Positions 1 through 49,486 of a stretch of DNA of 49,486 bases are shown piece after piece. Location: NCBI GenBank assembly GCA_902786275.1, contig CADACC010000004.1, positions 1 to 49,486 of the forward strand, in the 5' to 3' direction. Position numbers and translations under genes: made by a program. Every line of letters starts with the position of its first letter. Positions within the stretch are counted from its first letter, which is position 1. Source of the DNA: an uncultured Erysipelotrichaceae bacterium (GTDB taxonomy: Bacteria; Bacillota_I; Bacilli_A; RF39; UBA660). Under the pieces are notes generated by a model, which was not told where the DNA came from, made no database searches, and was given only the letters and a program-made list of their open reading frames with translations.

Positions 1-17
1 AAAGAAAGGGGATTTTT

Positions 18-686
18 ATGGCAAGAGAAGTAGAACAACAATGTCAGTATTGTAATAACTGGGATAAAAATAATAAGAAGACTTCTTCATATTTAGAATG
101 TAGATGTAAAGAAGGAAGAGGATATAAAGCTCCTGATGAAGGTAAGAACTGTCCAGATGCATCTGCTTTACCTGGTTATGAGTTTAAAACATATAGTGGT
201 CCATGCTTCATTACAACAGCAGTTGTAAATATGTGTGGATTTGGTGATAATGCTAGAATTCTTGGATCCATGAGAAAATTAAGAGAAAAAATGCAACTTA
301 CACCAGAAGGTCAAGCAAAATTAAAAAAATATGATGTTGAAGGACCATTAATTGCAAGTAAACTTACTGAAGAAAGTGAACCATTATTATTTGGTTATAA
401 AATAATAAGTGAATACTTAATTCCAACAGCAGGAGAAGTACAAAAAGCAGAAGATGCTAGTTTAATAAGAACTGCTAACGAAGCTGAATATAATAATGCT
501 ATTAAAAAGCAAAATATACATTTAATGGCAGCTGAAAATAGATACTGTGAAATGATTGATCATCTTAAAAACAGATATGGAATCAAAGAAGATTCTACAC
601 AATATGAATATGATTCTGATGTTACACCAGCCCAAATGGGACATGGTACAGCAAGAGTTCATAAAGTAGATGTAAATAGAAGATAA
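18..686 (+). CDS. CFI-motif cysteine-rich protein, function unknown
   Basis: Soluble protein of 222 residues; function not recognised. The N-terminal 65 residues carry a CxxC pair (C9, C12), a CxC pair (C28, C30) and C45, which looks like a small metal-binding knuckle. Next comes GPCFITTAVV (residues 61-70) followed by a Leu/Arg-rich helix (LGSMRKLREKM). This resembles the CFI box (PCFITTA... with a following LR.FR helix) found at the ends of many bacterial proteins of unknown role. The rest is predicted helical and charged, with no signal peptide or membrane segment. The ATG at 18 follows GAAAGGGG with good spacing. Gene reality is secure; function is not. Confidence 0.75.
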   Translation: MAREVEQQCQYCNNWDKNNKKTSSYLECRCKEGRGYKAPDEGKNCPDASALPGYEFKTYSGPCFITTAVVNMCGFGDNARILGSMRKLREKMQLTPEGQAKLKKYDVEGPLIASKLTEESEPLLFGYKIISEYLIPTAGEVQKAEDASLIRTANEAEYNNAIKKQNIHLMAAENRYCEMIDHLKNRYGIKEDSTQYEYDSDVTPAQMGHGTARVHKVDVNRR

Positions 687-691
687 ATTGA

Positions 692-720
692 TTGATTTTT
701 ATAATTAATTATCATATAAT
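692..720 (+). promoter_or_regulatory. Predicted sigma-A promoter of rpsO-pnp
   Basis: TTGATT at 692-697, 17 nt spacer, TATAAT at 715-720. It lies just after the stop of the first gene and would start RNA near 727, upstream of the S15 leader hairpin. Confidence 0.6.
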
Positions 721-737
721 TAAAAAGAAGTTTGGAT

Positions 738-781
738 TTGGTTTAAACGCATCTCCTGCATTTTTACTAGATTTAAACCGA
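738..781 (+). promoter_or_regulatory. Candidate S15 (rpsO) leader hairpin
   Basis: GGTTTAAA (740-747) pairs with TTTAAACC (772-779), extended by U-G and U-A pairs on the outside. The 24-nt loop is relatively C-rich. The element lies between the predicted transcription start and the rpsO ribosome-binding site (AAAGGAGG near 793), where many bacteria carry an RNA that binds S15 and represses its own translation. It has no U-run after it, so it is not a terminator. Assignment as an S15-binding leader is inference from position. Confidence 0.45.
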
Positions 782-810
782 TTAAATATATAAAAGGAGG
801 AAATATTAAA

Positions 811-1080
811 ATGGCTGTTACAAAAGAACAAAAAGAAAAAATCATTAAAGATTTTAGAATTAATGATAAGGACTGCGGAAGCGCACAAGTTCAAATCGCA
901 ATTCTAACATCTGAAATTAATGAATTAACAGAACATCTTAAAACTCACATTCATGATTTCCATTCAAAACGTGGTCTTTTAATGAAAGTTGGTAAAAGAA
1001 GAAAATTACTTGCTTATTTAAAAGATAATGATGTAGTTGCATACAGAGATGTAATTAAAAGATTAAATTTAAGAAAATAG
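811..1080 (+). CDS. rpsO: 30S ribosomal protein S15
   Basis: Primary rRNA-binding protein of the 30S subunit platform; binds 16S rRNA helices 20-22 and forms bridge B4. The 89 residues match the family length. Visible family hallmarks are the H-x-KDxxSxxGL-like core, here [20 protein letters not shown] (about residues 46-65), and the C-terminal YLK..D...Y...I..L.LR. A strong AAAGGAGG precedes the ATG. It heads the classic rpsO-pnp pair but is separated from pnp by an intrinsic terminator. The upstream hairpin at 738-781 may allow S15 to repress itself. Confidence 0.98.
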
Positions 1081-1109
1081 GCACTAAAAACTTTTTAGTG
1101 TCTTTTTTT
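1081..1109 (+). terminator. Intrinsic terminator between rpsO and pnp
   Basis: CACTAAAA (1082-1089) pairs with TTTTAGTG (1093-1100), followed by TCTTTTTTT. It may be partly read through, or act as an attenuator, since no clear promoter is seen before pnp. Confidence 0.8.
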
Positions 1110-1142
1110 ATTAAATATAGTAGAAAAGGAAGTAGAAGAATT

Positions 1143-3338
1143 ATGACAAAAAGAGTATTTAAAATGGATTTCTATGGTAAAGAACTTATTGTTGAAAATG
1201 GTCAAGTAGCTAAACAAGCTCATGGTGCTGTTTTAGTTAGATATGGTGATACTGTTGTTTTATCAACTGCTGTTGTATCTAATAATGCTAACGTATTATC
1301 TGACTTTTTTCCACTAATGGTTTTATATCAAGAAAAATTATATTCAGTAGGAAAAATTCCTGGTGGATTTATTAAAAGAGAAGGTCGTCCAACTGATGCT
1401 GCAACACTTGCTGCAAGAATGATTGATAGACCTATGAGACCAATGTTCCCAGAAGACTTTAGAAATGAAGTACAAGTAGTTAATACAGTTTTATCAGTAG
1501 ATACTGATAACTCTCCAGAACTAACAGCAATGTTTGGTTCATCTTTATCAGTAAGTATTTCTAAAATACCTTTTGATGGACCTATCGCTGGTGTTAAGGT
1601 TGGTCGTGTTAATGGTAAGTTTATTATTAACCCAACACCAGCAGAACTTGAAGAATCTGATATTGATTTAACTGTTGCTGGTACAAAAGAAGCTATCAAC
1701 ATGGTTGAAGCAGGTTCAAAAGAAGTATCTGAAAAAGATATGTTAGAAGCTTTAATGTTTGGTCATGAAGCTGTTAAAAAGTTATGTGAATTCCAAGAAG
1801 AAATTATTGGTGAAATTGGCCAAGAAAAAATGGAATATGAAAAACTTGAAATCACTGATGAACTTAGAAATGAAGTTACTAAGCTTGCTGCTGATAAATT
1901 AGATGCAGCAATGCGTATTAAAGAAAAATTAGAAAAATATGCTGCTATTGATGCTGTTAAAGAAGAAGTAGTAAATAAATATACTGAAGAAAATAGTGAT
2001 CTTGATAAAGATGAACTAACTGTACTTATTACTAAAGTTAAATTAGTTCTTGAATCAATTGAATATGATATCTTTAGAAATATTACTGTTAAAGAAAAAA
2101 CAAGATCTGATGGACGTAAGATGACTGAAATTAGACCACTTTCAACAGATATTGATTTACTTCCAAGAACTCATGGTTCTGCATTATTTACAAGAGGTGA
2201 AACTCAAGCTCTTGCTATTACAACACTTGGAGCATTAAATGAATATCAAGCTTTAGATGGATTAAGTTTAGAAGCTGAAAAACACTTTATGCTTCACTAT
2301 AACTTCCCAGCATTCTCTGTTGGTGAAACAGGTAGATATGGATCTCCTGGAAGAAGAGAAATTGGTCATGGTGCTTTAGGTGAAAGATGTTTAAAACAAG
2401 TTATGCCTAGTGAAGAAGAATTCCCATACACTGTTAGAGTTGTATCTGAAATTCTAGAATCAAATGGTTCATCATCTCAAGCAACTATTTGTGCTGGATG
2501 TATGTCTTTAATGGCTGCTGGTGTTCCAATTAAAGCACCTGTAGCTGGTATTGCAATGGGATTAATTACATCTAAAGATGGTAAAAAATATACAATCTTA
2601 ACTGATATCCAAGGTATGGAAGATCACTTAGGTGATATGGACTTTAAAGTAGGTGGTACTAGAAAAGGTATCTGCTCACTACAAATGGATATTAAGATTA
2701 AAGGTATTACTAAGAAAATCTTAAAAGAAGCTTTAGATCAAGCTAAAGATGCAAGAATGGAAATTCTTGATGTTATGGAAGCTCAAATAGCTGAACCAAG
2801 AAAAGAATTATCTAAATATGCACCTAAGATTGAACAATTCATGATTAATCCTGACAAAATTAAAGAAGTTATTGGTAAAGGTGGAGAAACAATTACTAAG
2901 ATTATTCAAGAATCAAGTAATGTTGTTTCAGTAAGCGATATTAATGCTGTTAAAATTGATATTGATGATGATGGTAGAGTATTAATTTACCATACTGATA
3001 AAGATGTTATTGCTAAAGCTAAAGCAATGATTGAAAACATAACAAGAGAAGTTGAAACAGGTAAAATCTATACTGGTAAAGTAGTTAAAGTAGAAGACTT
3101 TGGTTGCTTCGTACAACTATGGCCAGGCTGTGAAGGTTTAGTACACGTATCTCAACTTGCTTGGGAAAGAGTTGAAAAACCATCTGACCTTTATAAAGAA
3201 GGTGATGAGATTGTTGTTAAATCTCAAGGCTACGATAATAAAGGTAGATTAAACTTATCTAGAAAAGAATGTCTTCCAAAACCTGAGAAAAAGGAAGAAA
3301 AAGAAGATAAAAAAGATAAGAAGAAAAAAGAAGACTAA
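1143..3338 (+). CDS. pnp: Polyribonucleotide nucleotidyltransferase (PNPase)
   Basis: Phosphorolytic 3'-5' exoribonuclease that degrades mRNA and forms a ring-shaped trimer. Domain order fits the family: RNase PH domain 1, an all-helical linker, RNase PH domain 2 (with [20 protein letters not shown]), a KH domain ([13 protein letters not shown]) and an S1 domain ([26 protein letters not shown]), ending in a Lys/Glu-rich tail. The ATG at 1143 ([10 protein letters not shown]) is chosen because AAAGGAAGTAGAAG precedes it. An in-frame upstream start at 1098 lies inside the rpsO terminator. At 731 residues it is slightly long because of the charged tail. Confidence 0.97.
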
Positions 3339-3343
3339 TTAAA

Positions 3344-3374
3344 AAAGGTTCACTAGAAATAGTGAACCTTTTTA
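3344..3374 (+). terminator. Intrinsic terminator after pnp
   Basis: AAAGGTTCACTA (3344-3355) and TAGTGAACCTTT (3360-3371) form a 12-bp stem with a GAAA loop, followed by a short U-run. Confidence 0.92.
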
Positions 3375-3460
3375 CATTATATTAACAATAATATACAAAA
3401 ATTATCATATAAACAAAATGTATAGAGTTAAAATATATATACACGAAAGGATTTTTTATT

Positions 3461-4018
3461 ATGGCAGTAAATAGTACAGACGATTATGTATTTGATAACT
3501 CTATATTTGAAGATTATCAAGGTAATGCAACTAATAATGAATATGGAGAAAAAGGTCCTTCAGATTTTTTAGAATACTTAACAGCAGAAGATGAAGAAAC
3601 TAACAATGAATGGAAAATAATTGATATTAATCACGGGAAAGAATTACAAGCAGAAGAATATGATAAAGCAAAAAAAGTATTTGCACTTATAACAACATCA
3701 CTAATAATTGGTGTTGCATGTTCTTTATTATCTGATAGAGATTTTACATCATCAATAGTTGAAGAAATCCATAATTATGGTAATATAGAAGGAATAAAAA
3801 ACATTGTTACATCAATGCCACTACATGCAAAAATACTTATTGCAGGATCTGCTGCGTCTATTGCTGCTCAAATAAGATCATCTATTAAAGCAAATAATCT
3901 TAGAGGAGAAATATTACCTCTAAATGATTCACCAACTGCAGTTGATATTCTTAAAATAAATAAAGCTATTGAAGATGGACTTTCTAAACCAAGCGGAGCA
4001 AGAGGAAGGAAGTCATAA
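3461..4018 (+). CDS. Unknown protein with two membrane segments
   Basis: Protein of 185 residues, family not recognised. The N-terminal 65 residues are acidic and polar (many Asp, Glu, Asn), followed by two hydrophobic stretches (about residues 74-93, VFALITTSLIIGVACSLL, and 124-140, AKILIAGSAASIAAQI), then a polar tail ending in SGARGRKS. It is probably a small integral membrane protein with both tails in the cytoplasm. CGAAAGGA precedes the ATG. Only 3 nt separate it from the next gene, so the two are likely co-transcribed. Confidence 0.7.
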   Translation: MAVNSTDDYVFDNSIFEDYQGNATNNEYGEKGPSDFLEYLTAEDEETNNEWKIIDINHGKELQAEEYDKAKKVFALITTSLIIGVACSLLSDRDFTSSIVEEIHNYGNIEGIKNIVTSMPLHAKILIAGSAASIAAQIRSSIKANNLRGEILPLNDSPTAVDILKINKAIEDGLSKPSGARGRKS

Positions 4019-4021
4019 TAA

Positions 4022-4267
4022 ATGTTTAATAGAGGAGATTTAATTACATTAAGTGATAAAAATAAATACTTTGTTGCAGATATATTTGAAGAGTTAGGAA
4101 GAGTATTTGTAGTTTTATCTAACTATGAAGAACCTGAAAAATTAAAGTTTTGCTACTTAAAAGAGAATAATATAAAAGAAATTTCAAATCCAGAGTTAAT
4201 TAAAATGGTTATTGAAAAGTCAAATATTAATTTACATAAAAAAGAGGTATTAGATGAGATCATCTAA
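4022..4267 (+). CDS. Small unknown soluble protein
   Basis: Protein of 81 residues with a beta-rich N-terminal half (FNRGDLITLSDKNKYFVADI, then VFVVLSNY), resembling small SH3-like or Tudor-like folds, and a helical C-terminus. No catalytic motif is visible and no family is claimed. AGAGGAG overlaps the start region weakly, and the gene begins 3 nt after its neighbour, suggesting translational coupling. Its last codons lie inside the bidirectional terminator. Confidence 0.65.
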   Translation: MFNRGDLITLSDKNKYFVADIFEELGRVFVVLSNYEEPEKLKFCYLKENNIKEISNPELIKMVIEKSNINLHKKEVLDEII

Positions 4268-4276
4268 TACCTTTTA
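4245..4276. terminator. Bidirectional terminator between convergent genes
   Basis: AGGTATTAGATG (4245-4256) and CATCTAATACCT (4261-4272) form a 12-bp stem with an AGAT loop. It is flanked by an A-run on the left and T-run on the right, so it can stop transcription from both sides. The hairpin contains the stop codon of the plus-strand gene. Confidence 0.85.
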
Positions 4277-5344
4277 ATTATGTTTAGCTATATATAAATC
4301 ATAGTATTCATCAAATGTAATATTAAGATCATGTATTTCTTTAGCAACATCTTTTCCAACATATCTTAGGTGCCAGTTTTCTTCTTGATATCCAGTTATA
4401 TCTTCTTTTCCGCCAGGGAATCTTATAATAAATCCATATTTATAAGCGTTATTTTTAATCCATTCATAGTCACTTGGAGATATTCTTTTTTCTTTGTAAT
4501 TAGGATCATTTAAATCAACAGAATATCCAAGTTGATGTTCAGAATATCCAGGTCTAGCAGAGTATGTATCAGCTTTTTCTACACCATCTTTATTAACATA
4601 TGAATCATATAATTGTTTTTGCCATGCTGCAGATCTATAAGCTGTTGTACCAATAAATGTTATACCATCTTTTTTTGCACCCTCAACAAATTCTTTATAA
4701 GCATCTGCTGCAACATCTACCATTTTTAAACTTGAAATATTAAATAATGGTTTTAAGTTACTTGGAACATAACTTGTACTAACATAATTATATTTATTAA
4801 CTAAGGCATATATATAAGAATCATCTTCAACTTTTTTAGTATCAGTATAATATGGTTTATCTAAACTTAAATTAACTCTTGTAACAATATCTTGGTTTTT
4901 ATATGATGAATTTTTAAAACTATATGATAAATATCTCTTAGCATTATTAATATCGAAATTACTAAATTCAATAAATTTATCAAATATTTCATTAATTTCA
5001 TTAATTGCAGTTCCATCTTTAGCAAGCTTATTTATATATTTTATTAGGTTTTTATTATCATAATATTTAGCGCCTTCATAATATGTAACATAATCTCTAT
5101 CAAAATCTTCACTAAATATTGCCTTGTCTAATGTTTTACTATATTTATTTAAATCAATTTTATCTTTAATATTAAGTTTTTCGATTTGCTTAATTGATTC
5201 TTTTGTGTATGAAGATTTCTTCTCAGTTATTTTTTTATTATTATCAGCAGTATTATTATCCTTAGTAGTGAAGTAAAAAACACCTGTCGATGATAATCCT
5301 AAAATGATAGTTATTATAAGTAAATTTTTCTTTTTTAATTTCAT
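4274..5344 (-). CDS. VanY-type D-alanyl-D-alanine (LD/DD) carboxypeptidase
   Basis: Zinc peptidase of the M15B family that trims the peptidoglycan stem peptide outside the cell. An N-terminal signal anchor (LLIITIILGLSSTGVFYF) is followed by a polar 150-residue spacer and the catalytic domain. Family signatures: GTTAYRSAAWQKQLYDSYV, the zinc motif SEHQLGYSVD (near residue 270; SxHxxGxxxD) and WHLRYVG (near 323). The start ATG is preceded by GGTGAAAAAAT. At 356 residues it is longer than the bare catalytic unit because of the spacer. It is monocistronic, sharing a terminator with the convergent gene pair to its left (4022-4267). Confidence 0.9.
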   Translation of the reverse strand: MKLKKKNLLIITIILGLSSTGVFYFTTKDNNTADNNKKITEKKSSYTKESIKQIEKLNIKDKIDLNKYSKTLDKAIFSEDFDRDYVTYYEGAKYYDNKNLIKYINKLAKDGTAINEINEIFDKFIEFSNFDINNAKRYLSYSFKNSSYKNQDIVTRVNLSLDKPYYTDTKKVEDDSYIYALVNKYNYVSTSYVPSNLKPLFNISSLKMVDVAADAYKEFVEGAKKDGITFIGTTAYRSAAWQKQLYDSYVNKDGVEKADTYSARPGYSEHQLGYSVDLNDPNYKEKRISPSDYEWIKNNAYKYGFIIRFPGGKEDITGYQEENWHLRYVGKDVAKEIHDLNITFDEYYDLYIAKHN

Positions 5345-5388
5345 ATTTTTTCACCATTTTAATTATATCATATTAAATTAATTTATAA

Positions 5389-5417
5389 TTGAATTAATAT
5401 TAAACATTTGATATACT
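5389..5417 (+). promoter_or_regulatory. Predicted promoter of the T-box/dut/valS unit
   Basis: TTGAAT at 5389-5394, 17 nt spacer, TATACT at 5412-5417. It would start RNA just before Stem I of the T-box. Confidence 0.65.
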
Positions 5418-5423
5418 AACGTT

Positions 5424-5655
5424 AACTGCGAAGAACAAGAGGAGTAAGTTACATATTTACTTGTAGAGAGCAAACATTTTGGTGAAAGTTTGTAGTAAAA
5501 ATAACTGAAGGTAGCTTGGGAGCATATTTTTTGAAAATGATAGTAAAAAAATACGTATGGCTGCGTTAAAGCATTCAAGTGCATATTATATTTATATAGT
5601 ATGAATTAAGGTGGTACCACGATAAGATTCGTCCTTATAGGAAGAATCTTTTTTT
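5424..5655 (+). promoter_or_regulatory. Valine T-box leader
   Basis: tRNA-sensing transcription attenuator. The conserved T-box core GGTGGTACCACG is at 5610-5621, and its UGGU would pair with the ACCA end of uncharged tRNA-Val (discriminator A). Stem I shows AGAGGAGTAA (5439-5448), AGAGAG and TTGGTGAAAG-like distal sequences. In the specifier loop, bounded by CAAG/CTTG and GTTA/TAAC pairs, GTA at 5511-5513 is the specifier codon, which is Val. A terminator (AAGATTC 5624-5630 with GAATCTT 5644-5650, then U-run) overlaps the antiterminator region. It fills most of the 334-nt gap before dut. Confidence 0.93.
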
Positions 5656-5678
5656 ATTTATATAAGAGGTGAAAGTAT

Positions 5679-6119
5679 ATGGAAATTAATATTAAAAAAT
5701 TATATGAGAATGCAATTATTCCAACAAGAGGTTCAGATGAAGCTGCAGGTTATGATTTATATGCACATCTAGATAGTGATAAAGTTGAATTAAAACCAGG
5801 TGAAACTTTAATGGTTGGAACAGGAATTGCTCTTGAAATTCCAACTGGATACTTTGGAGCTATTTTTGCAAGAAGTGGAATTGCTGCAAAAAGAAATTTA
5901 AGACCAGCAAACTGTGTTGGTGTTATAGATAGTGACTATAGGGGAGAAATCAAAGTTCCTTTATATAATGATTCAAATGTAAATCAATCTCTTGATAATA
6001 AAGAACGAGTGGCTCAAATAGTTATTATGCCATATTTAAATGTAACTTTTAATGAAGTAGATACATTAAGTGAGTCAAATCGTGATCAAGGCGGATTTGG
6101 TTCAACTGGAACTAAATAA
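5679..6119 (+). CDS. dut: dUTP diphosphatase (dUTPase)
   Basis: Hydrolyses dUTP to dUMP and diphosphate, keeping uracil out of DNA and supplying dUMP for thymidylate synthesis. All five motifs of trimeric dUTPases are visible in order: AGYDLYA, RSGIA, GVIDSDYRGEI, RVAQIVI and the C-terminal RDQGGFGSTG. The 146-residue length is normal. The invariant Arg of DYRGE is encoded by AGG, which shows AGG is Arg here. It lies between the Val T-box and valS, 20 nt upstream of valS, so it should be induced by valine starvation. Confidence 0.97.
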   Translation: MEINIKKLYENAIIPTRGSDEAAGYDLYAHLDSDKVELKPGETLMVGTGIALEIPTGYFGAIFARSGIAAKRNLRPANCVGVIDSDYRGEIKVPLYNDSNVNQSLDNKERVAQIVIMPYLNVTFNEVDTLSESNRDQGGFGSTGTK

Positions 6120-6139
6120 GAAAAGAGGAATTAATAATT

Positions 6140-8557
6140 ATGTTAGATAAAAAATATGATTTTAAAGAAAAAGAAATAAAATGGATGGATTACTGGCAAG
6201 AAAATAAAATTTATGAATTTAAACCAGACCAAAGAGAAGTATATTCAATAGATACACCTCCACCAACAGTTAATGGTAAAATTCATATTGGTCATATTTT
6301 CTCTTATTCACAAGCTGAAATGATAGCAAGATATAAAAGATTAAGAGGTATGAATGTATTTTATCCATTCGGTTTTGATGATAATGGGCTTCCATCAGAA
6401 AGATTAGTAGAAAAAGAACAAGGTAAAAAAGCTCATGAAATCGGAAGAGAAGAGTTTTCTAAACTTTGTTATGATACAACTACTAAATATGAAGAAGAAT
6501 TTAAAAAATTATTTAGAAGAGCAGGTTTTAGTGCAGATATAACAAATGCGTATAAAACAGTATCTCCATCTTCAACTAAAATAAGTCAATTATCATTTAT
6601 TGAACTTGCTGAAAAAGGAGCATGTTATCATAAAGAATCACCAGCACTTTGGTGTAATGAATGCTTAACATCAATTGCTCAAGCAGAACTTGAAACTAAA
6701 ACAATCAAAACTTTATTTAATTACTTAAATTATGAAACAACTGATGGAGAAACATTTACTATAGCAACAACTAGACCAGAACTTATTCCAGCAATTGTTT
6801 GTGTATTTGTTAATCCTGAAGATGAAAAACATAAACACTTAATTGGTAAAACAGCACACATTCCTGTAATAGATGAAGAAGTACCTATTCTAGCAGATGA
6901 TAAAGTTGCAATTGATAAAGGTACTGGAGTAGTTATGTGTTGTACATTTGGTGACCAAACCGACATAGAGTGGTGGAAAAAATATAATTTACCACTTAAA
7001 AATATTTTTACTGAAGATGGAAGAATTGTTGATTCAGTTAAAAATTATGGTGGTTTAAAAATCAAAGAAGCTAGAGCAAAAATAATTGAAGACTTTAAAG
7101 AAGCTGGTTACTTAGTAAAACAAGAAGAACTTGAACATGAAGTACAAACACATGAAAGATGTGGAAAAGAAGTAGAGTATACAGTAATGAAACAATGGTT
7201 CATTGATATCATGAATCATAAAAAAGATTTCATTGAAATAGGAAACCAAATTAAATGGTATCCTGATCACATGCATATTAGATATAACGAATGGGTTGAA
7301 AATATCATGTGGGACTGGTGTATTTCAAGACAAAGATATTTTGGCGTACCATTTCCTGTTTGGTATTGTAAAAACTGTGGTAAAGTAGTTCTTGCTAGAA
7401 AAGAAGACCTACCAGTAAACCCACTTACAGATAAAGCACCAATTGATAAATGTGAATGTGGATGTACTGAATTTATTCCTGAAAAAGATATTATGGATAC
7501 ATGGCAAACATCTTCAATTACACCACTTATTAATATGAAATATGGTGAAAAAGATAATTATGAAGAAATGCTTAAACCAATGAGTTTAAGATGTAATGCA
7601 CATGATATCATTAGAACTTGGGATTTCTATAGTATTGTTAAATCATTTTATAACTTCGGTGAAAAACCTTGGGAAAATGTTATGATATCTGGTTTCGTAA
7701 TGGCAAATAAAGGTGAAAAGATTTCAAAAAGTAAAAACAATTCTAAAATGGAACCATTTGAACTATTAGAAACTTATGGAGCTGATATTGTTAGATACTG
7801 GGCTGGATCAGGTAAACTAGGAACTGATATTGTCTTTAATGATGAAACTTTCTTAAGAGGTAAAAAATTAATTAATAAAATATGGAATGTTTCTAAATTT
7901 ATCGAAATGCATTTAGCAGATTATCAAGACAAAGAGTTTAATGATTTTGAATATGTTGATAAATGGATTATTGGTAAATTTGAAGAAATGGAAAAAGGAT
8001 TCATTAAATATTTAGATAATTATGAAATGGGTCTTGCACTAAATCACTTAGAAAAATTCTTCTGGAATTTCTGTGATAACTATATTGAAATAGTTAAACA
8101 TAGATTATATAGACCTGAAGAATTTGGTGATACTCCAAGATATTCTGGTCAAAAGACAGTTTATATGCTTTTATATAAACTTCTTCAAGACTTTAGTATT
8201 TTCTTCCCATTTATCACAGAAGAAATCTATCAAGAATTATATAAAGACAAAGCATCTATTCATTTAACTGAAATTAAAGAATTAACATACGACTTTAAAG
8301 ATGAAGTTAAAAATGGTGATGCTATGGTAGATATTATTAGCCAAGCTAGAGGAGAAAAATCAAATAATAACTTATCACTTAAAACTCCTATTAAGAATTT
8401 AGTTATAAGTGTTAGTGATGCTTTAGCTGATGCTATAAATAAATCAATTAAAGACTTTAAAGCTACATTATTTATTGATAACTTAGAAATAAATAATAGT
8501 TCTGATAATAACTATTCTATTGAAAAAATAGAACTTGATTTAGAAGAAAAAGAATAA
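6140..8557 (+). CDS. valS: Valyl-tRNA synthetase, short archaeal-type form
   Basis: Class Ia synthetase charging tRNA-Val. DTPPPTVNGKIHIGH places the HIGH motif at residues 49-52, and KISKSKNN (KMSKS) is near residue 527. The editing domain lies between (TIATTRPELIPA...), and a CxxC...CxC zinc-like knuckle is around residue 410-440. At 805 residues it lacks the C-terminal coiled coil of typical Bacillus ValRS, and the DTPPPT/HIFSYSQ signature matches the type 2 group of archaea and Rickettsia. AAGAGGAATT precedes the ATG. The T-box upstream independently confirms valine specificity. Confidence 0.93.
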   Translation: MLDKKYDFKEKEIKWMDYWQENKIYEFKPDQREVYSIDTPPPTVNGKIHIGHIFSYSQAEMIARYKRLRGMNVFYPFGFDDNGLPSERLVEKEQGKKAHEIGREEFSKLCYDTTTKYEEEFKKLFRRAGFSADITNAYKTVSPSSTKISQLSFIELAEKGACYHKESPALWCNECLTSIAQAELETKTIKTLFNYLNYETTDGETFTIATTRPELIPAIVCVFVNPEDEKHKHLIGKTAHIPVIDEEVPILADDKVAIDKGTGVVMCCTFGDQTDIEWWKKYNLPLKNIFTEDGRIVDSVKNYGGLKIKEARAKIIEDFKEAGYLVKQEELEHEVQTHERCGKEVEYTVMKQWFIDIMNHKKDFIEIGNQIKWYPDHMHIRYNEWVENIMWDWCISRQRYFGVPFPVWYCKNCGKVVLARKEDLPVNPLTDKAPIDKCECGCTEFIPEKDIMDTWQTSSITPLINMKYGEKDNYEEMLKPMSLRCNAHDIIRTWDFYSIVKSFYNFGEKPWENVMISGFVMANKGEKISKSKNNSKMEPFELLETYGADIVRYWAGSGKLGTDIVFNDETFLRGKKLINKIWNVSKFIEMHLADYQDKEFNDFEYVDKWIIGKFEEMEKGFIKYLDNYEMGLALNHLEKFFWNFCDNYIEIVKHRLYRPEEFGDTPRYSGQKTVYMLLYKLLQDFSIFFPFITEEIYQELYKDKASIHLTEIKELTYDFKDEVKNGDAMVDIISQARGEKSNNNLSLKTPIKNLVISVSDALADAINKSIKDFKATLFIDNLEINNSSDNNYSIEKIELDLEEKE

Positions 8558-8583
8558 GTAAACGACAGTTTACTTATTTTTTT
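8554..8583 (+). terminator. Terminator after valS
   Basis: ATAAGTAAAC (8554-8563) pairs with GTTTACTTAT (8568-8577), with a GACA loop and a T-run after it. The valS stop codon is inside the 5' arm. Confidence 0.9.
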
Positions 8584-8633
8584 AAGTTTTAATATGATAT
8601 AATTTATTTAGTTATTTTAGTAAATGCCATTAA

Positions 8634-8662
8634 TTGACATCTAAAATAGTGTAATATATAAT
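8634..8662 (+). promoter_or_regulatory. Perfect consensus sigma-A promoter
   Basis: TTGACA (8634-8639), 17 nt, TATAAT (8657-8662): an exact match to consensus, just before the ligase-kinase operon. An 8-bp inverted repeat, TATTTTAG (8613-8620) and CTAAAATA (8641-8648), brackets the -35 box and could be an operator. Confidence 0.8.
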
Positions 8663-8689
8663 AACAATTAATATTTTTAGGGGGTTCTT

Positions 8690-10489
8690 ATGGTTGACAC
8701 AACTTTAGAAAAGAAAAAATTACCATCAGAAGAAAAGGTATGGCAAAAGTATTATCCAGAAGGTGCAAAAAACTTTGATTTTCCAAAAATGAAAACATAT
8801 GATTTAATTTTTGAGGAAAATAGAAATCGAAAAGATACTATTGCAATTGAATACGAAGGTAATGAGATATGTTATGGTGAACTATTTGATAAAATAGAAG
8901 AGAGAACAGAGTTTTTAAATTCAAAAGGTATTAAACCTAATGAAGTTGTTACTGTAACTATGCTTATGTCACCAGAATTTATTTATGATTGGTATGCTTT
9001 AGGTAGATTAAATGCAGTAAGTGATTTAATTGATCCAAGAACAACTAAAAGTGGAATTAAGCATTATCTTGAAGAAGATGAAGCAAGATATATACTAAAT
9101 ACAGATATATTTACACCTAAAGTATTAATGGCAGCACGCAAAAATAAAGATATAGAAATCATGAATTATTCACTTTCTAAATCTGGTGAAAAAATGTCAT
9201 TTGAGCTAGGTGCAATTAGCACAGTAACTGGTGCATTAAGTAAAGCAGTATCAGTATTTGATAAAAGATTTCAAATCATGGATGACGATTTTATAAAAAG
9301 TGATTCTGGAATTATATTGCCAGATTATGTAAGTGATCAACCTTTAACTATTGTTAGAACAGGTGGAACAACTGGTTTACCTAAAGGAGTTCTACTTTCA
9401 CATGATAACTATAATGCAATGGCTATGCAATACATTAAATCTGAAATTGGTTTTGAACCAGATGATAGATTTTTACTTGTAATGCCACCATGGATTAGTT
9501 ATGGATCAGGTATGCTTCATTTAAGTATGGTAAGAGGTATGAAAGTTAAAATTATACCTAAACTTGATTCTAATAAAATGCCACAATATATCATTAAATA
9601 TGAACCTCAGTGGTTTGCAGGAGTTCCTAAACACTATTCAATCATTTCTGATAGTAAATATATTCCAGAAAATGGAGGAACACCTTTCTTAAAAGCCGGT
9701 GCAGTCGGTGGAGATGCAGTTCCTGCACAATTATTTAATAAAGTAAATGAATTTATGTTAAAAAATGGTGCATCACAAGGTATGTATCCTGGATATGCAT
9801 TTACTGAAGTATCATCAGTTTTATGTGTAAGACAAAAAGGAAACTTTAAACCTGGTAGCGTTGGAACACCGCTTCCTGGTGTAACAATTGGAATATTTAA
9901 GTATGATGAAGAAAATGAAATAACTTTGGATGAAGAACTAGAATATAACAAAATTGGTGAAATTTGTGCACAAACTCCAACAGAAATGCTTGGTTACTTT
10001 AAAAATGATGAAGAAACTAAACAAGTAATAAGAACTCATAAAGATGGAAGTGTATGGGTTCACTCCGGAGATCTTGGATACTTAGATGAAGACGGTTTCT
10101 TATTTGTAACTGGTCGTATAAAAGAAATGATTACACGATATGATGGATTTAAAATTTATCCAAATGCAATTGAAAAAATTATTAATACTCATAAAGCTAT
10201 AGATTCTTGTAAAGTTGTTGGTATTAATGATATAATTAATAAAGAGGGGCAAGTACCAAGAGCATATATAGTTTTAAAACCTGAATATGCTGGTAAAGAA
10301 TATCAAGTTTTTAAAGAACTTAAAAATCTATGCGCACTAGTGTTACCAAAATATTATACTGAATATTTATCATTTGATTCACTAGAAAAACTTCCGTTAA
10401 CAGCAATTGGTAAAGTAGATTTTAAAACTCTACAAAAACTTGGAAATTCTCAACAAAAAGGAAAAAGTAGAGTAAGAAAAACTGCTTAG
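8690..10489 (+). CDS. Class I adenylate-forming (acyl-CoA synthetase-like) ligase
   Basis: AMP-binding enzyme that activates a carboxylic acid as an acyl-AMP, usually passing it to CoA or a carrier thiol; the substrate cannot be read from sequence. Motifs: P-loop TGGTTGLPKG (from residue 224), YGAFTE-like GYAFTEVSS, HSGDLGYLDEDGFLFVTGR with the hinge, and catalytic Lys in LTAIGKVDF near the C-terminus. The length of 599 residues fits. RBS AGGGGG precedes the ATG. The next gene, a sensor kinase, begins about 15 nt downstream, so the ligase and the signalling genes form one unit. It could make or modify a signal, or supply activated fatty acids. Confidence 0.87.
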   Translation: MVDTTLEKKKLPSEEKVWQKYYPEGAKNFDFPKMKTYDLIFEENRNRKDTIAIEYEGNEICYGELFDKIEERTEFLNSKGIKPNEVVTVTMLMSPEFIYDWYALGRLNAVSDLIDPRTTKSGIKHYLEEDEARYILNTDIFTPKVLMAARKNKDIEIMNYSLSKSGEKMSFELGAISTVTGALSKAVSVFDKRFQIMDDDFIKSDSGIILPDYVSDQPLTIVRTGGTTGLPKGVLLSHDNYNAMAMQYIKSEIGFEPDDRFLLVMPPWISYGSGMLHLSMVRGMKVKIIPKLDSNKMPQYIIKYEPQWFAGVPKHYSIISDSKYIPENGGTPFLKAGAVGGDAVPAQLFNKVNEFMLKNGASQGMYPGYAFTEVSSVLCVRQKGNFKPGSVGTPLPGVTIGIFKYDEENEITLDEELEYNKIGEICAQTPTEMLGYFKNDEETKQVIRTHKDGSVWVHSGDLGYLDEDGFLFVTGRIKEMITRYDGFKIYPNAIEKIINTHKAIDSCKVVGINDIINKEGQVPRAYIVLKPEYAGKEYQVFKELKNLCALVLPKYYTEYLSFDSLEKLPLTAIGKVDFKTLQKLGNSQQKGKSRVRKTA

Positions 10490-10504
10490 AGAGGTTTGAT
10501 TAGT

Positions 10505-12331
10505 GTGATTATTGGTTATTCAATGTTAGTCATGAGTTTCGTTTATTTAACTGTAATGAGTATTTCATACTACTCAAAAAAGAGAATAAAAAACTCAGAA
10601 AATAAATTATATAATATCCTTATAATAGTTACATTTATGGGGATATTTTTAGAGACTTCTTGTATTTACATGGTACCAATAAGAGATATACACCCAGTAC
10701 TAAATGAATTAGCAAATAGATCTTATCTGCTATACATTTTAGCTTGGGTTTTTTTATTTACAAAATATATATTAATTATTTCAATTGATAATAAAAAGAA
10801 GATATCTATTAAGATAAAAGAGAATATTAAAAAGGTAAATAATTTAATGATATTTGCATTTGTTGCATGTAGTGCAACACTAATATTTTTACCTTTATAT
10901 TATCATTATGATGGTGTATATACTTATTCATATGGACCTGCAACAACTGCATTATTTATTCATATAGCTATAGCTATTGCAATATGGTTACTAAGTTTAT
11001 TTATAAATTTAAAAACTGTTGGTTATAAAAAATATATTCCATTATTTGTCTTCATATTGGGAGTTACACTTAATATGATTATAAGACTTTATAATCCAGG
11101 TGTTTTACTTATTACAGTAACTCAGGTTTTAATTACAGTTGTAATGTACTTTACGATTGAAAACCCTGATGTTCAGATGATAGAACAATTAAATATTGCA
11201 AGAGATAGAGCTGATAGAGCCAATAATGCAAAAACAGAGTTTTTATCAAGTATGTCTCATGAAATTAGAACACCTCTTAACGCAATTGATGGTTTTAGTC
11301 AGTTAATACTTGAAGAGGATAATATTGACACAATCAAAGAAGAAGCTAAAGATATAATGGCAGCATCGCAAAACTTACTTGAAATTGTAAATGGTATTTT
11401 AGATATATCTAAAATAGAAGCTGATAAACTTGAAATCGTAAATGTAGAATATGAACCAACTAAAATATTTGAAGAAGTAGGTAAACTTGCTAAGTCAAGA
11501 ATAGGTGAAAAACCAGTAGAATTCAAAACGCATATTGCAGAAGACTTACCAGATTATTTAAATGGTGATTATACAAGAATAAAACAAATAACCCTAAATT
11601 TACTAACAAATGCTGTTAAGTATACTAAAAATGGTTATGTTGATTTCTCTGTTAGATGTGTTACTCAGGACGATATTTGTAGACTTATCATCATGGTAAA
11701 AGATACTGGTATTGGTATCAAAAAAGAAAATGTTGATAAACTGTTTGAAAAATTTGAAAGATTTGATAAAGAGCAAAACATTACAATTGAGGGAACAGGG
11801 CTTGGCCTTGCAATTACTAAAAAACTTGTTAATTTAATGAATGGTCGTATAATTGCAGATTCAAGATATGGAACAGGTTCTATATTTGCTGTAGTTATAG
11901 ATCAAAGAATTGTTAATAAGAAAAAAGAAGAAAATGTCGAAGTAGTTTCGAATAAATCTATCTTTACAAATGCTAATATATTAATTGTTGATGATAACAA
12001 AATTAACTTAAAAGTCGCATCAAGACTTCTTGAATCTTACAAAGTTAAAACAGAAACAATGGATTCTGGATTTGAATGTATAGAAAAAATAAAATCTGGT
12101 TATAAATATGATTTAATTCTAATGGATGATATGATGCCAAAAATGAGTGGTACAGAAACTTTAAAAGAACTTAAGAAATTTTCTAACTTTAATACTCCAG
12201 TAGTTGCTTTAACTGCAAATGCGATTGCAGGAATGAAAGAAAAATATTTAAGTGAGGGTTTTGATGATTACATCTCAAAACCAATTGACAAAAAAGAACT
12301 TGAAAGAGTGTTAAATAAATATTTAAATTAA
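10505..12331 (+). CDS. Membrane hybrid histidine kinase
   Basis: Sensor kinase with an attached receiver. About seven hydrophobic segments occupy residues 1-215. They are followed by a short coiled linker, the HisKA dimerisation helix with phospho-His in SHEIRTPLN (near residue 251), and an ATPase domain with N box NLLTNAVKYT, G1 DTGIGI and G2 GTGLGLAI. A C-terminal receiver follows (ILIVDDNKINLK; phospho-Asp in LILMDDMMP near 540; KPID Lys). No PAS, HAMP or extracellular domain is seen, so the membrane bundle is the likely sensor. GTG at 10505 is chosen, with AGAGAGG 10 nt upstream; TTG at 10496 would be too close to it. The downstream Hpt-receiver protein is the probable relay partner. Confidence 0.92.
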   Translation: MIIGYSMLVMSFVYLTVMSISYYSKKRIKNSENKLYNILIIVTFMGIFLETSCIYMVPIRDIHPVLNELANRSYLLYILAWVFLFTKYILIISIDNKKKISIKIKENIKKVNNLMIFAFVACSATLIFLPLYYHYDGVYTYSYGPATTALFIHIAIAIAIWLLSLFINLKTVGYKKYIPLFVFILGVTLNMIIRLYNPGVLLITVTQVLITVVMYFTIENPDVQMIEQLNIARDRADRANNAKTEFLSSMSHEIRTPLNAIDGFSQLILEEDNIDTIKEEAKDIMAASQNLLEIVNGILDISKIEADKLEIVNVEYEPTKIFEEVGKLAKSRIGEKPVEFKTHIAEDLPDYLNGDYTRIKQITLNLLTNAVKYTKNGYVDFSVRCVTQDDICRLIIMVKDTGIGIKKENVDKLFEKFERFDKEQNITIEGTGLGLAITKKLVNLMNGRIIADSRYGTGSIFAVVIDQRIVNKKKEENVEVVSNKSIFTNANILIVDDNKINLKVASRLLESYKVKTETMDSGFECIEKIKSGYKYDLILMDDMMPKMSGTETLKELKKFSNFNTPVVALTANAIAGMKEKYLSEGFDDYISKPIDKKELERVLNKYLN

Positions 12332-12387
12332 CAAATCTAAATATTTATATGATATACTCTAATTAAGATAAATAGTAGGTGATTTTA

Positions 12388-13173
12388 GTGAAAGATACTG
12401 AATTTTTGAAAAAAAGAGGTGTAGATCTTGATAGTGCACTAGAACTATTAGGTGATTTATCATTTTATGATGAAACTCTAACTCAATTCTTGGAAGAAAA
12501 TAAAACAAGACTTCCAAATATTGCTAAATATAGAAAAGAAAACAATATGCCTGAATATGCTATTTTAGTACATGCACTAAAAAGTGATGCCAAGTATCTT
12601 GGATTTACAGATTTAGCTGAAATTGCTTATGCACATGAAATGGCTAGCAAAGCTAATGATACTAACACAGTTAATCAAAGATATAACGAACTTGTAAATA
12701 CATATAATAAATATGCGAGAATAGCATTTGAATATTTAGGACAAACATCATCTGGTCAAAATGATGGATCTAGTCAAAATAAGAATGATGAACCAACAAA
12801 TAAAAGAAGTAAAATAATTGTTGCTGATGATTCACTTATAATAAGTGGTATTGTAAAAAAAGCATTTGAAGATAAGTATGATGTATTGATTGCTGTTAAT
12901 GGTATTGAAGCAATTAATCTTATCCAAGGTGCTGTACCAGAAGAAATAGTAGCATTAATATTAGATTTAAACATGCCCAAAGCCGATGGCTTTGCAGTGC
13001 TTGATTATTTAAAAGAAAACGAATTATCTAAAAGAATACCTGTATGTATAATTACTGGTGATGTAGAAAAAGAAAAAATTGATCGAGCATTTACATATAA
13101 AGTAGTTGATGTTATACCAAAACCATTTACTATTGAAAACGTTAGAAATGTAATTGAAAAAATTAAATTTTAA
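12388..13173 (+). CDS. Hpt-receiver phosphorelay protein
   Basis: Two-domain relay protein of 261 residues. The N-terminal part is a histidine phosphotransfer (Hpt) domain with LVHALKSDAKYLG (His about residue 62). After a Gln/Asn/Ser-rich linker comes a receiver domain with VADDS, phospho-Asp in LILDLNMPKADG (about residue 193), ITGD and the conserved Lys in IPKPF. There is no DNA-binding, GGDEF or other output domain. A phosphoryl group from the preceding hybrid kinase would pass through this Hpt; the receiver may be a sink or an output by protein contact. GTG at 12388 follows TAGGTGATTTTA. Confidence 0.9.
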   Translation: MKDTEFLKKRGVDLDSALELLGDLSFYDETLTQFLEENKTRLPNIAKYRKENNMPEYAILVHALKSDAKYLGFTDLAEIAYAHEMASKANDTNTVNQRYNELVNTYNKYARIAFEYLGQTSSGQNDGSSQNKNDEPTNKRSKIIVADDSLIISGIVKKAFEDKYDVLIAVNGIEAINLIQGAVPEEIVALILDLNMPKADGFAVLDYLKENELSKRIPVCIITGDVEKEKIDRAFTYKVVDVIPKPFTIENVRNVIEKIKF

Positions 13174-13199
13174 AATAAACCGAAAGGTTTATTTTTTTT
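13174..13199 (+). terminator. Terminator of the ligase-kinase operon
   Basis: AATAAACC (13174-13181) and GGTTTATT (13186-13193) with a GAAA loop and T-run. Confidence 0.9.
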
Positions 13200-13204
13200 C
13201 GACA
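13198..13204 (-). promoter_or_regulatory. Possible Spo0A box upstream of the D,D-carboxypeptidase gene
   Basis: TTCGACA is the reverse complement of the 0A box core TGTCGAA. It lies 43 nt upstream of the next start codon. It overlaps the T-run of the preceding terminator, so some of its A/T flank match is trivial. Weak evidence alone. Confidence 0.3.
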
Positions 13205-13246
13205 TTATTTGAATAACTTATACATATCTTTAATTAGGTGATAGTG

Positions 13247-14389
13247 TTGAAAAAAATATTAACATGTATAGTAAGTCTATTTTTGCTTTGTAATATAACT
13301 CATGCAGAAGATATAAATTTACATGCTAAATCATCTATATTAGTTGAGGAATCTACTGGTAAAGTAATATATGAAAACAATGCAGATGAACAATTACATC
13401 CCGCATCAATGACAAAAATAATGAGTATGATTTTAATCTTTGAAGCTATTAACGAAGGAAAACTTAGTTTAAGTGATGATGTTGTAGTTTCAAAAGAATC
13501 AGCAAATATGGGCGGTAGCCAAGTATATTTAAATGAAGGGGAAACATATAAAGTAGAGGAATTACTAAAGGCTGTATCAATAGCATCTGCTAATGATGCG
13601 GTTGTTGCATTAGCTGAAAAGGTAAGTGGAACTAAAGAAAAATTTGTTGAAAAAATGAATGAAAAAGCAAGAATATTAAAATTAAAAAATACCAATTTTA
13701 TAAATCCCCATGGTCTTGATGATAATAATCACTATTCATCAGCAAGAGATATGGCATTTATGGCAAAAGAATTATTAAAATATGAAAATGTTTTAAGTTA
13801 TACAAGTAAATATGAAGATTATTTTAAGAAAAAGGATGGTTCATCTATATGGCTTGTAAATACAAATAAACTTGTAAAGTTTTATAATGGAATGGATGGA
13901 CTTAAAACAGGTTATACAGAAAAAGCTGGATATTGTTTAACTTCAACCGCTAAGAAAAATGGTTTAAGATTAATTACAGTTGTTATGGGTGAAGATTCAA
14001 TTGAAAACAGAACCGAAGATACACTTAAACTAATGAATTATGGATTTAATACTATAAAAAAAGAACTAATACTTGATAAAAATAAAGTTGTTGATAAATT
14101 AAAAATGGATTTATCATCAAAAAAATACATTGATGTGTATCTGAAAAATGATATTGTAAAAATATATGATATTAATAGTTCTAAAATAAAATATAATTAT
14201 AAAATAAAATATAAAGATAACATAAGATTCCCATTAAAAAAGGGTAGTATAATAGGAAAAATAAAAGTGAATTTAGATGATGGAACATCACTAAGTGAAG
14301 ATTTAATTATTAAAGAAAATGTTGATAAAATAGGGCTTATGAAATTATTTAGAAAAAATTTAAACATTTTTTCAATGGGTGTAAATTAA
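13247..14389 (+). CDS. D-alanyl-D-alanine carboxypeptidase (S11 family, DacA/DacF-like)
   Basis: Penicillin-binding protein that removes the terminal D-Ala of peptidoglycan pentapeptides outside the membrane. It has a signal peptide (LKKILTCIVSLFLLCNITHA, cleavage before EDIN), then the three serine active-site motifs in order: SMTK (S54), SAN (114-116) and KTG (220-222). The 380 residues include the beta-rich C-terminal domain typical of PBP5. TTG at 13247 is chosen because AGGTG lies 6 nt upstream and the signal peptide starts with LKK; GTG at 13244 is possible. In Bacillus the paralogue dacF sits upstream of spoIIA, while here such an operon lies 6 kb downstream. Confidence 0.93.
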   Translation: MKKILTCIVSLFLLCNITHAEDINLHAKSSILVEESTGKVIYENNADEQLHPASMTKIMSMILIFEAINEGKLSLSDDVVVSKESANMGGSQVYLNEGETYKVEELLKAVSIASANDAVVALAEKVSGTKEKFVEKMNEKARILKLKNTNFINPHGLDDNNHYSSARDMAFMAKELLKYENVLSYTSKYEDYFKKKDGSSIWLVNTNKLVKFYNGMDGLKTGYTEKAGYCLTSTAKKNGLRLITVVMGEDSIENRTEDTLKLMNYGFNTIKKELILDKNKVVDKLKMDLSSKKYIDVYLKNDIVKIYDINSSKIKYNYKIKYKDNIRFPLKKGSIIGKIKVNLDDGTSLSEDLIIKENVDKIGLMKLFRKNLNIFSMGVN

Positions 14390-14419
14390 ACACAACCAAA
14401 TAAAATGGTTGTGTTTTAT
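14388..14419 (+). terminator. Terminator after the S11 carboxypeptidase
   Basis: AAACACAACCA (14388-14398) pairs with TGGTTGTGTTT (14406-14416), followed by TATTG. Strong 11-bp stem, weak U-tract. Confidence 0.75.
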
Positions 14420-14469
14420 TGTTGTTATCAACTATAATAAATATGAATAATAATATAGGAGATATATTT

Positions 14470-15228
14470 ATGAAGATAAAAGTTGGAAAAGCTATAGATT
14501 TATTTTTTATGATAGTTTGTTTATTTTCCTTTATATTTTCACTTGTTCATATAATTAATTGGAAATTAAATAATAGAGCAAACAAGAAAATAAATGAAAT
14601 AACACATGAATATATAACTGTTGGTGGAGAAGATAAATATAAAATTGATTTTGATAAATTAAAAGATATTAATAGTGATGTGATAGGTTATATAAGAGTA
14701 AATGGAACAAATATAGATTATGTTTTAGTTCAGGGAAAAGATAATGAATACTATTTATCTAAAAATTTAGAGAAAAAAGATAATAAATCAGGTTGGATAT
14801 TTTTAGATTACAAAAATAAACTTGATGGAACTGATAAAAATATTATAATTTATGGACATAACACAGTAGATAAAAGTATGTTTGGATCCCTAAAAAATGT
14901 ATTAAAAGAAGAGTGGTTTAATAATAAAAATAATCACGAAATAGTTTTTGTTACTGAGTCAGGTTTAGTTAAATATAAAGTCTTTTCAACATATAAAATA
15001 GATAATGAGGAGTTTTATATAAAAACAGATTTTACATCAGATGAAGAATATAAAAGCTTTATCAAAAAGATTAAAAAAAGATCATATTTTGACTTTGATG
15101 TAGATACTGAAAATGTTAGTCAGATACTTACACTTTCAACATGTTCAAATCAAGGAAAGAAGAGAGTTGTTCTTCACGCTATAAAAGTAGATGAAGAAAT
15201 TGTAGAAGGAGAAAGTACAAATGAGTAA
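14470..15228 (+). CDS. Class B sortase
   Basis: Membrane-anchored transpeptidase that cleaves a sorting motif and links proteins to peptidoglycan. One N-terminal membrane segment (AIDLFFMIVCLFSFIFSLVHI) is followed by the sortase fold. Catalytic residues are visible: His in YGHNT (about 130), Cys in LSTC (about 225) and Arg in KKRVV (about 232). The GWIFLDYKN...YGHN...MFG.L pattern is typical of class B. ATG at 14470 has AGGAG 8 nt upstream; a start at 14419 would have no such site. No obvious NPxTN substrate gene is in the window. It overlaps the next gene by 8 nt. Confidence 0.92.
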   Translation: MKIKVGKAIDLFFMIVCLFSFIFSLVHIINWKLNNRANKKINEITHEYITVGGEDKYKIDFDKLKDINSDVIGYIRVNGTNIDYVLVQGKDNEYYLSKNLEKKDNKSGWIFLDYKNKLDGTDKNIIIYGHNTVDKSMFGSLKNVLKEEWFNNKNNHEIVFVTESGLVKYKVFSTYKIDNEEFYIKTDFTSDEEYKSFIKKIKKRSYFDFDVDTENVSQILTLSTCSNQGKKRVVLHAIKVDEEIVEGESTNE

Positions 15229-15910
15229 AAAAATATTTGAAGAAAAAGATAAATCTATGCTAAAAGGATTAAGTAAATTTATATATGTTATTGCAACCAT
15301 TGGAAAAGTGTGTATATATATTGCAATTCCATTTTTAATATTAACAATGATTATATTGCCCATAATATTTAATAATACTAAAGTAGTTAATAATAATATT
15401 GTATTTACCTATAGAGGTGACACTGTTGAAATGAACGATGTAGGTAATAATAAAATTGAAATAAGACATAATGGAAAAATAATAGACGAAGATGATCATG
15501 AAGATTATAAAGTATTTAAAAAATATCGTAATACTTTAAACAAATATTCAAAAAAGGAATTAATAGGTTACACAGAAGCTGGTTTAATACTTTTAATAAG
15601 TTATTTATATTTAATAATATTAGTTCTTAAACACTTAGCTAAATTATTTAAAAATATTAATGAAGAATCAACTCCATTTACATTAGAAAATGTTGATCAT
15701 ATGACAAAAATGGGTAAGTATATGATTGCTGTTATATTACTTCCTATAATTGCATCAATACTATATTCGGCTTTTGCAGATATAGATATTAATTTTGATT
15801 TTGGTTTTGTTAGTGTTATGGAAATACTATTTGTTCTTGCTATGTCAATGATATTTAAGTACGGATATAGTATTGAAAATAGTAGTAAAAATAAATCAAA
15901 AGACGAATAA
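15221..15910 (+). CDS. DUF2975-like membrane protein
   Basis: Integral membrane protein of 229 residues with about four membrane segments (near 27-50, 126-145, 170-190 and 195-215). The C-terminal half has the pattern of DUF2975/YoaS proteins: an LFKNINEESTPFTLENVDHMTKMG segment before a membrane helix and a final IFKYGYSIE. Between TM1 and TM2 lies a roughly 70-residue polar region. Function of the family is unknown. Its start overlaps the sortase gene (AATGAGTAA), so translation is probably coupled. The usual Xre partner of DUF2975 is absent. Confidence 0.7.
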   Translation: MSKKIFEEKDKSMLKGLSKFIYVIATIGKVCIYIAIPFLILTMIILPIIFNNTKVVNNNIVFTYRGDTVEMNDVGNNKIEIRHNGKIIDEDDHEDYKVFKKYRNTLNKYSKKELIGYTEAGLILLISYLYLIILVLKHLAKLFKNINEESTPFTLENVDHMTKMGKYMIAVILLPIIASILYSAFADIDINFDFGFVSVMEILFVLAMSMIFKYGYSIENSSKNKSKDE

Positions 15911-15933
15911 AACTTTATTTTAATTAATATTTG

Positions 15934-15965
15934 TGATATAGTATACCCCACGTAAGTGGGGTATA
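15934..15965 (+). promoter_or_regulatory. Extended -10 promoter fused to a 10-bp palindrome
   Basis: TGATATAGT (15934-15942) looks like an extended -10. It runs directly into TATACCCCAC (15942-15951) and GTGGGGTATA (15956-15965), a perfect 10-bp inverted repeat with GTAA between. The start codon is 4 nt further on and there is no clear U-run, so the palindrome is either an operator or an RNA hairpin covering the GUGGGG ribosome-binding site. Confidence 0.45.
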
Positions 15966-15969
15966 TTTT

Positions 15970-18243
15970 ATGGAACAAGAAAACAATAAGGAAACGTATG
16001 TAGATAAAGAACATATAAAAAGTTTACGAAAAGAATTTAAGTATCAAGAAGTATATGATTTTTTCAAAGAAATACATTATAAACATCCAAAAAATACATA
16101 TGTAGCAACCCAGTTTTTAATTTCTATTATAGATTTAGACCCTTCAAGATCTGATGAAATTAAAGAATTATCTGATAAAGTTATTAAAACAAAAAATTCA
16201 AATACAGCTCATCTTGGATACACAGTATATTATTTAGTTACAGGTGATATTGAACAAGCTAAAGAACATTATGATTACATAAGAGATGATAAAAGATTTA
16301 GAGCAAAAATGAACATTGTACTTGGTAGAATAAAATGCCCTGTTGCATTTAGAAGACATATTTTTAATATCGATGACGCCTTAGAAGTTTTAAATAGAAA
16401 AGATTTGAAAGAAACAAGATATATATTTATTTCGTTTGACGTTGCTGAGTTTTACTTTGAAAATCAAGACTATGATAGTGCTATAAAATTCTATAATAAG
16501 TCTTTAGAAAAAAGACATGAAGACGCAAAAGGCTATTGTTATTTTAAAATTGCTAAGTGTTACACAAAATTAAGAGATTTTGATAAGGCAGATGAGTACT
16601 TTAACAAGTCTCTTGATGCAATGAAAAAATACAAAAAGAACGAAAAAGCAGATGAATTTGAGTATTATAAAATCTTATTTGAGTATATATTATGTTTAAT
16701 TGATGCAAATAGATTAGAAGTAGCTAAAGAAAAAATATCTCTTCTTGAAAAAGGAACTGAAAAAGATAAAAACTTAGCAACTTACGCCAAAGCTAAAGTA
16801 TATAGAATTGAAGAAAATTTTGAAGCAGCTGAAAAACTTTTAAACGAACTAAAAAATAAAACTCCACTAGATAGAAAACTAGCACTTCTTGAATTGATTC
16901 AAATGCATTCATGGAATTGTAATATTAATATGGCTATTGAAAATTTAGGTGAGTACACTAATGAATTTGGCCTTGATATAAATTTATTATTATCATTCTT
17001 TTATGATTCTACAGATTATGATAAAACTATTGAAGAATGCAAAAAATATTTAAATGGTGACTATGATGTTGTTGCAAGATTTTATATGGCTAAATCATAT
17101 TCAAGAAAAGGCGATCTAGGCAACGCAGAAAAATATTTTGAGGAAATTTTATATAAAGAAAAAGAAAATGTATATTTTGAACTTGCTATAATCAAAGCAA
17201 GACTTGGTAAATATGATGAGTCATATGATATGTTTAGTAAGTATATTAATAAAAAGATCAAACATCATGATAAACAAGGATTTGAAAAAGGAATAAGACA
17301 TCTAGTTGATTTGTTAATAAATAATTATAATTTTGAAGAAGCAAAAGGATATATCGAAGCATATCATAATTTACTTGGTAACGAGACCCTTACAAATTAT
17401 TTATATTCAAAATACTATTACCGTAAACAAGATTATGAAAGTGCAATTATTTATTTAAATAAACTATATGGTACTAAGTATGAAAACTTTGCTAAGAATT
17501 ATTTAGTTATTATAAATCGTAATAATGGTAATCCAGAAAAATCTGAAGAGCTAATAAAAGAACTTGAAGAAACTGATTATAGTAATGAAGCAATATTTAA
17601 TAGTGCTAAATTAGATGAAGATAAACATGATACAGCAAGTTTATATGGCGCATTAAACAAGTTAAAGAGTGTTAAAAACTCACAAATTGAAAATATGGTT
17701 ATTAGTGAAATGATTGGTATTTTACTAAAACTAAAAAGATATGATAAAGCTTTAGATTATCTTGAGGAAGGTCATGAAAAATATTCTTTCCCTGAAGACT
17801 TTTATAGACAATATAAAACTTATATTTATATTAAGCAGGGTAGAGAAGATGAATTAAGTGAAGAAGATATTGATGATGTATTTATTTCACTAGTTAGATA
17901 TTACGATATTACAAATGCATTAAAAAATATTTATTATTTAGATGAAAATAATTGTAATAGACATCCATTATATTTAAGTGAATTTGATTTAACTGATGTA
18001 TATGTTGAGTTATTATTAACACTAGAGAACTATAATTACTATGTAAGTGGTTTATATGATATTTATATTATAGATATGGGAAGAGTAATTGGTAACTTCC
18101 ATGGAGTTGATACAACTTTACTTGAAGTTAAGTGTGAACATAATACAACTAACATTCATATGATGCAACCAACACTTAAAAAAATAAAAGTAAATAAATT
18201 CAAAGAATATACAAGAAAAAGAACTGATTTAAATGATGATTAA
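15970..18243 (+). CDS. Large TPR-repeat protein
   Basis: Soluble, helical protein of 757 residues built from tetratricopeptide-like repeats. Clear units occur near residues 155-215 (YDSAIKFYNKSLEKRHEDAKGY, then FDKADEYFNKSLDAMKKY), 280-300, 365-395 (GDLGNAEKYFEEILYKE) and 490-520 (YESAIIYLNKLYG). The last 130 residues are not repeat-like (LTDVYVELLLTLENY...). No signal peptide, membrane segment or catalytic motif. Probably a protein-interaction scaffold; partner unknown. It has its own promoter-like element and a terminator that overlaps its end. Confidence 0.85.
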   Translation: MEQENNKETYVDKEHIKSLRKEFKYQEVYDFFKEIHYKHPKNTYVATQFLISIIDLDPSRSDEIKELSDKVIKTKNSNTAHLGYTVYYLVTGDIEQAKEHYDYIRDDKRFRAKMNIVLGRIKCPVAFRRHIFNIDDALEVLNRKDLKETRYIFISFDVAEFYFENQDYDSAIKFYNKSLEKRHEDAKGYCYFKIAKCYTKLRDFDKADEYFNKSLDAMKKYKKNEKADEFEYYKILFEYILCLIDANRLEVAKEKISLLEKGTEKDKNLATYAKAKVYRIEENFEAAEKLLNELKNKTPLDRKLALLELIQMHSWNCNINMAIENLGEYTNEFGLDINLLLSFFYDSTDYDKTIEECKKYLNGDYDVVARFYMAKSYSRKGDLGNAEKYFEEILYKEKENVYFELAIIKARLGKYDESYDMFSKYINKKIKHHDKQGFEKGIRHLVDLLINNYNFEEAKGYIEAYHNLLGNETLTNYLYSKYYYRKQDYESAIIYLNKLYGTKYENFAKNYLVIINRNNGNPEKSEELIKELEETDYSNEAIFNSAKLDEDKHDTASLYGALNKLKSVKNSQIENMVISEMIGILLKLKRYDKALDYLEEGHEKYSFPEDFYRQYKTYIYIKQGREDELSEEDIDDVFISLVRYYDITNALKNIYYLDENNCNRHPLYLSEFDLTDVYVELLLTLENYNYYVSGLYDIYIIDMGRVIGNFHGVDTTLLEVKCEHNTTNIHMMQPTLKKIKVNKFKEYTRKRTDLNDD

Positions 18244-18256
18244 ATCAGTTTTTCTT
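18222..18256 (+). terminator. Terminator overlapping the end of the TPR gene
   Basis: AACTGATTTA (18222-18231) and TAAATCAGTT (18241-18250) form a 10-bp stem, followed by TTTCTTTTT. It includes the stop codon. Confidence 0.85.
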
Positions 18257-18269
18257 TTTATATTTCTTA

Positions 18270-18278
18270 TGTTATAAT
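18270..18278 (+). promoter_or_regulatory. Extended -10 promoter of the LCP gene
   Basis: TGTTATAAT with no clear -35. The start codon is 26 nt downstream. Confidence 0.6.
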
Positions 18279-18303
18279 TATTTTACATTGGAAGTGAAGA
18301 TTT

Positions 18304-19716
18304 ATGCCAAGAAAGAAGAAGAAAAAACATTCTCCTTTAATTGTGTATTTATTTATATCGATGTTAATAATTACATCTATTACGATAGGTTTAATCTATT
18401 TCATAGATATTTTACCATTTAATTATTTTTCATTATTAACTGGTTTAATATTAGTAATAGATTTAATATTTTCAGTTATGTTGTTTTCAAGTAAACCTGT
18501 TGTTAAAGTCTTTGGTGGTTTAGTAACAACCTTTTATATATTAATTATGATACTTGCAATTATATATGAACTTAATACAATAGATTTCTTGAAGAAAATT
18601 GGAGATAAAGAATATATTACACTTAATTACAATGTCGTTGTTTTAAAATCAAGTTCATATACTGATCTACCTAGTATAAAGGGTGAAAAAGTTGGTATTG
18701 TAAATGGATATAAAGAAGAAGTAACAAGTAAACTTGATAAAAAAGTAAAAGTAAAATATACTTCTTATTCTAATTATTCAGAACTTGTTGATAGACTTAT
18801 TAATAAGCATATTAATGTTGTATTACTTGAAGATTCACAGTATAAAATATTGGAAGAAGAGTATACTGGTTTTGAAAATAAAGTAAGTGTTATATATAAG
18901 TTTAGTGTCGATGTAAAACAAAAAACAGAAAAAGAAAAAACTGATATAACTAAAAAACCATTTAATATATTTATATCTGGTATTGATACATATGGAAATA
19001 TAAATAGTGTATCAAGAAGTGATGTAAATATGATTATGAGTATTAATCCAACTGATAAAAAGATTCTTCTTACATCTATTCCAAGAGATTATTATGTTAA
19101 ATTATCTGGTATAAATGAGTATGATAAATTAACTCATGCAGGAATGTATGGAATAGATACATCAATTGATACAGTTGAAACCTTACTTGATACTAAAATT
19201 AATTACTATATTAAAGTAAACTTCTCATCTTTAGTTAAAGTTGTAAATACTTTAGATGGTATTGATGTTGACTCTAAATATCAATTTACATCACAAGATG
19301 GATATTCATTTAAAAAGGGAATTAACCATTTAAATGGAAAGAAAGCTTTATCTTTTGCAAGAGAAAGAAAAGCTCTACCTGATGGAGACAGATCTAGAGG
19401 AGAAAATCATCAAGCAGTGCTTGCTGCTATTATTAATAAAGCTTCATCAAAAAGTATTCTAACAAACTATAATAGTTTACTTAAATCTTTAAAACCATCA
19501 CTTGTAACAAATTTATCTAATAAAGAATTAACAAGCTTTATAAAAATGCAAATAGATAAAGATATTAAGTGGAATATAACATACGTTAATTTAGATGGAT
19601 CAGATGGATATGAATATACATATTCATATGCAAAAAATAAATTATACGTAATGATACCTGATGAAGAAACTGTTGAAAATGCTAAAGAAGAAATAAGAAA
19701 AATATTAGAAAAGTAA
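18304..19716 (+). CDS. LytR-CpsA-Psr (LCP) family glycopolymer ligase
   Basis: Membrane enzyme that transfers lipid-linked teichoic acid or capsule polymers to peptidoglycan. Three hydrophobic segments occupy residues 10-100, then a roughly 110-residue accessory region, then the LCP domain from about residue 220. Signatures: SRSDVNMIMSINP, LLTSIPRDYYVKL, LTHAGMYGI, and ALSFARERKALPDGDRSRGENHQ, with the Arg/Asp residues that bind the lipid pyrophosphate. The three-helix N-terminus is longer than the usual single anchor. GGAAGTGA precedes the ATG. Confidence 0.93.
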   Translation: MPRKKKKKHSPLIVYLFISMLIITSITIGLIYFIDILPFNYFSLLTGLILVIDLIFSVMLFSSKPVVKVFGGLVTTFYILIMILAIIYELNTIDFLKKIGDKEYITLNYNVVVLKSSSYTDLPSIKGEKVGIVNGYKEEVTSKLDKKVKVKYTSYSNYSELVDRLINKHINVVLLEDSQYKILEEEYTGFENKVSVIYKFSVDVKQKTEKEKTDITKKPFNIFISGIDTYGNINSVSRSDVNMIMSINPTDKKILLTSIPRDYYVKLSGINEYDKLTHAGMYGIDTSIDTVETLLDTKINYYIKVNFSSLVKVVNTLDGIDVDSKYQFTSQDGYSFKKGINHLNGKKALSFARERKALPDGDRSRGENHQAVLAAIINKASSKSILTNYNSLLKSLKPSLVTNLSNKELTSFIKMQIDKDIKWNITYVNLDGSDGYEYTYSYAKNKLYVMIPDEETVENAKEEIRKILEK

Positions 19717-19736
19717 CCAAATTGGTTACTTTTTTT
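19711..19736 (+). terminator. Terminator after the LCP gene
   Basis: AAGTAACCA (19711-19719) and TGGTTACTT (19723-19731), loop AAT, then a T-run. Confidence 0.93.
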
Positions 19737-19745
19737 GATATGTTT

Positions 19746-19752
19746 TGTCGAA
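19746..19752 (+). promoter_or_regulatory. Candidate Spo0A box upstream of the sporulation operon
   Basis: TGTCGAA, in the context TTTTGTCGAATCG, is an exact match to the 0A box core and lies 53 nt upstream of the STAS gene start. In Bacillus, Spo0A~P activates spoIIA through such boxes. GAAT at 19750-19753 also resembles a sigma-H -10 core, but no clear -35 is seen. Confidence 0.5.
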
Positions 19753-19804
19753 TCGCTTTTATTTTATTTTAATTTGTTTTAATATGTCCATCAAGGTGAT
19801 AAAA

Positions 19805-20131
19805 GTGAACTATGAATATAATAAAGGAATTCTTTTTGTTAGATTTAATGAAAAATTAGATCATCATATTTCTTATAAAATAAATTCGTTTTTAGTTCCT
19901 AAAATATTAGATCAAAAAATAAAATATATAGTATTTAATTTTTATAATGTAGGTTATGTTGATGATTTTGTTATTGATGCTTTATTAAATGTTAAGTGCG
20001 CAGTTAAAGTAAATCATGGGCAAATGTGCATATGTGAAGTGTCAAAAAATATTGAAAAAAAGATAAATAAAATGAAGATGAGAAAAGTAGGTAGTGAATT
20101 AAATGCATTAAAGTTAATTAAGGTGATATAA
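19805..20131 (+). CDS. SpoIIAA-like STAS-domain protein lacking the phosphorylatable Ser
   Basis: Homologue of the anti-sigma-F antagonist SpoIIAA, 108 residues. From LDHH (residues 18-21) to YVDD (51-54) it aligns without gaps to my recollection of Bacillus SpoIIAA (LDHH ... FMDSSGLG). At the phosphorylation site, Ser58 of SpoIIAA corresponds to Asp54 here, and the next Ser and Gly are Phe55 and Val56. Normally unphosphorylated SpoIIAA displaces SpoIIAB from sigma-F; no spoIIAB follows here. GTG at 19805 has AAGGTG 6 nt upstream; a start at 19745 would lie next to the terminator and lacks an RBS. It is immediately adjacent to the sigma gene. Confidence 0.85.
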   Translation: MNYEYNKGILFVRFNEKLDHHISYKINSFLVPKILDQKIKYIVFNFYNVGYVDDFVIDALLNVKCAVKVNHGQMCICEVSKNIEKKINKMKMRKVGSELNALKLIKVI

Positions 20132-20779
20132 ATGGATGCAGAGATAGAAAACTTAAATAATTTAATCTATAGTATCGCTAGATCATTTACAAACGATGAA
20201 GAACTAATAAAGGATTTATATCAAGAAGCTATAATTGGTATTATTAATGCGAAAAAGAATTATGATACGAATTCTAATGCTAAGTTTTCAACATATGCAA
20301 GAATGTATATTTATGGTGAAATATTTAAATACTTTAATGGTGATAAATCGTTTAAAGTAAATAAAGAAATTGTTAAAATGTATAAACTTATTTTAAAAAC
20401 AAATGATTTACTTTCTCAAGAATTAAAAAAAGTGCCCACAATAAGTGAAATAGCAAATTATTTAGGTATTGATGAAGAAACTATTCAAAATACTATTATG
20501 GTTATGAAAAACACCCTAAGTTTAGATCATGAGTTTGATGAAGATGATTCATCAAATATGTATAATTTTATAAAAACAAGTGATTCATATAATGATTTAT
20601 TCTTTGAAGAATTGTTTGAAGGATTAACTGAAGAAGAGAAAAACTTAATAAAATGTAGATATATTGATGGTTATTCACAAAGTGAAACTGCTAGTATAAT
20701 GAATATGTCACAGTCGGGTGTATCTAGAATGGAAAAAGAAAGTATAAATAAAATGAGAGTAAGAACAAAAGAAGTATAA
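20132..20779 (+). CDS. Sporulation sigma factor, SigF/SigG-like
   Basis: RNA polymerase sigma-70 family factor of 215 residues, shorter than Bacillus sigma-F (about 255). Region 2 is visible (DLYQEAIIGIINAKKNYDTNSNAKFSTYARMYIYGEI, split here as DLYQEAIIGI and AKFSTYARMYIYGEI). Region 3 follows (PTISEIANYLGIDEETI), and region 4 carries the helix-turn-helix YSQSETASIMNMSQSGVSRM. Position after a SpoIIAA-like gene and before spoVAC-AD-AE points to the sigma-F slot. AAGGTGATATAA serves as RBS and contains the upstream stop. F versus G cannot be settled from sequence alone. Confidence 0.85.
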   Translation: MDAEIENLNNLIYSIARSFTNDEELIKDLYQEAIIGIINAKKNYDTNSNAKFSTYARMYIYGEIFKYFNGDKSFKVNKEIVKMYKLILKTNDLLSQELKKVPTISEIANYLGIDEETIQNTIMVMKNTLSLDHEFDEDDSSNMYNFIKTSDSYNDLFFEELFEGLTEEEKNLIKCRYIDGYSQSETASIMNMSQSGVSRMEKESINKMRVRTKEV

Positions 20780-20797
20780 TAAATATATTTTTAAAAA

Positions 20798-20820
20798 TAA
20801 TACCTATAGGAGGTATTTTT
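20798..20820 (+). promoter_or_regulatory. Hairpin enclosing the spoVAC ribosome-binding site
   Basis: AATACC (20798-20803) pairs with GGTATT (20811-20816), followed by a T-run reaching the TTG start. AGGAGG (20807-20812) lies in the loop and 3' arm. It can be read as a weak terminator or attenuator after the sigma gene, or as a translational lock on spoVAC. Confidence 0.45.
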
Positions 20821-20821
20821 T

Positions 20822-21265
20822 TTGAATAAAAAAGATTATAAAAGGCTTGTTGATAGATATATAAAAAAACCAAATTATATGCATAACATTAAAGTTGCAT
20901 TTATCTCAGGTGGACTGCTTGGTAGCATTTGTGAGATTATGTACAAATTATTAATATATCTAACCCCATTATCAAAAGTTGAAGCTTCAAGTTTAATTAC
21001 ATTTTTAATGATTCTTATTACTTCATTTTTTACATCAATTGGTATCTTCGATAAATTTATTACAAAGTATCGATCAGGTTTAATTATACCAACTACTGGG
21101 TTTGCACACTCTGTATCAAGTAGTTTAGTTGATAGCAAAAAAGAAGGATTAATTACAGGACTTGGTAGTAATATGTTTATTCTTGCAGGAAGTGTAGTTT
21201 TATATTCAACAATTGCAGCATTTTTTTTAGTTATAGTTAAGGTGATAATCTTATGCTTAGTTTAA
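20822..21265 (+). CDS. spoVAC: Stage V sporulation protein AC
   Basis: Inner-membrane protein of the SpoVA channel that moves dipicolinic acid into and out of the spore core; the Bacillus protein behaves as a mechanosensitive channel. 147 residues with about four membrane segments. The family signature is visible: FDKFITKYRSGLIIPTTGFAHS, then EGLITGLGSNMFILAGSVVLY. Start is TTG at 20822, supported by AGGAGG 9 nt upstream. It overlaps spoVAD by 13 nt. Confidence 0.95.
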   Translation: MNKKDYKRLVDRYIKKPNYMHNIKVAFISGGLLGSICEIMYKLLIYLTPLSKVEASSLITFLMILITSFFTSIGIFDKFITKYRSGLIIPTTGFAHSVSSSLVDSKKEGLITGLGSNMFILAGSVVLYSTIAAFFLVIVKVIILCLV

Positions 21266-22230
21266 AATTTAATAATGTATATATAAATGATTATGATGCA
21301 ATTGTTGGACCTAATGAAATTAAAGGTAATACTAAGAATATTAAAAATGTAATTAGTGATTTTTATTATGATGAAAAAACCTTTGAACTTGCGCAAATTA
21401 AAATGGAGAGAAATGTTATATATAATATCTTAAAAAATAATAATCTTACAAATAATAATGTTGATTTAATAATAGGTGGAGATTTATCAAATCAAATAGC
21501 ATGTACAAGTTACTCACTTGATACTTTTGATATCTCATTTTTAGGAATGTATGGAGCATGTTCTACATTTATAGAAAGTATAATTGTCGCATCTAGTTTA
21601 ATAAGTAATAGTAATATAAAAAAAGCTATATGTTTAACAGCAAATCATAACTTAGTAGCTGAAAGACAATTTAGGTATCCAGTAGAGTATGGTGCTTTAA
21701 AAAATGAGAATGCAACATTTACTTCAACTGCAAGTGTTGCGTGTTTACTATCATGTAAAAAAGGTAATATAAGGGTAAGTAAAGGAACAATAGGTGCAGT
21801 AAAAAAATTAGGTATTAATGATCCTAATTATGTTGGAGCAGTGATGGCACCATCATGTGCTGATGCAATATACAATCATTTTATAAATTTTAATATTAAA
21901 CCTAATTACTATGATTTAGTATTAACAGGAGATTTAGGTAGTGTAGGAGTAAGTATATTAAAAGATTATCTAAAAGAAGAATATAATCTTGATTTAAAAA
22001 ATATCATTGATGCAGGATCTAAACTGTATAAAACTATAGAAGATATAAATGATGGCGCAAGTGGTCCAGCAACTTTACCTTTATACTTATTTTATAATGT
22101 TCTACAAAATAAAAAATATAAAAAAATTCTGGTAGTAGGTACTGGGGCACTTCATTCTAAGACACTAGTAAATCAAAAAGAAGAAATCCCATCTATATCT
22201 CACGCAATAGAACTTGAGGTATTATCATGA
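21253..22230 (+). CDS. spoVAD: Stage V sporulation protein AD
   Basis: Thiolase-fold, non-catalytic protein that binds dipicolinic acid for the SpoVA channel. 325 residues. Recognisable segments: GGDLSNQ, FLGMYGACSTFIESI, AERQFRYPVEYG, DGASGPATLPLY and the C-terminal VVGTGALHS. The conserved Arg in RQFRYP is encoded by AGG. It ends with the only TGA stop I find in the window, in an ATGA overlap with spoVAE; a TAA follows two codons later. AAGGTGATAATCTT is the RBS. Confidence 0.96.
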   Translation: MLSLKFNNVYINDYDAIVGPNEIKGNTKNIKNVISDFYYDEKTFELAQIKMERNVIYNILKNNNLTNNNVDLIIGGDLSNQIACTSYSLDTFDISFLGMYGACSTFIESIIVASSLISNSNIKKAICLTANHNLVAERQFRYPVEYGALKNENATFTSTASVACLLSCKKGNIRVSKGTIGAVKKLGINDPNYVGAVMAPSCADAIYNHFINFNIKPNYYDLVLTGDLGSVGVSILKDYLKEEYNLDLKNIIDAGSKLYKTIEDINDGASGPATLPLYLFYNVLQNKKYKKILVVGTGALHSKTLVNQKEEIPSISHAIELEVLS

Positions 22231-22577
22231 GTATAATTTATTCATTTCTATTTGCAGGAATTATATGTATGATTGCTGAAATAATTCTAAATTTCACAAA
22301 ACTAACACCAGGCCATGTAACATCATTATTTTCTGTAATGGGTGCAGTATTAAGTTTTTTAGGTATTTATAAATTCTTTATTAATAAATGTAATATGGGC
22401 GCTACAGTTTTAATATCAAATTTTGGAAACAGTTTATATGAATCTGCTTTTAATGGATATTTAAAAAGTGGTATATTTGGTATTTTTAAAGGTATGTTTA
22501 CTAATTCATCATTTGTATTATCATTAACAATTATTTTATCATTTATCTTTGCTTGTTTCTTCAAATCTAAGGACTAA
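22227..22577 (+). CDS. spoVAE: Stage V sporulation protein AE (AEb type)
   Basis: Small membrane subunit of the SpoVA channel, 116 residues with three or four membrane helices. Family pattern: KLTPGHVTSLFSVMGAVLSFLGIY and MGATVLISNFGNSLYESA, related to SpoVAC. It starts by ATGA overlap with spoVAD. SpoVAA, SpoVAB, SpoVAEa and SpoVAF of the Bacillus operon are absent, leaving the AC-AD-AEb core also seen in clostridia. Confidence 0.94.
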   Translation: MSIIYSFLFAGIICMIAEIILNFTKLTPGHVTSLFSVMGAVLSFLGIYKFFINKCNMGATVLISNFGNSLYESAFNGYLKSGIFGIFKGMFTNSSFVLSLTIILSFIFACFFKSKD

Positions 22578-22597
22578 AAAGTCCTTTTTATTTTTTT
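22569..22597 (+). terminator. Terminator of the sporulation operon
   Basis: AAGGACT (22569-22575) and AGTCCTT (22580-22586) with an AAAA loop and a long T-rich run. Includes the spoVAE stop. Confidence 0.9.
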
Positions 22598-22604
22598 CTT
22601 TATT

Positions 22605-22613
22605 TGTTATAAT
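22605..22613 (+). promoter_or_regulatory. Extended -10 promoter
   Basis: TGTTATAAT, 27 nt before the next ATG; no clear -35. Confidence 0.6.
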
Positions 22614-22639
22614 GATATTTAGATAAGAAGGGATATAAA

Positions 22640-23554
22640 ATGGCAAAGAAAGTTGTAAATCAAGTAGTTATAAAAGATGAAGAACTTACTCCAACAACTC
22701 TTGGAGTATATAGTAATAAAGGTAAAAGCCCTATTGGTTTAATACTTATTATTTTAATATTTCTTGCACTTTTAATATTTTTACCAAATATTGAAACTTA
22801 CTATAATAAGATAACTGGTAAAGATAATGAACCTACATTTACTACTGATGAAGAAATAACAGATGATGATGATAATATTGAAACAGAGGTTAAAAAGTAC
22901 CCAATTTCATCTGATACCGTAATTGAAGAATCAAACTATACAGTAAGTAATATTGGCTTTACATCAAATATATTAACACTTTCTATTGCTAATAATGGAA
23001 CTGAAGCTCTTGATTTAGATGATTATTATTTAGAACTATATAATGATAAAGATGTCTTTATTGAAAGAGTAAAAGTATCTGAGAAAGTTTTAGCTACATC
23101 TTCATCAGATAATTTTACATATACAATTAAAACGCAACCAACTCAAATAGTATTTATTAAAAGAACTAAAGATGATTATCCTAAAGTAGAACTAAGAACT
23201 AATGAAATGAAACAAGGAGTTCTATCATGCACTAAAGCTAATGAACAACTAATATATACATTTAGTAGTGATAGTTTATCGAAAATTAAATATGAATATA
23301 CTGCAAGTAATATAAATGATCAAAACTATAGTGTTGAGCTATATAATAAACAAAAAAGTGCTCAAACATATAACACATATAGTGGTGTAAGTGCTGAGGT
23401 AACTAATACTGGTGATGGTTATAAATTTATCGTAGATATAGTTACATCAAGCCAAGATATTGAAAAACTTGATATCGATGGAGTGTATAAAAATGGTACT
23501 TTACCATCAGAAATTAAGTTTAAAGAAGAAGCAAAAGGTTTTACTTGTAATTAA
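22640..23554 (+). CDS. Single-pass membrane protein with extracellular beta-rich domain
   Basis: Unknown protein of 304 residues. A 35-residue cytoplasmic N-terminus precedes one membrane helix (PIGLILIILIFLALLIFL), then an acidic stalk (TTDEEITDDDDNIETE) and an extracellular beta-rich region. Two Cys (about 197 and 303, the latter in the final CN) could form a disulfide. The middle (NIGFTSNILTLSIANNGTEAL) resembles immunoglobulin-like or DUF-type beta sandwiches. It lies 20 nt upstream of scpA and may be co-transcribed with scpAB. Function not assigned. Confidence 0.7.
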   Translation: MAKKVVNQVVIKDEELTPTTLGVYSNKGKSPIGLILIILIFLALLIFLPNIETYYNKITGKDNEPTFTTDEEITDDDDNIETEVKKYPISSDTVIEESNYTVSNIGFTSNILTLSIANNGTEALDLDDYYLELYNDKDVFIERVKVSEKVLATSSSDNFTYTIKTQPTQIVFIKRTKDDYPKVELRTNEMKQGVLSCTKANEQLIYTFSSDSLSKIKYEYTASNINDQNYSVELYNKQKSAQTYNTYSGVSAEVTNTGDGYKFIVDIVTSSQDIEKLDIDGVYKNGTLPSEIKFKEEAKGFTCN

Positions 23555-23574
23555 TAGAAAGAAGGAGAAGATCT

Positions 23575-24294
23575 ATGAATAACATCATGATAAATGATTT
23601 TGAAGGTCCATTAGATCTTCTTTTACATTTAATAAAAACTTCTAAAATGGATATATATGATGTAAATATCACATATATCATAGAAGAATACTTAAAATAT
23701 ATAAATGCTATGCAAGATTTAAATATTGATATTGCAAGTGAATATTTAGTTATGGCAGCTGAACTTATTCACTTAAAAAGTAAAATGTTAATTAATATTG
23801 AAGACGAAGTAGAAGATGAATCTGATGAATTTACTATTTCCTCAGAAGAAGAATTAAAACAAAAATTAATTGAATATGAAAAATATAAAAAATCTACAGA
23901 TTCCTTTAGAAAACTAGAAGAAAACAGAAAAGAATATTTAACAAGATCTCCTGAAAATATTTCAGAGTATTCTAAAGATATTAAATATAACATGGAACTT
24001 TCTATAGAAGATCTAATTAATGCTTTTTTAGAATATCGCAAAAGATTAGATAGAGAAAAACCACTTGAAACAAAAATAACGAGAAAAGAATTAAGTGTAA
24101 AAGAGAGAATAAATTCAATAAGAAATATATTGAAAATAAAAAAGAAAGTTGTATTTACTGATTTATTCGAATCTTTTACAAAAGAGTATGTTGTTGTAAC
24201 ATTTTTATCAATTTTAAATATGAGTAAGAATAATGAAATAATGTTATCTCAAAAAGATAATTTTAGTCCAATAATGATTGAAAGTAGGATATAG
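23575..24294 (+). CDS. scpA: Segregation and condensation protein A
   Basis: Kleisin subunit of the SMC-ScpAB condensin that organises the chromosome. 239 residues. Family start DFEGPLDLLLHLIKTSKMDIYDV is clear, followed by LVMAAELIHLKSKMLI and the C-terminal winged-helix region (VVVTFLSILNMSKNNEIMLSQKDNF). AAGAAGGAGAAG is the RBS. It is followed after 2 nt by scpB, the normal arrangement. Confidence 0.97.
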   Translation: MNNIMINDFEGPLDLLLHLIKTSKMDIYDVNITYIIEEYLKYINAMQDLNIDIASEYLVMAAELIHLKSKMLINIEDEVEDESDEFTISSEEELKQKLIEYEKYKKSTDSFRKLEENRKEYLTRSPENISEYSKDIKYNMELSIEDLINAFLEYRKRLDREKPLETKITRKELSVKERINSIRNILKIKKKVVFTDLFESFTKEYVVVTFLSILNMSKNNEIMLSQKDNFSPIMIESRI

Positions 24295-24296
24295 AT

Positions 24297-24863
24297 ATGA
24301 ATTTAACAGGTGTGGTTGAGGGTATTTTATTTGTTGTTGGTGATGAAGGCATAACTTTATCAGATTTATCTGAAACACTAGGAATTAGTGTTGATGAAAC
24401 CAAAGCAATATTAAAAGAACTTCAAAATGAATATGAAAAAGATACAAGAGGTATTAGGATTTCTTTTTTAGGAGATGCTTTTAAACTAACTACTAAAAAA
24501 GAACATAAAGAGTACTATGAAAAATTAGTAGATCAAGGAGAATTAACTCCGCTTTCTCAAGCATCTTTAGAAACCCTTGCAATTATTGCATATAATCAAC
24601 CAATTACAAGAGTTGAAGTAGATGAGATGAGAGGAGTATCATCTCAGCACATTATAAGAAGATTAGTTGCTAGAAATCTAGTTAAAGCATCTGGAAAAAG
24701 TGATTTACCTGGTAGACCTAATTTATATGAAACAACTTCAGACTTCTTAGATTATTTTGGTTTATCAACAATAAGTGATTTACCAAAACTTGAAGATGAA
24801 GTAAATGAGAATAAAGAAACTGAATTATTTACTTCAATTTATAAAGAAGATGTAGAAAAATAA
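24297..24863 (+). CDS. scpB: Segregation and condensation protein B
   Basis: Kite-type partner of ScpA, a dimer of tandem winged helices. 188 residues. Visible: VEGILFVVGDEGITLSDLSETLGI, LSQASLETLAIIAYNQPITRVEVDEMRGV and LVKASGKSDLPGRPNLYETTSDFLDYFGL, all family hallmarks. Co-transcribed with scpA. Confidence 0.97.
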   Translation: MNLTGVVEGILFVVGDEGITLSDLSETLGISVDETKAILKELQNEYEKDTRGIRISFLGDAFKLTTKKEHKEYYEKLVDQGELTPLSQASLETLAIIAYNQPITRVEVDEMRGVSSQHIIRRLVARNLVKASGKSDLPGRPNLYETTSDFLDYFGLSTISDLPKLEDEVNENKETELFTSIYKEDVEK

Positions 24864-24886
24864 AGTATTATATCTTATAATACTTT
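24862..24886. other. A+T-rich 11-bp palindrome between scpB and tRNA-Leu
   Basis: AAAGTATTATA (24862-24872) and TATAATACTTT (24876-24886), loop TCT. No T-run follows. The right arm contains TATAAT (24876-24881), which may be the tRNA promoter -10; the palindrome could also weakly end scpB mRNA. Confidence 0.4.
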
Positions 24887-24892
24887 ATACAT

Positions 24893-24978
24893 GCCTGCGT
24901 GGTGAAATGGTAGACGCGTTGGACTCAAAATCCAATGGTAGCAATACCGTGTCGGTTCAAGTCCGACCGCAGGCACCA
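24893..24978 (+). tRNA. tRNA-Leu (CAA)
   Basis: 86 nt including encoded CCA. Acceptor GCCTGCG/CGCAGGC with discriminator A. Anticodon stem TTGGA/TCCAA with loop CTCAAAA gives CAA, reading UUG. The long variable arm confirms a class II Leu tRNA. Confidence 0.97.
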
Positions 24979-24990
24979 TATAATAAAAAT

Positions 24991-25018
24991 AAATCAATCA
25001 TATGATTGATTTTTTTAT
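24991..25018 (+). terminator. Terminator after tRNA-Leu
   Basis: AAATCAAT and ATTGATTT arms around CATATG, followed by a T-run. Confidence 0.85.
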
Positions 25019-25041
25019 TTGTCTTTCAAATTAATTTAATG

Positions 25042-25070
25042 TTTACAATATAACTTAAAAATTCTATAAT
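25042..25070 (+). promoter_or_regulatory. Sigma-A promoter
   Basis: TTTACA (25042-25047), 17 nt, TATAAT (25065-25070); drives the unknown gene at 25102. Confidence 0.75.
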
Positions 25071-25101
25071 ATGTAGCAACTTACTTGAAGGGGAGTTATT
25101 T

Positions 25102-25683
25102 ATGGTTATTTTTGATAATAGTAATACTTATAATGGACAAATTAAAGGTTTATTATATTTAAACTTTATAGATGTTGATTATTTATTAACTAAATATGGA
25201 GAAGATGAGTTAAAGAAAAGATTACCTCATGACTATGTTGATCATTTTCTTAGCGAGCAATCTAGAAGAAATGGATTAGATAAACTTGATGTACAGTATT
25301 ATCCAATACTTTATGTTGCTATTCAAACAGATGAAGATGAAGAATTACTTCGTTTGATTAAAGAAGAAGTTAAAGAAGGTAAATTATATACAAAAAGTTA
25401 TTTAACAGGAATTACAGTTGATACACTTGATAATGAAATAAGAAGATTACTTGCTAAAAAAGATAAGCTTAATAATGAAGAACTATATGCTCTTAGATCT
25501 TATATGTTATCAAAGTATGTAAATGATAATATTAATAGGGCAAATGAATATACTAGGGATGATCAAGAGATTGGATATTTTGCACATTTTAAAGAATTCG
25601 AACAAATCACCGCCAATCTAAAAAAAGTTGGTGCTTCATCAGAAATTAAAGAATCAGATTATTTTAGTATAACAAGAGAATAA
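25102..25683 (+). CDS. Unknown soluble protein
   Basis: Protein of 193 residues, mostly helical and charged, with no membrane segment, signal or known motif. An unusual feature is the run QTDEDEELLRLIKEEVKEGK around residues 75-94. It has its own consensus-like promoter, RBS (AAGGGGAG) and terminator, so it is expressed alone. Family not recognised. Confidence 0.65.
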   Translation: MVIFDNSNTYNGQIKGLLYLNFIDVDYLLTKYGEDELKKRLPHDYVDHFLSEQSRRNGLDKLDVQYYPILYVAIQTDEDEELLRLIKEEVKEGKLYTKSYLTGITVDTLDNEIRRLLAKKDKLNNEELYALRSYMLSKYVNDNINRANEYTRDDQEIGYFAHFKEFEQITANLKKVGASSEIKESDYFSITRE

Positions 25684-25689
25684 TATTAT

Positions 25690-25719
25690 AACCTAACTAA
25701 AGTAGTAGTTAGGTTTTTA
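25690..25719 (+). terminator. Intrinsic terminator
   Basis: AACCTAACT (25690-25698) and AGTTAGGTT (25707-25715), then TTTAT. Confidence 0.8.
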
Positions 25720-25762
25720 TATGTAAAGAAATCTATATATTAAATATAAAGATAATAATCCA

Positions 25763-25771
25763 TGTTATAAT
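25763..25771 (+). promoter_or_regulatory. Extended -10 promoter
   Basis: TGTTATAAT only 20 nt before the ATG at 25791, so the leader RNA would be about a dozen nt. Confidence 0.6.
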
Positions 25772-25790
25772 TAATGTGAGGAGTAAGCCT

Positions 25791-26711
25791 ATGGAAAAGA
25801 AAGATGAAAATAAAATAGAATCACTTGATTCATCAATTGTATTGGTTCAACTTGATGAATTTATGGATGATTTTGATAAATCTATGCATAAGTCAATTAA
25901 ACATGATTTGATTACTGCAGCAATTGCTGTTACTCCAATTTTAGTGGGTGTTGTTGGGTATGTAGTATTTAAAAGTCCTATTGTACTTACTGTTGGATGT
26001 TGTATGACAGCATCTGCTGCAATAGTAAAAAATGTCCGCGAAATGATAAAAGATTCTAAAGAATTAGAAAAAGAATTAGAAAAACCAAATTATAATAATG
26101 ATGATATTGATGAAGACAATATGACTCCGGAACAAGTGTTAGATAGAGGAATTGTACGAAAAAAAGGAGAAGATTTTTATACTCCTGAAATGAAATATGT
26201 TATTGAATATGGTAAAAATCATGTTGAATCTGAATCTGAAAGAAAATATAGAGAAGCAGTTGAGAAACAACAAGCTGAAATTAATAATCGAATTAGACTT
26301 GTAACAAAAGAAAATAAAAAACCTTTATCTAAAGATGATGTTATAAAACAAATCGTACATGAAATTGATGTATATTATATGGCTTATAAGCTTCCAGATA
26401 TGAATATATCTAATACACAGTGGGACATTTATTTTGATACTTGTTATGCTTTTTTAGAAAAACGCGAAAAAATAGATGAATTCTTCAGAATTATGTCTAC
26501 AGTATGTAGCTGTACACTCGCAAGTGTTCTAGTTCATAATCGTAAGCAAATTACAATTGACGATTTTATAAAAGGTTTAGATTATTTAAAAATTTATGGT
26601 ATCAAAGAAAAAGAATCTAAAGTATTTCAAAATGTTCTTAAATCCCAAATGCCATCTTCTAAAGTTACTAGTTTAACAGACTATATAAATAAAAATGGTC
26701 AAAGAAAATAA
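25791..26711 (+). CDS. Unknown membrane protein with acidic soluble domain
   Basis: Protein of 306 residues. A 40-residue polar N-terminus is followed by two close hydrophobic segments (LITAAIAVTPILVGVVGYVVF and VLTVGCCMTASAAIV), a charged stalk and a helical C-terminal domain of about 200 residues. Both soluble parts probably face the cytoplasm. ATG at 25791 has GAGGAG 7 nt upstream; a GTG at 25776 overlaps the RBS and is rejected. The fold of the C-terminal domain is not recognised. Confidence 0.65.
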   Translation: MEKKDENKIESLDSSIVLVQLDEFMDDFDKSMHKSIKHDLITAAIAVTPILVGVVGYVVFKSPIVLTVGCCMTASAAIVKNVREMIKDSKELEKELEKPNYNNDDIDEDNMTPEQVLDRGIVRKKGEDFYTPEMKYVIEYGKNHVESESERKYREAVEKQQAEINNRIRLVTKENKKPLSKDDVIKQIVHEIDVYYMAYKLPDMNISNTQWDIYFDTCYAFLEKREKIDEFFRIMSTVCSCTLASVLVHNRKQITIDDFIKGLDYLKIYGIKEKESKVFQNVLKSQMPSSKVTSLTDYINKNGQRK

Positions 26712-26742
26712 AACTCGATAAAAATATCGAGTTTTTATTTTT
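26711..26742 (+). terminator. Intrinsic terminator
   Basis: AAACTCGATA (26711-26720) and TATCGAGTTT (26725-26734), loop AAAA, then T-rich run. Confidence 0.92.
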
Positions 26743-26774
26743 TGAAAATCTTACAAAATCAAATTGTTGCTAAA

Positions 26775-26803
26775 TTGACTTTTAATCATAAATATGCTAA
26801 GAT
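26775..26803 (+). promoter_or_regulatory. Sigma-A promoter
   Basis: TTGACT (26775-26780), 17 nt, TAAGAT (26798-26803), upstream of the hydrolase-like gene. Confidence 0.6.
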
Positions 26804-26830
26804 ATACCGCTAAACAAAGGGGTTGTGGTT

Positions 26831-27874
26831 ATGGGAGTAATTAAGTACGCTTCCAAATGGAATCGACAATTCAAAAAATGGGAAACACCTGAACACGATG
26901 AAAAGTTCAGAAGTTTTGCTGTTGGTTCATATTTACCACACACTGACATAATTCTTAATTCATCAGAACCTGAATATAACTATGTAATAATTAGTTATGG
27001 TTTTAGAGTAGAAGACCACTCAAATGATACATATAAAATTAATAAATATGAATTCTTTATAGATAGATTTGTTGATTACTTTATGAATAACTCAAAAAGT
27101 AATTATATAGTTAGATATGTAATGCTTGATGCAGACGCACCACTAGTTGAAGAAGCAAAAAAACTTGCATCATATATTGATAATCTTGCATCTATGCCTG
27201 GTACAAAATCTATAAACGTAGTAGGTTTATCAAAATGTGGCGCAATAAACATGTATACTCCAAAATATTTTAAAAATTCTAAATCATATGAATTAACTCA
27301 TGTATATAATATTGCAACTCCATATAGTGGAACTACTATGGCATCACCTTTATATTTTTATCCTAAAATAAAAGAACTAGTAACATCAAAATTAGGTGAT
27401 AACACAATATCAAACTTTATATATAAAAAACTTGTTGATTTTTATGAATCAAGAAGTAGTAATTCACATATGGATTATGATATAGCAAAACCTGGTGGAG
27501 TATCAGAAGATAAAAAAGATAACTATGATGAAGAGTTTATTAAAAATATATTTTCTGATGAGAATATAGAAGCTTTAAAGAAAATTAAAGGATTTGAAAA
27601 CTTTACTACTCATATCGATAAAGATGTAATAAAAAAAGCAATTCAAACAGGTGACTTTAATACAATAGGTCTTTGCATATTAAATAGTTGGTTTTTTGAT
27701 AAAAAATCAGACGGATTTGTTTTAACATCAGATCAAAAATTAATCGAAAACTATTTAGATGTTAAAAGTACAGATCTTGCATCAAGTCATATGATAATGA
27801 CTAGTGATTCACTAGATAGAGTATTAGAAAGTATTAATAAGAATGTTGAAAATAAACAAAGAACTAGATGTTAA
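26831..27874 (+). CDS. Alpha/beta-hydrolase-like (lipase-type) protein
   Basis: Protein of 347 residues, no signal peptide. NVVGLSKCGAINMY near residues 136-149 resembles a nucleophile elbow, but it reads GLSKCG rather than strict GxSxG. VYNIATPYSGTTMASP about 30 residues later matches the post-elbow strand of lipases (NIATPxxGT). A possible acid and His lie further on (DLASSHMIMTSD near residue 320). It may be an intracellular esterase or lipase-like protein; substrate unknown. ATG at 26831 follows AAAGGGG at 9 nt; GTG at 26825 is too close to the RBS. It stands alone between its own promoter and terminator. Confidence 0.6.
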   Translation: MGVIKYASKWNRQFKKWETPEHDEKFRSFAVGSYLPHTDIILNSSEPEYNYVIISYGFRVEDHSNDTYKINKYEFFIDRFVDYFMNNSKSNYIVRYVMLDADAPLVEEAKKLASYIDNLASMPGTKSINVVGLSKCGAINMYTPKYFKNSKSYELTHVYNIATPYSGTTMASPLYFYPKIKELVTSKLGDNTISNFIYKKLVDFYESRSSNSHMDYDIAKPGGVSEDKKDNYDEEFIKNIFSDENIEALKKIKGFENFTTHIDKDVIKKAIQTGDFNTIGLCILNSWFFDKKSDGFVLTSDQKLIENYLDVKSTDLASSHMIMTSDSLDRVLESINKNVENKQRTRC

Positions 27875-27894
27875 ATCATCTAGTTCTTTTTTTA
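27858..27894 (+). terminator. Terminator overlapping the hydrolase gene end
   Basis: AAAGAACTAGATG (27858-27870) and CATCTAGTTCTTT (27877-27889), a 13-bp stem with the stop codon in the loop, then T-run. Confidence 0.93.
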
Positions 27895-27906
27895 TTAAAT
27901 CTAGTG

Positions 27907-27915
27907 TGCTATAAT
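27907..27915 (+). promoter_or_regulatory. Extended -10 promoter
   Basis: TGCTATAAT, 25 nt before the GTG start at 27940. Confidence 0.6.
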
Positions 27916-27939
27916 TACAAATATAATAAGGTGGTAAAA

Positions 27940-28542
27940 GTGAAGAAAAAAGATTTATCAATAATATTTAATGTACTTATTATTATTTTTGAATTTCTTG
28001 GTATTTATTTAACAATTAAAACCAATGGAAAAGTTAACTTTGTTTATTATACAGAAGATAGTAATATTCTTTGCTTATTATCATCGTCTTTATTTATTCT
28101 ATTTATTGCCTTTAATAAAAAAATACCTAAATGGTTATCAATTCTTAAATATATATCAACAATAGGTTTAGTAATTACATTTTTAACAGTTTTATTTATA
28201 TTAATGCCTTTATATGGATTTAATTATCACTTCTTATTATTAGATGGATCACTTTTTTATCATCACTTAATATGTCCAATACTTGCATTTGTAACCTTTG
28301 TCTTCTTTGATGATCTAAAATTATTTGATTTTAAAGATACATTTATAGGTTTAACTTTTACTATTGTATATGCAATTATATTAATTACACTTAATATACT
28401 AAATAAAGTAAGTGGACCTTATCCATTTTTGAAGGTAAGTGATCAAAGCATAACTACTTCAATAGTTTGGTTTATTGTATTAATATCACTATCGTATATT
28501 ATTTCTTATGTTTTAAGTATTTTACACAATAAAAATAGATAA
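27940..28542 (+). CDS. Six-TM membrane protein, Pr6Pr / FAR-17a-like
   Basis: Integral membrane protein of 200 residues with six hydrophobic segments. The pattern YYTEDSNILCLLSS in TM2, LFYHHLICPILAF near TM4 and SGPYPFLK between TM5 and TM6 recalls the Pr6Pr/FAR-17a family of integral membrane proteins, whose function in bacteria is unsettled. GTG at 27940 follows AAGGTGGTAAAA; an earlier frame start lies inside the preceding terminator. Confidence 0.65.
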   Translation: MKKKDLSIIFNVLIIIFEFLGIYLTIKTNGKVNFVYYTEDSNILCLLSSSLFILFIAFNKKIPKWLSILKYISTIGLVITFLTVLFILMPLYGFNYHFLLLDGSLFYHHLICPILAFVTFVFFDDLKLFDFKDTFIGLTFTIVYAIILITLNILNKVSGPYPFLKVSDQSITTSIVWFIVLISLSYIISYVLSILHNKNR

Positions 28543-28564
28543 TTTGAATATTATCTATTTTTTT
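28534..28564 (+). terminator. Intrinsic terminator
   Basis: AATAGATAAT (28534-28543) and ATTATCTATT (28550-28559) with T-run; stop codon in the stem. Confidence 0.88.
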
Positions 28565-28615
28565 GTATATATCTATAAAAATTATTTAAAATAACTTTAG
28601 AAGGTGTAATTCATT

Positions 28616-28795
28616 ATGAACAGTAAAAATTTAGTTATTTTAAATAATATTTTTAAAGATAGTTATAATTCACTTCTTTATATGAAGGAAAATAATATGG
28701 ATAAAGATACAAATCTTTCTAAATTATATGACTTATTTTATGACACAAATGATACTATCGAAGAAATATTAAATATTTTAGGAGCAAATGAATAA
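28616..28795 (+). CDS. Short helical protein (59 aa), first of a related pair
   Basis: ATG-started frame of 59 residues preceded by AGAAGGTG. The product is helical and acidic with the segment LSKLYDLFYDTNDTIEEIL. It overlaps the next small gene, which carries a similar segment (VKEKLYSLLLDYIDLSSMF); the shared spacing is KLYxLxxDxxD. The two may be divergent duplicates acting as a heterodimer. Function unknown. Confidence 0.55.
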   Translation: MNSKNLVILNNIFKDSYNSLLYMKENNMDKDTNLSKLYDLFYDTNDTIEEILNILGANE

Positions 28796-29021
28796 TATGG
28801 AAAATGTTATCAAGTGTTATAAAAATAATTTAGATAATATATATTATTTATTTAATAATGTTACTGATGAAATTGTTAAAGAAAAACTATATAGCTTGTT
28901 ATTAGATTATATAGATTTAAGCAGTATGTTTAATAATTTATCAATGGAAAATAATAAAGATGTAAATATGATTAATATTCTTTATAGTATATATAAGAAA
29001 AAAATAGATAACTTAAAATAA
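28788..29021 (+). CDS. Short helical protein (77 aa), second of the pair
   Basis: 77 residues, helical, no membrane segment. It overlaps the previous gene by 8 nt and uses AGGAG (28780-28784). The ATG at 28788 is close to that site (3 nt) and the ATG at 28797 is 12 nt away, so the start is uncertain by three codons. Similar in layout to its upstream neighbour, suggesting a co-translated partner. Confidence 0.6.
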   Translation: MNNMENVIKCYKNNLDNIYYLFNNVTDEIVKEKLYSLLLDYIDLSSMFNNLSMENNKDVNMINILYSIYKKKIDNLK

Positions 29022-29040
29022 GTTATCTTTCTTTTATTTA
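29007..29040 (+). terminator. Intrinsic terminator after the small-protein pair
   Basis: GATAACTTA (29007-29015) and TAAGTTATC (29019-29027), then TTTCTTTTATTT. Confidence 0.85.
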
Positions 29041-29046
29041 TATTTG

Positions 29047-29055
29047 TGGTATAAT
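29047..29055 (+). promoter_or_regulatory. Extended -10 promoter of tRNA-Gln
   Basis: TGGTATAAT, 15 nt before the mature tRNA 5' end. Confidence 0.65.
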
Positions 29056-29069
29056 ACTTCATAGTTAAC

Positions 29070-29145
29070 TGCCCAGTAGCCAAGCGGTAAGGCATCGGAC
29101 TCTGGATCCGACATTCCATAGGTTCGAATCCTATCTGGGCAACCA
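29070..29145 (+). tRNA. tRNA-Gln (CTG)
   Basis: 76 nt with encoded CCA. Acceptor TGCCCAG/CTGGGCA (U1-A72, as in bacterial Gln tRNA), discriminator A. Anticodon stem TCGGA/TCCGA with loop CTCTGGA gives CUG, reading CAG. It lies 28 nt upstream of gltX. Confidence 0.96.
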
Positions 29146-29173
29146 TATATTATGTTAGAAAGTAGTGATATAT

Positions 29174-30829
29174 ATGACAAATAAGGAATTAGCTGATTTA
29201 ATATTTCCAGATATAGATAAAGATATAAAATATTATGAGAATAAATATCAACCTAGAGATTTACCTGAGGGAGCAAAGGTTACTAGATTTGCACCATCTC
29301 CAACAGGTTATATGCATCTAGGTGGTTTTTTCCAAGCAATCATTGATTACGTTCTTGCCAAAAATTCTAATGGATTATTTTATTTAAGAATTGAAGATAC
29401 TGATACAAAAAGAGAAGTTAAAGAAGCTGTTGATTTAATTTTTGAGTCTTTAAATCACTATGGAATTAAACCTGATGAATTTGAATATAACGGTGAGGTA
29501 ACTGGTAACTATGGACCATACTTTCAAAGTGAAAGAAAAGAAATATATCATACTTTTATTAAATATTTAATTGAAATTGGAAGAGCATATCCATGTTTTT
29601 GTACTAAAGAAGAATTAGACGAACTAAGAAAACATCAAGAAGAAAGAAAATTTAGAACAGGATACTATGGAAGATATGCTAAATGTAGAATCCTTCCTAT
29701 TGAAAAACAAATTGAAAAAATTAAAAATGGTGAAGATTATGTTATTAGATTTAAATCTGAAGGTAACTTTGATTTAAAATTTAAAACAGAAGACCAAGTA
29801 AAGGGAACTTTAGAACTTTCACAAAATGATGAAGATTTTGTAATCATGAAATCTAGTGATAAACTTCCAACTTATCATTTTGCTCATATAGTTGATGATT
29901 ATTTAATGAAAACAACTCATGTAGTAAGAGGAGAAGAATGGCTTTCTAGTTTACCTAAACATTTAGAATTATTTAGAGCTTTTGGCTTTAAAGCTCCTAA
30001 ATATGTTCATACACCGCTTTTAGTTAAAAAAGATGGAAATAGTATTAGAAAGATTTCCAAAAGAAAAGATCCAGAAGCATCAATGTCTTATTATAAAGAT
30101 AAAGGATATCCAACCGAAGCTTTAATTGAATCTTTAATGACTATTATTAATAGTAACTATGAAGAGTGGCATACACAAAATCCAGATAAAAAGTTCTACG
30201 AATTTCAATATAGTCCTAAAAAGATGTCATCAGCCGGTGGTGCTTTCTTTGATCTAGATAAACTTGATAACATTTCAAGAAATGTTATATCTAAAATGAC
30301 TAAAGATGAAGTATATGATAATTTATATAAATGGGCTGATGAATATAATAAAGAATTTGCATCCATTATTTCAAAAGATGTAGATTACACTAAATCTATT
30401 TTAAATATTGAAAGAGAACAAAAGAAGCCAAGAAAAGACTATGTATATTATTCTGATATCGAAAATCAAATATGGTATATGTTCCCAGAACTATTTGATA
30501 AACATGAAAAAGTTTATGAATGGGGAACTATTAATGATATAAATGAAATTAAAAATATTGTTAGTACATATTTTGATAAGTATTATGATAATAAAGATGA
30601 TAAGGAAACTTGGTTTAATGAAGTTAAAGAGTTATGTGATGAACTTGGTTATGCATCAGATATGAAAGCATATAAAGAAAATCCAGAAGATTTTAAAGGT
30701 AGCGTAGCTGATGTATCAACAGTAATAAGAGTAGCTATAACAACTAAGTCAATGACTCCTGATTTATATGAAATACTTAAACTTCTTTCTAAAGAAGAAA
30801 TTGAAAAAAGAATCAATTTAATAAAATAA
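29174..30829 (+). CDS. gltX: Glutamyl-tRNA synthetase
   Basis: Class Ic synthetase attaching Glu to tRNA-Glu, and probably to tRNA-Gln if the enzyme is non-discriminating. Motifs: RFAPSPTGYMHLGG (HIGH-equivalent at about residues 48-51), RIEDTDTKR, and KISKRKD (KMSKS, near residue 292). At 551 residues it is longer than typical GluRS (about 485) and has the KISKRKDPEASMSYY and NSNYEEW features of a distinct clostridial/mollicute-like branch. ATG at 29174 follows GAAAGTAGTG. There is no T-box, and it probably shares the tRNA-Gln promoter. Confidence 0.92.
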   Translation: MTNKELADLIFPDIDKDIKYYENKYQPRDLPEGAKVTRFAPSPTGYMHLGGFFQAIIDYVLAKNSNGLFYLRIEDTDTKREVKEAVDLIFESLNHYGIKPDEFEYNGEVTGNYGPYFQSERKEIYHTFIKYLIEIGRAYPCFCTKEELDELRKHQEERKFRTGYYGRYAKCRILPIEKQIEKIKNGEDYVIRFKSEGNFDLKFKTEDQVKGTLELSQNDEDFVIMKSSDKLPTYHFAHIVDDYLMKTTHVVRGEEWLSSLPKHLELFRAFGFKAPKYVHTPLLVKKDGNSIRKISKRKDPEASMSYYKDKGYPTEALIESLMTIINSNYEEWHTQNPDKKFYEFQYSPKKMSSAGGAFFDLDKLDNISRNVISKMTKDEVYDNLYKWADEYNKEFASIISKDVDYTKSILNIEREQKKPRKDYVYYSDIENQIWYMFPELFDKHEKVYEWGTINDINEIKNIVSTYFDKYYDNKDDKETWFNEVKELCDELGYASDMKAYKENPEDFKGSVADVSTVIRVAITTKSMTPDLYEILKLLSKEEIEKRINLIK

Positions 30830-30856
30830 TGTAATTGATATTACATTATTTTTTAA
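30825..30856 (+). terminator. Terminator after gltX
   Basis: AATAATGTAAT (30825-30835) and ATTACATTATT (30840-30850), loop TGAT, then T-run; stop codon in the 5' arm. Confidence 0.9.
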
Positions 30857-30883
30857 TATAATATTAAGTGTAGGTGATGTTAA

Positions 30884-32419
30884 GTGGATAACATGAAATT
30901 AATTACTGAAATAGCTAAAGAAAATAATATTGATAGTGACTTAGATTTATATGGTAAATATAAAGCTAAAATAAATGAATATATTCCCAAAAATAATAAA
31001 AAAGGGAAACTTATTTTAGTTACATCAACTAATCCAACTCCAATGGGAGAAGGTAAAACCACTTTAAGTATAGGTTTAGTAGATTCACTAAAATATTTGA
31101 ATAAAAATGCTGTGGTTGTTTTAAGAGAACCATCACTTGGACCTGTATTTGGATCAAAAGGTGGAGCTGCAGGTGGAGGATTAGCTAAAGTTGTTCCAGA
31201 AGATGATATTAATCTTCACTTTAATGGAGACTTCCATGCTATTACTTCTGCAAATAACTTGCTTTGTGCAATTATTGATAATCATATTTATCAAGGTAAT
31301 GAACTTAAAATAAAGGAAGTTACTTTTAAAAGATGTTTAGATGTTAATGATAGAGCATTAAGACATATTAAACTTGATTCAAGAGAAGAATCATTCGTTA
31401 TAACTCCAGCTAGTGAAATAATGGCTATATTTTGTTTAAGCACAAGTTTTGATGATTTAAAAAGAAGACTTGGAAATATAATTGTAGGTTTTAATGAAGA
31501 TAATAAAGCTGTTTTAGCAAAAGAACTTAACTGTGTTGATGCTTTAGCACTTCTTCTTAAAGACGCAATTAAACCAAATTTAGTTCAAACATTATTTAAT
31601 AGCCCTGCAATAGTTCATGGTGGTCCATTTGCTAACATAGCTCATGGATGTAATAGTGTTATTGCAACTAAATACGCTTTAGATAATTTTGACTACGTTG
31701 TAACCGAAGCTGGATTCGGAAGCGACTGTGGAGCATTAAAATTCTTAGATTTAAAATGTAATGTTGCGAATATATATCCAGATTTAATAGTTATAAATTC
31801 AACAATTAAAGCACTTAAGTATAATGGTAATGATAACTTAAAAGAAGGATTTGAAAACCTTAAATACCATATAAATTTAATGAAGAATTATTCTGATAGA
31901 ATTATTGTATCACTTAATAAATTTGATACAGATACAGATGATGAAATTAATGAATTAAAAGAATTAGTTGAAAATGAAAATGTTCCATTTGTTGTATCAA
32001 CAATGTTTAAAGATGGAAATACTGGATGTTTAGATCTTGCAAATTTAATTGATGAATATGCGGTTAATGAGAAAAGATTTAAAGCATATGAAAACGAAGA
32101 TTCAATTTATGAAAAAATTGAAAAACTATGTCATATGTATGGAGCCAAAGAAGTAATATATACTGATGAAGCTAAGAAGAATATTGATAAAGTATTAAAT
32201 GATGATCTATATAAAAACTTTAGAATATGCATTGCAAAAACTCCTGCATCAATTACCGATGATAAAAACAAGCTTGGTGCACCAAAAGATTTTACAATGA
32301 CAGTAACTAATATTCAAGTTGAAGGTGGAGCAGAATTTATAGTTGTATATATGGGTAATATATTAACAATGCCAGGACTTGGAAAAACTCCTAACTATGA
32401 AAAAATTAGAATATCATAA
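30884..32419 (+). CDS. fhs: Formate--tetrahydrofolate ligase
   Basis: ATP-dependent synthesis of 10-formyl-THF from formate, feeding purines and formyl-Met-tRNA. The family signature TPMGEGKTT is at residues 52-60, with LREPSLGPVFGSKGGAAGGG and FHAITSANNLL following. At 511 residues it is about 45 shorter than the usual 556, with loss spread over the middle and C-terminal regions rather than a clear truncation. GTG at 30884 is used, with AGGTGAT 5 nt upstream; the ATG at 30893 would be 14 nt away. Confidence 0.96.
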   Translation: MDNMKLITEIAKENNIDSDLDLYGKYKAKINEYIPKNNKKGKLILVTSTNPTPMGEGKTTLSIGLVDSLKYLNKNAVVVLREPSLGPVFGSKGGAAGGGLAKVVPEDDINLHFNGDFHAITSANNLLCAIIDNHIYQGNELKIKEVTFKRCLDVNDRALRHIKLDSREESFVITPASEIMAIFCLSTSFDDLKRRLGNIIVGFNEDNKAVLAKELNCVDALALLLKDAIKPNLVQTLFNSPAIVHGGPFANIAHGCNSVIATKYALDNFDYVVTEAGFGSDCGALKFLDLKCNVANIYPDLIVINSTIKALKYNGNDNLKEGFENLKYHINLMKNYSDRIIVSLNKFDTDTDDEINELKELVENENVPFVVSTMFKDGNTGCLDLANLIDEYAVNEKRFKAYENEDSIYEKIEKLCHMYGAKEVIYTDEAKKNIDKVLNDDLYKNFRICIAKTPASITDDKNKLGAPKDFTMTVTNIQVEGGAEFIVVYMGNILTMPGLGKTPNYEKIRIS

Positions 32420-32426
32420 AATGGGT

Positions 32427-32455
32427 TTTACATTTTATGAATAATTTAGTAAAAT
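32427..32455 (+). promoter_or_regulatory. Promoter of the first lipoprotein gene
   Basis: TTTACA (32427-32432), 17 nt, TAAAAT (32450-32455). Same boxes and spacing as the promoter of the next paralogue (32873-32901); the TTTAGTAAAATAT block is shared. Confidence 0.65.
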
Positions 32456-32479
32456 ATTAATAGAAAGGAGTATGGACTA

Positions 32480-32833
32480 ATGAAAAAGACTTTAGTTTTA
32501 GGTGCTTCTGTTTTACTACTTGCTGGATGTGGAAGTAAAATTAAATGTTCTCAAGAAATCAAAGAAGGCGGAAAGACTATCAAAGCTAGCATTATTGCTA
32601 ACGTTAAAAAAGATAAAATTCAAGACTTCTCTGTAGAATATAAATTACCTTCAAAAAGCGACGCAGAAAAAGTTTGTAAAGTAATGAGCAAAGCTAAATG
32701 TAGTGGTAAAACTGTTAAGCTTGAAGGCGACGATGCTTTATCTATGATTGGTCTATCTAAAGACAGATTAAAAAACACTTCTAAAGAAGACTTCAAAAAA
32801 GGTATGGAGCAAAGCGGTTACAAATGTAAATAG
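32480..32833 (+). CDS. Small lipoprotein, first of two paralogues
   Basis: 117-residue secreted lipoprotein. Lipobox LLAGC ends the signal peptide (Cys17), so the mature protein is anchored in the outer leaflet. The mature part has three or four further Cys (KCSQ, KVCKV, KCSG and terminal YKCK), suggesting disulfides. It shares the pattern C...G[KG]...K..A.....K.K...F.V...L...DA...C with its neighbour. No function recognised; YehR/DUF1307-like lipoproteins have a similar size, but I do not claim the match. Confidence 0.75.
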   Translation: MKKTLVLGASVLLLAGCGSKIKCSQEIKEGGKTIKASIIANVKKDKIQDFSVEYKLPSKSDAEKVCKVMSKAKCSGKTVKLEGDDALSMIGLSKDRLKNTSKEDFKKGMEQSGYKCK

Positions 32834-32838
32834 TAACA

Positions 32839-32868
32839 AAAAAATAAGTTGATAAACTTATTTTTTTT
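32839..32868 (+). terminator. Terminator between the two lipoproteins
   Basis: AATAAGTT and AACTTATT arms around GATA, preceded by an A-run and followed by eight T residues. Confidence 0.88.
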
Positions 32869-32872
32869 ATGT

Positions 32873-32901
32873 TTTACAAAACATACTTTATTTAGTAAAA
32901 T
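32873..32901 (+). promoter_or_regulatory. Promoter of the second lipoprotein gene
   Basis: TTTACA (32873-32878), 17 nt, TAAAAT (32896-32901). Confidence 0.65.
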
Positions 32902-32926
32902 ATATATAGGAAGGAGTTACTTGTTT

Positions 32927-33307
32927 ATGAAAAAAGTTGTTGTTTTAGGTCTAGCTAGTTTATTCTTATTAACTGGTTGCGGAAACAAAGTAGTATGTAA
33001 AGGAACACAAAAAGAATCTGGTAAAAAAGTTACTATGAAAGTTACTGCTACAATGAAATCTGACAAAGTAGACAAAGTAAGTGCAAAAATGACTTTCTCT
33101 GATAAGAAAGATGCTACTGAAATGTGCGGACTAATGGAACTTGCTAATTCATTTGCTGAAAAAGATTCAGACAAAATTGACGTTAAGTGTAAGGGAAAAA
33201 CAATTGAAATCAAAGATTACGCTAAAATGTCAGGTGAATCTACTAAAGGTATGAAGAAAGCTGATTTCATAAAAGCTATGGAAGCTCAAGATTTAACTTG
33301 TAAATAG
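32927..33307 (+). CDS. Small lipoprotein, second paralogue
   Basis: 126-residue lipoprotein with lipobox LLTGC (Cys18). Mature part similar in order to its neighbour (VVCKGTQKESGKKVTMK..., then DATEMCGLM, VKCKGKTIE and terminal LTCK), with Cys positions conserved. ATG at 32927 follows AAGGAG; the frame open further upstream has no RBS and crosses the terminator. Each copy has its own promoter and terminator, so levels can differ. Function unknown. Confidence 0.78.
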   Translation: MKKVVVLGLASLFLLTGCGNKVVCKGTQKESGKKVTMKVTATMKSDKVDKVSAKMTFSDKKDATEMCGLMELANSFAEKDSDKIDVKCKGKTIEIKDYAKMSGESTKGMKKADFIKAMEAQDLTCK

Positions 33308-33323
33308 TTAAATCTTCTTCTTT

Positions 33324-33400
33324 GGCCTGTTGGTGAAGTGGTTTAACACATAACCCTCTCAAGGTTACATACATGGGTCCGAATCCCATACAGGTCACCA
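33324..33400 (+). tRNA. tRNA-Glu (CTC)
   Basis: 77 nt with encoded CCA. Acceptor GGCCTGT/ACAGGTC (one G-U), discriminator A. Anticodon stem TAACC/GGTTA with loop CTCTCAA gives CUC, reading GAG. Confidence 0.96.
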
Positions 33401-33411
33401 TAATTTGTATT

Positions 33412-33437
33412 AAAAAATCCCTTTTAGGGATTTTTTT
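33412..33437 (+). terminator. Terminator after tRNA-Glu
   Basis: AAAAAATCCC (33412-33421) and GGGATTTTTT (33427-33436), loop TTTTA. Confidence 0.93.
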
Positions 33438-33473
33438 AACTTTACACTCATATATTACTTATGGGTACATAAT

Positions 33474-33502
33474 TTGATTTTTTTATATATTTTTGATATA
33501 AT
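33474..33502 (+). promoter_or_regulatory. Sigma-A promoter with extended -10
   Basis: TTGATT (33474-33479), 17 nt, TATAAT (33497-33502), with TGA before the -10. Confidence 0.75.
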
Positions 33503-33528
33503 TTTCTTACCCCGAAAGGAATGGGTTT

Positions 33529-34056
33529 ATGAAAGAATATTATGATATTGTTTCAAATATAATTACAAGTAATGAATTTAAAAGTTTAAAAAATGATACT
33601 CATCATAATACTAACAAATATGACCATTTATTAAGAGTATCAAAGCTTTCATATAAAATAGCTAAGATAACAAAATCTGATGTTAAGGCAACTACTAGAG
33701 CTGGCGTTTTACATGATTTTTTCTTTGGTGGAAGAAAAGATTGCCAAGCAAATAGTTATTTAAACCATCCATATACTAGTGCAAATAATGCTAAAAAGTA
33801 TTTTGATATAACAGATTTTGAAAGTGACATAATTAAAACACATATGTTCCATCATACATTCTTTAGATCATTATTTCCTTTTATTAATCCTACTGAAAAA
33901 GTTAGAATTAAAGAAGGTAAACCTAAAAGTAAAGAAGCATGGATTGTGTGTTTATCCGACTTAGCAGTATCTGCGTATGAAGGATTAAGATACAACGTTG
34001 GTGGTAAAGTTGGACTTTATGCCATATTCTTATTTAATTTCTTTATAACTAGATAA
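33529..34056 (+). CDS. HD-domain phosphohydrolase
   Basis: Metal-dependent hydrolase of 175 residues, substrate not identifiable. HD-superfamily residues in order: H33 (YDHLLRV), H62-D63 (VLHDFFFG), further His in KTHMFHH (near 104-108), and the distal Asp in CLSDLAVSAYE (near 148). It resembles small stand-alone HD proteins acting on nucleotides. RBS GAAAGGAATG precedes the ATG. Single-gene unit with its own promoter and terminator. Confidence 0.88.
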   Translation: MKEYYDIVSNIITSNEFKSLKNDTHHNTNKYDHLLRVSKLSYKIAKITKSDVKATTRAGVLHDFFFGGRKDCQANSYLNHPYTSANNAKKYFDITDFESDIIKTHMFHHTFFRSLFPFINPTEKVRIKEGKPKSKEAWIVCLSDLAVSAYEGLRYNVGGKVGLYAIFLFNFFITR

Positions 34057-34083
34057 AAGATAGATATATTCTATCTTTTTTTC
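34056..34083 (+). terminator. Terminator after the HD gene
   Basis: AAAGATAG (34056-34063) and CTATCTTT (34071-34078), T-run. Confidence 0.8.
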
Positions 34084-34106
34084 ATTTTGTGATAAAATAT
34101 ATATGT

Positions 34107-34183
34107 GTCCTCGTAGCTCAGTTGGATAGAGCGGCCCCCTCCTAAGGGGTAGGTCGGAGGTTCGACTCCTCTCGGGGACGCCA
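34107..34183 (+). tRNA. tRNA-Arg (CCT)
   Basis: 77 nt with encoded CCA. Acceptor GTCCTCG/CGGGGAC, discriminator G. Anticodon stem GCCCC/GGGGT, loop CTCCTAA, anticodon CCU, reading AGG. A20 in the D loop (GTTGGATA) fits Arg identity, and AGG stands for invariant Arg residues in dut and spoVAD, so this is a normal Arg tRNA. Confidence 0.96.
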
Positions 34184-34199
34184 TTAATGAGGTGTTTAT

Positions 34200-35087
34200 A
34201 TGAAAGGTACAAGATATAATTTTGCATTAATTCATTTTATAGTAATAATGTTTTTATTATTTACAATGAATATCATACCTTTATTTTTATATATAGCTGG
34301 TATTATTACTTATTACTCAACTAAAAGAGCAATGATTAAAAGAAATAAAAAACATAAGAAATTTGATATTAAATATTTTAGAGATGATTTAAAAAAGATG
34401 TCTCCATCATACATATCATATATACTTGATTTTAAAATTGAACTTGAAAAAGATGTCGCAGCTCATATATTAAAGTTATATTTAGATAAATATATTAAAT
34501 ATGAAAATAATAAATTTGTTATAACAAGTAAAAATCAAGACGACTTACATGAATCTGATAAATGTTTATTAGATTTTGTTAAGAGTAATTTTAATGATGT
34601 AACATTTTTAGATAGATATCAAAATCAAATTAAACTAGAACTTCAAGAACAAGGATACATTACATATTTTATATCAAAAAGAGATATTATAAGTTTCTTT
34701 TCTGGATTTGCTGTAAGTTTTATAGGTATAACAACATTATCAGCAGCTAGCTCATTAAGTGGGAATCCATTATTTAAATTCATTGTAGTTCTTCTATGTA
34801 TATTATTTGTATTTGGTGTTTTCTTTTTTCCAGCTATTATAGTTGCTAAGATAATTGCCTATGTAAAATATGGTTTAGGAAAAAGAACTAAAAAAGGTGA
34901 AGAACTTTTAGAACAAATATATGGTCTTAAAAATTTCTTAAAAGATTTTTCAATTATTAAAGAAAGAAAACTTGAAGAATTATATCTTCAAGAACATTAC
35001 CTTGTATATGCATTAACTTTAGGTGTAAATAATAAAGTTGATAATGAAATACTAGATAAAATTAAAAAACATATAAATCATAAATAA
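34200..35087 (+). CDS. Membrane protein resembling the C-terminal part of DUF2207
   Basis: 295 residues. N-terminal membrane hairpin (about 8-40), a cytoplasmic helical domain (70-160), two more membrane segments (165-190, 197-228), then GLGKRTKKGEELLEQIYGLKNFLKDFSIIKER and LYLQEHYLVYALTLGVNNKV. That last block matches the end of DUF2207 membrane proteins, but the large extracellular N-terminal domain of that family is missing. Function unknown. Begins 16 nt after tRNA-Arg and may be transcribed with it. Confidence 0.75.
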   Translation: MKGTRYNFALIHFIVIMFLLFTMNIIPLFLYIAGIITYYSTKRAMIKRNKKHKKFDIKYFRDDLKKMSPSYISYILDFKIELEKDVAAHILKLYLDKYIKYENNKFVITSKNQDDLHESDKCLLDFVKSNFNDVTFLDRYQNQIKLELQEQGYITYFISKRDIISFFSGFAVSFIGITTLSAASSLSGNPLFKFIVVLLCILFVFGVFFFPAIIVAKIIAYVKYGLGKRTKKGEELLEQIYGLKNFLKDFSIIKERKLEELYLQEHYLVYALTLGVNNKVDNEILDKIKKHINHK

Positions 35088-35105
35088 TATTGTAGGAGGT
35101 TAGTT

Positions 35106-35804
35106 ATGAATTTATTAGCAAGATATATTATATACTTCATGGTCTATTCATTTATTGGATGGTTAATTGAAGTGTCTTTAGTATTTATAGGAGAAAAGAA
35201 ATTTGTTAACAGAGGTTTCCTTTTAGGACCTATCTGTCCAATATATGGCTTTGGCTTTATTTTTATAATATTAACTATTGGATCTAATACAAAAGATTTA
35301 TTAGCAGTATTTTTAAAATCAATTTTAATATGTTCAACACTTGAATATTTTACATCGTTAGTTATGGAAAAAATATTTAAAGCTAGATGGTGGGATTATT
35401 CAGATAAAAAGTTTAATATTAATGGAAGAATATGTTTAGAATATATGCTTCCATTTGGAATACTTGGAACAATTGGTTTATGTTATATACATCCATTTAT
35501 TATTTCTTTAGTAAAACTACTAAGTAGTAAATTAACAATTATTATAGCTATCATTTTATTTGTTTTATTTTTAATCGATAATATAATTTCGTTTAAAGTT
35601 ATGTCAAAAATTAAAACACAAATAAAGAAAGAAAAAGGCGATAATACAGTAGCAGTTAAAAATAAAGTAACTGATTGGCTTAAGAATAACACTATCTGGT
35701 ATCGTCATATTATAAATGCATTCCCTAAATTTGAAATTATTTCAAAAGTTAAAAAAATAACTGAAGTAATAAAGGTTAAACCTAAAAATAAAGATGTTAA
35801 ATAA
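35106..35804 (+). CDS. CmpB-type putative ABC transporter membrane protein
   Basis: 232 residues, about five membrane segments. The start LARYIIYFMVYSFIGWLIEV, then NRGFLLGPICPIYGFGF, STLEYFTSLVMEKIFKARWWDYSD and NGRICLEYMLPFGILG is the conserved pattern of the ABC_trans_CmpB (type IV permease-like) family. The transport role is unproven and no ATPase is next to it. GTAGGAGGTTAGTT is a strong RBS. Co-transcribed with the preceding gene (18 nt gap). Confidence 0.85.
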   Translation: MNLLARYIIYFMVYSFIGWLIEVSLVFIGEKKFVNRGFLLGPICPIYGFGFIFIILTIGSNTKDLLAVFLKSILICSTLEYFTSLVMEKIFKARWWDYSDKKFNINGRICLEYMLPFGILGTIGLCYIHPFIISLVKLLSSKLTIIIAIILFVLFLIDNIISFKVMSKIKTQIKKEKGDNTVAVKNKVTDWLKNNTIWYRHIINAFPKFEIISKVKKITEVIKVKPKNKDVK

Positions 35805-35892
35805 TATGTAAAAAATATATAAAGAAAATGTCAATTTGCAATAAATATACTATAATATAAATAGAGTATATATTTTTATAGGAGGGTTATTT

Positions 35893-36459
35893 ATGAAAAA
35901 ATGTCCTAAATGTAATAAAGAGGTTAAAGCAAAAGATAAGTTTTGTAGTGCTTGTGGTGAAAGTTTAACTAATGAAAAGAAGAATAAAGAATCAGGAATT
36001 AACCAAGAAGAAATCTTTAATAAAATAGGTGATAATCTTGAAAAGATTCTAGATACTGAAGATACAAGTAAAGACTATACTAAAAAAGATATAGATAATA
36101 ATAAAGGCTTAGCAATACTTTCATATATTGGTCCACTTGCGTTAATACCTTACTTTAAAGGTAAAGATTCAAAATATGTAAGATATCATGCAGTTCAAGG
36201 AATGAACTTACTTATTATATGGATTATTTATACACTTGTAGCCGCCATTTTATCAATGGTTAAAATAACTAAAAGTTGTGATCACTCTCCAATATTTGGA
36301 GTTATAAATTGTAACCAAGTAACTCCATGGTGGATTAAATTACCAATTGATATTGTTGGAATTTGTTTACTTATCCTAAGTGTTATTGGACTAGTTTATG
36401 CATTAATTGGTAAAGCAAAAAAAGTACCTCTAATTGATAAAGTAAATATTATAAAGTAG
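35893..36459 (+). CDS. Zinc-ribbon membrane protein (DUF4870-like)
   Basis: 188 residues. An N-terminal zinc ribbon (C4, C7, C18, C21), a polar linker, then three membrane segments. LAILSYIGPLALIPYFKGKDSKYVRYHAVQG matches DUF4870/Tic20-like proteins. Function unknown. TAGGAGGG precedes the ATG. Only 9 nt separate it from the methyltransferase, so they are likely one unit. A TATAAT at 35851 lacks a clear -35. Confidence 0.82.
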   Translation: MKKCPKCNKEVKAKDKFCSACGESLTNEKKNKESGINQEEIFNKIGDNLEKILDTEDTSKDYTKKDIDNNKGLAILSYIGPLALIPYFKGKDSKYVRYHAVQGMNLLIIWIIYTLVAAILSMVKITKSCDHSPIFGVINCNQVTPWWIKLPIDIVGICLLILSVIGLVYALIGKAKKVPLIDKVNIIK

Positions 36460-36468
36460 GTTATATTA

Positions 36469-37344
36469 ATGAAAATAATTAATGATTTTAAAGAATATAA
36501 ACTTCTTGATATGGCTGATGGGATGAAACTTGAAGTATGGAATGGTTTTAAACTATTAAGACCTGATCCACAAATAATTTGGAAGGAAAAAACCCATCCA
36601 GAATTATGGAATAATATAGATGCAACATACCACCGTAGTAATAAAGGTGGAGGAGAATGGGAAGTTAAGAACCCTAAACTTAATAATAAATGGGATATTC
36701 ATTATAAAGACTTAACTTTTAATTTAAAACTAATGGGATTTAAGCATACAGGTTTATTTCCAGAACAAGCTTATAACTGGGATCTTTTAATGAATACAAT
36801 AAAATCAGCTAAAGAAAATGGTTATAAAGAAGTTAAGGTTTTAAATCTATTTGCATATACGGGTGGAGCATCAATTGCTTGCCTAAAAGCAGGAGCAAGT
36901 GTAGTTCATGTTGATTCATCTCGTGGTATGGTAGATTGGGCTAAAACTAATGCTGAAGCTTCTGGTGTTTCAGATAAACCAATTAGATATATTGTTGATG
37001 ATGTAAGAAAATTTGTTAAAAGAGAAATCAAAAGAGGCAATAAATACGATATTATCTTAATGGATCCTCCATCATTTGGTAGGGGAAGTAAAAGTGAAGT
37101 TTGGACAATTGAAGATGACTTATTTGATTTGGTTAAAAATTGTTCAGAAATACTATCAGATAATCCACTTTTATTTATTATTAATTCTTATACAACAGGC
37201 TTGTCTAAAACAATATTAGAGAGTGTACTTAGATTAACAATTAATAAAAAGGGAATAATAACAAGTGATGAACTATGTATACCAATGGAAAACTCAGATT
37301 TAGTTTTACCATGTGGAAGTTATACTAGATGGGAAAAGGAATAA
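36469..37344 (+). CDS. Class I SAM-dependent methyltransferase (RlmI/YccW-like)
   Basis: 291 residues. The N-terminal third is a small beta domain. The SAM-binding motif I is VLNLFAYTGGASIACLKAGA, followed by VVHVDSSRGMVDWAKTNAE, and the catalytic-type MDPPSFGRG lies near residue 197. These are features of COG1092-like RNA methyltransferases, which act mainly on 23S rRNA. No PUA domain is visible, so the RNA target is uncertain. The gene stop lies inside the terminator that follows. Confidence 0.85.
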   Translation: MKIINDFKEYKLLDMADGMKLEVWNGFKLLRPDPQIIWKEKTHPELWNNIDATYHRSNKGGGEWEVKNPKLNNKWDIHYKDLTFNLKLMGFKHTGLFPEQAYNWDLLMNTIKSAKENGYKEVKVLNLFAYTGGASIACLKAGASVVHVDSSRGMVDWAKTNAEASGVSDKPIRYIVDDVRKFVKREIKRGNKYDIILMDPPSFGRGSKSEVWTIEDDLFDLVKNCSEILSDNPLLFIINSYTTGLSKTILESVLRLTINKKGIITSDELCIPMENSDLVLPCGSYTRWEKE

Positions 37345-37362
37345 TATTTCCTTTTCTTTTTT
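37333..37362 (+). terminator. Terminator overlapping the methyltransferase end
   Basis: GAAAAGGAA (37333-37341) and TTCCTTTTC (37348-37356), T-run after. The stop codon begins the loop. Confidence 0.88.
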
Positions 37363-37390
37363 CATATATTTAATTATGGAAGGAGAAATT

Positions 37391-37651
37391 ATGGAAATAT
37401 TAAAAGTATCATCAAAGTCTAATCCAAGTAAAGTTGCAGGTGCTATTGCAAATATATTTAGAGAAAATAAATGCCTTGAAATTCAAACTATTGGTGCAGG
37501 ATCTTTAAATCAAGCAATCAAAGCAGTTGCAATAGCAAGAGGATTTGTAACTCCTAGTGGAGAAGACATAGTTGTTACACCAGCATTTAGCGATGTAATT
37601 ATTAATAATGAACAAAAAACCGCGATTAAGTTAATTCTTGATGCAAAATAA
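37391..37651 (+). CDS. spoVS: Stage V sporulation protein S
   Basis: Small Alba-like nucleic-acid-binding protein, 86 residues, the same length as in Bacillus, where it affects coat assembly and septation in sporulation. Nearly every family block is present: MEILKVSSKSNPSKVAGAIA, IQTIGAGSLNQAIKAVAIAR, VTPSGEDIVVTPAFSDVII and TAIKLI. ATG at 37391 follows GAAGGAGAAATT; an upstream in-frame start would overlap the methyltransferase gene and its terminator. Confidence 0.97.
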   Translation: MEILKVSSKSNPSKVAGAIANIFRENKCLEIQTIGAGSLNQAIKAVAIARGFVTPSGEDIVVTPAFSDVIINNEQKTAIKLILDAK

Positions 37652-37680
37652 AAAGTTGCTTTTAAGCAACTTTTTTATTT
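37651..37680. terminator. Terminator between spoVS and the convergent gene
   Basis: AAAAGTTGCTT and AAGCAACTTTT arms with A-run on the left and T-run on the right; may serve both strands. Confidence 0.87.
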
Positions 37681-38471
37681 TACATAAGTATAAGAAGTAG
37701 TGCAAATATAGCAGTTAAAACAGCAACAATAATTGAAACGGTTTTAATACTTATATAAGCAACTTTATCACTTAGGTAGCTATTATCATCATCAAAATGT
37801 ATTGGCATTACTTTTGACTGTTTACCAGCAGCTCCAATTCTTGTTCTAGCATAACCAGTTTCATTACTAGTTCCAGCATTATTCTCTTGATTAGCGTTAG
37901 ATATTATTTCTTCCTTTTTATAATCTTGAGCAACTAAACTATATAATCTTTCATATATAATTTTAAATCCTTCAGACATTTCATTCTCTTTTAAATTAAT
38001 TATTCTAGGAATTACTATATCATTAAAACATTTATAGTAATCATATAGTTCATCTCTTAAAGTGTTTTGTGTTTTTTTAAGGGCTATATATAAATCTATT
38101 TCTTCTATAAGTTTTGTTTTTTCATAGTCATTTAGATTGTTTTTAGATGCTAATGATAAAAAATTATAAATTTTTCCTCTAATAACACTTGCATCTGCTT
38201 TATATAGATTAATACTTTCTCTTAAGTTAAAAAATAATAGGTGAGGTTCTAGTTTCCATACCCCTGGATCAATTCTTCTAACAGGATATGAGCCTAGATT
38301 TTTTTGTTCGCCTTTAACAACTCCTACAAATCCACTAATATATTTAGTGTCGCCAGAGTATTTAATTATGTTATTACTACACGAAAAAGAAGTATCATCG
38401 TTACCATGATATTTATGAAATGAATCATTAACATAGATGTCAGTAAAATTTTCTGTATTTAGTTCTGCCAT
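37680..38471 (-). CDS. Tail-anchored unknown protein
   Basis: 263 residues, cytoplasmic with a single C-terminal membrane helix (TVSIIVAVLTAIFALLLILM at the extreme end). The N-terminal half is polar and beta-like (NDSFHKYHGNDDTSFSC...), the middle helical with an NLRESINLYKADASVI block. No recognised family. A minus-strand extended -10 (TGGTAAAAT, at 38496-38504) lies about 25 nt upstream of its ATG, with AGGAAGT as RBS. Confidence 0.68.
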   Translation of the reverse strand: MAELNTENFTDIYVNDSFHKYHGNDDTSFSCSNNIIKYSGDTKYISGFVGVVKGEQKNLGSYPVRRIDPGVWKLEPHLLFFNLRESINLYKADASVIRGKIYNFLSLASKNNLNDYEKTKLIEEIDLYIALKKTQNTLRDELYDYYKCFNDIVIPRIINLKENEMSEGFKIIYERLYSLVAQDYKKEEIISNANQENNAGTSNETGYARTRIGAAGKQSKVMPIHFDDDNSYLSDKVAYISIKTVSIIVAVLTAIFALLLILM

Positions 38472-38647
38472 TTCAATACTTCCTATCTTAAATATATTTT
38501 ACCAGCAAATATTGTTAATTTCTATATATTTAGATATAAAGTGTCTTTTTTTAGTAAAATAATACTAAAAATATCTTGGTAAATAAAAATTATTATACTT
38601 TTGATTTATTTTATTAACAAAAAAGCAAATATGGTGATTTGATTAAG

Positions 38648-38690
38648 TGTTATTTCTTTGTTAATCTTTTCATCGAAAGGAGAAATAACA
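38648..38690 (+). promoter_or_regulatory. Hairpin covering the ssb ribosome-binding site and start
   Basis: TGTTATTTCT (38648-38657) pairs perfectly with AGAAATAACA (38681-38690). The 3' arm includes the last bases of the Shine-Dalgarno AAAGGAG (38676-38682) and the A of the ATG. It has no U-run, so it is more likely a translational control element than a terminator. Confidence 0.5.
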
Positions 38691-39028
38691 TGTTAAATCA
38701 AGTTGTTTTAGTGGGTAGATTAACTCAAGACCCAGAAGTAGTAACTTTAGAAGGGGGACACAAAAAATCTAGTTTTAATGTTGCAGTTCAAAGATCATAT
38801 AAAAATCAAAATGGTGAATATGAATCAGACTTTATAAGATGTATTTTATGGGATGCTATAGCAACATCTACATCAGAGTACTGTAAGAAAGGTGATATCG
38901 TAGGAATAAAGGGAAGAATACAAGTTACACAGTATGAACAAAATAATGAAAAGAAATATCTAACAGAAGTAGTTGCAGAAAAAGTAACATTTCTGTCAAG
39001 TAAGAAAGAGGAAGAAAAAGAAGAATAA
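38690..39028 (+). CDS. ssb: Single-stranded DNA-binding protein, lacking the C-terminal tip
   Basis: OB-fold protein coating ssDNA. 112 residues from the ATG at 38690 (MLNQVVLVGRLTQDPEV), chosen for the AAAGGAG RBS and the family start. Core motifs: FNVAVQRSYKNQNGEYESDFIRCILWD, CKKGDIVGIKGRIQV and VVAEKVTFL. It ends in SSKKEEEKEE rather than the DDDIPF-type acidic tip that recruits partner proteins, which suggests a secondary SsbB-like paralogue. Its start is enclosed in a hairpin. Confidence 0.94.
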   Translation: MLNQVVLVGRLTQDPEVVTLEGGHKKSSFNVAVQRSYKNQNGEYESDFIRCILWDAIATSTSEYCKKGDIVGIKGRIQVTQYEQNNEKKYLTEVVAEKVTFLSSKKEEEKEE

Positions 39029-39071
39029 TGGATATAAAGAATCAAATCTATATTTATTTAATGAAATATAA

Positions 39072-39105
39072 AAAAGAAACAGATAGCTCTGTTTCTTTTA
39101 TTATA
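39072..39105. terminator. Terminator after ssb, shared with the convergent gene
   Basis: AAAAGAAACAGA (39072-39083) and TCTGTTTCTTTT (39088-39099), 12 bp, loop TAGC. Confidence 0.88.
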
Positions 39106-39112
39106 TTTTCTA

Positions 39113-39586
39113 TTATTTTTCTTTAGTAATTGTTAATCTATCAAAACATTCTTTAGCAGATTCTTCTGATTTAGGATTTCCAATAAGAAGTCCAGTATCA
39201 GATTTTTTAACTTTTATAATGTAGTTCCATTCTGATTCTTTACCAGTTGTTGGATCACTATAACTATAGAAAGTATATTCAATTTCTCCTTTTTCTTTAG
39301 TTTCAATTACTTTTGCATTTGGATCAAGTTTAACAGCTGCTGTATATTGTTCATAGCCATCTAAAGTTATGAACATACCTTGTGATAATACTTTGCCATC
39401 TTTTTTAATTTCAAATGGAGATTCTTTAGTTAATTTATATCCATTTCCAGTTTTAAGAGATACTTTAATTTTATCCCCAGTTTCAACTTTATAAGTGTAT
39501 GAAACACTTGTTGTACATTTTCCAAGAAGTAAAACGATAGCAACAACAAGAATTATTACACCTATAATAATTTTTTTCTTATCCAT
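39113..39586 (-). CDS. Unknown secreted/anchored protein
   Basis: 157 residues with an N-terminal membrane anchor (IIIGVIILVVAIVLLLGKC) and a polar extracellular beta-rich domain. LLLGKC is not a good lipobox (Lys before Cys), so it is probably a signal anchor rather than a lipoprotein. A second Cys occurs near the end (ECFDRL). Strong AAAGGAGG RBS on the minus strand. 18 nt separate it from the upstream capA-like gene, so the two are one operon. Confidence 0.7.
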   Translation of the reverse strand: MDKKKIIIGVIILVVAIVLLLGKCTTSVSYTYKVETGDKIKVSLKTGNGYKLTKESPFEIKKDGKVLSQGMFITLDGYEQYTAAVKLDPNAKVIETKEKGEIEYTFYSYSDPTTGKESEWNYIIKVKKSDTGLLIGNPKSEESAKECFDRLTITKEK

Positions 39587-39604
39587 AAATATATCCTCCT
39601 TTCT

Positions 39605-40666
39605 CTAAAAAATTACATTCTTCGAATATTTCATGATCTTATTTAAAATGCTTTTAGCCTTGCTTCCACTTGCGGGAGTAGGTTGATAATTATTATTTCT
39701 AGATATACTCGAAATTGTTGATGGAATAATTTTTATATTATCATCATTAATTAATTTTCCATCTTTAAATGTAAATGTCTGTTGAAATATAAATGTATCT
39801 TTATCACCAGGATTAGGATTTCCACCAAAAACAAAATTTCCAAGTGAATAAAGTATATATTTATCTTTATACTTTTCTATTCCTTGCACTACATGTGGAT
39901 GAGTGCCTATTACTAAATCTACACCATTATCAATTAGATAGTGAGCTTCTCTTACCTGAGCATCAGTTTGTTGATAACTCCCTTCAACTCCCCAGTGCAT
40001 TGCAGCTATTATTAAATCACAGTTATTATCTTTTAAATATTTAATAGAGTTATCAATATCTTTATATTTCCTTGAATCAATATCTATTAAACCAAAGAAA
40101 CCAACTTTAATACCATTAATTTCTTTAATGACATATATGTCTCTGCCAAAATAATATATATCATTCTCTTTAAGAGTTTTTATTGTCTCTTCGTATCCTT
40201 TTTCTCCGTAATCATAGGAATGATTGTTTGCAAGACCAACAATTTCAACGCTGCCTTCTTTTAAAACATTTACAAAATCAGGAGTTGATTTAAAATTAAA
40301 TCTTTTTTCAACTTTTTTTGTTTCGTTTGTAAATGTACCTTCAAAGTTAACATATGTTAGATCGTCTTCTTCAAATATTGATTTTACATTTTTGTAAAAA
40401 TATGAATAATCATTATTATTATCTTTAAAAACCTTATCAAATCGATTACCATAACCAAAGTTTGTATCCCAACCAATAGTTGAATCGCCTGATGCAGTGA
40501 TCGTAAATGTTTTTATATCTTCTTTATTATCTTTCTTTTTATCTTTTTTCTTACCAAAAAAATGACTAGGTATATCAAGTGTATATTTGGATGAATATAC
40601 AAGAATAAAAGATATGCTGAATGATAGTATTATAAGAAAGATAATCATCTGAGTTATTCTTTTCAT
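39605..40666 (-). CDS. CapA/PgsA-family metallophosphoesterase-like protein
   Basis: 353 residues with an N-terminal anchor (MIIFLIILSFSISFILVY). The domain is the PGA_cap (CapA) type, related to calcineurin-like phosphoesterases and linked in Bacillus to poly-gamma-glutamate capsule. Motifs: GDSTIG, NFEGTFTN, LANNHSYDYG, AMHWGVEGSY, IDNGVDLVIGTHPHVVQGIE and YSLGNFVFGG. No capB, capC or capE nearby, so capsule synthesis itself is not implied. ATG at 40666 preferred over GTG at 40675. Confidence 0.9.
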   Translation of the reverse strand: MKRITQMIIFLIILSFSISFILVYSSKYTLDIPSHFFGKKKDKKKDNKEDIKTFTITASGDSTIGWDTNFGYGNRFDKVFKDNNNDYSYFYKNVKSIFEEDDLTYVNFEGTFTNETKKVEKRFNFKSTPDFVNVLKEGSVEIVGLANNHSYDYGEKGYEETIKTLKENDIYYFGRDIYVIKEINGIKVGFFGLIDIDSRKYKDIDNSIKYLKDNNCDLIIAAMHWGVEGSYQQTDAQVREAHYLIDNGVDLVIGTHPHVVQGIEKYKDKYILYSLGNFVFGGNPNPGDKDTFIFQQTFTFKDGKLINDDNIKIIPSTISSISRNNNYQPTPASGSKAKSILNKIMKYSKNVIF

Positions 40667-40752
40667 AGTTATCACATCTTTAAATATATTTACACTTATA
40701 TTATATAATAAAACTATAAATAAACAAAAGCATATTATTTAATTAAGTGGTT

Positions 40753-40761
40753 TGTTATAAT
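40753..40761 (+). promoter_or_regulatory. Extended -10 promoter
   Basis: TGTTATAAT, 18 nt before the ATG at 40779; the RNA would be almost leaderless apart from AGGTGAT. Confidence 0.55.
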
Positions 40762-40778
40762 GTAAATAGGTGATAATA

Positions 40779-41252
40779 ATGGATAATGGTGTTAAAGCAA
40801 CAATAGATGCAAGAAAAATGGCATTTGCTAATGCATATGAATTAACAAATGAGTTTGATAATGAAATAGAAGAGTTATTCAAAAAAATATATAAATTTGG
40901 AGAATCATGTAATGATGCAATGGATTTTGAAAATAAATTTTCATCAAGTCCACTTAATGAAGAATATATGAATCTATTTGTTAAGATTGGCTCTAAATGC
41001 CCTGCAAAAAAATATGATTCAGGTGAAAGTACAACTGAATCAAATGGTAAAAAAATATTTGATGAAGCATCAAGTGATGCTAAATATGTAATGGATGAAA
41101 TAACAAGACCTGCTAGAAGACAAGCAAGAATGGAAATGGATAGCAAATTAAGAGACACACCGCTTGGAAAAATAGAGCAAGCAAGTAATATGTTTCATCT
41201 ATTTAAAAGATTTAAAAAACCTAAAAAAACTGATATAGAAAATAAGGAATAA
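40779..41252 (+). CDS. Unknown soluble helical protein
   Basis: 157 residues, helical and charged, without membrane segments. A cluster EITRPARRQARMEMDSKLRD near residues 108-127 is basic and may contact nucleic acid or membrane; this is only suggestive. The ATG at 40779 is 9 nt inside an earlier GTG that overlaps the RBS. Convergent with a small HTH gene, only 1 nt between the stops, and no terminator seen between them. Confidence 0.65.
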   Translation: MDNGVKATIDARKMAFANAYELTNEFDNEIEELFKKIYKFGESCNDAMDFENKFSSSPLNEEYMNLFVKIGSKCPAKKYDSGESTTESNGKKIFDEASSDAKYVMDEITRPARRQARMEMDSKLRDTPLGKIEQASNMFHLFKRFKKPKKTDIENKE

Positions 41253-41253
41253 A

Positions 41254-41445
41254 TTAATATTCCTCATAAAAAATATCATCTGGCTTAAGTTTAAATACTT
41301 GAGCTATTTTTTTAGCTAACTCATAATACATTCTTCTTTTTTTATTTTCTATTTGCCAGTAATATGTTGGTGAAATACCTATGAGTTTAGATATTTCAAT
41401 AACTGTTAGATTATTCGTTATTCTTAATTCTTTTAACTTATTCAT
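41254..41445 (-). CDS. Small Xre-type HTH regulator (63 aa)
   Basis: A bare HTH domain of 63 residues: LKELRITNNLTVIEISKLIGISPTYYWQIENKK then the dimer helix region ending FKLKPDDIFYEEY. Cro-like in size. Divergent from the larger HTH gene at 41560, with palindromic operator candidates between. Likely a DNA-binding repressor of the shared intergenic region. Confidence 0.85.
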   Translation of the reverse strand: MNKLKELRITNNLTVIEISKLIGISPTYYWQIENKKRRMYYELAKKIAQVFKLKPDDIFYEEY

Positions 41446-41493
41446 AATTTAATTATAAGGTTTATTAATAAATTAAACAATATAAAGTTGACT

Positions 41494-41552
41494 AAAAGTA
41501 TACTTTTGACATTTAGTAAACTTACTAAACTATACTTTACCTAAAAGTGAGG
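41494..41552. promoter_or_regulatory. Divergent operator-promoter region
   Basis: Palindrome 1: AAAAGTATACTTTT (41494-41507), perfect 14 bp. Palindrome 2: TTTAGTAA-AC-TTACTAAA (41512-41529). TTGACA at 41506-41511 and TATACT at 41531-41536 (19 nt) or ACTATA (17 nt) form the rightward promoter, so palindrome 2 fills its spacer. TATACTTT is repeated at 41499 and 41531, 32 bp (about three turns) apart. Confidence 0.7.
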
Positions 41553-41559
41553 TATAAGT

Positions 41560-41916
41560 ATGTTTAATGGAGATAGATTAAGAAAGCTTAGAAAAGAAAA
41601 AGGTTTAAGTCAACAAAATCTTGCAGATTTAATTGGAGCAAGTAAATCATTAATATCTTGTTATGAAAGTGGTAAAAGAACTCCATCTCTTGAAAACATC
41701 ATATCTTTTATGGAAATATTTGGTGTTTCATCTGATTATTTACTAGGTGCAGATAATTTGATTAAAACTGTTGAAAATAATACTGATAAATATAATTTAC
41801 TAACTAACGAAGAAGTTAGATTTATAAATGAACTTAAAAATAATAAAATGGTATATGACATATTATTTGATGATCCTAAAAGAGGAGCAGAATTAATTAT
41901 AAAGAAATTAGGTTAA
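41560..41916 (+). CDS. Xre-family HTH repressor (118 aa)
   Basis: N-terminal HTH (LRKLRKEKGLSQQNLADLIGASKSLISCYESGKRTPSLENIISF, residues 7-50) followed by SSDYLLGAD and a short helical C-terminus. This is the usual layout of small Xre repressors such as SinR- or phage CI-like proteins without a protease domain. GTGAGG 7 nt upstream of the ATG. Divergent from the 63-residue HTH gene, giving a possible two-regulator switch. Confidence 0.9.
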   Translation: MFNGDRLRKLRKEKGLSQQNLADLIGASKSLISCYESGKRTPSLENIISFMEIFGVSSDYLLGADNLIKTVENNTDKYNLLTNEEVRFINELKNNKMVYDILFDDPKRGAELIIKKLG

Positions 41917-41932
41917 CCTAATTTCTTTTTTA
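41901..41932 (+). terminator. Terminator overlapping the HTH gene end
   Basis: AAAGAAATTAGG (41901-41912) and CCTAATTTCTTT (41917-41928), loop TTAA holding the stop codon, T-run after. Confidence 0.9.
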
Positions 41933-41974
41933 ATATTTAAAAATATATCTTCATATATTATTTTAGGTGAATAT

Positions 41975-42628
41975 ATGAAAAATGTAATAAAAGTTTTTGG
42001 AGTTATATCATTAATGATTTTCAGTTTTTATTATACTGAAAAAGTAGCTTTATATGTATCAAATAATACTCCCTTAAAAAAGGAAATATATACTTTTAGA
42101 GAAAAAAATGAAAATAAACCAATAAATGCAACTATAATTAATAAAAGTGAAATAATACCCGGGATTAGTTCATTAGAAGTTGATGTTAATAAAAGTTATG
42201 AACAAATGAAAAAAGATAATATATTTGATATAAATAAGATTGTATATAAAAAGCAAAAACCGGATGTATCAATATATAACAATAAGGATAAAGTTATAGT
42301 CTCAGGTAATATGTATAAAAATGCAGTATCTCTAGTTATTAATAGAGGTGAAAATCTATTTTTAGATAAACTAAATATAAAATATCATTACATAGATAGT
42401 TCTAAATATTGTATTAATAGAACAAGTGGTTGTAAGAAATTATTTAAAATAAAAACTTCTTTAATTATTACTAATTCAAATTTCTTATCAAAAATAGAAA
42501 GTATTAAAGCTGGAGATTTTATATATATTCAAGATAATTTAAGTGATAGATATATAAATATTTTAATTAAGAAATTAGAATTTCTTAATTTAAAAATACT
42601 ATCTTTAGATGAACACATATTAGAGTAA
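41975..42628 (+). CDS. Signal-anchored unknown protein
   Basis: 217 residues with an N-terminal anchor (VIKVFGVISLMIFSFYY). The segment INATIINKSEIIPGISSLEVDVNKSYEQMKK and the later KVIVSGNMYKNAVSLVINRG loosely recall the non-catalytic N-terminal part of some membrane polysaccharide deacetylases, but no metal-binding motif (TFDD, HxxxH) is present. It may be a degenerate or regulatory member; this is weak inference. One Cys pair (YCINRTSGCKK) could form a disulfide. Confidence 0.65.
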   Translation: MKNVIKVFGVISLMIFSFYYTEKVALYVSNNTPLKKEIYTFREKNENKPINATIINKSEIIPGISSLEVDVNKSYEQMKKDNIFDINKIVYKKQKPDVSIYNNKDKVIVSGNMYKNAVSLVINRGENLFLDKLNIKYHYIDSSKYCINRTSGCKKLFKIKTSLIITNSNFLSKIESIKAGDFIYIQDNLSDRYINILIKKLEFLNLKILSLDEHILE

Positions 42629-42642
42629 ATAATAAATCATAT

Positions 42643-42671
42643 TTGCAAAATCTCATATAATTTGATATAAT
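42643..42671 (+). promoter_or_regulatory. Sigma-A promoter with extended -10
   Basis: TTGCAA (42643-42648), 17 nt, TATAAT (42666-42671) with TGA before it; drives the RNase J gene. Confidence 0.75.
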
Positions 42672-42719
42672 TACTTCATCAAAAGAGCTTTGTTTATTAT
42701 TTTAGAAAAGGTGAATTAT

Positions 42720-44354
42720 ATGAGTAAAATAAAGATTTTTAGTATGGGTGGATTAGATGAAAATGGTAAAAACCTATACATTATAGAAGTAGACGAAGAC
42801 TTATTTGTTTTTGACTGTGGTTTAAAATATGCAAGTGGTAATCTTTTTGGTATAGATTATGTTATTCCTGATTATTCATATTTAGTTGAAAATAGAAAAA
42901 GAATAAAAGGAGTATTTTTAACACATAGTCACTATGAAAACTTTGGCGGAGTTGCAGATCTAGTTCGTGATATACCTGAGGTAAATATTTATGCAACTAA
43001 GTTTACTAAATATAACTTATTAGAAGATGGGGTTCCAAGTGAAAACATCCATGAAATTCTACCACACAAAAAAATTACATTTGGTGATAATAGTGTATTT
43101 CCTATATCTGTATCACATAGTTGCCCAGATGCTGTTATGTATGTTTTAAATACAAAAGATGGTTCCATCTGTTATACAGGCGACTTTATAATAGATCCAA
43201 CAATGGAAGGTGCATACGGAATGGACCTTGGTAAAATAGCTTATGTTGGAAAACAAAAAGTTTTATGTTTATTAAGTGAATCTGTTTTCTCAGAAAAACA
43301 AGGTCATACATCTCCAAACCATAGACTAACATCATTTTTTAAAGATGTTATATCTCATAATCCAGAAAGATTAATGTTTTTAGTTTTTCCAACACATTTA
43401 TATACAATTCAAGAAATATTTGATGCCGCAGAGAATTCTCATAGAAAAATAGTTATTATGGGTAAGAAATTACAAAATGTTGTAAATTTTGGCCTTGAAA
43501 ACAATTATTTAAGTATAAAAGAAGGATTACTTGGAGATCTTAGTAATATAAATGATAGTAATTGTATATTATTAATAAGTGATGAAAGAAGTAATCCATT
43601 TGCATCAATAAGTAAAATAATGAGTGGTTATGATAAATTCATATCACTTAAACCAAATGATTCTGTTATCTTTGCTGAACCAAGATATGACTCAACAGAA
43701 AAACAACTTGTTAAGTTAGAAAATGATTTAGCAATGCTTGGATGTAATGTTATATCTATTCCAAAAGAGAAAAGTATTTTACATCATGCATCAAGTGAAG
43801 ACTTAATGCTTATGATTAGATTACTTCAACCAAAATACTATATGCCTGCAGAAGGTGAATATAGATATATGGTTGGTAATGCTAATTTAGCATCTAAACT
43901 TGGTATGCCAAAGGAAAACATTTTACTTAAACAAAATGGTGATGTTGTAGAAATAGATAATGGTAAATTAGTAGATAGCTTCGAACATATTAAGGTAGAA
44001 GATGTACTAATTGATGGTAAATCAACAGATGATGTTGGCGACTTAGTAATTAAAGATAGAGAAATGCTAAGTGAAAGTGGTATCGTATTAATTAGTGCTA
44101 CCATTAGTAAGCAAGAGAAGGTTCTACTTGTTGGACCTGAAATAACAACAAGAGGATTTATCTATGTTAAAGACTCTGCAGAAATTATTAAAAATATGAA
44201 AGATATATGTGCAGGAGTAATTGAAAGAAACATAACTCCAACATATGTTGATTACAATAAGATTAAAAATGAAATTAGAGAAGAATTAAGCAAATATCTA
44301 TATGAAGAGACTGAATGTAAACCTATGATAATTGCTGTAGTTCAAGAAGTTTAA
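42720..44354 (+). CDS. RNase J2-like beta-CASP protein with eroded active site
   Basis: Metallo-beta-lactamase/beta-CASP protein of 544 residues, the full length of RNase J. Fold markers: GGLDENGKNLY, YTGDF (D155), GEYR, and the C-terminal domain with GPEITTRGFIYV and KPMIIAVVQEV. In the metal motif, HSHYEN (residues 69-74) replaces HxHxDH, as in Bacillus RNase J2. Beyond that, the HxSGH region reads HHASSED (from 355), and the HGEYR His is Glu378. His133 remains. It is probably a weakly active or structural J2-type partner of another RNase J elsewhere. ATG at 42720 follows AAAAGGTGAATT. Confidence 0.88.
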   Translation: MSKIKIFSMGGLDENGKNLYIIEVDEDLFVFDCGLKYASGNLFGIDYVIPDYSYLVENRKRIKGVFLTHSHYENFGGVADLVRDIPEVNIYATKFTKYNLLEDGVPSENIHEILPHKKITFGDNSVFPISVSHSCPDAVMYVLNTKDGSICYTGDFIIDPTMEGAYGMDLGKIAYVGKQKVLCLLSESVFSEKQGHTSPNHRLTSFFKDVISHNPERLMFLVFPTHLYTIQEIFDAAENSHRKIVIMGKKLQNVVNFGLENNYLSIKEGLLGDLSNINDSNCILLISDERSNPFASISKIMSGYDKFISLKPNDSVIFAEPRYDSTEKQLVKLENDLAMLGCNVISIPKEKSILHHASSEDLMLMIRLLQPKYYMPAEGEYRYMVGNANLASKLGMPKENILLKQNGDVVEIDNGKLVDSFEHIKVEDVLIDGKSTDDVGDLVIKDREMLSESGIVLISATISKQEKVLLVGPEITTRGFIYVKDSAEIIKNMKDICAGVIERNITPTYVDYNKIKNEIREELSKYLYEETECKPMIIAVVQEV

Positions 44355-44359
44355 TTAAT

Positions 44360-44417
44360 AATACATTATATAGTAAAAATAATTGACAAAAATTAGATAA
44401 TTATTATATAATGTATT
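44360..44417 (+). repeat. 13-bp inverted repeat around the tRNA-Asn promoter
   Basis: AATACATTATATA (44360-44372) and TATATAATGTATT (44405-44417). The right arm overlaps the tRNA -10 box and the left arm follows the RNase J stop codon. AT-rich; may be chance or an operator. Confidence 0.4.
44383..44412 (+). promoter_or_regulatory. Strong promoter of tRNA-Asn
   Basis: TTGACA (44383-44388), 18 nt, TATAAT (44407-44412); both boxes are consensus. Confidence 0.8.
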
Positions 44418-44423
44418 AGCAAT

Positions 44424-44499
44424 GCCTGATTAGCTCAGTCGGTAGAGCGCACGGCTGTTAACCGTTAGGTCGTAGGTTCGAGTCCTACATCAGGCGCCA
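44424..44499 (+). tRNA. tRNA-Asn (GTT)
   Basis: 76 nt with encoded CCA. Acceptor GCCTGAT/ATCAGGC, discriminator G as expected for Asn. Anticodon loop CTGTTAA gives GUU. Confidence 0.97.
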
Positions 44500-44510
44500 T
44501 TTAAAAAATT

Positions 44511-44536
44511 ACAACGTGAACACGTTGTTTTTTTTT
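44511..44536 (+). terminator. Terminator after tRNA-Asn
   Basis: ACAACGT (44511-44517) and ACGTTGT (44522-44528), then a long T-run. Confidence 0.92.
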
Positions 44537-44544
44537 GTTCTTAT

Positions 44545-44553
44545 TGATATAAT
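44545..44553 (+). promoter_or_regulatory. Extended -10 promoter
   Basis: TGATATAAT, 25 nt before the AAA+ gene start. Confidence 0.55.
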
Positions 44554-44577
44554 TTATTAAGAAAAATAGGTGAGAAT

Positions 44578-45486
44578 ATGAATAATAATATTAGTATGCT
44601 TGATACTTATGGAGAGTGTTTAACGGATAAAGAATATATAACTGATCCTGCAATAGCAAGAGATGAAGAAATAAAACAAGTGATATTAACCTTACTTACA
44701 CCTGAAAAATCAGCTCTTTTAGTTGGTAAACCTGGTATAGGTAAAACTGCTATTGTTGAAGGATTAGCATATAGAATTAAATTTGGTGATGTTCCAGCAG
44801 CACTTGATGGATGGAAAATCTATAAACTTAATATAACTAGTTTATTAGGTTCAAACGTTGTTAATGGACAAACTGAAAATAGACTTGATTTAATTATTAA
44901 AGAATTAGCATCAAAGAAGAAAATAATTCTATTTATAGATGAAACTCACTTGCTAGTTAATAAACAAGGTGGTATGGATTTTGCTAACCAATTAAAAGCT
45001 GGTCTAGATAGAGGAACTATTAAAATGATAGGTGCAACAACTACTGATGAATATGAACAATATATTTTAAGAGATAGAGCTTTCTTAAGACGTTTTCAAA
45101 AAATAGACGTATTAGAAGCTGATAAACCGACTGTTGTTAAAATATTAATGGGAACATATCCAAAACTTGAAAAGCAAATTGGTGTAAAACTTGAATATAG
45201 TGATTTTATTAAAGAAAAACTATTTGCATTTATTGTTGAGATGACTGATGAGTATAAAAGAGTGTATGAAGTTGCAAGTAGATACCCTGATATCTGTTTA
45301 ACTATTGTTGCAAATGCATTTACATTTGCTCTTTATGATAATGAAAAATCAGTAAGAATTAAACATTTTTATAAAGCTATAGAAAATGCAAGAAATATAT
45401 ATGAAGATGCTAAAGTTAAAGAAATAGCTAAGTTTAAACAAGAATTTAAAGAATTAATTGAAAAAGAAGGTGGACTAGATGAATAA
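44578..45486 (+). CDS. Stand-alone ClpA/ClpB D1-like AAA+ ATPase
   Basis: 302 residues containing one AAA+ module of the ClpA/ClpB first-domain type: [14 protein letters not shown], Walker A GKPGIGKT (50-57), [15 protein letters not shown], Walker B IILFIDE (near 116), and [12 protein letters not shown] with arginine-finger candidates near 165. There is no Clp N domain, no M-domain coiled coil, no second AAA domain and no ClpP-binding loop, so it is not a normal unfoldase. It overlaps the following dehydrogenase by 8 nt, implying coupled translation. Role unknown. Confidence 0.88.
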
Positions 45487-46525
45487 AATACGTTTTATTC
45501 AAATTGGTTGTGGAAAGATGAGCAGATATACTATTAGATATGCTCTTGATAAGGGTTATGATTTAGTAGGTGCTTATGATATCAATCCTGACATTATTGG
45601 TAAAAAAATAGGTTCTATTTATAATGAAGTTAAATCAAATATTATTATAGATAGTATTAATGATTTAAATAGCATTGAAGAATCATCTGCTGACATAGCA
45701 ATAATCGAAACTATGAGTTTACTAAATGATATAAAAGATGTTGCCAGAATTTTGCTTTCCAAGAAAATAAATGTCATAACTACATGTGAAGAAGCTTTCT
45801 TTGCAGAAAATAGTAACCCATCTCTTTATAGAGAGTTAGATATTTTAGCTAAAGCTAATCATGTAACTATTACTGGATCTGGTTATCAAGATGTTTTCTG
45901 GGGAAATTTAATATATACTCTTGCTGGATCTACTCACAAAATAACTAAAATTAAAGGTTCTTCTTCATATAATGTTGAAGAATATGGTATAGCTCTTGCT
46001 GATGCTCATGGTGTTGGTTTAACTCCTGATGAGTTTGATGATAAGATTGCATCTGTTGATAACATCACAGATGAAGCAAGAAATAAGCTAATTAATAATA
46101 GAGAGTTTTTACCATCATATATGTGGAATACTGTGGGGTGGCTTGCTGATAAATTCAATTTAACTATCACTGATATTAAACAAAGATGTGTTCCAATAAT
46201 ATCTGATGAAGATGTATATTCAGAAACCTTAGGTAAGAATATAAATAAAGGTGAAGCTTTAGGTATGAGTGCAATAGTTACAGCAAAAACGAAAGAAAGC
46301 ATTACTCTTGAAGCTGAATGTATTGGTAAAGTTTATGTTGGTTCTGATATAGATTTAAATGAATGGACAATTCATGGTGAACCTGATACATCTGTTGTAA
46401 TTAAAAAACCTCAAACTGTAGAACTTACTTGTGCAAATATTGTTAATAGATTAATAGATGTAATTAATGCTAAACCTGGTTTTGTTCCAACTAGTAAAAT
46501 GGAAACACCAAACTTTATTAAATAA
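45479..46525 (+). CDS. NAD(P)-dependent dehydrogenase, 2,4-diaminopentanoate dehydrogenase-like
   Basis: 348 residues with a Rossmann start ([26 protein letters not shown] at 10-15) and a DapB-like architecture. [23 protein letters not shown] and [17 protein letters not shown] correspond to features of clostridial 2,4-diaminopentanoate dehydrogenase (Ord) in ornithine/lysine degradation. No other genes of that pathway are visible here, so the substrate remains open; related enzymes oxidise amino acids with a beta-amino group. RBS GAAGGTGG sits within the end of the AAA+ gene. Confidence 0.75.
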
Positions 46526-46527
46526 GA

Positions 46528-46556
46528 AAAAATAAGTTTAAAACTTATTTTTTTTA
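46528..46556 (+). terminator. Terminator after the dehydrogenase
   Basis: AAAAATAAGTTT and AAACTTATTTTT arms with a minimal A/T loop, T-run of eight. Confidence 0.85.
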
Positions 46557-46581
46557 TGCTAAAGTATAGGTGGTGATTGTT

Positions 46582-47325
46582 ATGGAAAGAAAAACAGTAA
46601 TTGTAACCGGTGGATCAAGAGGAATTGGCGCTGCAATTTCTAAAAAATTTGCTAGCGAAGGTTATAACGTTGTTATAAATTATGTAAATAACGATGAAAG
46701 AGCATGTAAGATAAAAACTGAAATAGAAAATAATTATAATGTAGATGTATTACTAGTGAAAGCAGATATATCCAATGAAAGTGATGCAAAGTTGTTAATT
46801 GAAAAGACGGTTGAAAAGTTTGGATCAATTAATTGTCTTGTTAATAATGCTGGAATAGCAATTGATAAACCATTCTTAGATAAAACAAAAGATGATTTTA
46901 TTAAAACTTTATCAACAAACTTAGTTGGACCATTTCTAGTTAGCAAATGCGCATATAATTATTTAATTAATGCTAATAATTCATCAATTATAAATATTTC
47001 ATCTACAAATGGAATAGATACATTATATCCAGATAGTACTGATTATGATGCATCAAAAGCTGGTGTGATTTCTCTAACTAAAAATATGGCAAATGTATTC
47101 TCACCAAATGTAAGAGTAAATTCTGTTGCACCTGGATGGGTTGAAACAGAAATGAACTCTGAACTTGATAAGGATTTTATGAAAGAAGAAGAAGACAAAA
47201 TCTTATTAGGTAGATTTGCAAAACCAGAAGAAATTGCTAATGTAGTTTATTTTCTATCATCAGATGCTGCATCATATATTAATGGAGAAGTAATTATTTG
47301 CGATGGTGGAGCATATGGAAGTTAA
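46582..47325 (+). CDS. Short-chain dehydrogenase/reductase, FabG-like
   Basis: 247 residues, the exact usual length of 3-oxoacyl-ACP reductase. Cofactor motif TGGSRGIG, NNAG (LVNNAGIA), active-site Ser in INISSTNG, YDASK (Tyr/Lys pair) and the PGWVETEM loop are all present. The substrate cannot be fixed, as many SDRs share these. No other fab gene is next to it. ATG at 46582 has AGGTGG 8 nt upstream. It overlaps the following PLP enzyme gene by 11 nt. Confidence 0.9.
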   Translation: MERKTVIVTGGSRGIGAAISKKFASEGYNVVINYVNNDERACKIKTEIENNYNVDVLLVKADISNESDAKLLIEKTVEKFGSINCLVNNAGIAIDKPFLDKTKDDFIKTLSTNLVGPFLVSKCAYNYLINANNSSIINISSTNGIDTLYPDSTDYDASKAGVISLTKNMANVFSPNVRVNSVAPGWVETEMNSELDKDFMKEEEDKILLGRFAKPEEIANVVYFLSSDAASYINGEVIICDGGAYGS

Positions 47326-48535
47326 TAATTTAATAAATGAATCAGAAAAAGAACTTAAAGATATATATAGTGATATAGATAATAGATGTTTATATTTTAG
47401 TGAAAAAGTATTAAATGCTTTTCATAATAATAATATAAGTGAAGCTTGTTTTAATCAAACAACAGGATATGGTTATGGAGATTTTGGAAGAGAAAAAATT
47501 GAAGATGTTTTTGCTGAAATATTTGGTGGAGAAAAAGCATTAGTTAGAAATCAATTTATTTCTGGATCACATGCTCTTAATGTATGTTTCTTTGCATTAC
47601 TTAGACCAAATGATTTACTTTTATCTATTTCAGGAACTCCATATGATACTTTACATGAAGTAATTGGTATTAAAGATAATCCAAGTAGTTTAAAATCATT
47701 TGGTATTAAATATGATGAAATTGATTTAGTTGATAATGATTTTAATTATGATGAAATAAAAACATATATAACTAACAATAAGGTTAAAGTAATAGAAATT
47801 CAAAGAAGTAGAGGATACTCAACTAGAAAAAGTTTATCAGTTGATAAATTAGAAAAAGTTGTAAGTTTAATTAAATCAATTGATAAAGATATAATTATAA
47901 TGGTTGATAACTGCTACTGTGAATTTGTTGAAGAAAAAACTCCTGTAGAAGTTGGGGCAGATATTATGGTAGGATCTTTAATCAAAAATCCAGGTGGATT
48001 TATTGCTCCAAATGGCGCGTATATTGTTGGAAAAGAAAATTTAGTTAATCTATGTGGAGAAAGATTAACACTTCCTGGAGAAGGCGTTGAAGTAGGCCCA
48101 TCTCTTGGAATTAATAAATCTATTCTTCAAGGTATATATTTAGCTCCATCAGTTGTTGCATCAAGTCTAAAAACAGCAGTTCTTACATCAAAAGTTTTAG
48201 AAAAGTTAGGTTATAAAGTTGATCCAATATTTAGTGATAATAGAGTAGATATAGTTCAAACAATTTATTTTAATAATCCTGAAAAATTAATAAAATATAC
48301 TCAAGGAATTCAAATGGGTAGTGCAATTGATTCAAATGCACTACCAGAACCTTCTGATATGCCAGGTTATGATGATAAGATTATTATGGCATCAGGTTCA
48401 TTTACTCAAGGATCATCAATTGAAATATCATGTGATGGACCACTTAGAGAACCATTTATTGCATATCAACAAGGATCAGTTACATATGAGTATGGAAAAC
48501 TTGCACTTAAAAAAGCACTTGAAAATATAATATAA
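47315..48535 (+). CDS. PLP-dependent methionine gamma-lyase family protein (YnbB/Alum_res)
   Basis: 406 residues of the aluminium-resistance/YnbB branch of fold-type I PLP enzymes. Markers: FNQTTGYGYGDFGREKIE, VRNQFISGSHAL, MVDNCYCEFVE and SLIKNPGGFIAPNGAYIVG, with the internal aldimine Lys in SLIKNPGG, then LTLPGEGVEVG and ASGSFTQGSSIEISCDGPLR. Probable C-S lyase activity on a cysteine or methionine-like substrate, unproven. ATG at 47315 is chosen because GGTGGAG precedes it; an ATG at 47303 has no RBS. Confidence 0.92.
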   Translation: MEVNNLINESEKELKDIYSDIDNRCLYFSEKVLNAFHNNNISEACFNQTTGYGYGDFGREKIEDVFAEIFGGEKALVRNQFISGSHALNVCFFALLRPNDLLLSISGTPYDTLHEVIGIKDNPSSLKSFGIKYDEIDLVDNDFNYDEIKTYITNNKVKVIEIQRSRGYSTRKSLSVDKLEKVVSLIKSIDKDIIIMVDNCYCEFVEEKTPVEVGADIMVGSLIKNPGGFIAPNGAYIVGKENLVNLCGERLTLPGEGVEVGPSLGINKSILQGIYLAPSVVASSLKTAVLTSKVLEKLGYKVDPIFSDNRVDIVQTIYFNNPEKLIKYTQGIQMGSAIDSNALPEPSDMPGYDDKIIMASGSFTQGSSIEISCDGPLREPFIAYQQGSVTYEYGKLALKKALENII

Positions 48536-48564
48536 AAACAAGAGGTTTATCCTCTTGTTTTTTT
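48534..48564. terminator. Terminator between convergent genes
   Basis: AAAAACAAGAGG (48534-48545) and CCTCTTGTTTTT (48551-48562), loop TTTAT. It includes the stops of both flanking genes' ends and works for the plus strand. Confidence 0.9.
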
Positions 48565-48897
48565 ATCATCAACAGATGTATCTTGCTTAACTATTAATTC
48601 AATACCGTGATTTCTAGTGCTTATATCAACAACTTGATACATTAAATCACTTGCTATTTGTTTTTCATAAGAGTCATTATTTTTGTCATAAATTGATTTC
48701 CCATAAAAATGATTTAGAAAAACATATATTCTACATAAATACTCATCAGGATATTCATCAACAGGAGTAGTTGCAAATGATTTTATTGTATTAATATCAA
48801 TGTTCATCCACTCAGAAAAATTATTAATGCTCATTCCTTGAACAATATATAAATATTTTAATTTTTTCCAAAATATATTATTTTCCATCTTATACAT
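48547..48897 (-). CDS. Unknown protein with HTH-like N-terminus
   Basis: 116 residues. The region KKLKYLYIVQGMSINNFSEWMNIDINTIKSF (near 10-40) looks like a helix-turn-helix, but the remainder lacks known features and the match is weak. ATG at 48897 has GAGGG 7 nt upstream. The gene ends inside the shared terminator. Confidence 0.65.
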   Translation of the reverse strand: MYKMENNIFWKKLKYLYIVQGMSINNFSEWMNIDINTIKSFATTPVDEYPDEYLCRIYVFLNHFYGKSIYDKNNDSYEKQIASDLMYQVVDISTRNHGIELIVKQDTSVDDKKTRG

Positions 48898-49023
48898 AGT
48901 AAAACCCTCTTTAGTTAATAGTATCATTTATGTACTTACTTTACAACAATATTCATTTAATTAAATAGTTATGAATACTTGATTTTTTAGTGTATATATG
49001 GTATTTTAATTAAGTCAACAAAT

Positions 49024-49100
49024 GGCGGTATTGGTGAAGTGGTTAACACGCTAGATTGTGGCTCTAGTATGCGTGGGTTCGATTCCCACATCCCGCCCCA
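49024..49100 (+). tRNA. tRNA-His (GTG)
   Basis: 77 nt with encoded CCA and the extra G-1 opposite C73 that marks tRNA-His. Anticodon stem CTAGA/TCTAG, loop TTGTGGC, anticodon GUG. The acceptor stem GCGGTAT/ATCCCGC has one U5-C68 mismatch. Confidence 0.95.
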
Positions 49101-49104
49101 GTTT

Positions 49105-49142
49105 AAAATGAAAAGATTCTTTTTAAAAGATTCTTTTTTTTT
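49105..49142 (+). terminator. Terminator-like direct repeats after tRNA-His
   Basis: AAAAGATTCTTTT occurs twice in tandem, ending in a long T-run. A 6-bp AAAAGA/TCTTTT stem is possible; weaker than the other terminators. Confidence 0.55.
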
Positions 49143-49149
49143 AATAAAA

Positions 49150-49158
49150 TGTTATAAT
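49150..49158 (+). promoter_or_regulatory. Extended -10 promoter
   Basis: TGTTATAAT, 32 nt before the next ATG. Confidence 0.55.
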
Positions 49159-49189
49159 AGTATATATTAATAAAAATAAGGAGAATTAT

Positions 49190-49486
49190 ATGAATTATAA
49201 GAAAATAGTAGTTGCTGGTGGCGGTGTTTTAGGAAGTCAAATTGCTTTTCAATCAGCTTATTGTGGATACGATGTAACAATATGGTTAAGAAGTGAAGAT
49301 AGTAAAACAAGAACACAACCTAAGCTAGATGCATTAAAAAAAGATTATATTAAAACCATTGAGTCTTTAAATCCTCATGATGAGAACAGTTGGGCAAGAG
49401 GAATATCTGATATTGATAGTTTTAATAAAGAAGAGTGTTTAAAAAAAGTTGATCTTGCCTATAACAATATTAAATTAGAAGTTGAT
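49190..49486 (+). CDS. 3-hydroxyacyl-CoA dehydrogenase, N-terminal part (cut by window end)
   Basis: First 99 residues only. The NAD-binding motif VVAGGGVLGSQIAFQSAYCGYDVTIW is typical of 3-hydroxyacyl-CoA (3-hydroxybutyryl-CoA) dehydrogenases of Bacillota, and the LKKVDLAYNNIKLEVD continuation fits. AAGGAGAATT precedes the ATG. Likely role in butyrate or fatty-acid-like CoA chemistry; substrate chain length cannot be told from this piece. Confidence 0.85.
   Translation, partial: MNYKKIVVAGGGVLGSQIAFQSAYCGYDVTIWLRSEDSKTRTQPKLDALKKDYIKTIESLNPHDENSWARGISDIDSFNKEECLKKVDLAYNNIKLEVD

Follow-up and report, generated by a model that had tools for sequence, protein, structure and literature searches.

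The partner switch that governs sigma-F has probably been dismantled in the sigF operon of RF39 bacteria, leaving sigma-F set mainly by Spo0A-driven transcription and the remaining SpoIIAA-like STAS protein independent of phosphorylation. The absence of SpoIIAB and SpoIIE, the erosion of the phosphorylation site, the selection on the STAS gene, its repeated loss and the conservation of the promoter can all be read from the genomes. SpoIIAB is both the anti-sigma factor and the kinase of SpoIIAA, and SpoIIE is the phosphatase; the SpoIIE-SpoIIAA-SpoIIAB switch activates sigma-F, the first forespore regulator, and is the textbook start of the cell-specific programme.

Organization of the sigF operon

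The window (the whole stretch of DNA analysed, 49,486 nucleotides) belongs to a genome of 1.10 Mb in 68 contigs with a completeness of 89.6%. The operon and its surroundings contain the following features.

13238-14389, forward strand: D-Ala-D-Ala carboxypeptidase gene of the DacF/PBP5 type (PF00768, 1.4e-80)
19707-19735, forward strand: intrinsic terminator after the LCP gene, dividing the STAS-sigma unit from the upstream genes
19743-19752, forward strand: predicted Spo0A box TTTTGTCGAA, core TGTCGAA at 19746-19752, the sole exact match in the window
19780-19785, forward strand: probable -10 element TAATAT, beginning 34 nt downstream from the first base of the 0A core
19805-20131, forward strand: SpoIIAA-like STAS gene (108 aa, GTG start, stop TAA at 20129-20131)
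19964-19966, forward strand: codon of Asp54, the counterpart of Ser58, the phosphorylated residue in SpoIIAA
20132-20779, forward strand: sigma-F-type sigma factor gene (215 aa, ATG at 20132)
20822-21265, forward strand: spoVAC (TIGR02838, 2.4e-34)
21253-22230, forward strand: spoVAD (TIGR02845, 1.1e-89)
22227-22577, forward strand: spoVAE (TIGR02839, 1e-28)

The STAS gene, for which an alternative in-frame GTG is present at 19796, is followed on the same strand by the sigma factor gene with a gap of 0 nt and no spoIIAB in between, exactly at the coordinates from which the first-pass annotation had concluded that there is no room for spoIIAB. It heads the sigF-spoVA run, the position expected of SpoIIAA, and sigF followed by spoVAC, spoVAD and spoVAE is a known gene order. 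The usual upstream neighbour of spoIIA is dacF; the dacF-like gene of the window is set apart from the STAS-sigma operon by four genes. A class B sortase gene (14419-15228) is located between the dacF-like and LCP genes, upstream of the sigF operon. At 10496-13173, on the 5' side of the dacF-like gene, lie the genes for a membrane hybrid histidine kinase-receiver protein and, after it, an Hpt-receiver protein, a pair which possibly serves as phosphorelay input.

The sigma factor was assigned to the SigB/F/G family (TIGR02980, 6e-41), with sigma-70 regions 2, 3 and 4 present, and scored below the cut-off of the sigma-F equivalog TIGR02885 (113.5 bits versus 321.45). In the sigma factor tree, the sigma-F sequences of the family cluster as a single group (100/98) that excludes sigma-G and sigma-E. 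The genome has a separate sigma-G, distinct from the sigma factor of the window, which is found together with sigma-E on a different contig. The sigE-sigG pair of two congeners lies 3' of ftsZ and spoIIGA. Judged from these sequences, the locus represents the RF39 version of the sigF operon, and its sigma factor would be expected to act in the forespore.

Distribution within RF39

The kinase-less STAS-sigma pattern is a trait of the whole GTDB order RF39 (the family of UBA660) and not of one genome. The same arrangement was observed in, among others, the metagenome-assembled genomes UBA660 and UBA1423, and 115 of 154 sampled family genomes had a STAS profile match. The distance between the STAS and sigma genes ranged from -35 to +69 nt in 203 sampled family pairs, representing 172 loci distinct over STAS residues 6-60, some of them closely related. 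In six relatives from other families, by contrast, this distance was 394-506 nt and was filled by spoIIAB. With about 200 family loci adjacent, against a spoIIAB-filled gap in the relatives, the arrangement is no product of chance or local accident.

A few deviating layouts were seen. In genome G005 (L025/L128/L311), metK is inserted between the STAS gene and sigma-F, breaking the usual adjacency, and in its sister genome G174, which belongs to the same genus, STAS gene and sigma-F occur on separate contigs. A small helix-turn-helix gene separates sigma-F from spoVAC in G026 (L016, 2456-2698).

Absence of SpoIIAB and SpoIIE

Kinases of the spoIIAB/rsbW type were sought genome- and family-wide, and none was found by Pfam or by profile. 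With PF13581 there was no match in the window's genus, while matches across the rest of the family were almost all in histidine-kinase-sized frames; RsbT/RsbW-type kinases were not found in these searches. One match in a short frame (G032, L046) was rejected as SpoIIAB, being a split histidine kinase. A SpoIIAB profile made from the six relatives detected no SpoIIAB in 149 family genomes, although it would not recognize an anti-sigma-F that is unrelated or has diverged very far. Its best family score was 44.7 bits, versus 165-245 bits for the real SpoIIAB of the relatives, and nearly all family matches were in frames of more than 300 aa, again the size of histidine kinases.

The PP2C phosphatase domain of SpoIIE was present in none of 37 family genomes; it was detected in the B. 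subtilis control as well as in classmates that have SpoIIAB. Spo0A and SpoIIR were each found in 35 of 37 family genomes, and spoIIGA, sigE and sigG are retained beside ftsZ in the window's genus. The depth of the searches and the completeness of metagenome-assembled genomes weaken a claim of absence for any one genome, but less so family-wide. Both spoIIAB and spoIIE are likewise missing from two congeners whose assemblies consist of 3 and 9 contigs (completeness 91-93%), which makes patchy assembly an unlikely cause. The absence of both genes in RF39 was already reported in 2024 in Microb Genom (PMC10868615). A spoIIAB gene, accompanied by Ser at the phosphorylation site and the normal gene order, occurs only outside the family, as expected for a derived loss.

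The STAS protein and its phosphorylation site

The STAS protein aligned without gaps to SpoIIAA (PDB 1th8), residues 3-89 on 7-93, with E=9e-7. Its best NCBIfam profile is TIGR02886 spore_II_AA (3.8e-11), with a score under the equivalog cut-off (42.9 bits versus 114.75), and the match to PF01740 is above cut-off at 47.8 bits. An AlphaFold2 model (mean pLDDT 92.6) has as its closest fold the SpoIIAA of the SpoIIAB-SpoIIAA crystals (1th8, TM 0.84), with RsbS/RsbV STAS proteins as lower-ranking structural matches.

Asp53-Asp54-Phe55-Val56 of the window aligns on Asp57-Ser58-Ser59-Gly60 of SpoIIAA, so that the substitutions noted at first pass in a gapless alignment, of Ser58 by Asp54 and of the next Ser-Gly by Phe-Val, hold against 1th8. 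When this position was scored against the presence of spoIIAB, Ser was found in 15 of 172 distinct family sequences, which are without spoIIAB, versus all six relatives with spoIIAB. Together with a SpoIIAB that is undetectable family-wide, this bears out the earlier proposal that loss of the kinase accompanies loss of its target site.

The residues occurring at position 58 among the 172 sequences include N (30), E (28), S (15), I (14), M (13), L (13), K (12) and D (11). With an entropy of 3.67 bits, the column is tied for the highest of 111 (one of the two most variable), and its neighbours are conserved (Asp57 90%, Gly60 86%). Asp23, His24 and His25 of SpoIIAA are kept in 24, 7 and 3 of the 172 sequences; the window protein, unlike most of the family, has retained the LDHH motif. 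In the SpoIIAB-bearing relatives, LDHH and DSSG are constant or nearly so. The variability of column 58 and the erosion of LDHH indicate that the constraint on kinase-related features is gone.

The first-pass annotation had also suggested that Asp54 is a fixed mimic of phospho-SpoIIAA. Asp or Glu does occupy position 58 in 39 of the 172 sequences, the window and one congener included, but uncharged and basic residues together outnumber these acidic ones by more than 3:1, and so variable a column, with Asp itself in 11 sequences, leaves this suggestion hardly credible. The trait of the family appears to be the loss of Ser and not the gain of Asp, with Asp54 incidental.

The same motifs bear on the idea that a diverged or unrelated anti-sigma factor elsewhere in the genome holds sigma-F and is counteracted by the STAS protein without phosphorylation. 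Such a factor would account for the retention of the STAS protein, but no candidate emerged with PF13581 or the SpoIIAB profile, and LDHH and DSSG are eroded in the family though near-constant where SpoIIAB is present. We regard a hidden factor of this kind as distinctly improbable.

Promoter of the operon

The predicted Spo0A box upstream of the STAS gene follows the 0A box consensus (PMC3485338), and the GTG start of the window's STAS gene is located 59 nt after the 0A core. Among the 172 family loci, 157 carried an exact TGTCGAA ahead of the STAS gene, versus 1.7 expected, in a single orientation and at a nearly constant distance of about 60 nt from the start (mostly 50-79 nt); there was none in the coding control. 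Alignment of the 157 promoters on the 0A box revealed a conserved, -10-like TATATT/TAAATT block at +34 to +39. By the predicted 0A box at its promoter, the operon is a putative member of the Spo0A regulon.

The exact core was also present about 110 nt upstream in three of the six SpoIIAB-bearing relatives. The box is evidence of Spo0A control but, as relatives with SpoIIAB have it too, not of a replacement of the kinase by this control. Control by Spo0A is probably ancestral and did not arise in RF39 as a substitute, and the novelty of RF39 would be that no second layer of control is visible above Spo0A.

Loss and retention of the STAS gene

Ten sampled family genomes have retained sigma-F without an upstream STAS gene. 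Nine of these had no STAS profile match genome-wide and the tenth (G028) had a lone marginal one (E = 1e-3) elsewhere in the genome. The 0A box was located 58-84 nt before the start of the sigma-F match in eight of the ten loci, and in one (G066) a dacF-type gene lies immediately 5' of sigma-F. Mapped on the sigma-F tree, this pattern takes 10 changes, at least 4 of them forced by well-supported branches. As several lineages deleted the gene while keeping sigma-F behind the same promoter, the STAS protein appears to be useful but dispensable.

In close pairs, dN/dS of the STAS gene was about 0.05-0.15, similar to sigma-F. These values show that the predicted protein has a function and suggest that it is still used in most lineages. 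Family-specific motifs are conserved at its N-terminus (E-x-x-K-G-[IV]-L-F-V-R) and C-terminus (E-L-x-A). These motifs, purifying selection equal in strength to that acting on sigma-F and immediate adjacency in about 200 loci would fit a STAS protein that took the place of SpoIIAB as direct regulator of sigma-F, either as anti-sigma factor or as co-factor. Against such a role stand the lineages, at least four, that dropped the STAS gene and retained sigma-F plus promoter, and the genus in which metK separates the two genes. An AlphaFold2 readthrough model, a single STAS-sigma chain with Gly in place of the stop codon (41 paired sequences), also yielded no confident joint arrangement (pTM 0.40), but sigma factors are flexible and the link is one residue long, and the two proteins may bind all the same. 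The STAS and sigma parts each folded well, and the Foldseek matches listed for the model comprised sigma-factor or RNA-polymerase-related chains and no SpoIIAA. By hand count, spoIIAB and sigF were in frame in none of the six SpoIIAB-bearing relatives. Direct regulation by the STAS protein is considered unlikely.

Decay of sporulation, with the operon as a relic, would agree with RF39 genomes of about 1.1 Mb and with the lack of sigma-F in 8 of 19 checked STAS-negative family genomes. Strong purifying selection on both STAS and sigma-F, the retention of Spo0A, SpoIIR, SpoIIGA, sigma-E, sigma-G and spoVA, and the conserved promoter make it very improbable.

The eight RF39 genomes without a match at sigma-F level (G009, G063, G065, G070, G086, G089, G095 and G109) have mostly sigma-A-like matches only; G095 retains a sigma-G-like one, and a Spo0A-like C-terminal domain persists in G009. 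Possibly, these are non-sporulating lineages.

A second STAS-like protein of about 77-82 aa, which has no Pfam match and is missing the C-terminal third, has its gene next to a YabP/YqfC-like gene, with a Mur-ligase gene nearby and in most loci yqfD, also a sporulation gene, farther along. It was located as follows.

L303, 736-975: second STAS-like gene
L304, 760-1005, reverse strand: second STAS-like gene
L305, 810-1043: second STAS-like gene
L306, 753-986: second STAS-like gene
L307, 779-1078, reverse strand: second STAS-like gene
L350, 1498-1731: second STAS-like gene

By profile, this locus is present apart from sigma-F in roughly 27 of 149 family genomes, some of which have lost the sigma-F-linked STAS gene.

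Proposed control of sigma-F

The most likely course of events is that sigma-F became free of partner switching in the ancestor of RF39. It would not be held by an anti-sigma factor of the SpoIIAB type, and its activity would be set mainly by Spo0A-dependent transcription from the 0A-box promoter, after which SpoIIR would signal to SpoIIGA and sigma-E as usual. The remaining STAS protein may act without phosphorylation, either as an accessory at sigma-F or together with a different partner. A further-reaching version, to which we give slightly less than even chances, is that RF39 confines sigma-F to the forespore without anti-sigma factor, phosphatase or phosphorylation, by Spo0A-timed synthesis plus another asymmetry, and that the orphan SpoIIAA-type protein was repurposed.

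A large and diverse gut family with sigma-F, SpoIIR, SpoIIGA, sigma-E and sigma-G but no SpoIIE-SpoIIAA-SpoIIAB switch would show the switch to be replaceable, and RF39 genomes are a place for studying a minimal alternative to it. The prediction of sporulation is affected as well: one classifier, in which every predicted spore-former has spoIIAB, gives RF39 a sporulation of 0% (PMC12536801), versus a gene-content survey that predicts spores (PMC10868615).

Comparison with known systems

The main text of the RF39 survey refers neither to spoIIAA nor to the eroded Ser, the repeated STAS loss or the promoter described here (PMC10868615). Our literature search found no report of spoIIAB loss together with spoIIAA. 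As far as we found, the eroded Ser, the repeated STAS loss and the conserved promoter are new, the absence of spoIIAB and spoIIE being known since 2024.

The RF39 operon resembles the spoIIA operon (spoIIAA-spoIIAB-sigF) of Bacillus and Clostridia in the STAS-sigma order, the downstream spoVA genes, the Spo0A control and the SpoIIAA fold, but differs in being without spoIIAB, without a genomic SpoIIE and without a conserved phosphoacceptor Ser. RsbS and RsbV share the STAS fold with the RF39 protein, but work in stressosome or sigma-B switches with kinases of the RsbT/RsbW type, which were not found here. SpoIIAA, SpoIIAB, sigma-F and SpoIIE are listed in all examined spore-forming bacilli and clostridia (PMC3533761). 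Candidatus Arthromitus (segmented filamentous bacteria) is likewise a streamlined spore-former but, unlike RF39, retains SpoIIAA, SpoIIAB and SpoIIE (PMC3533761).
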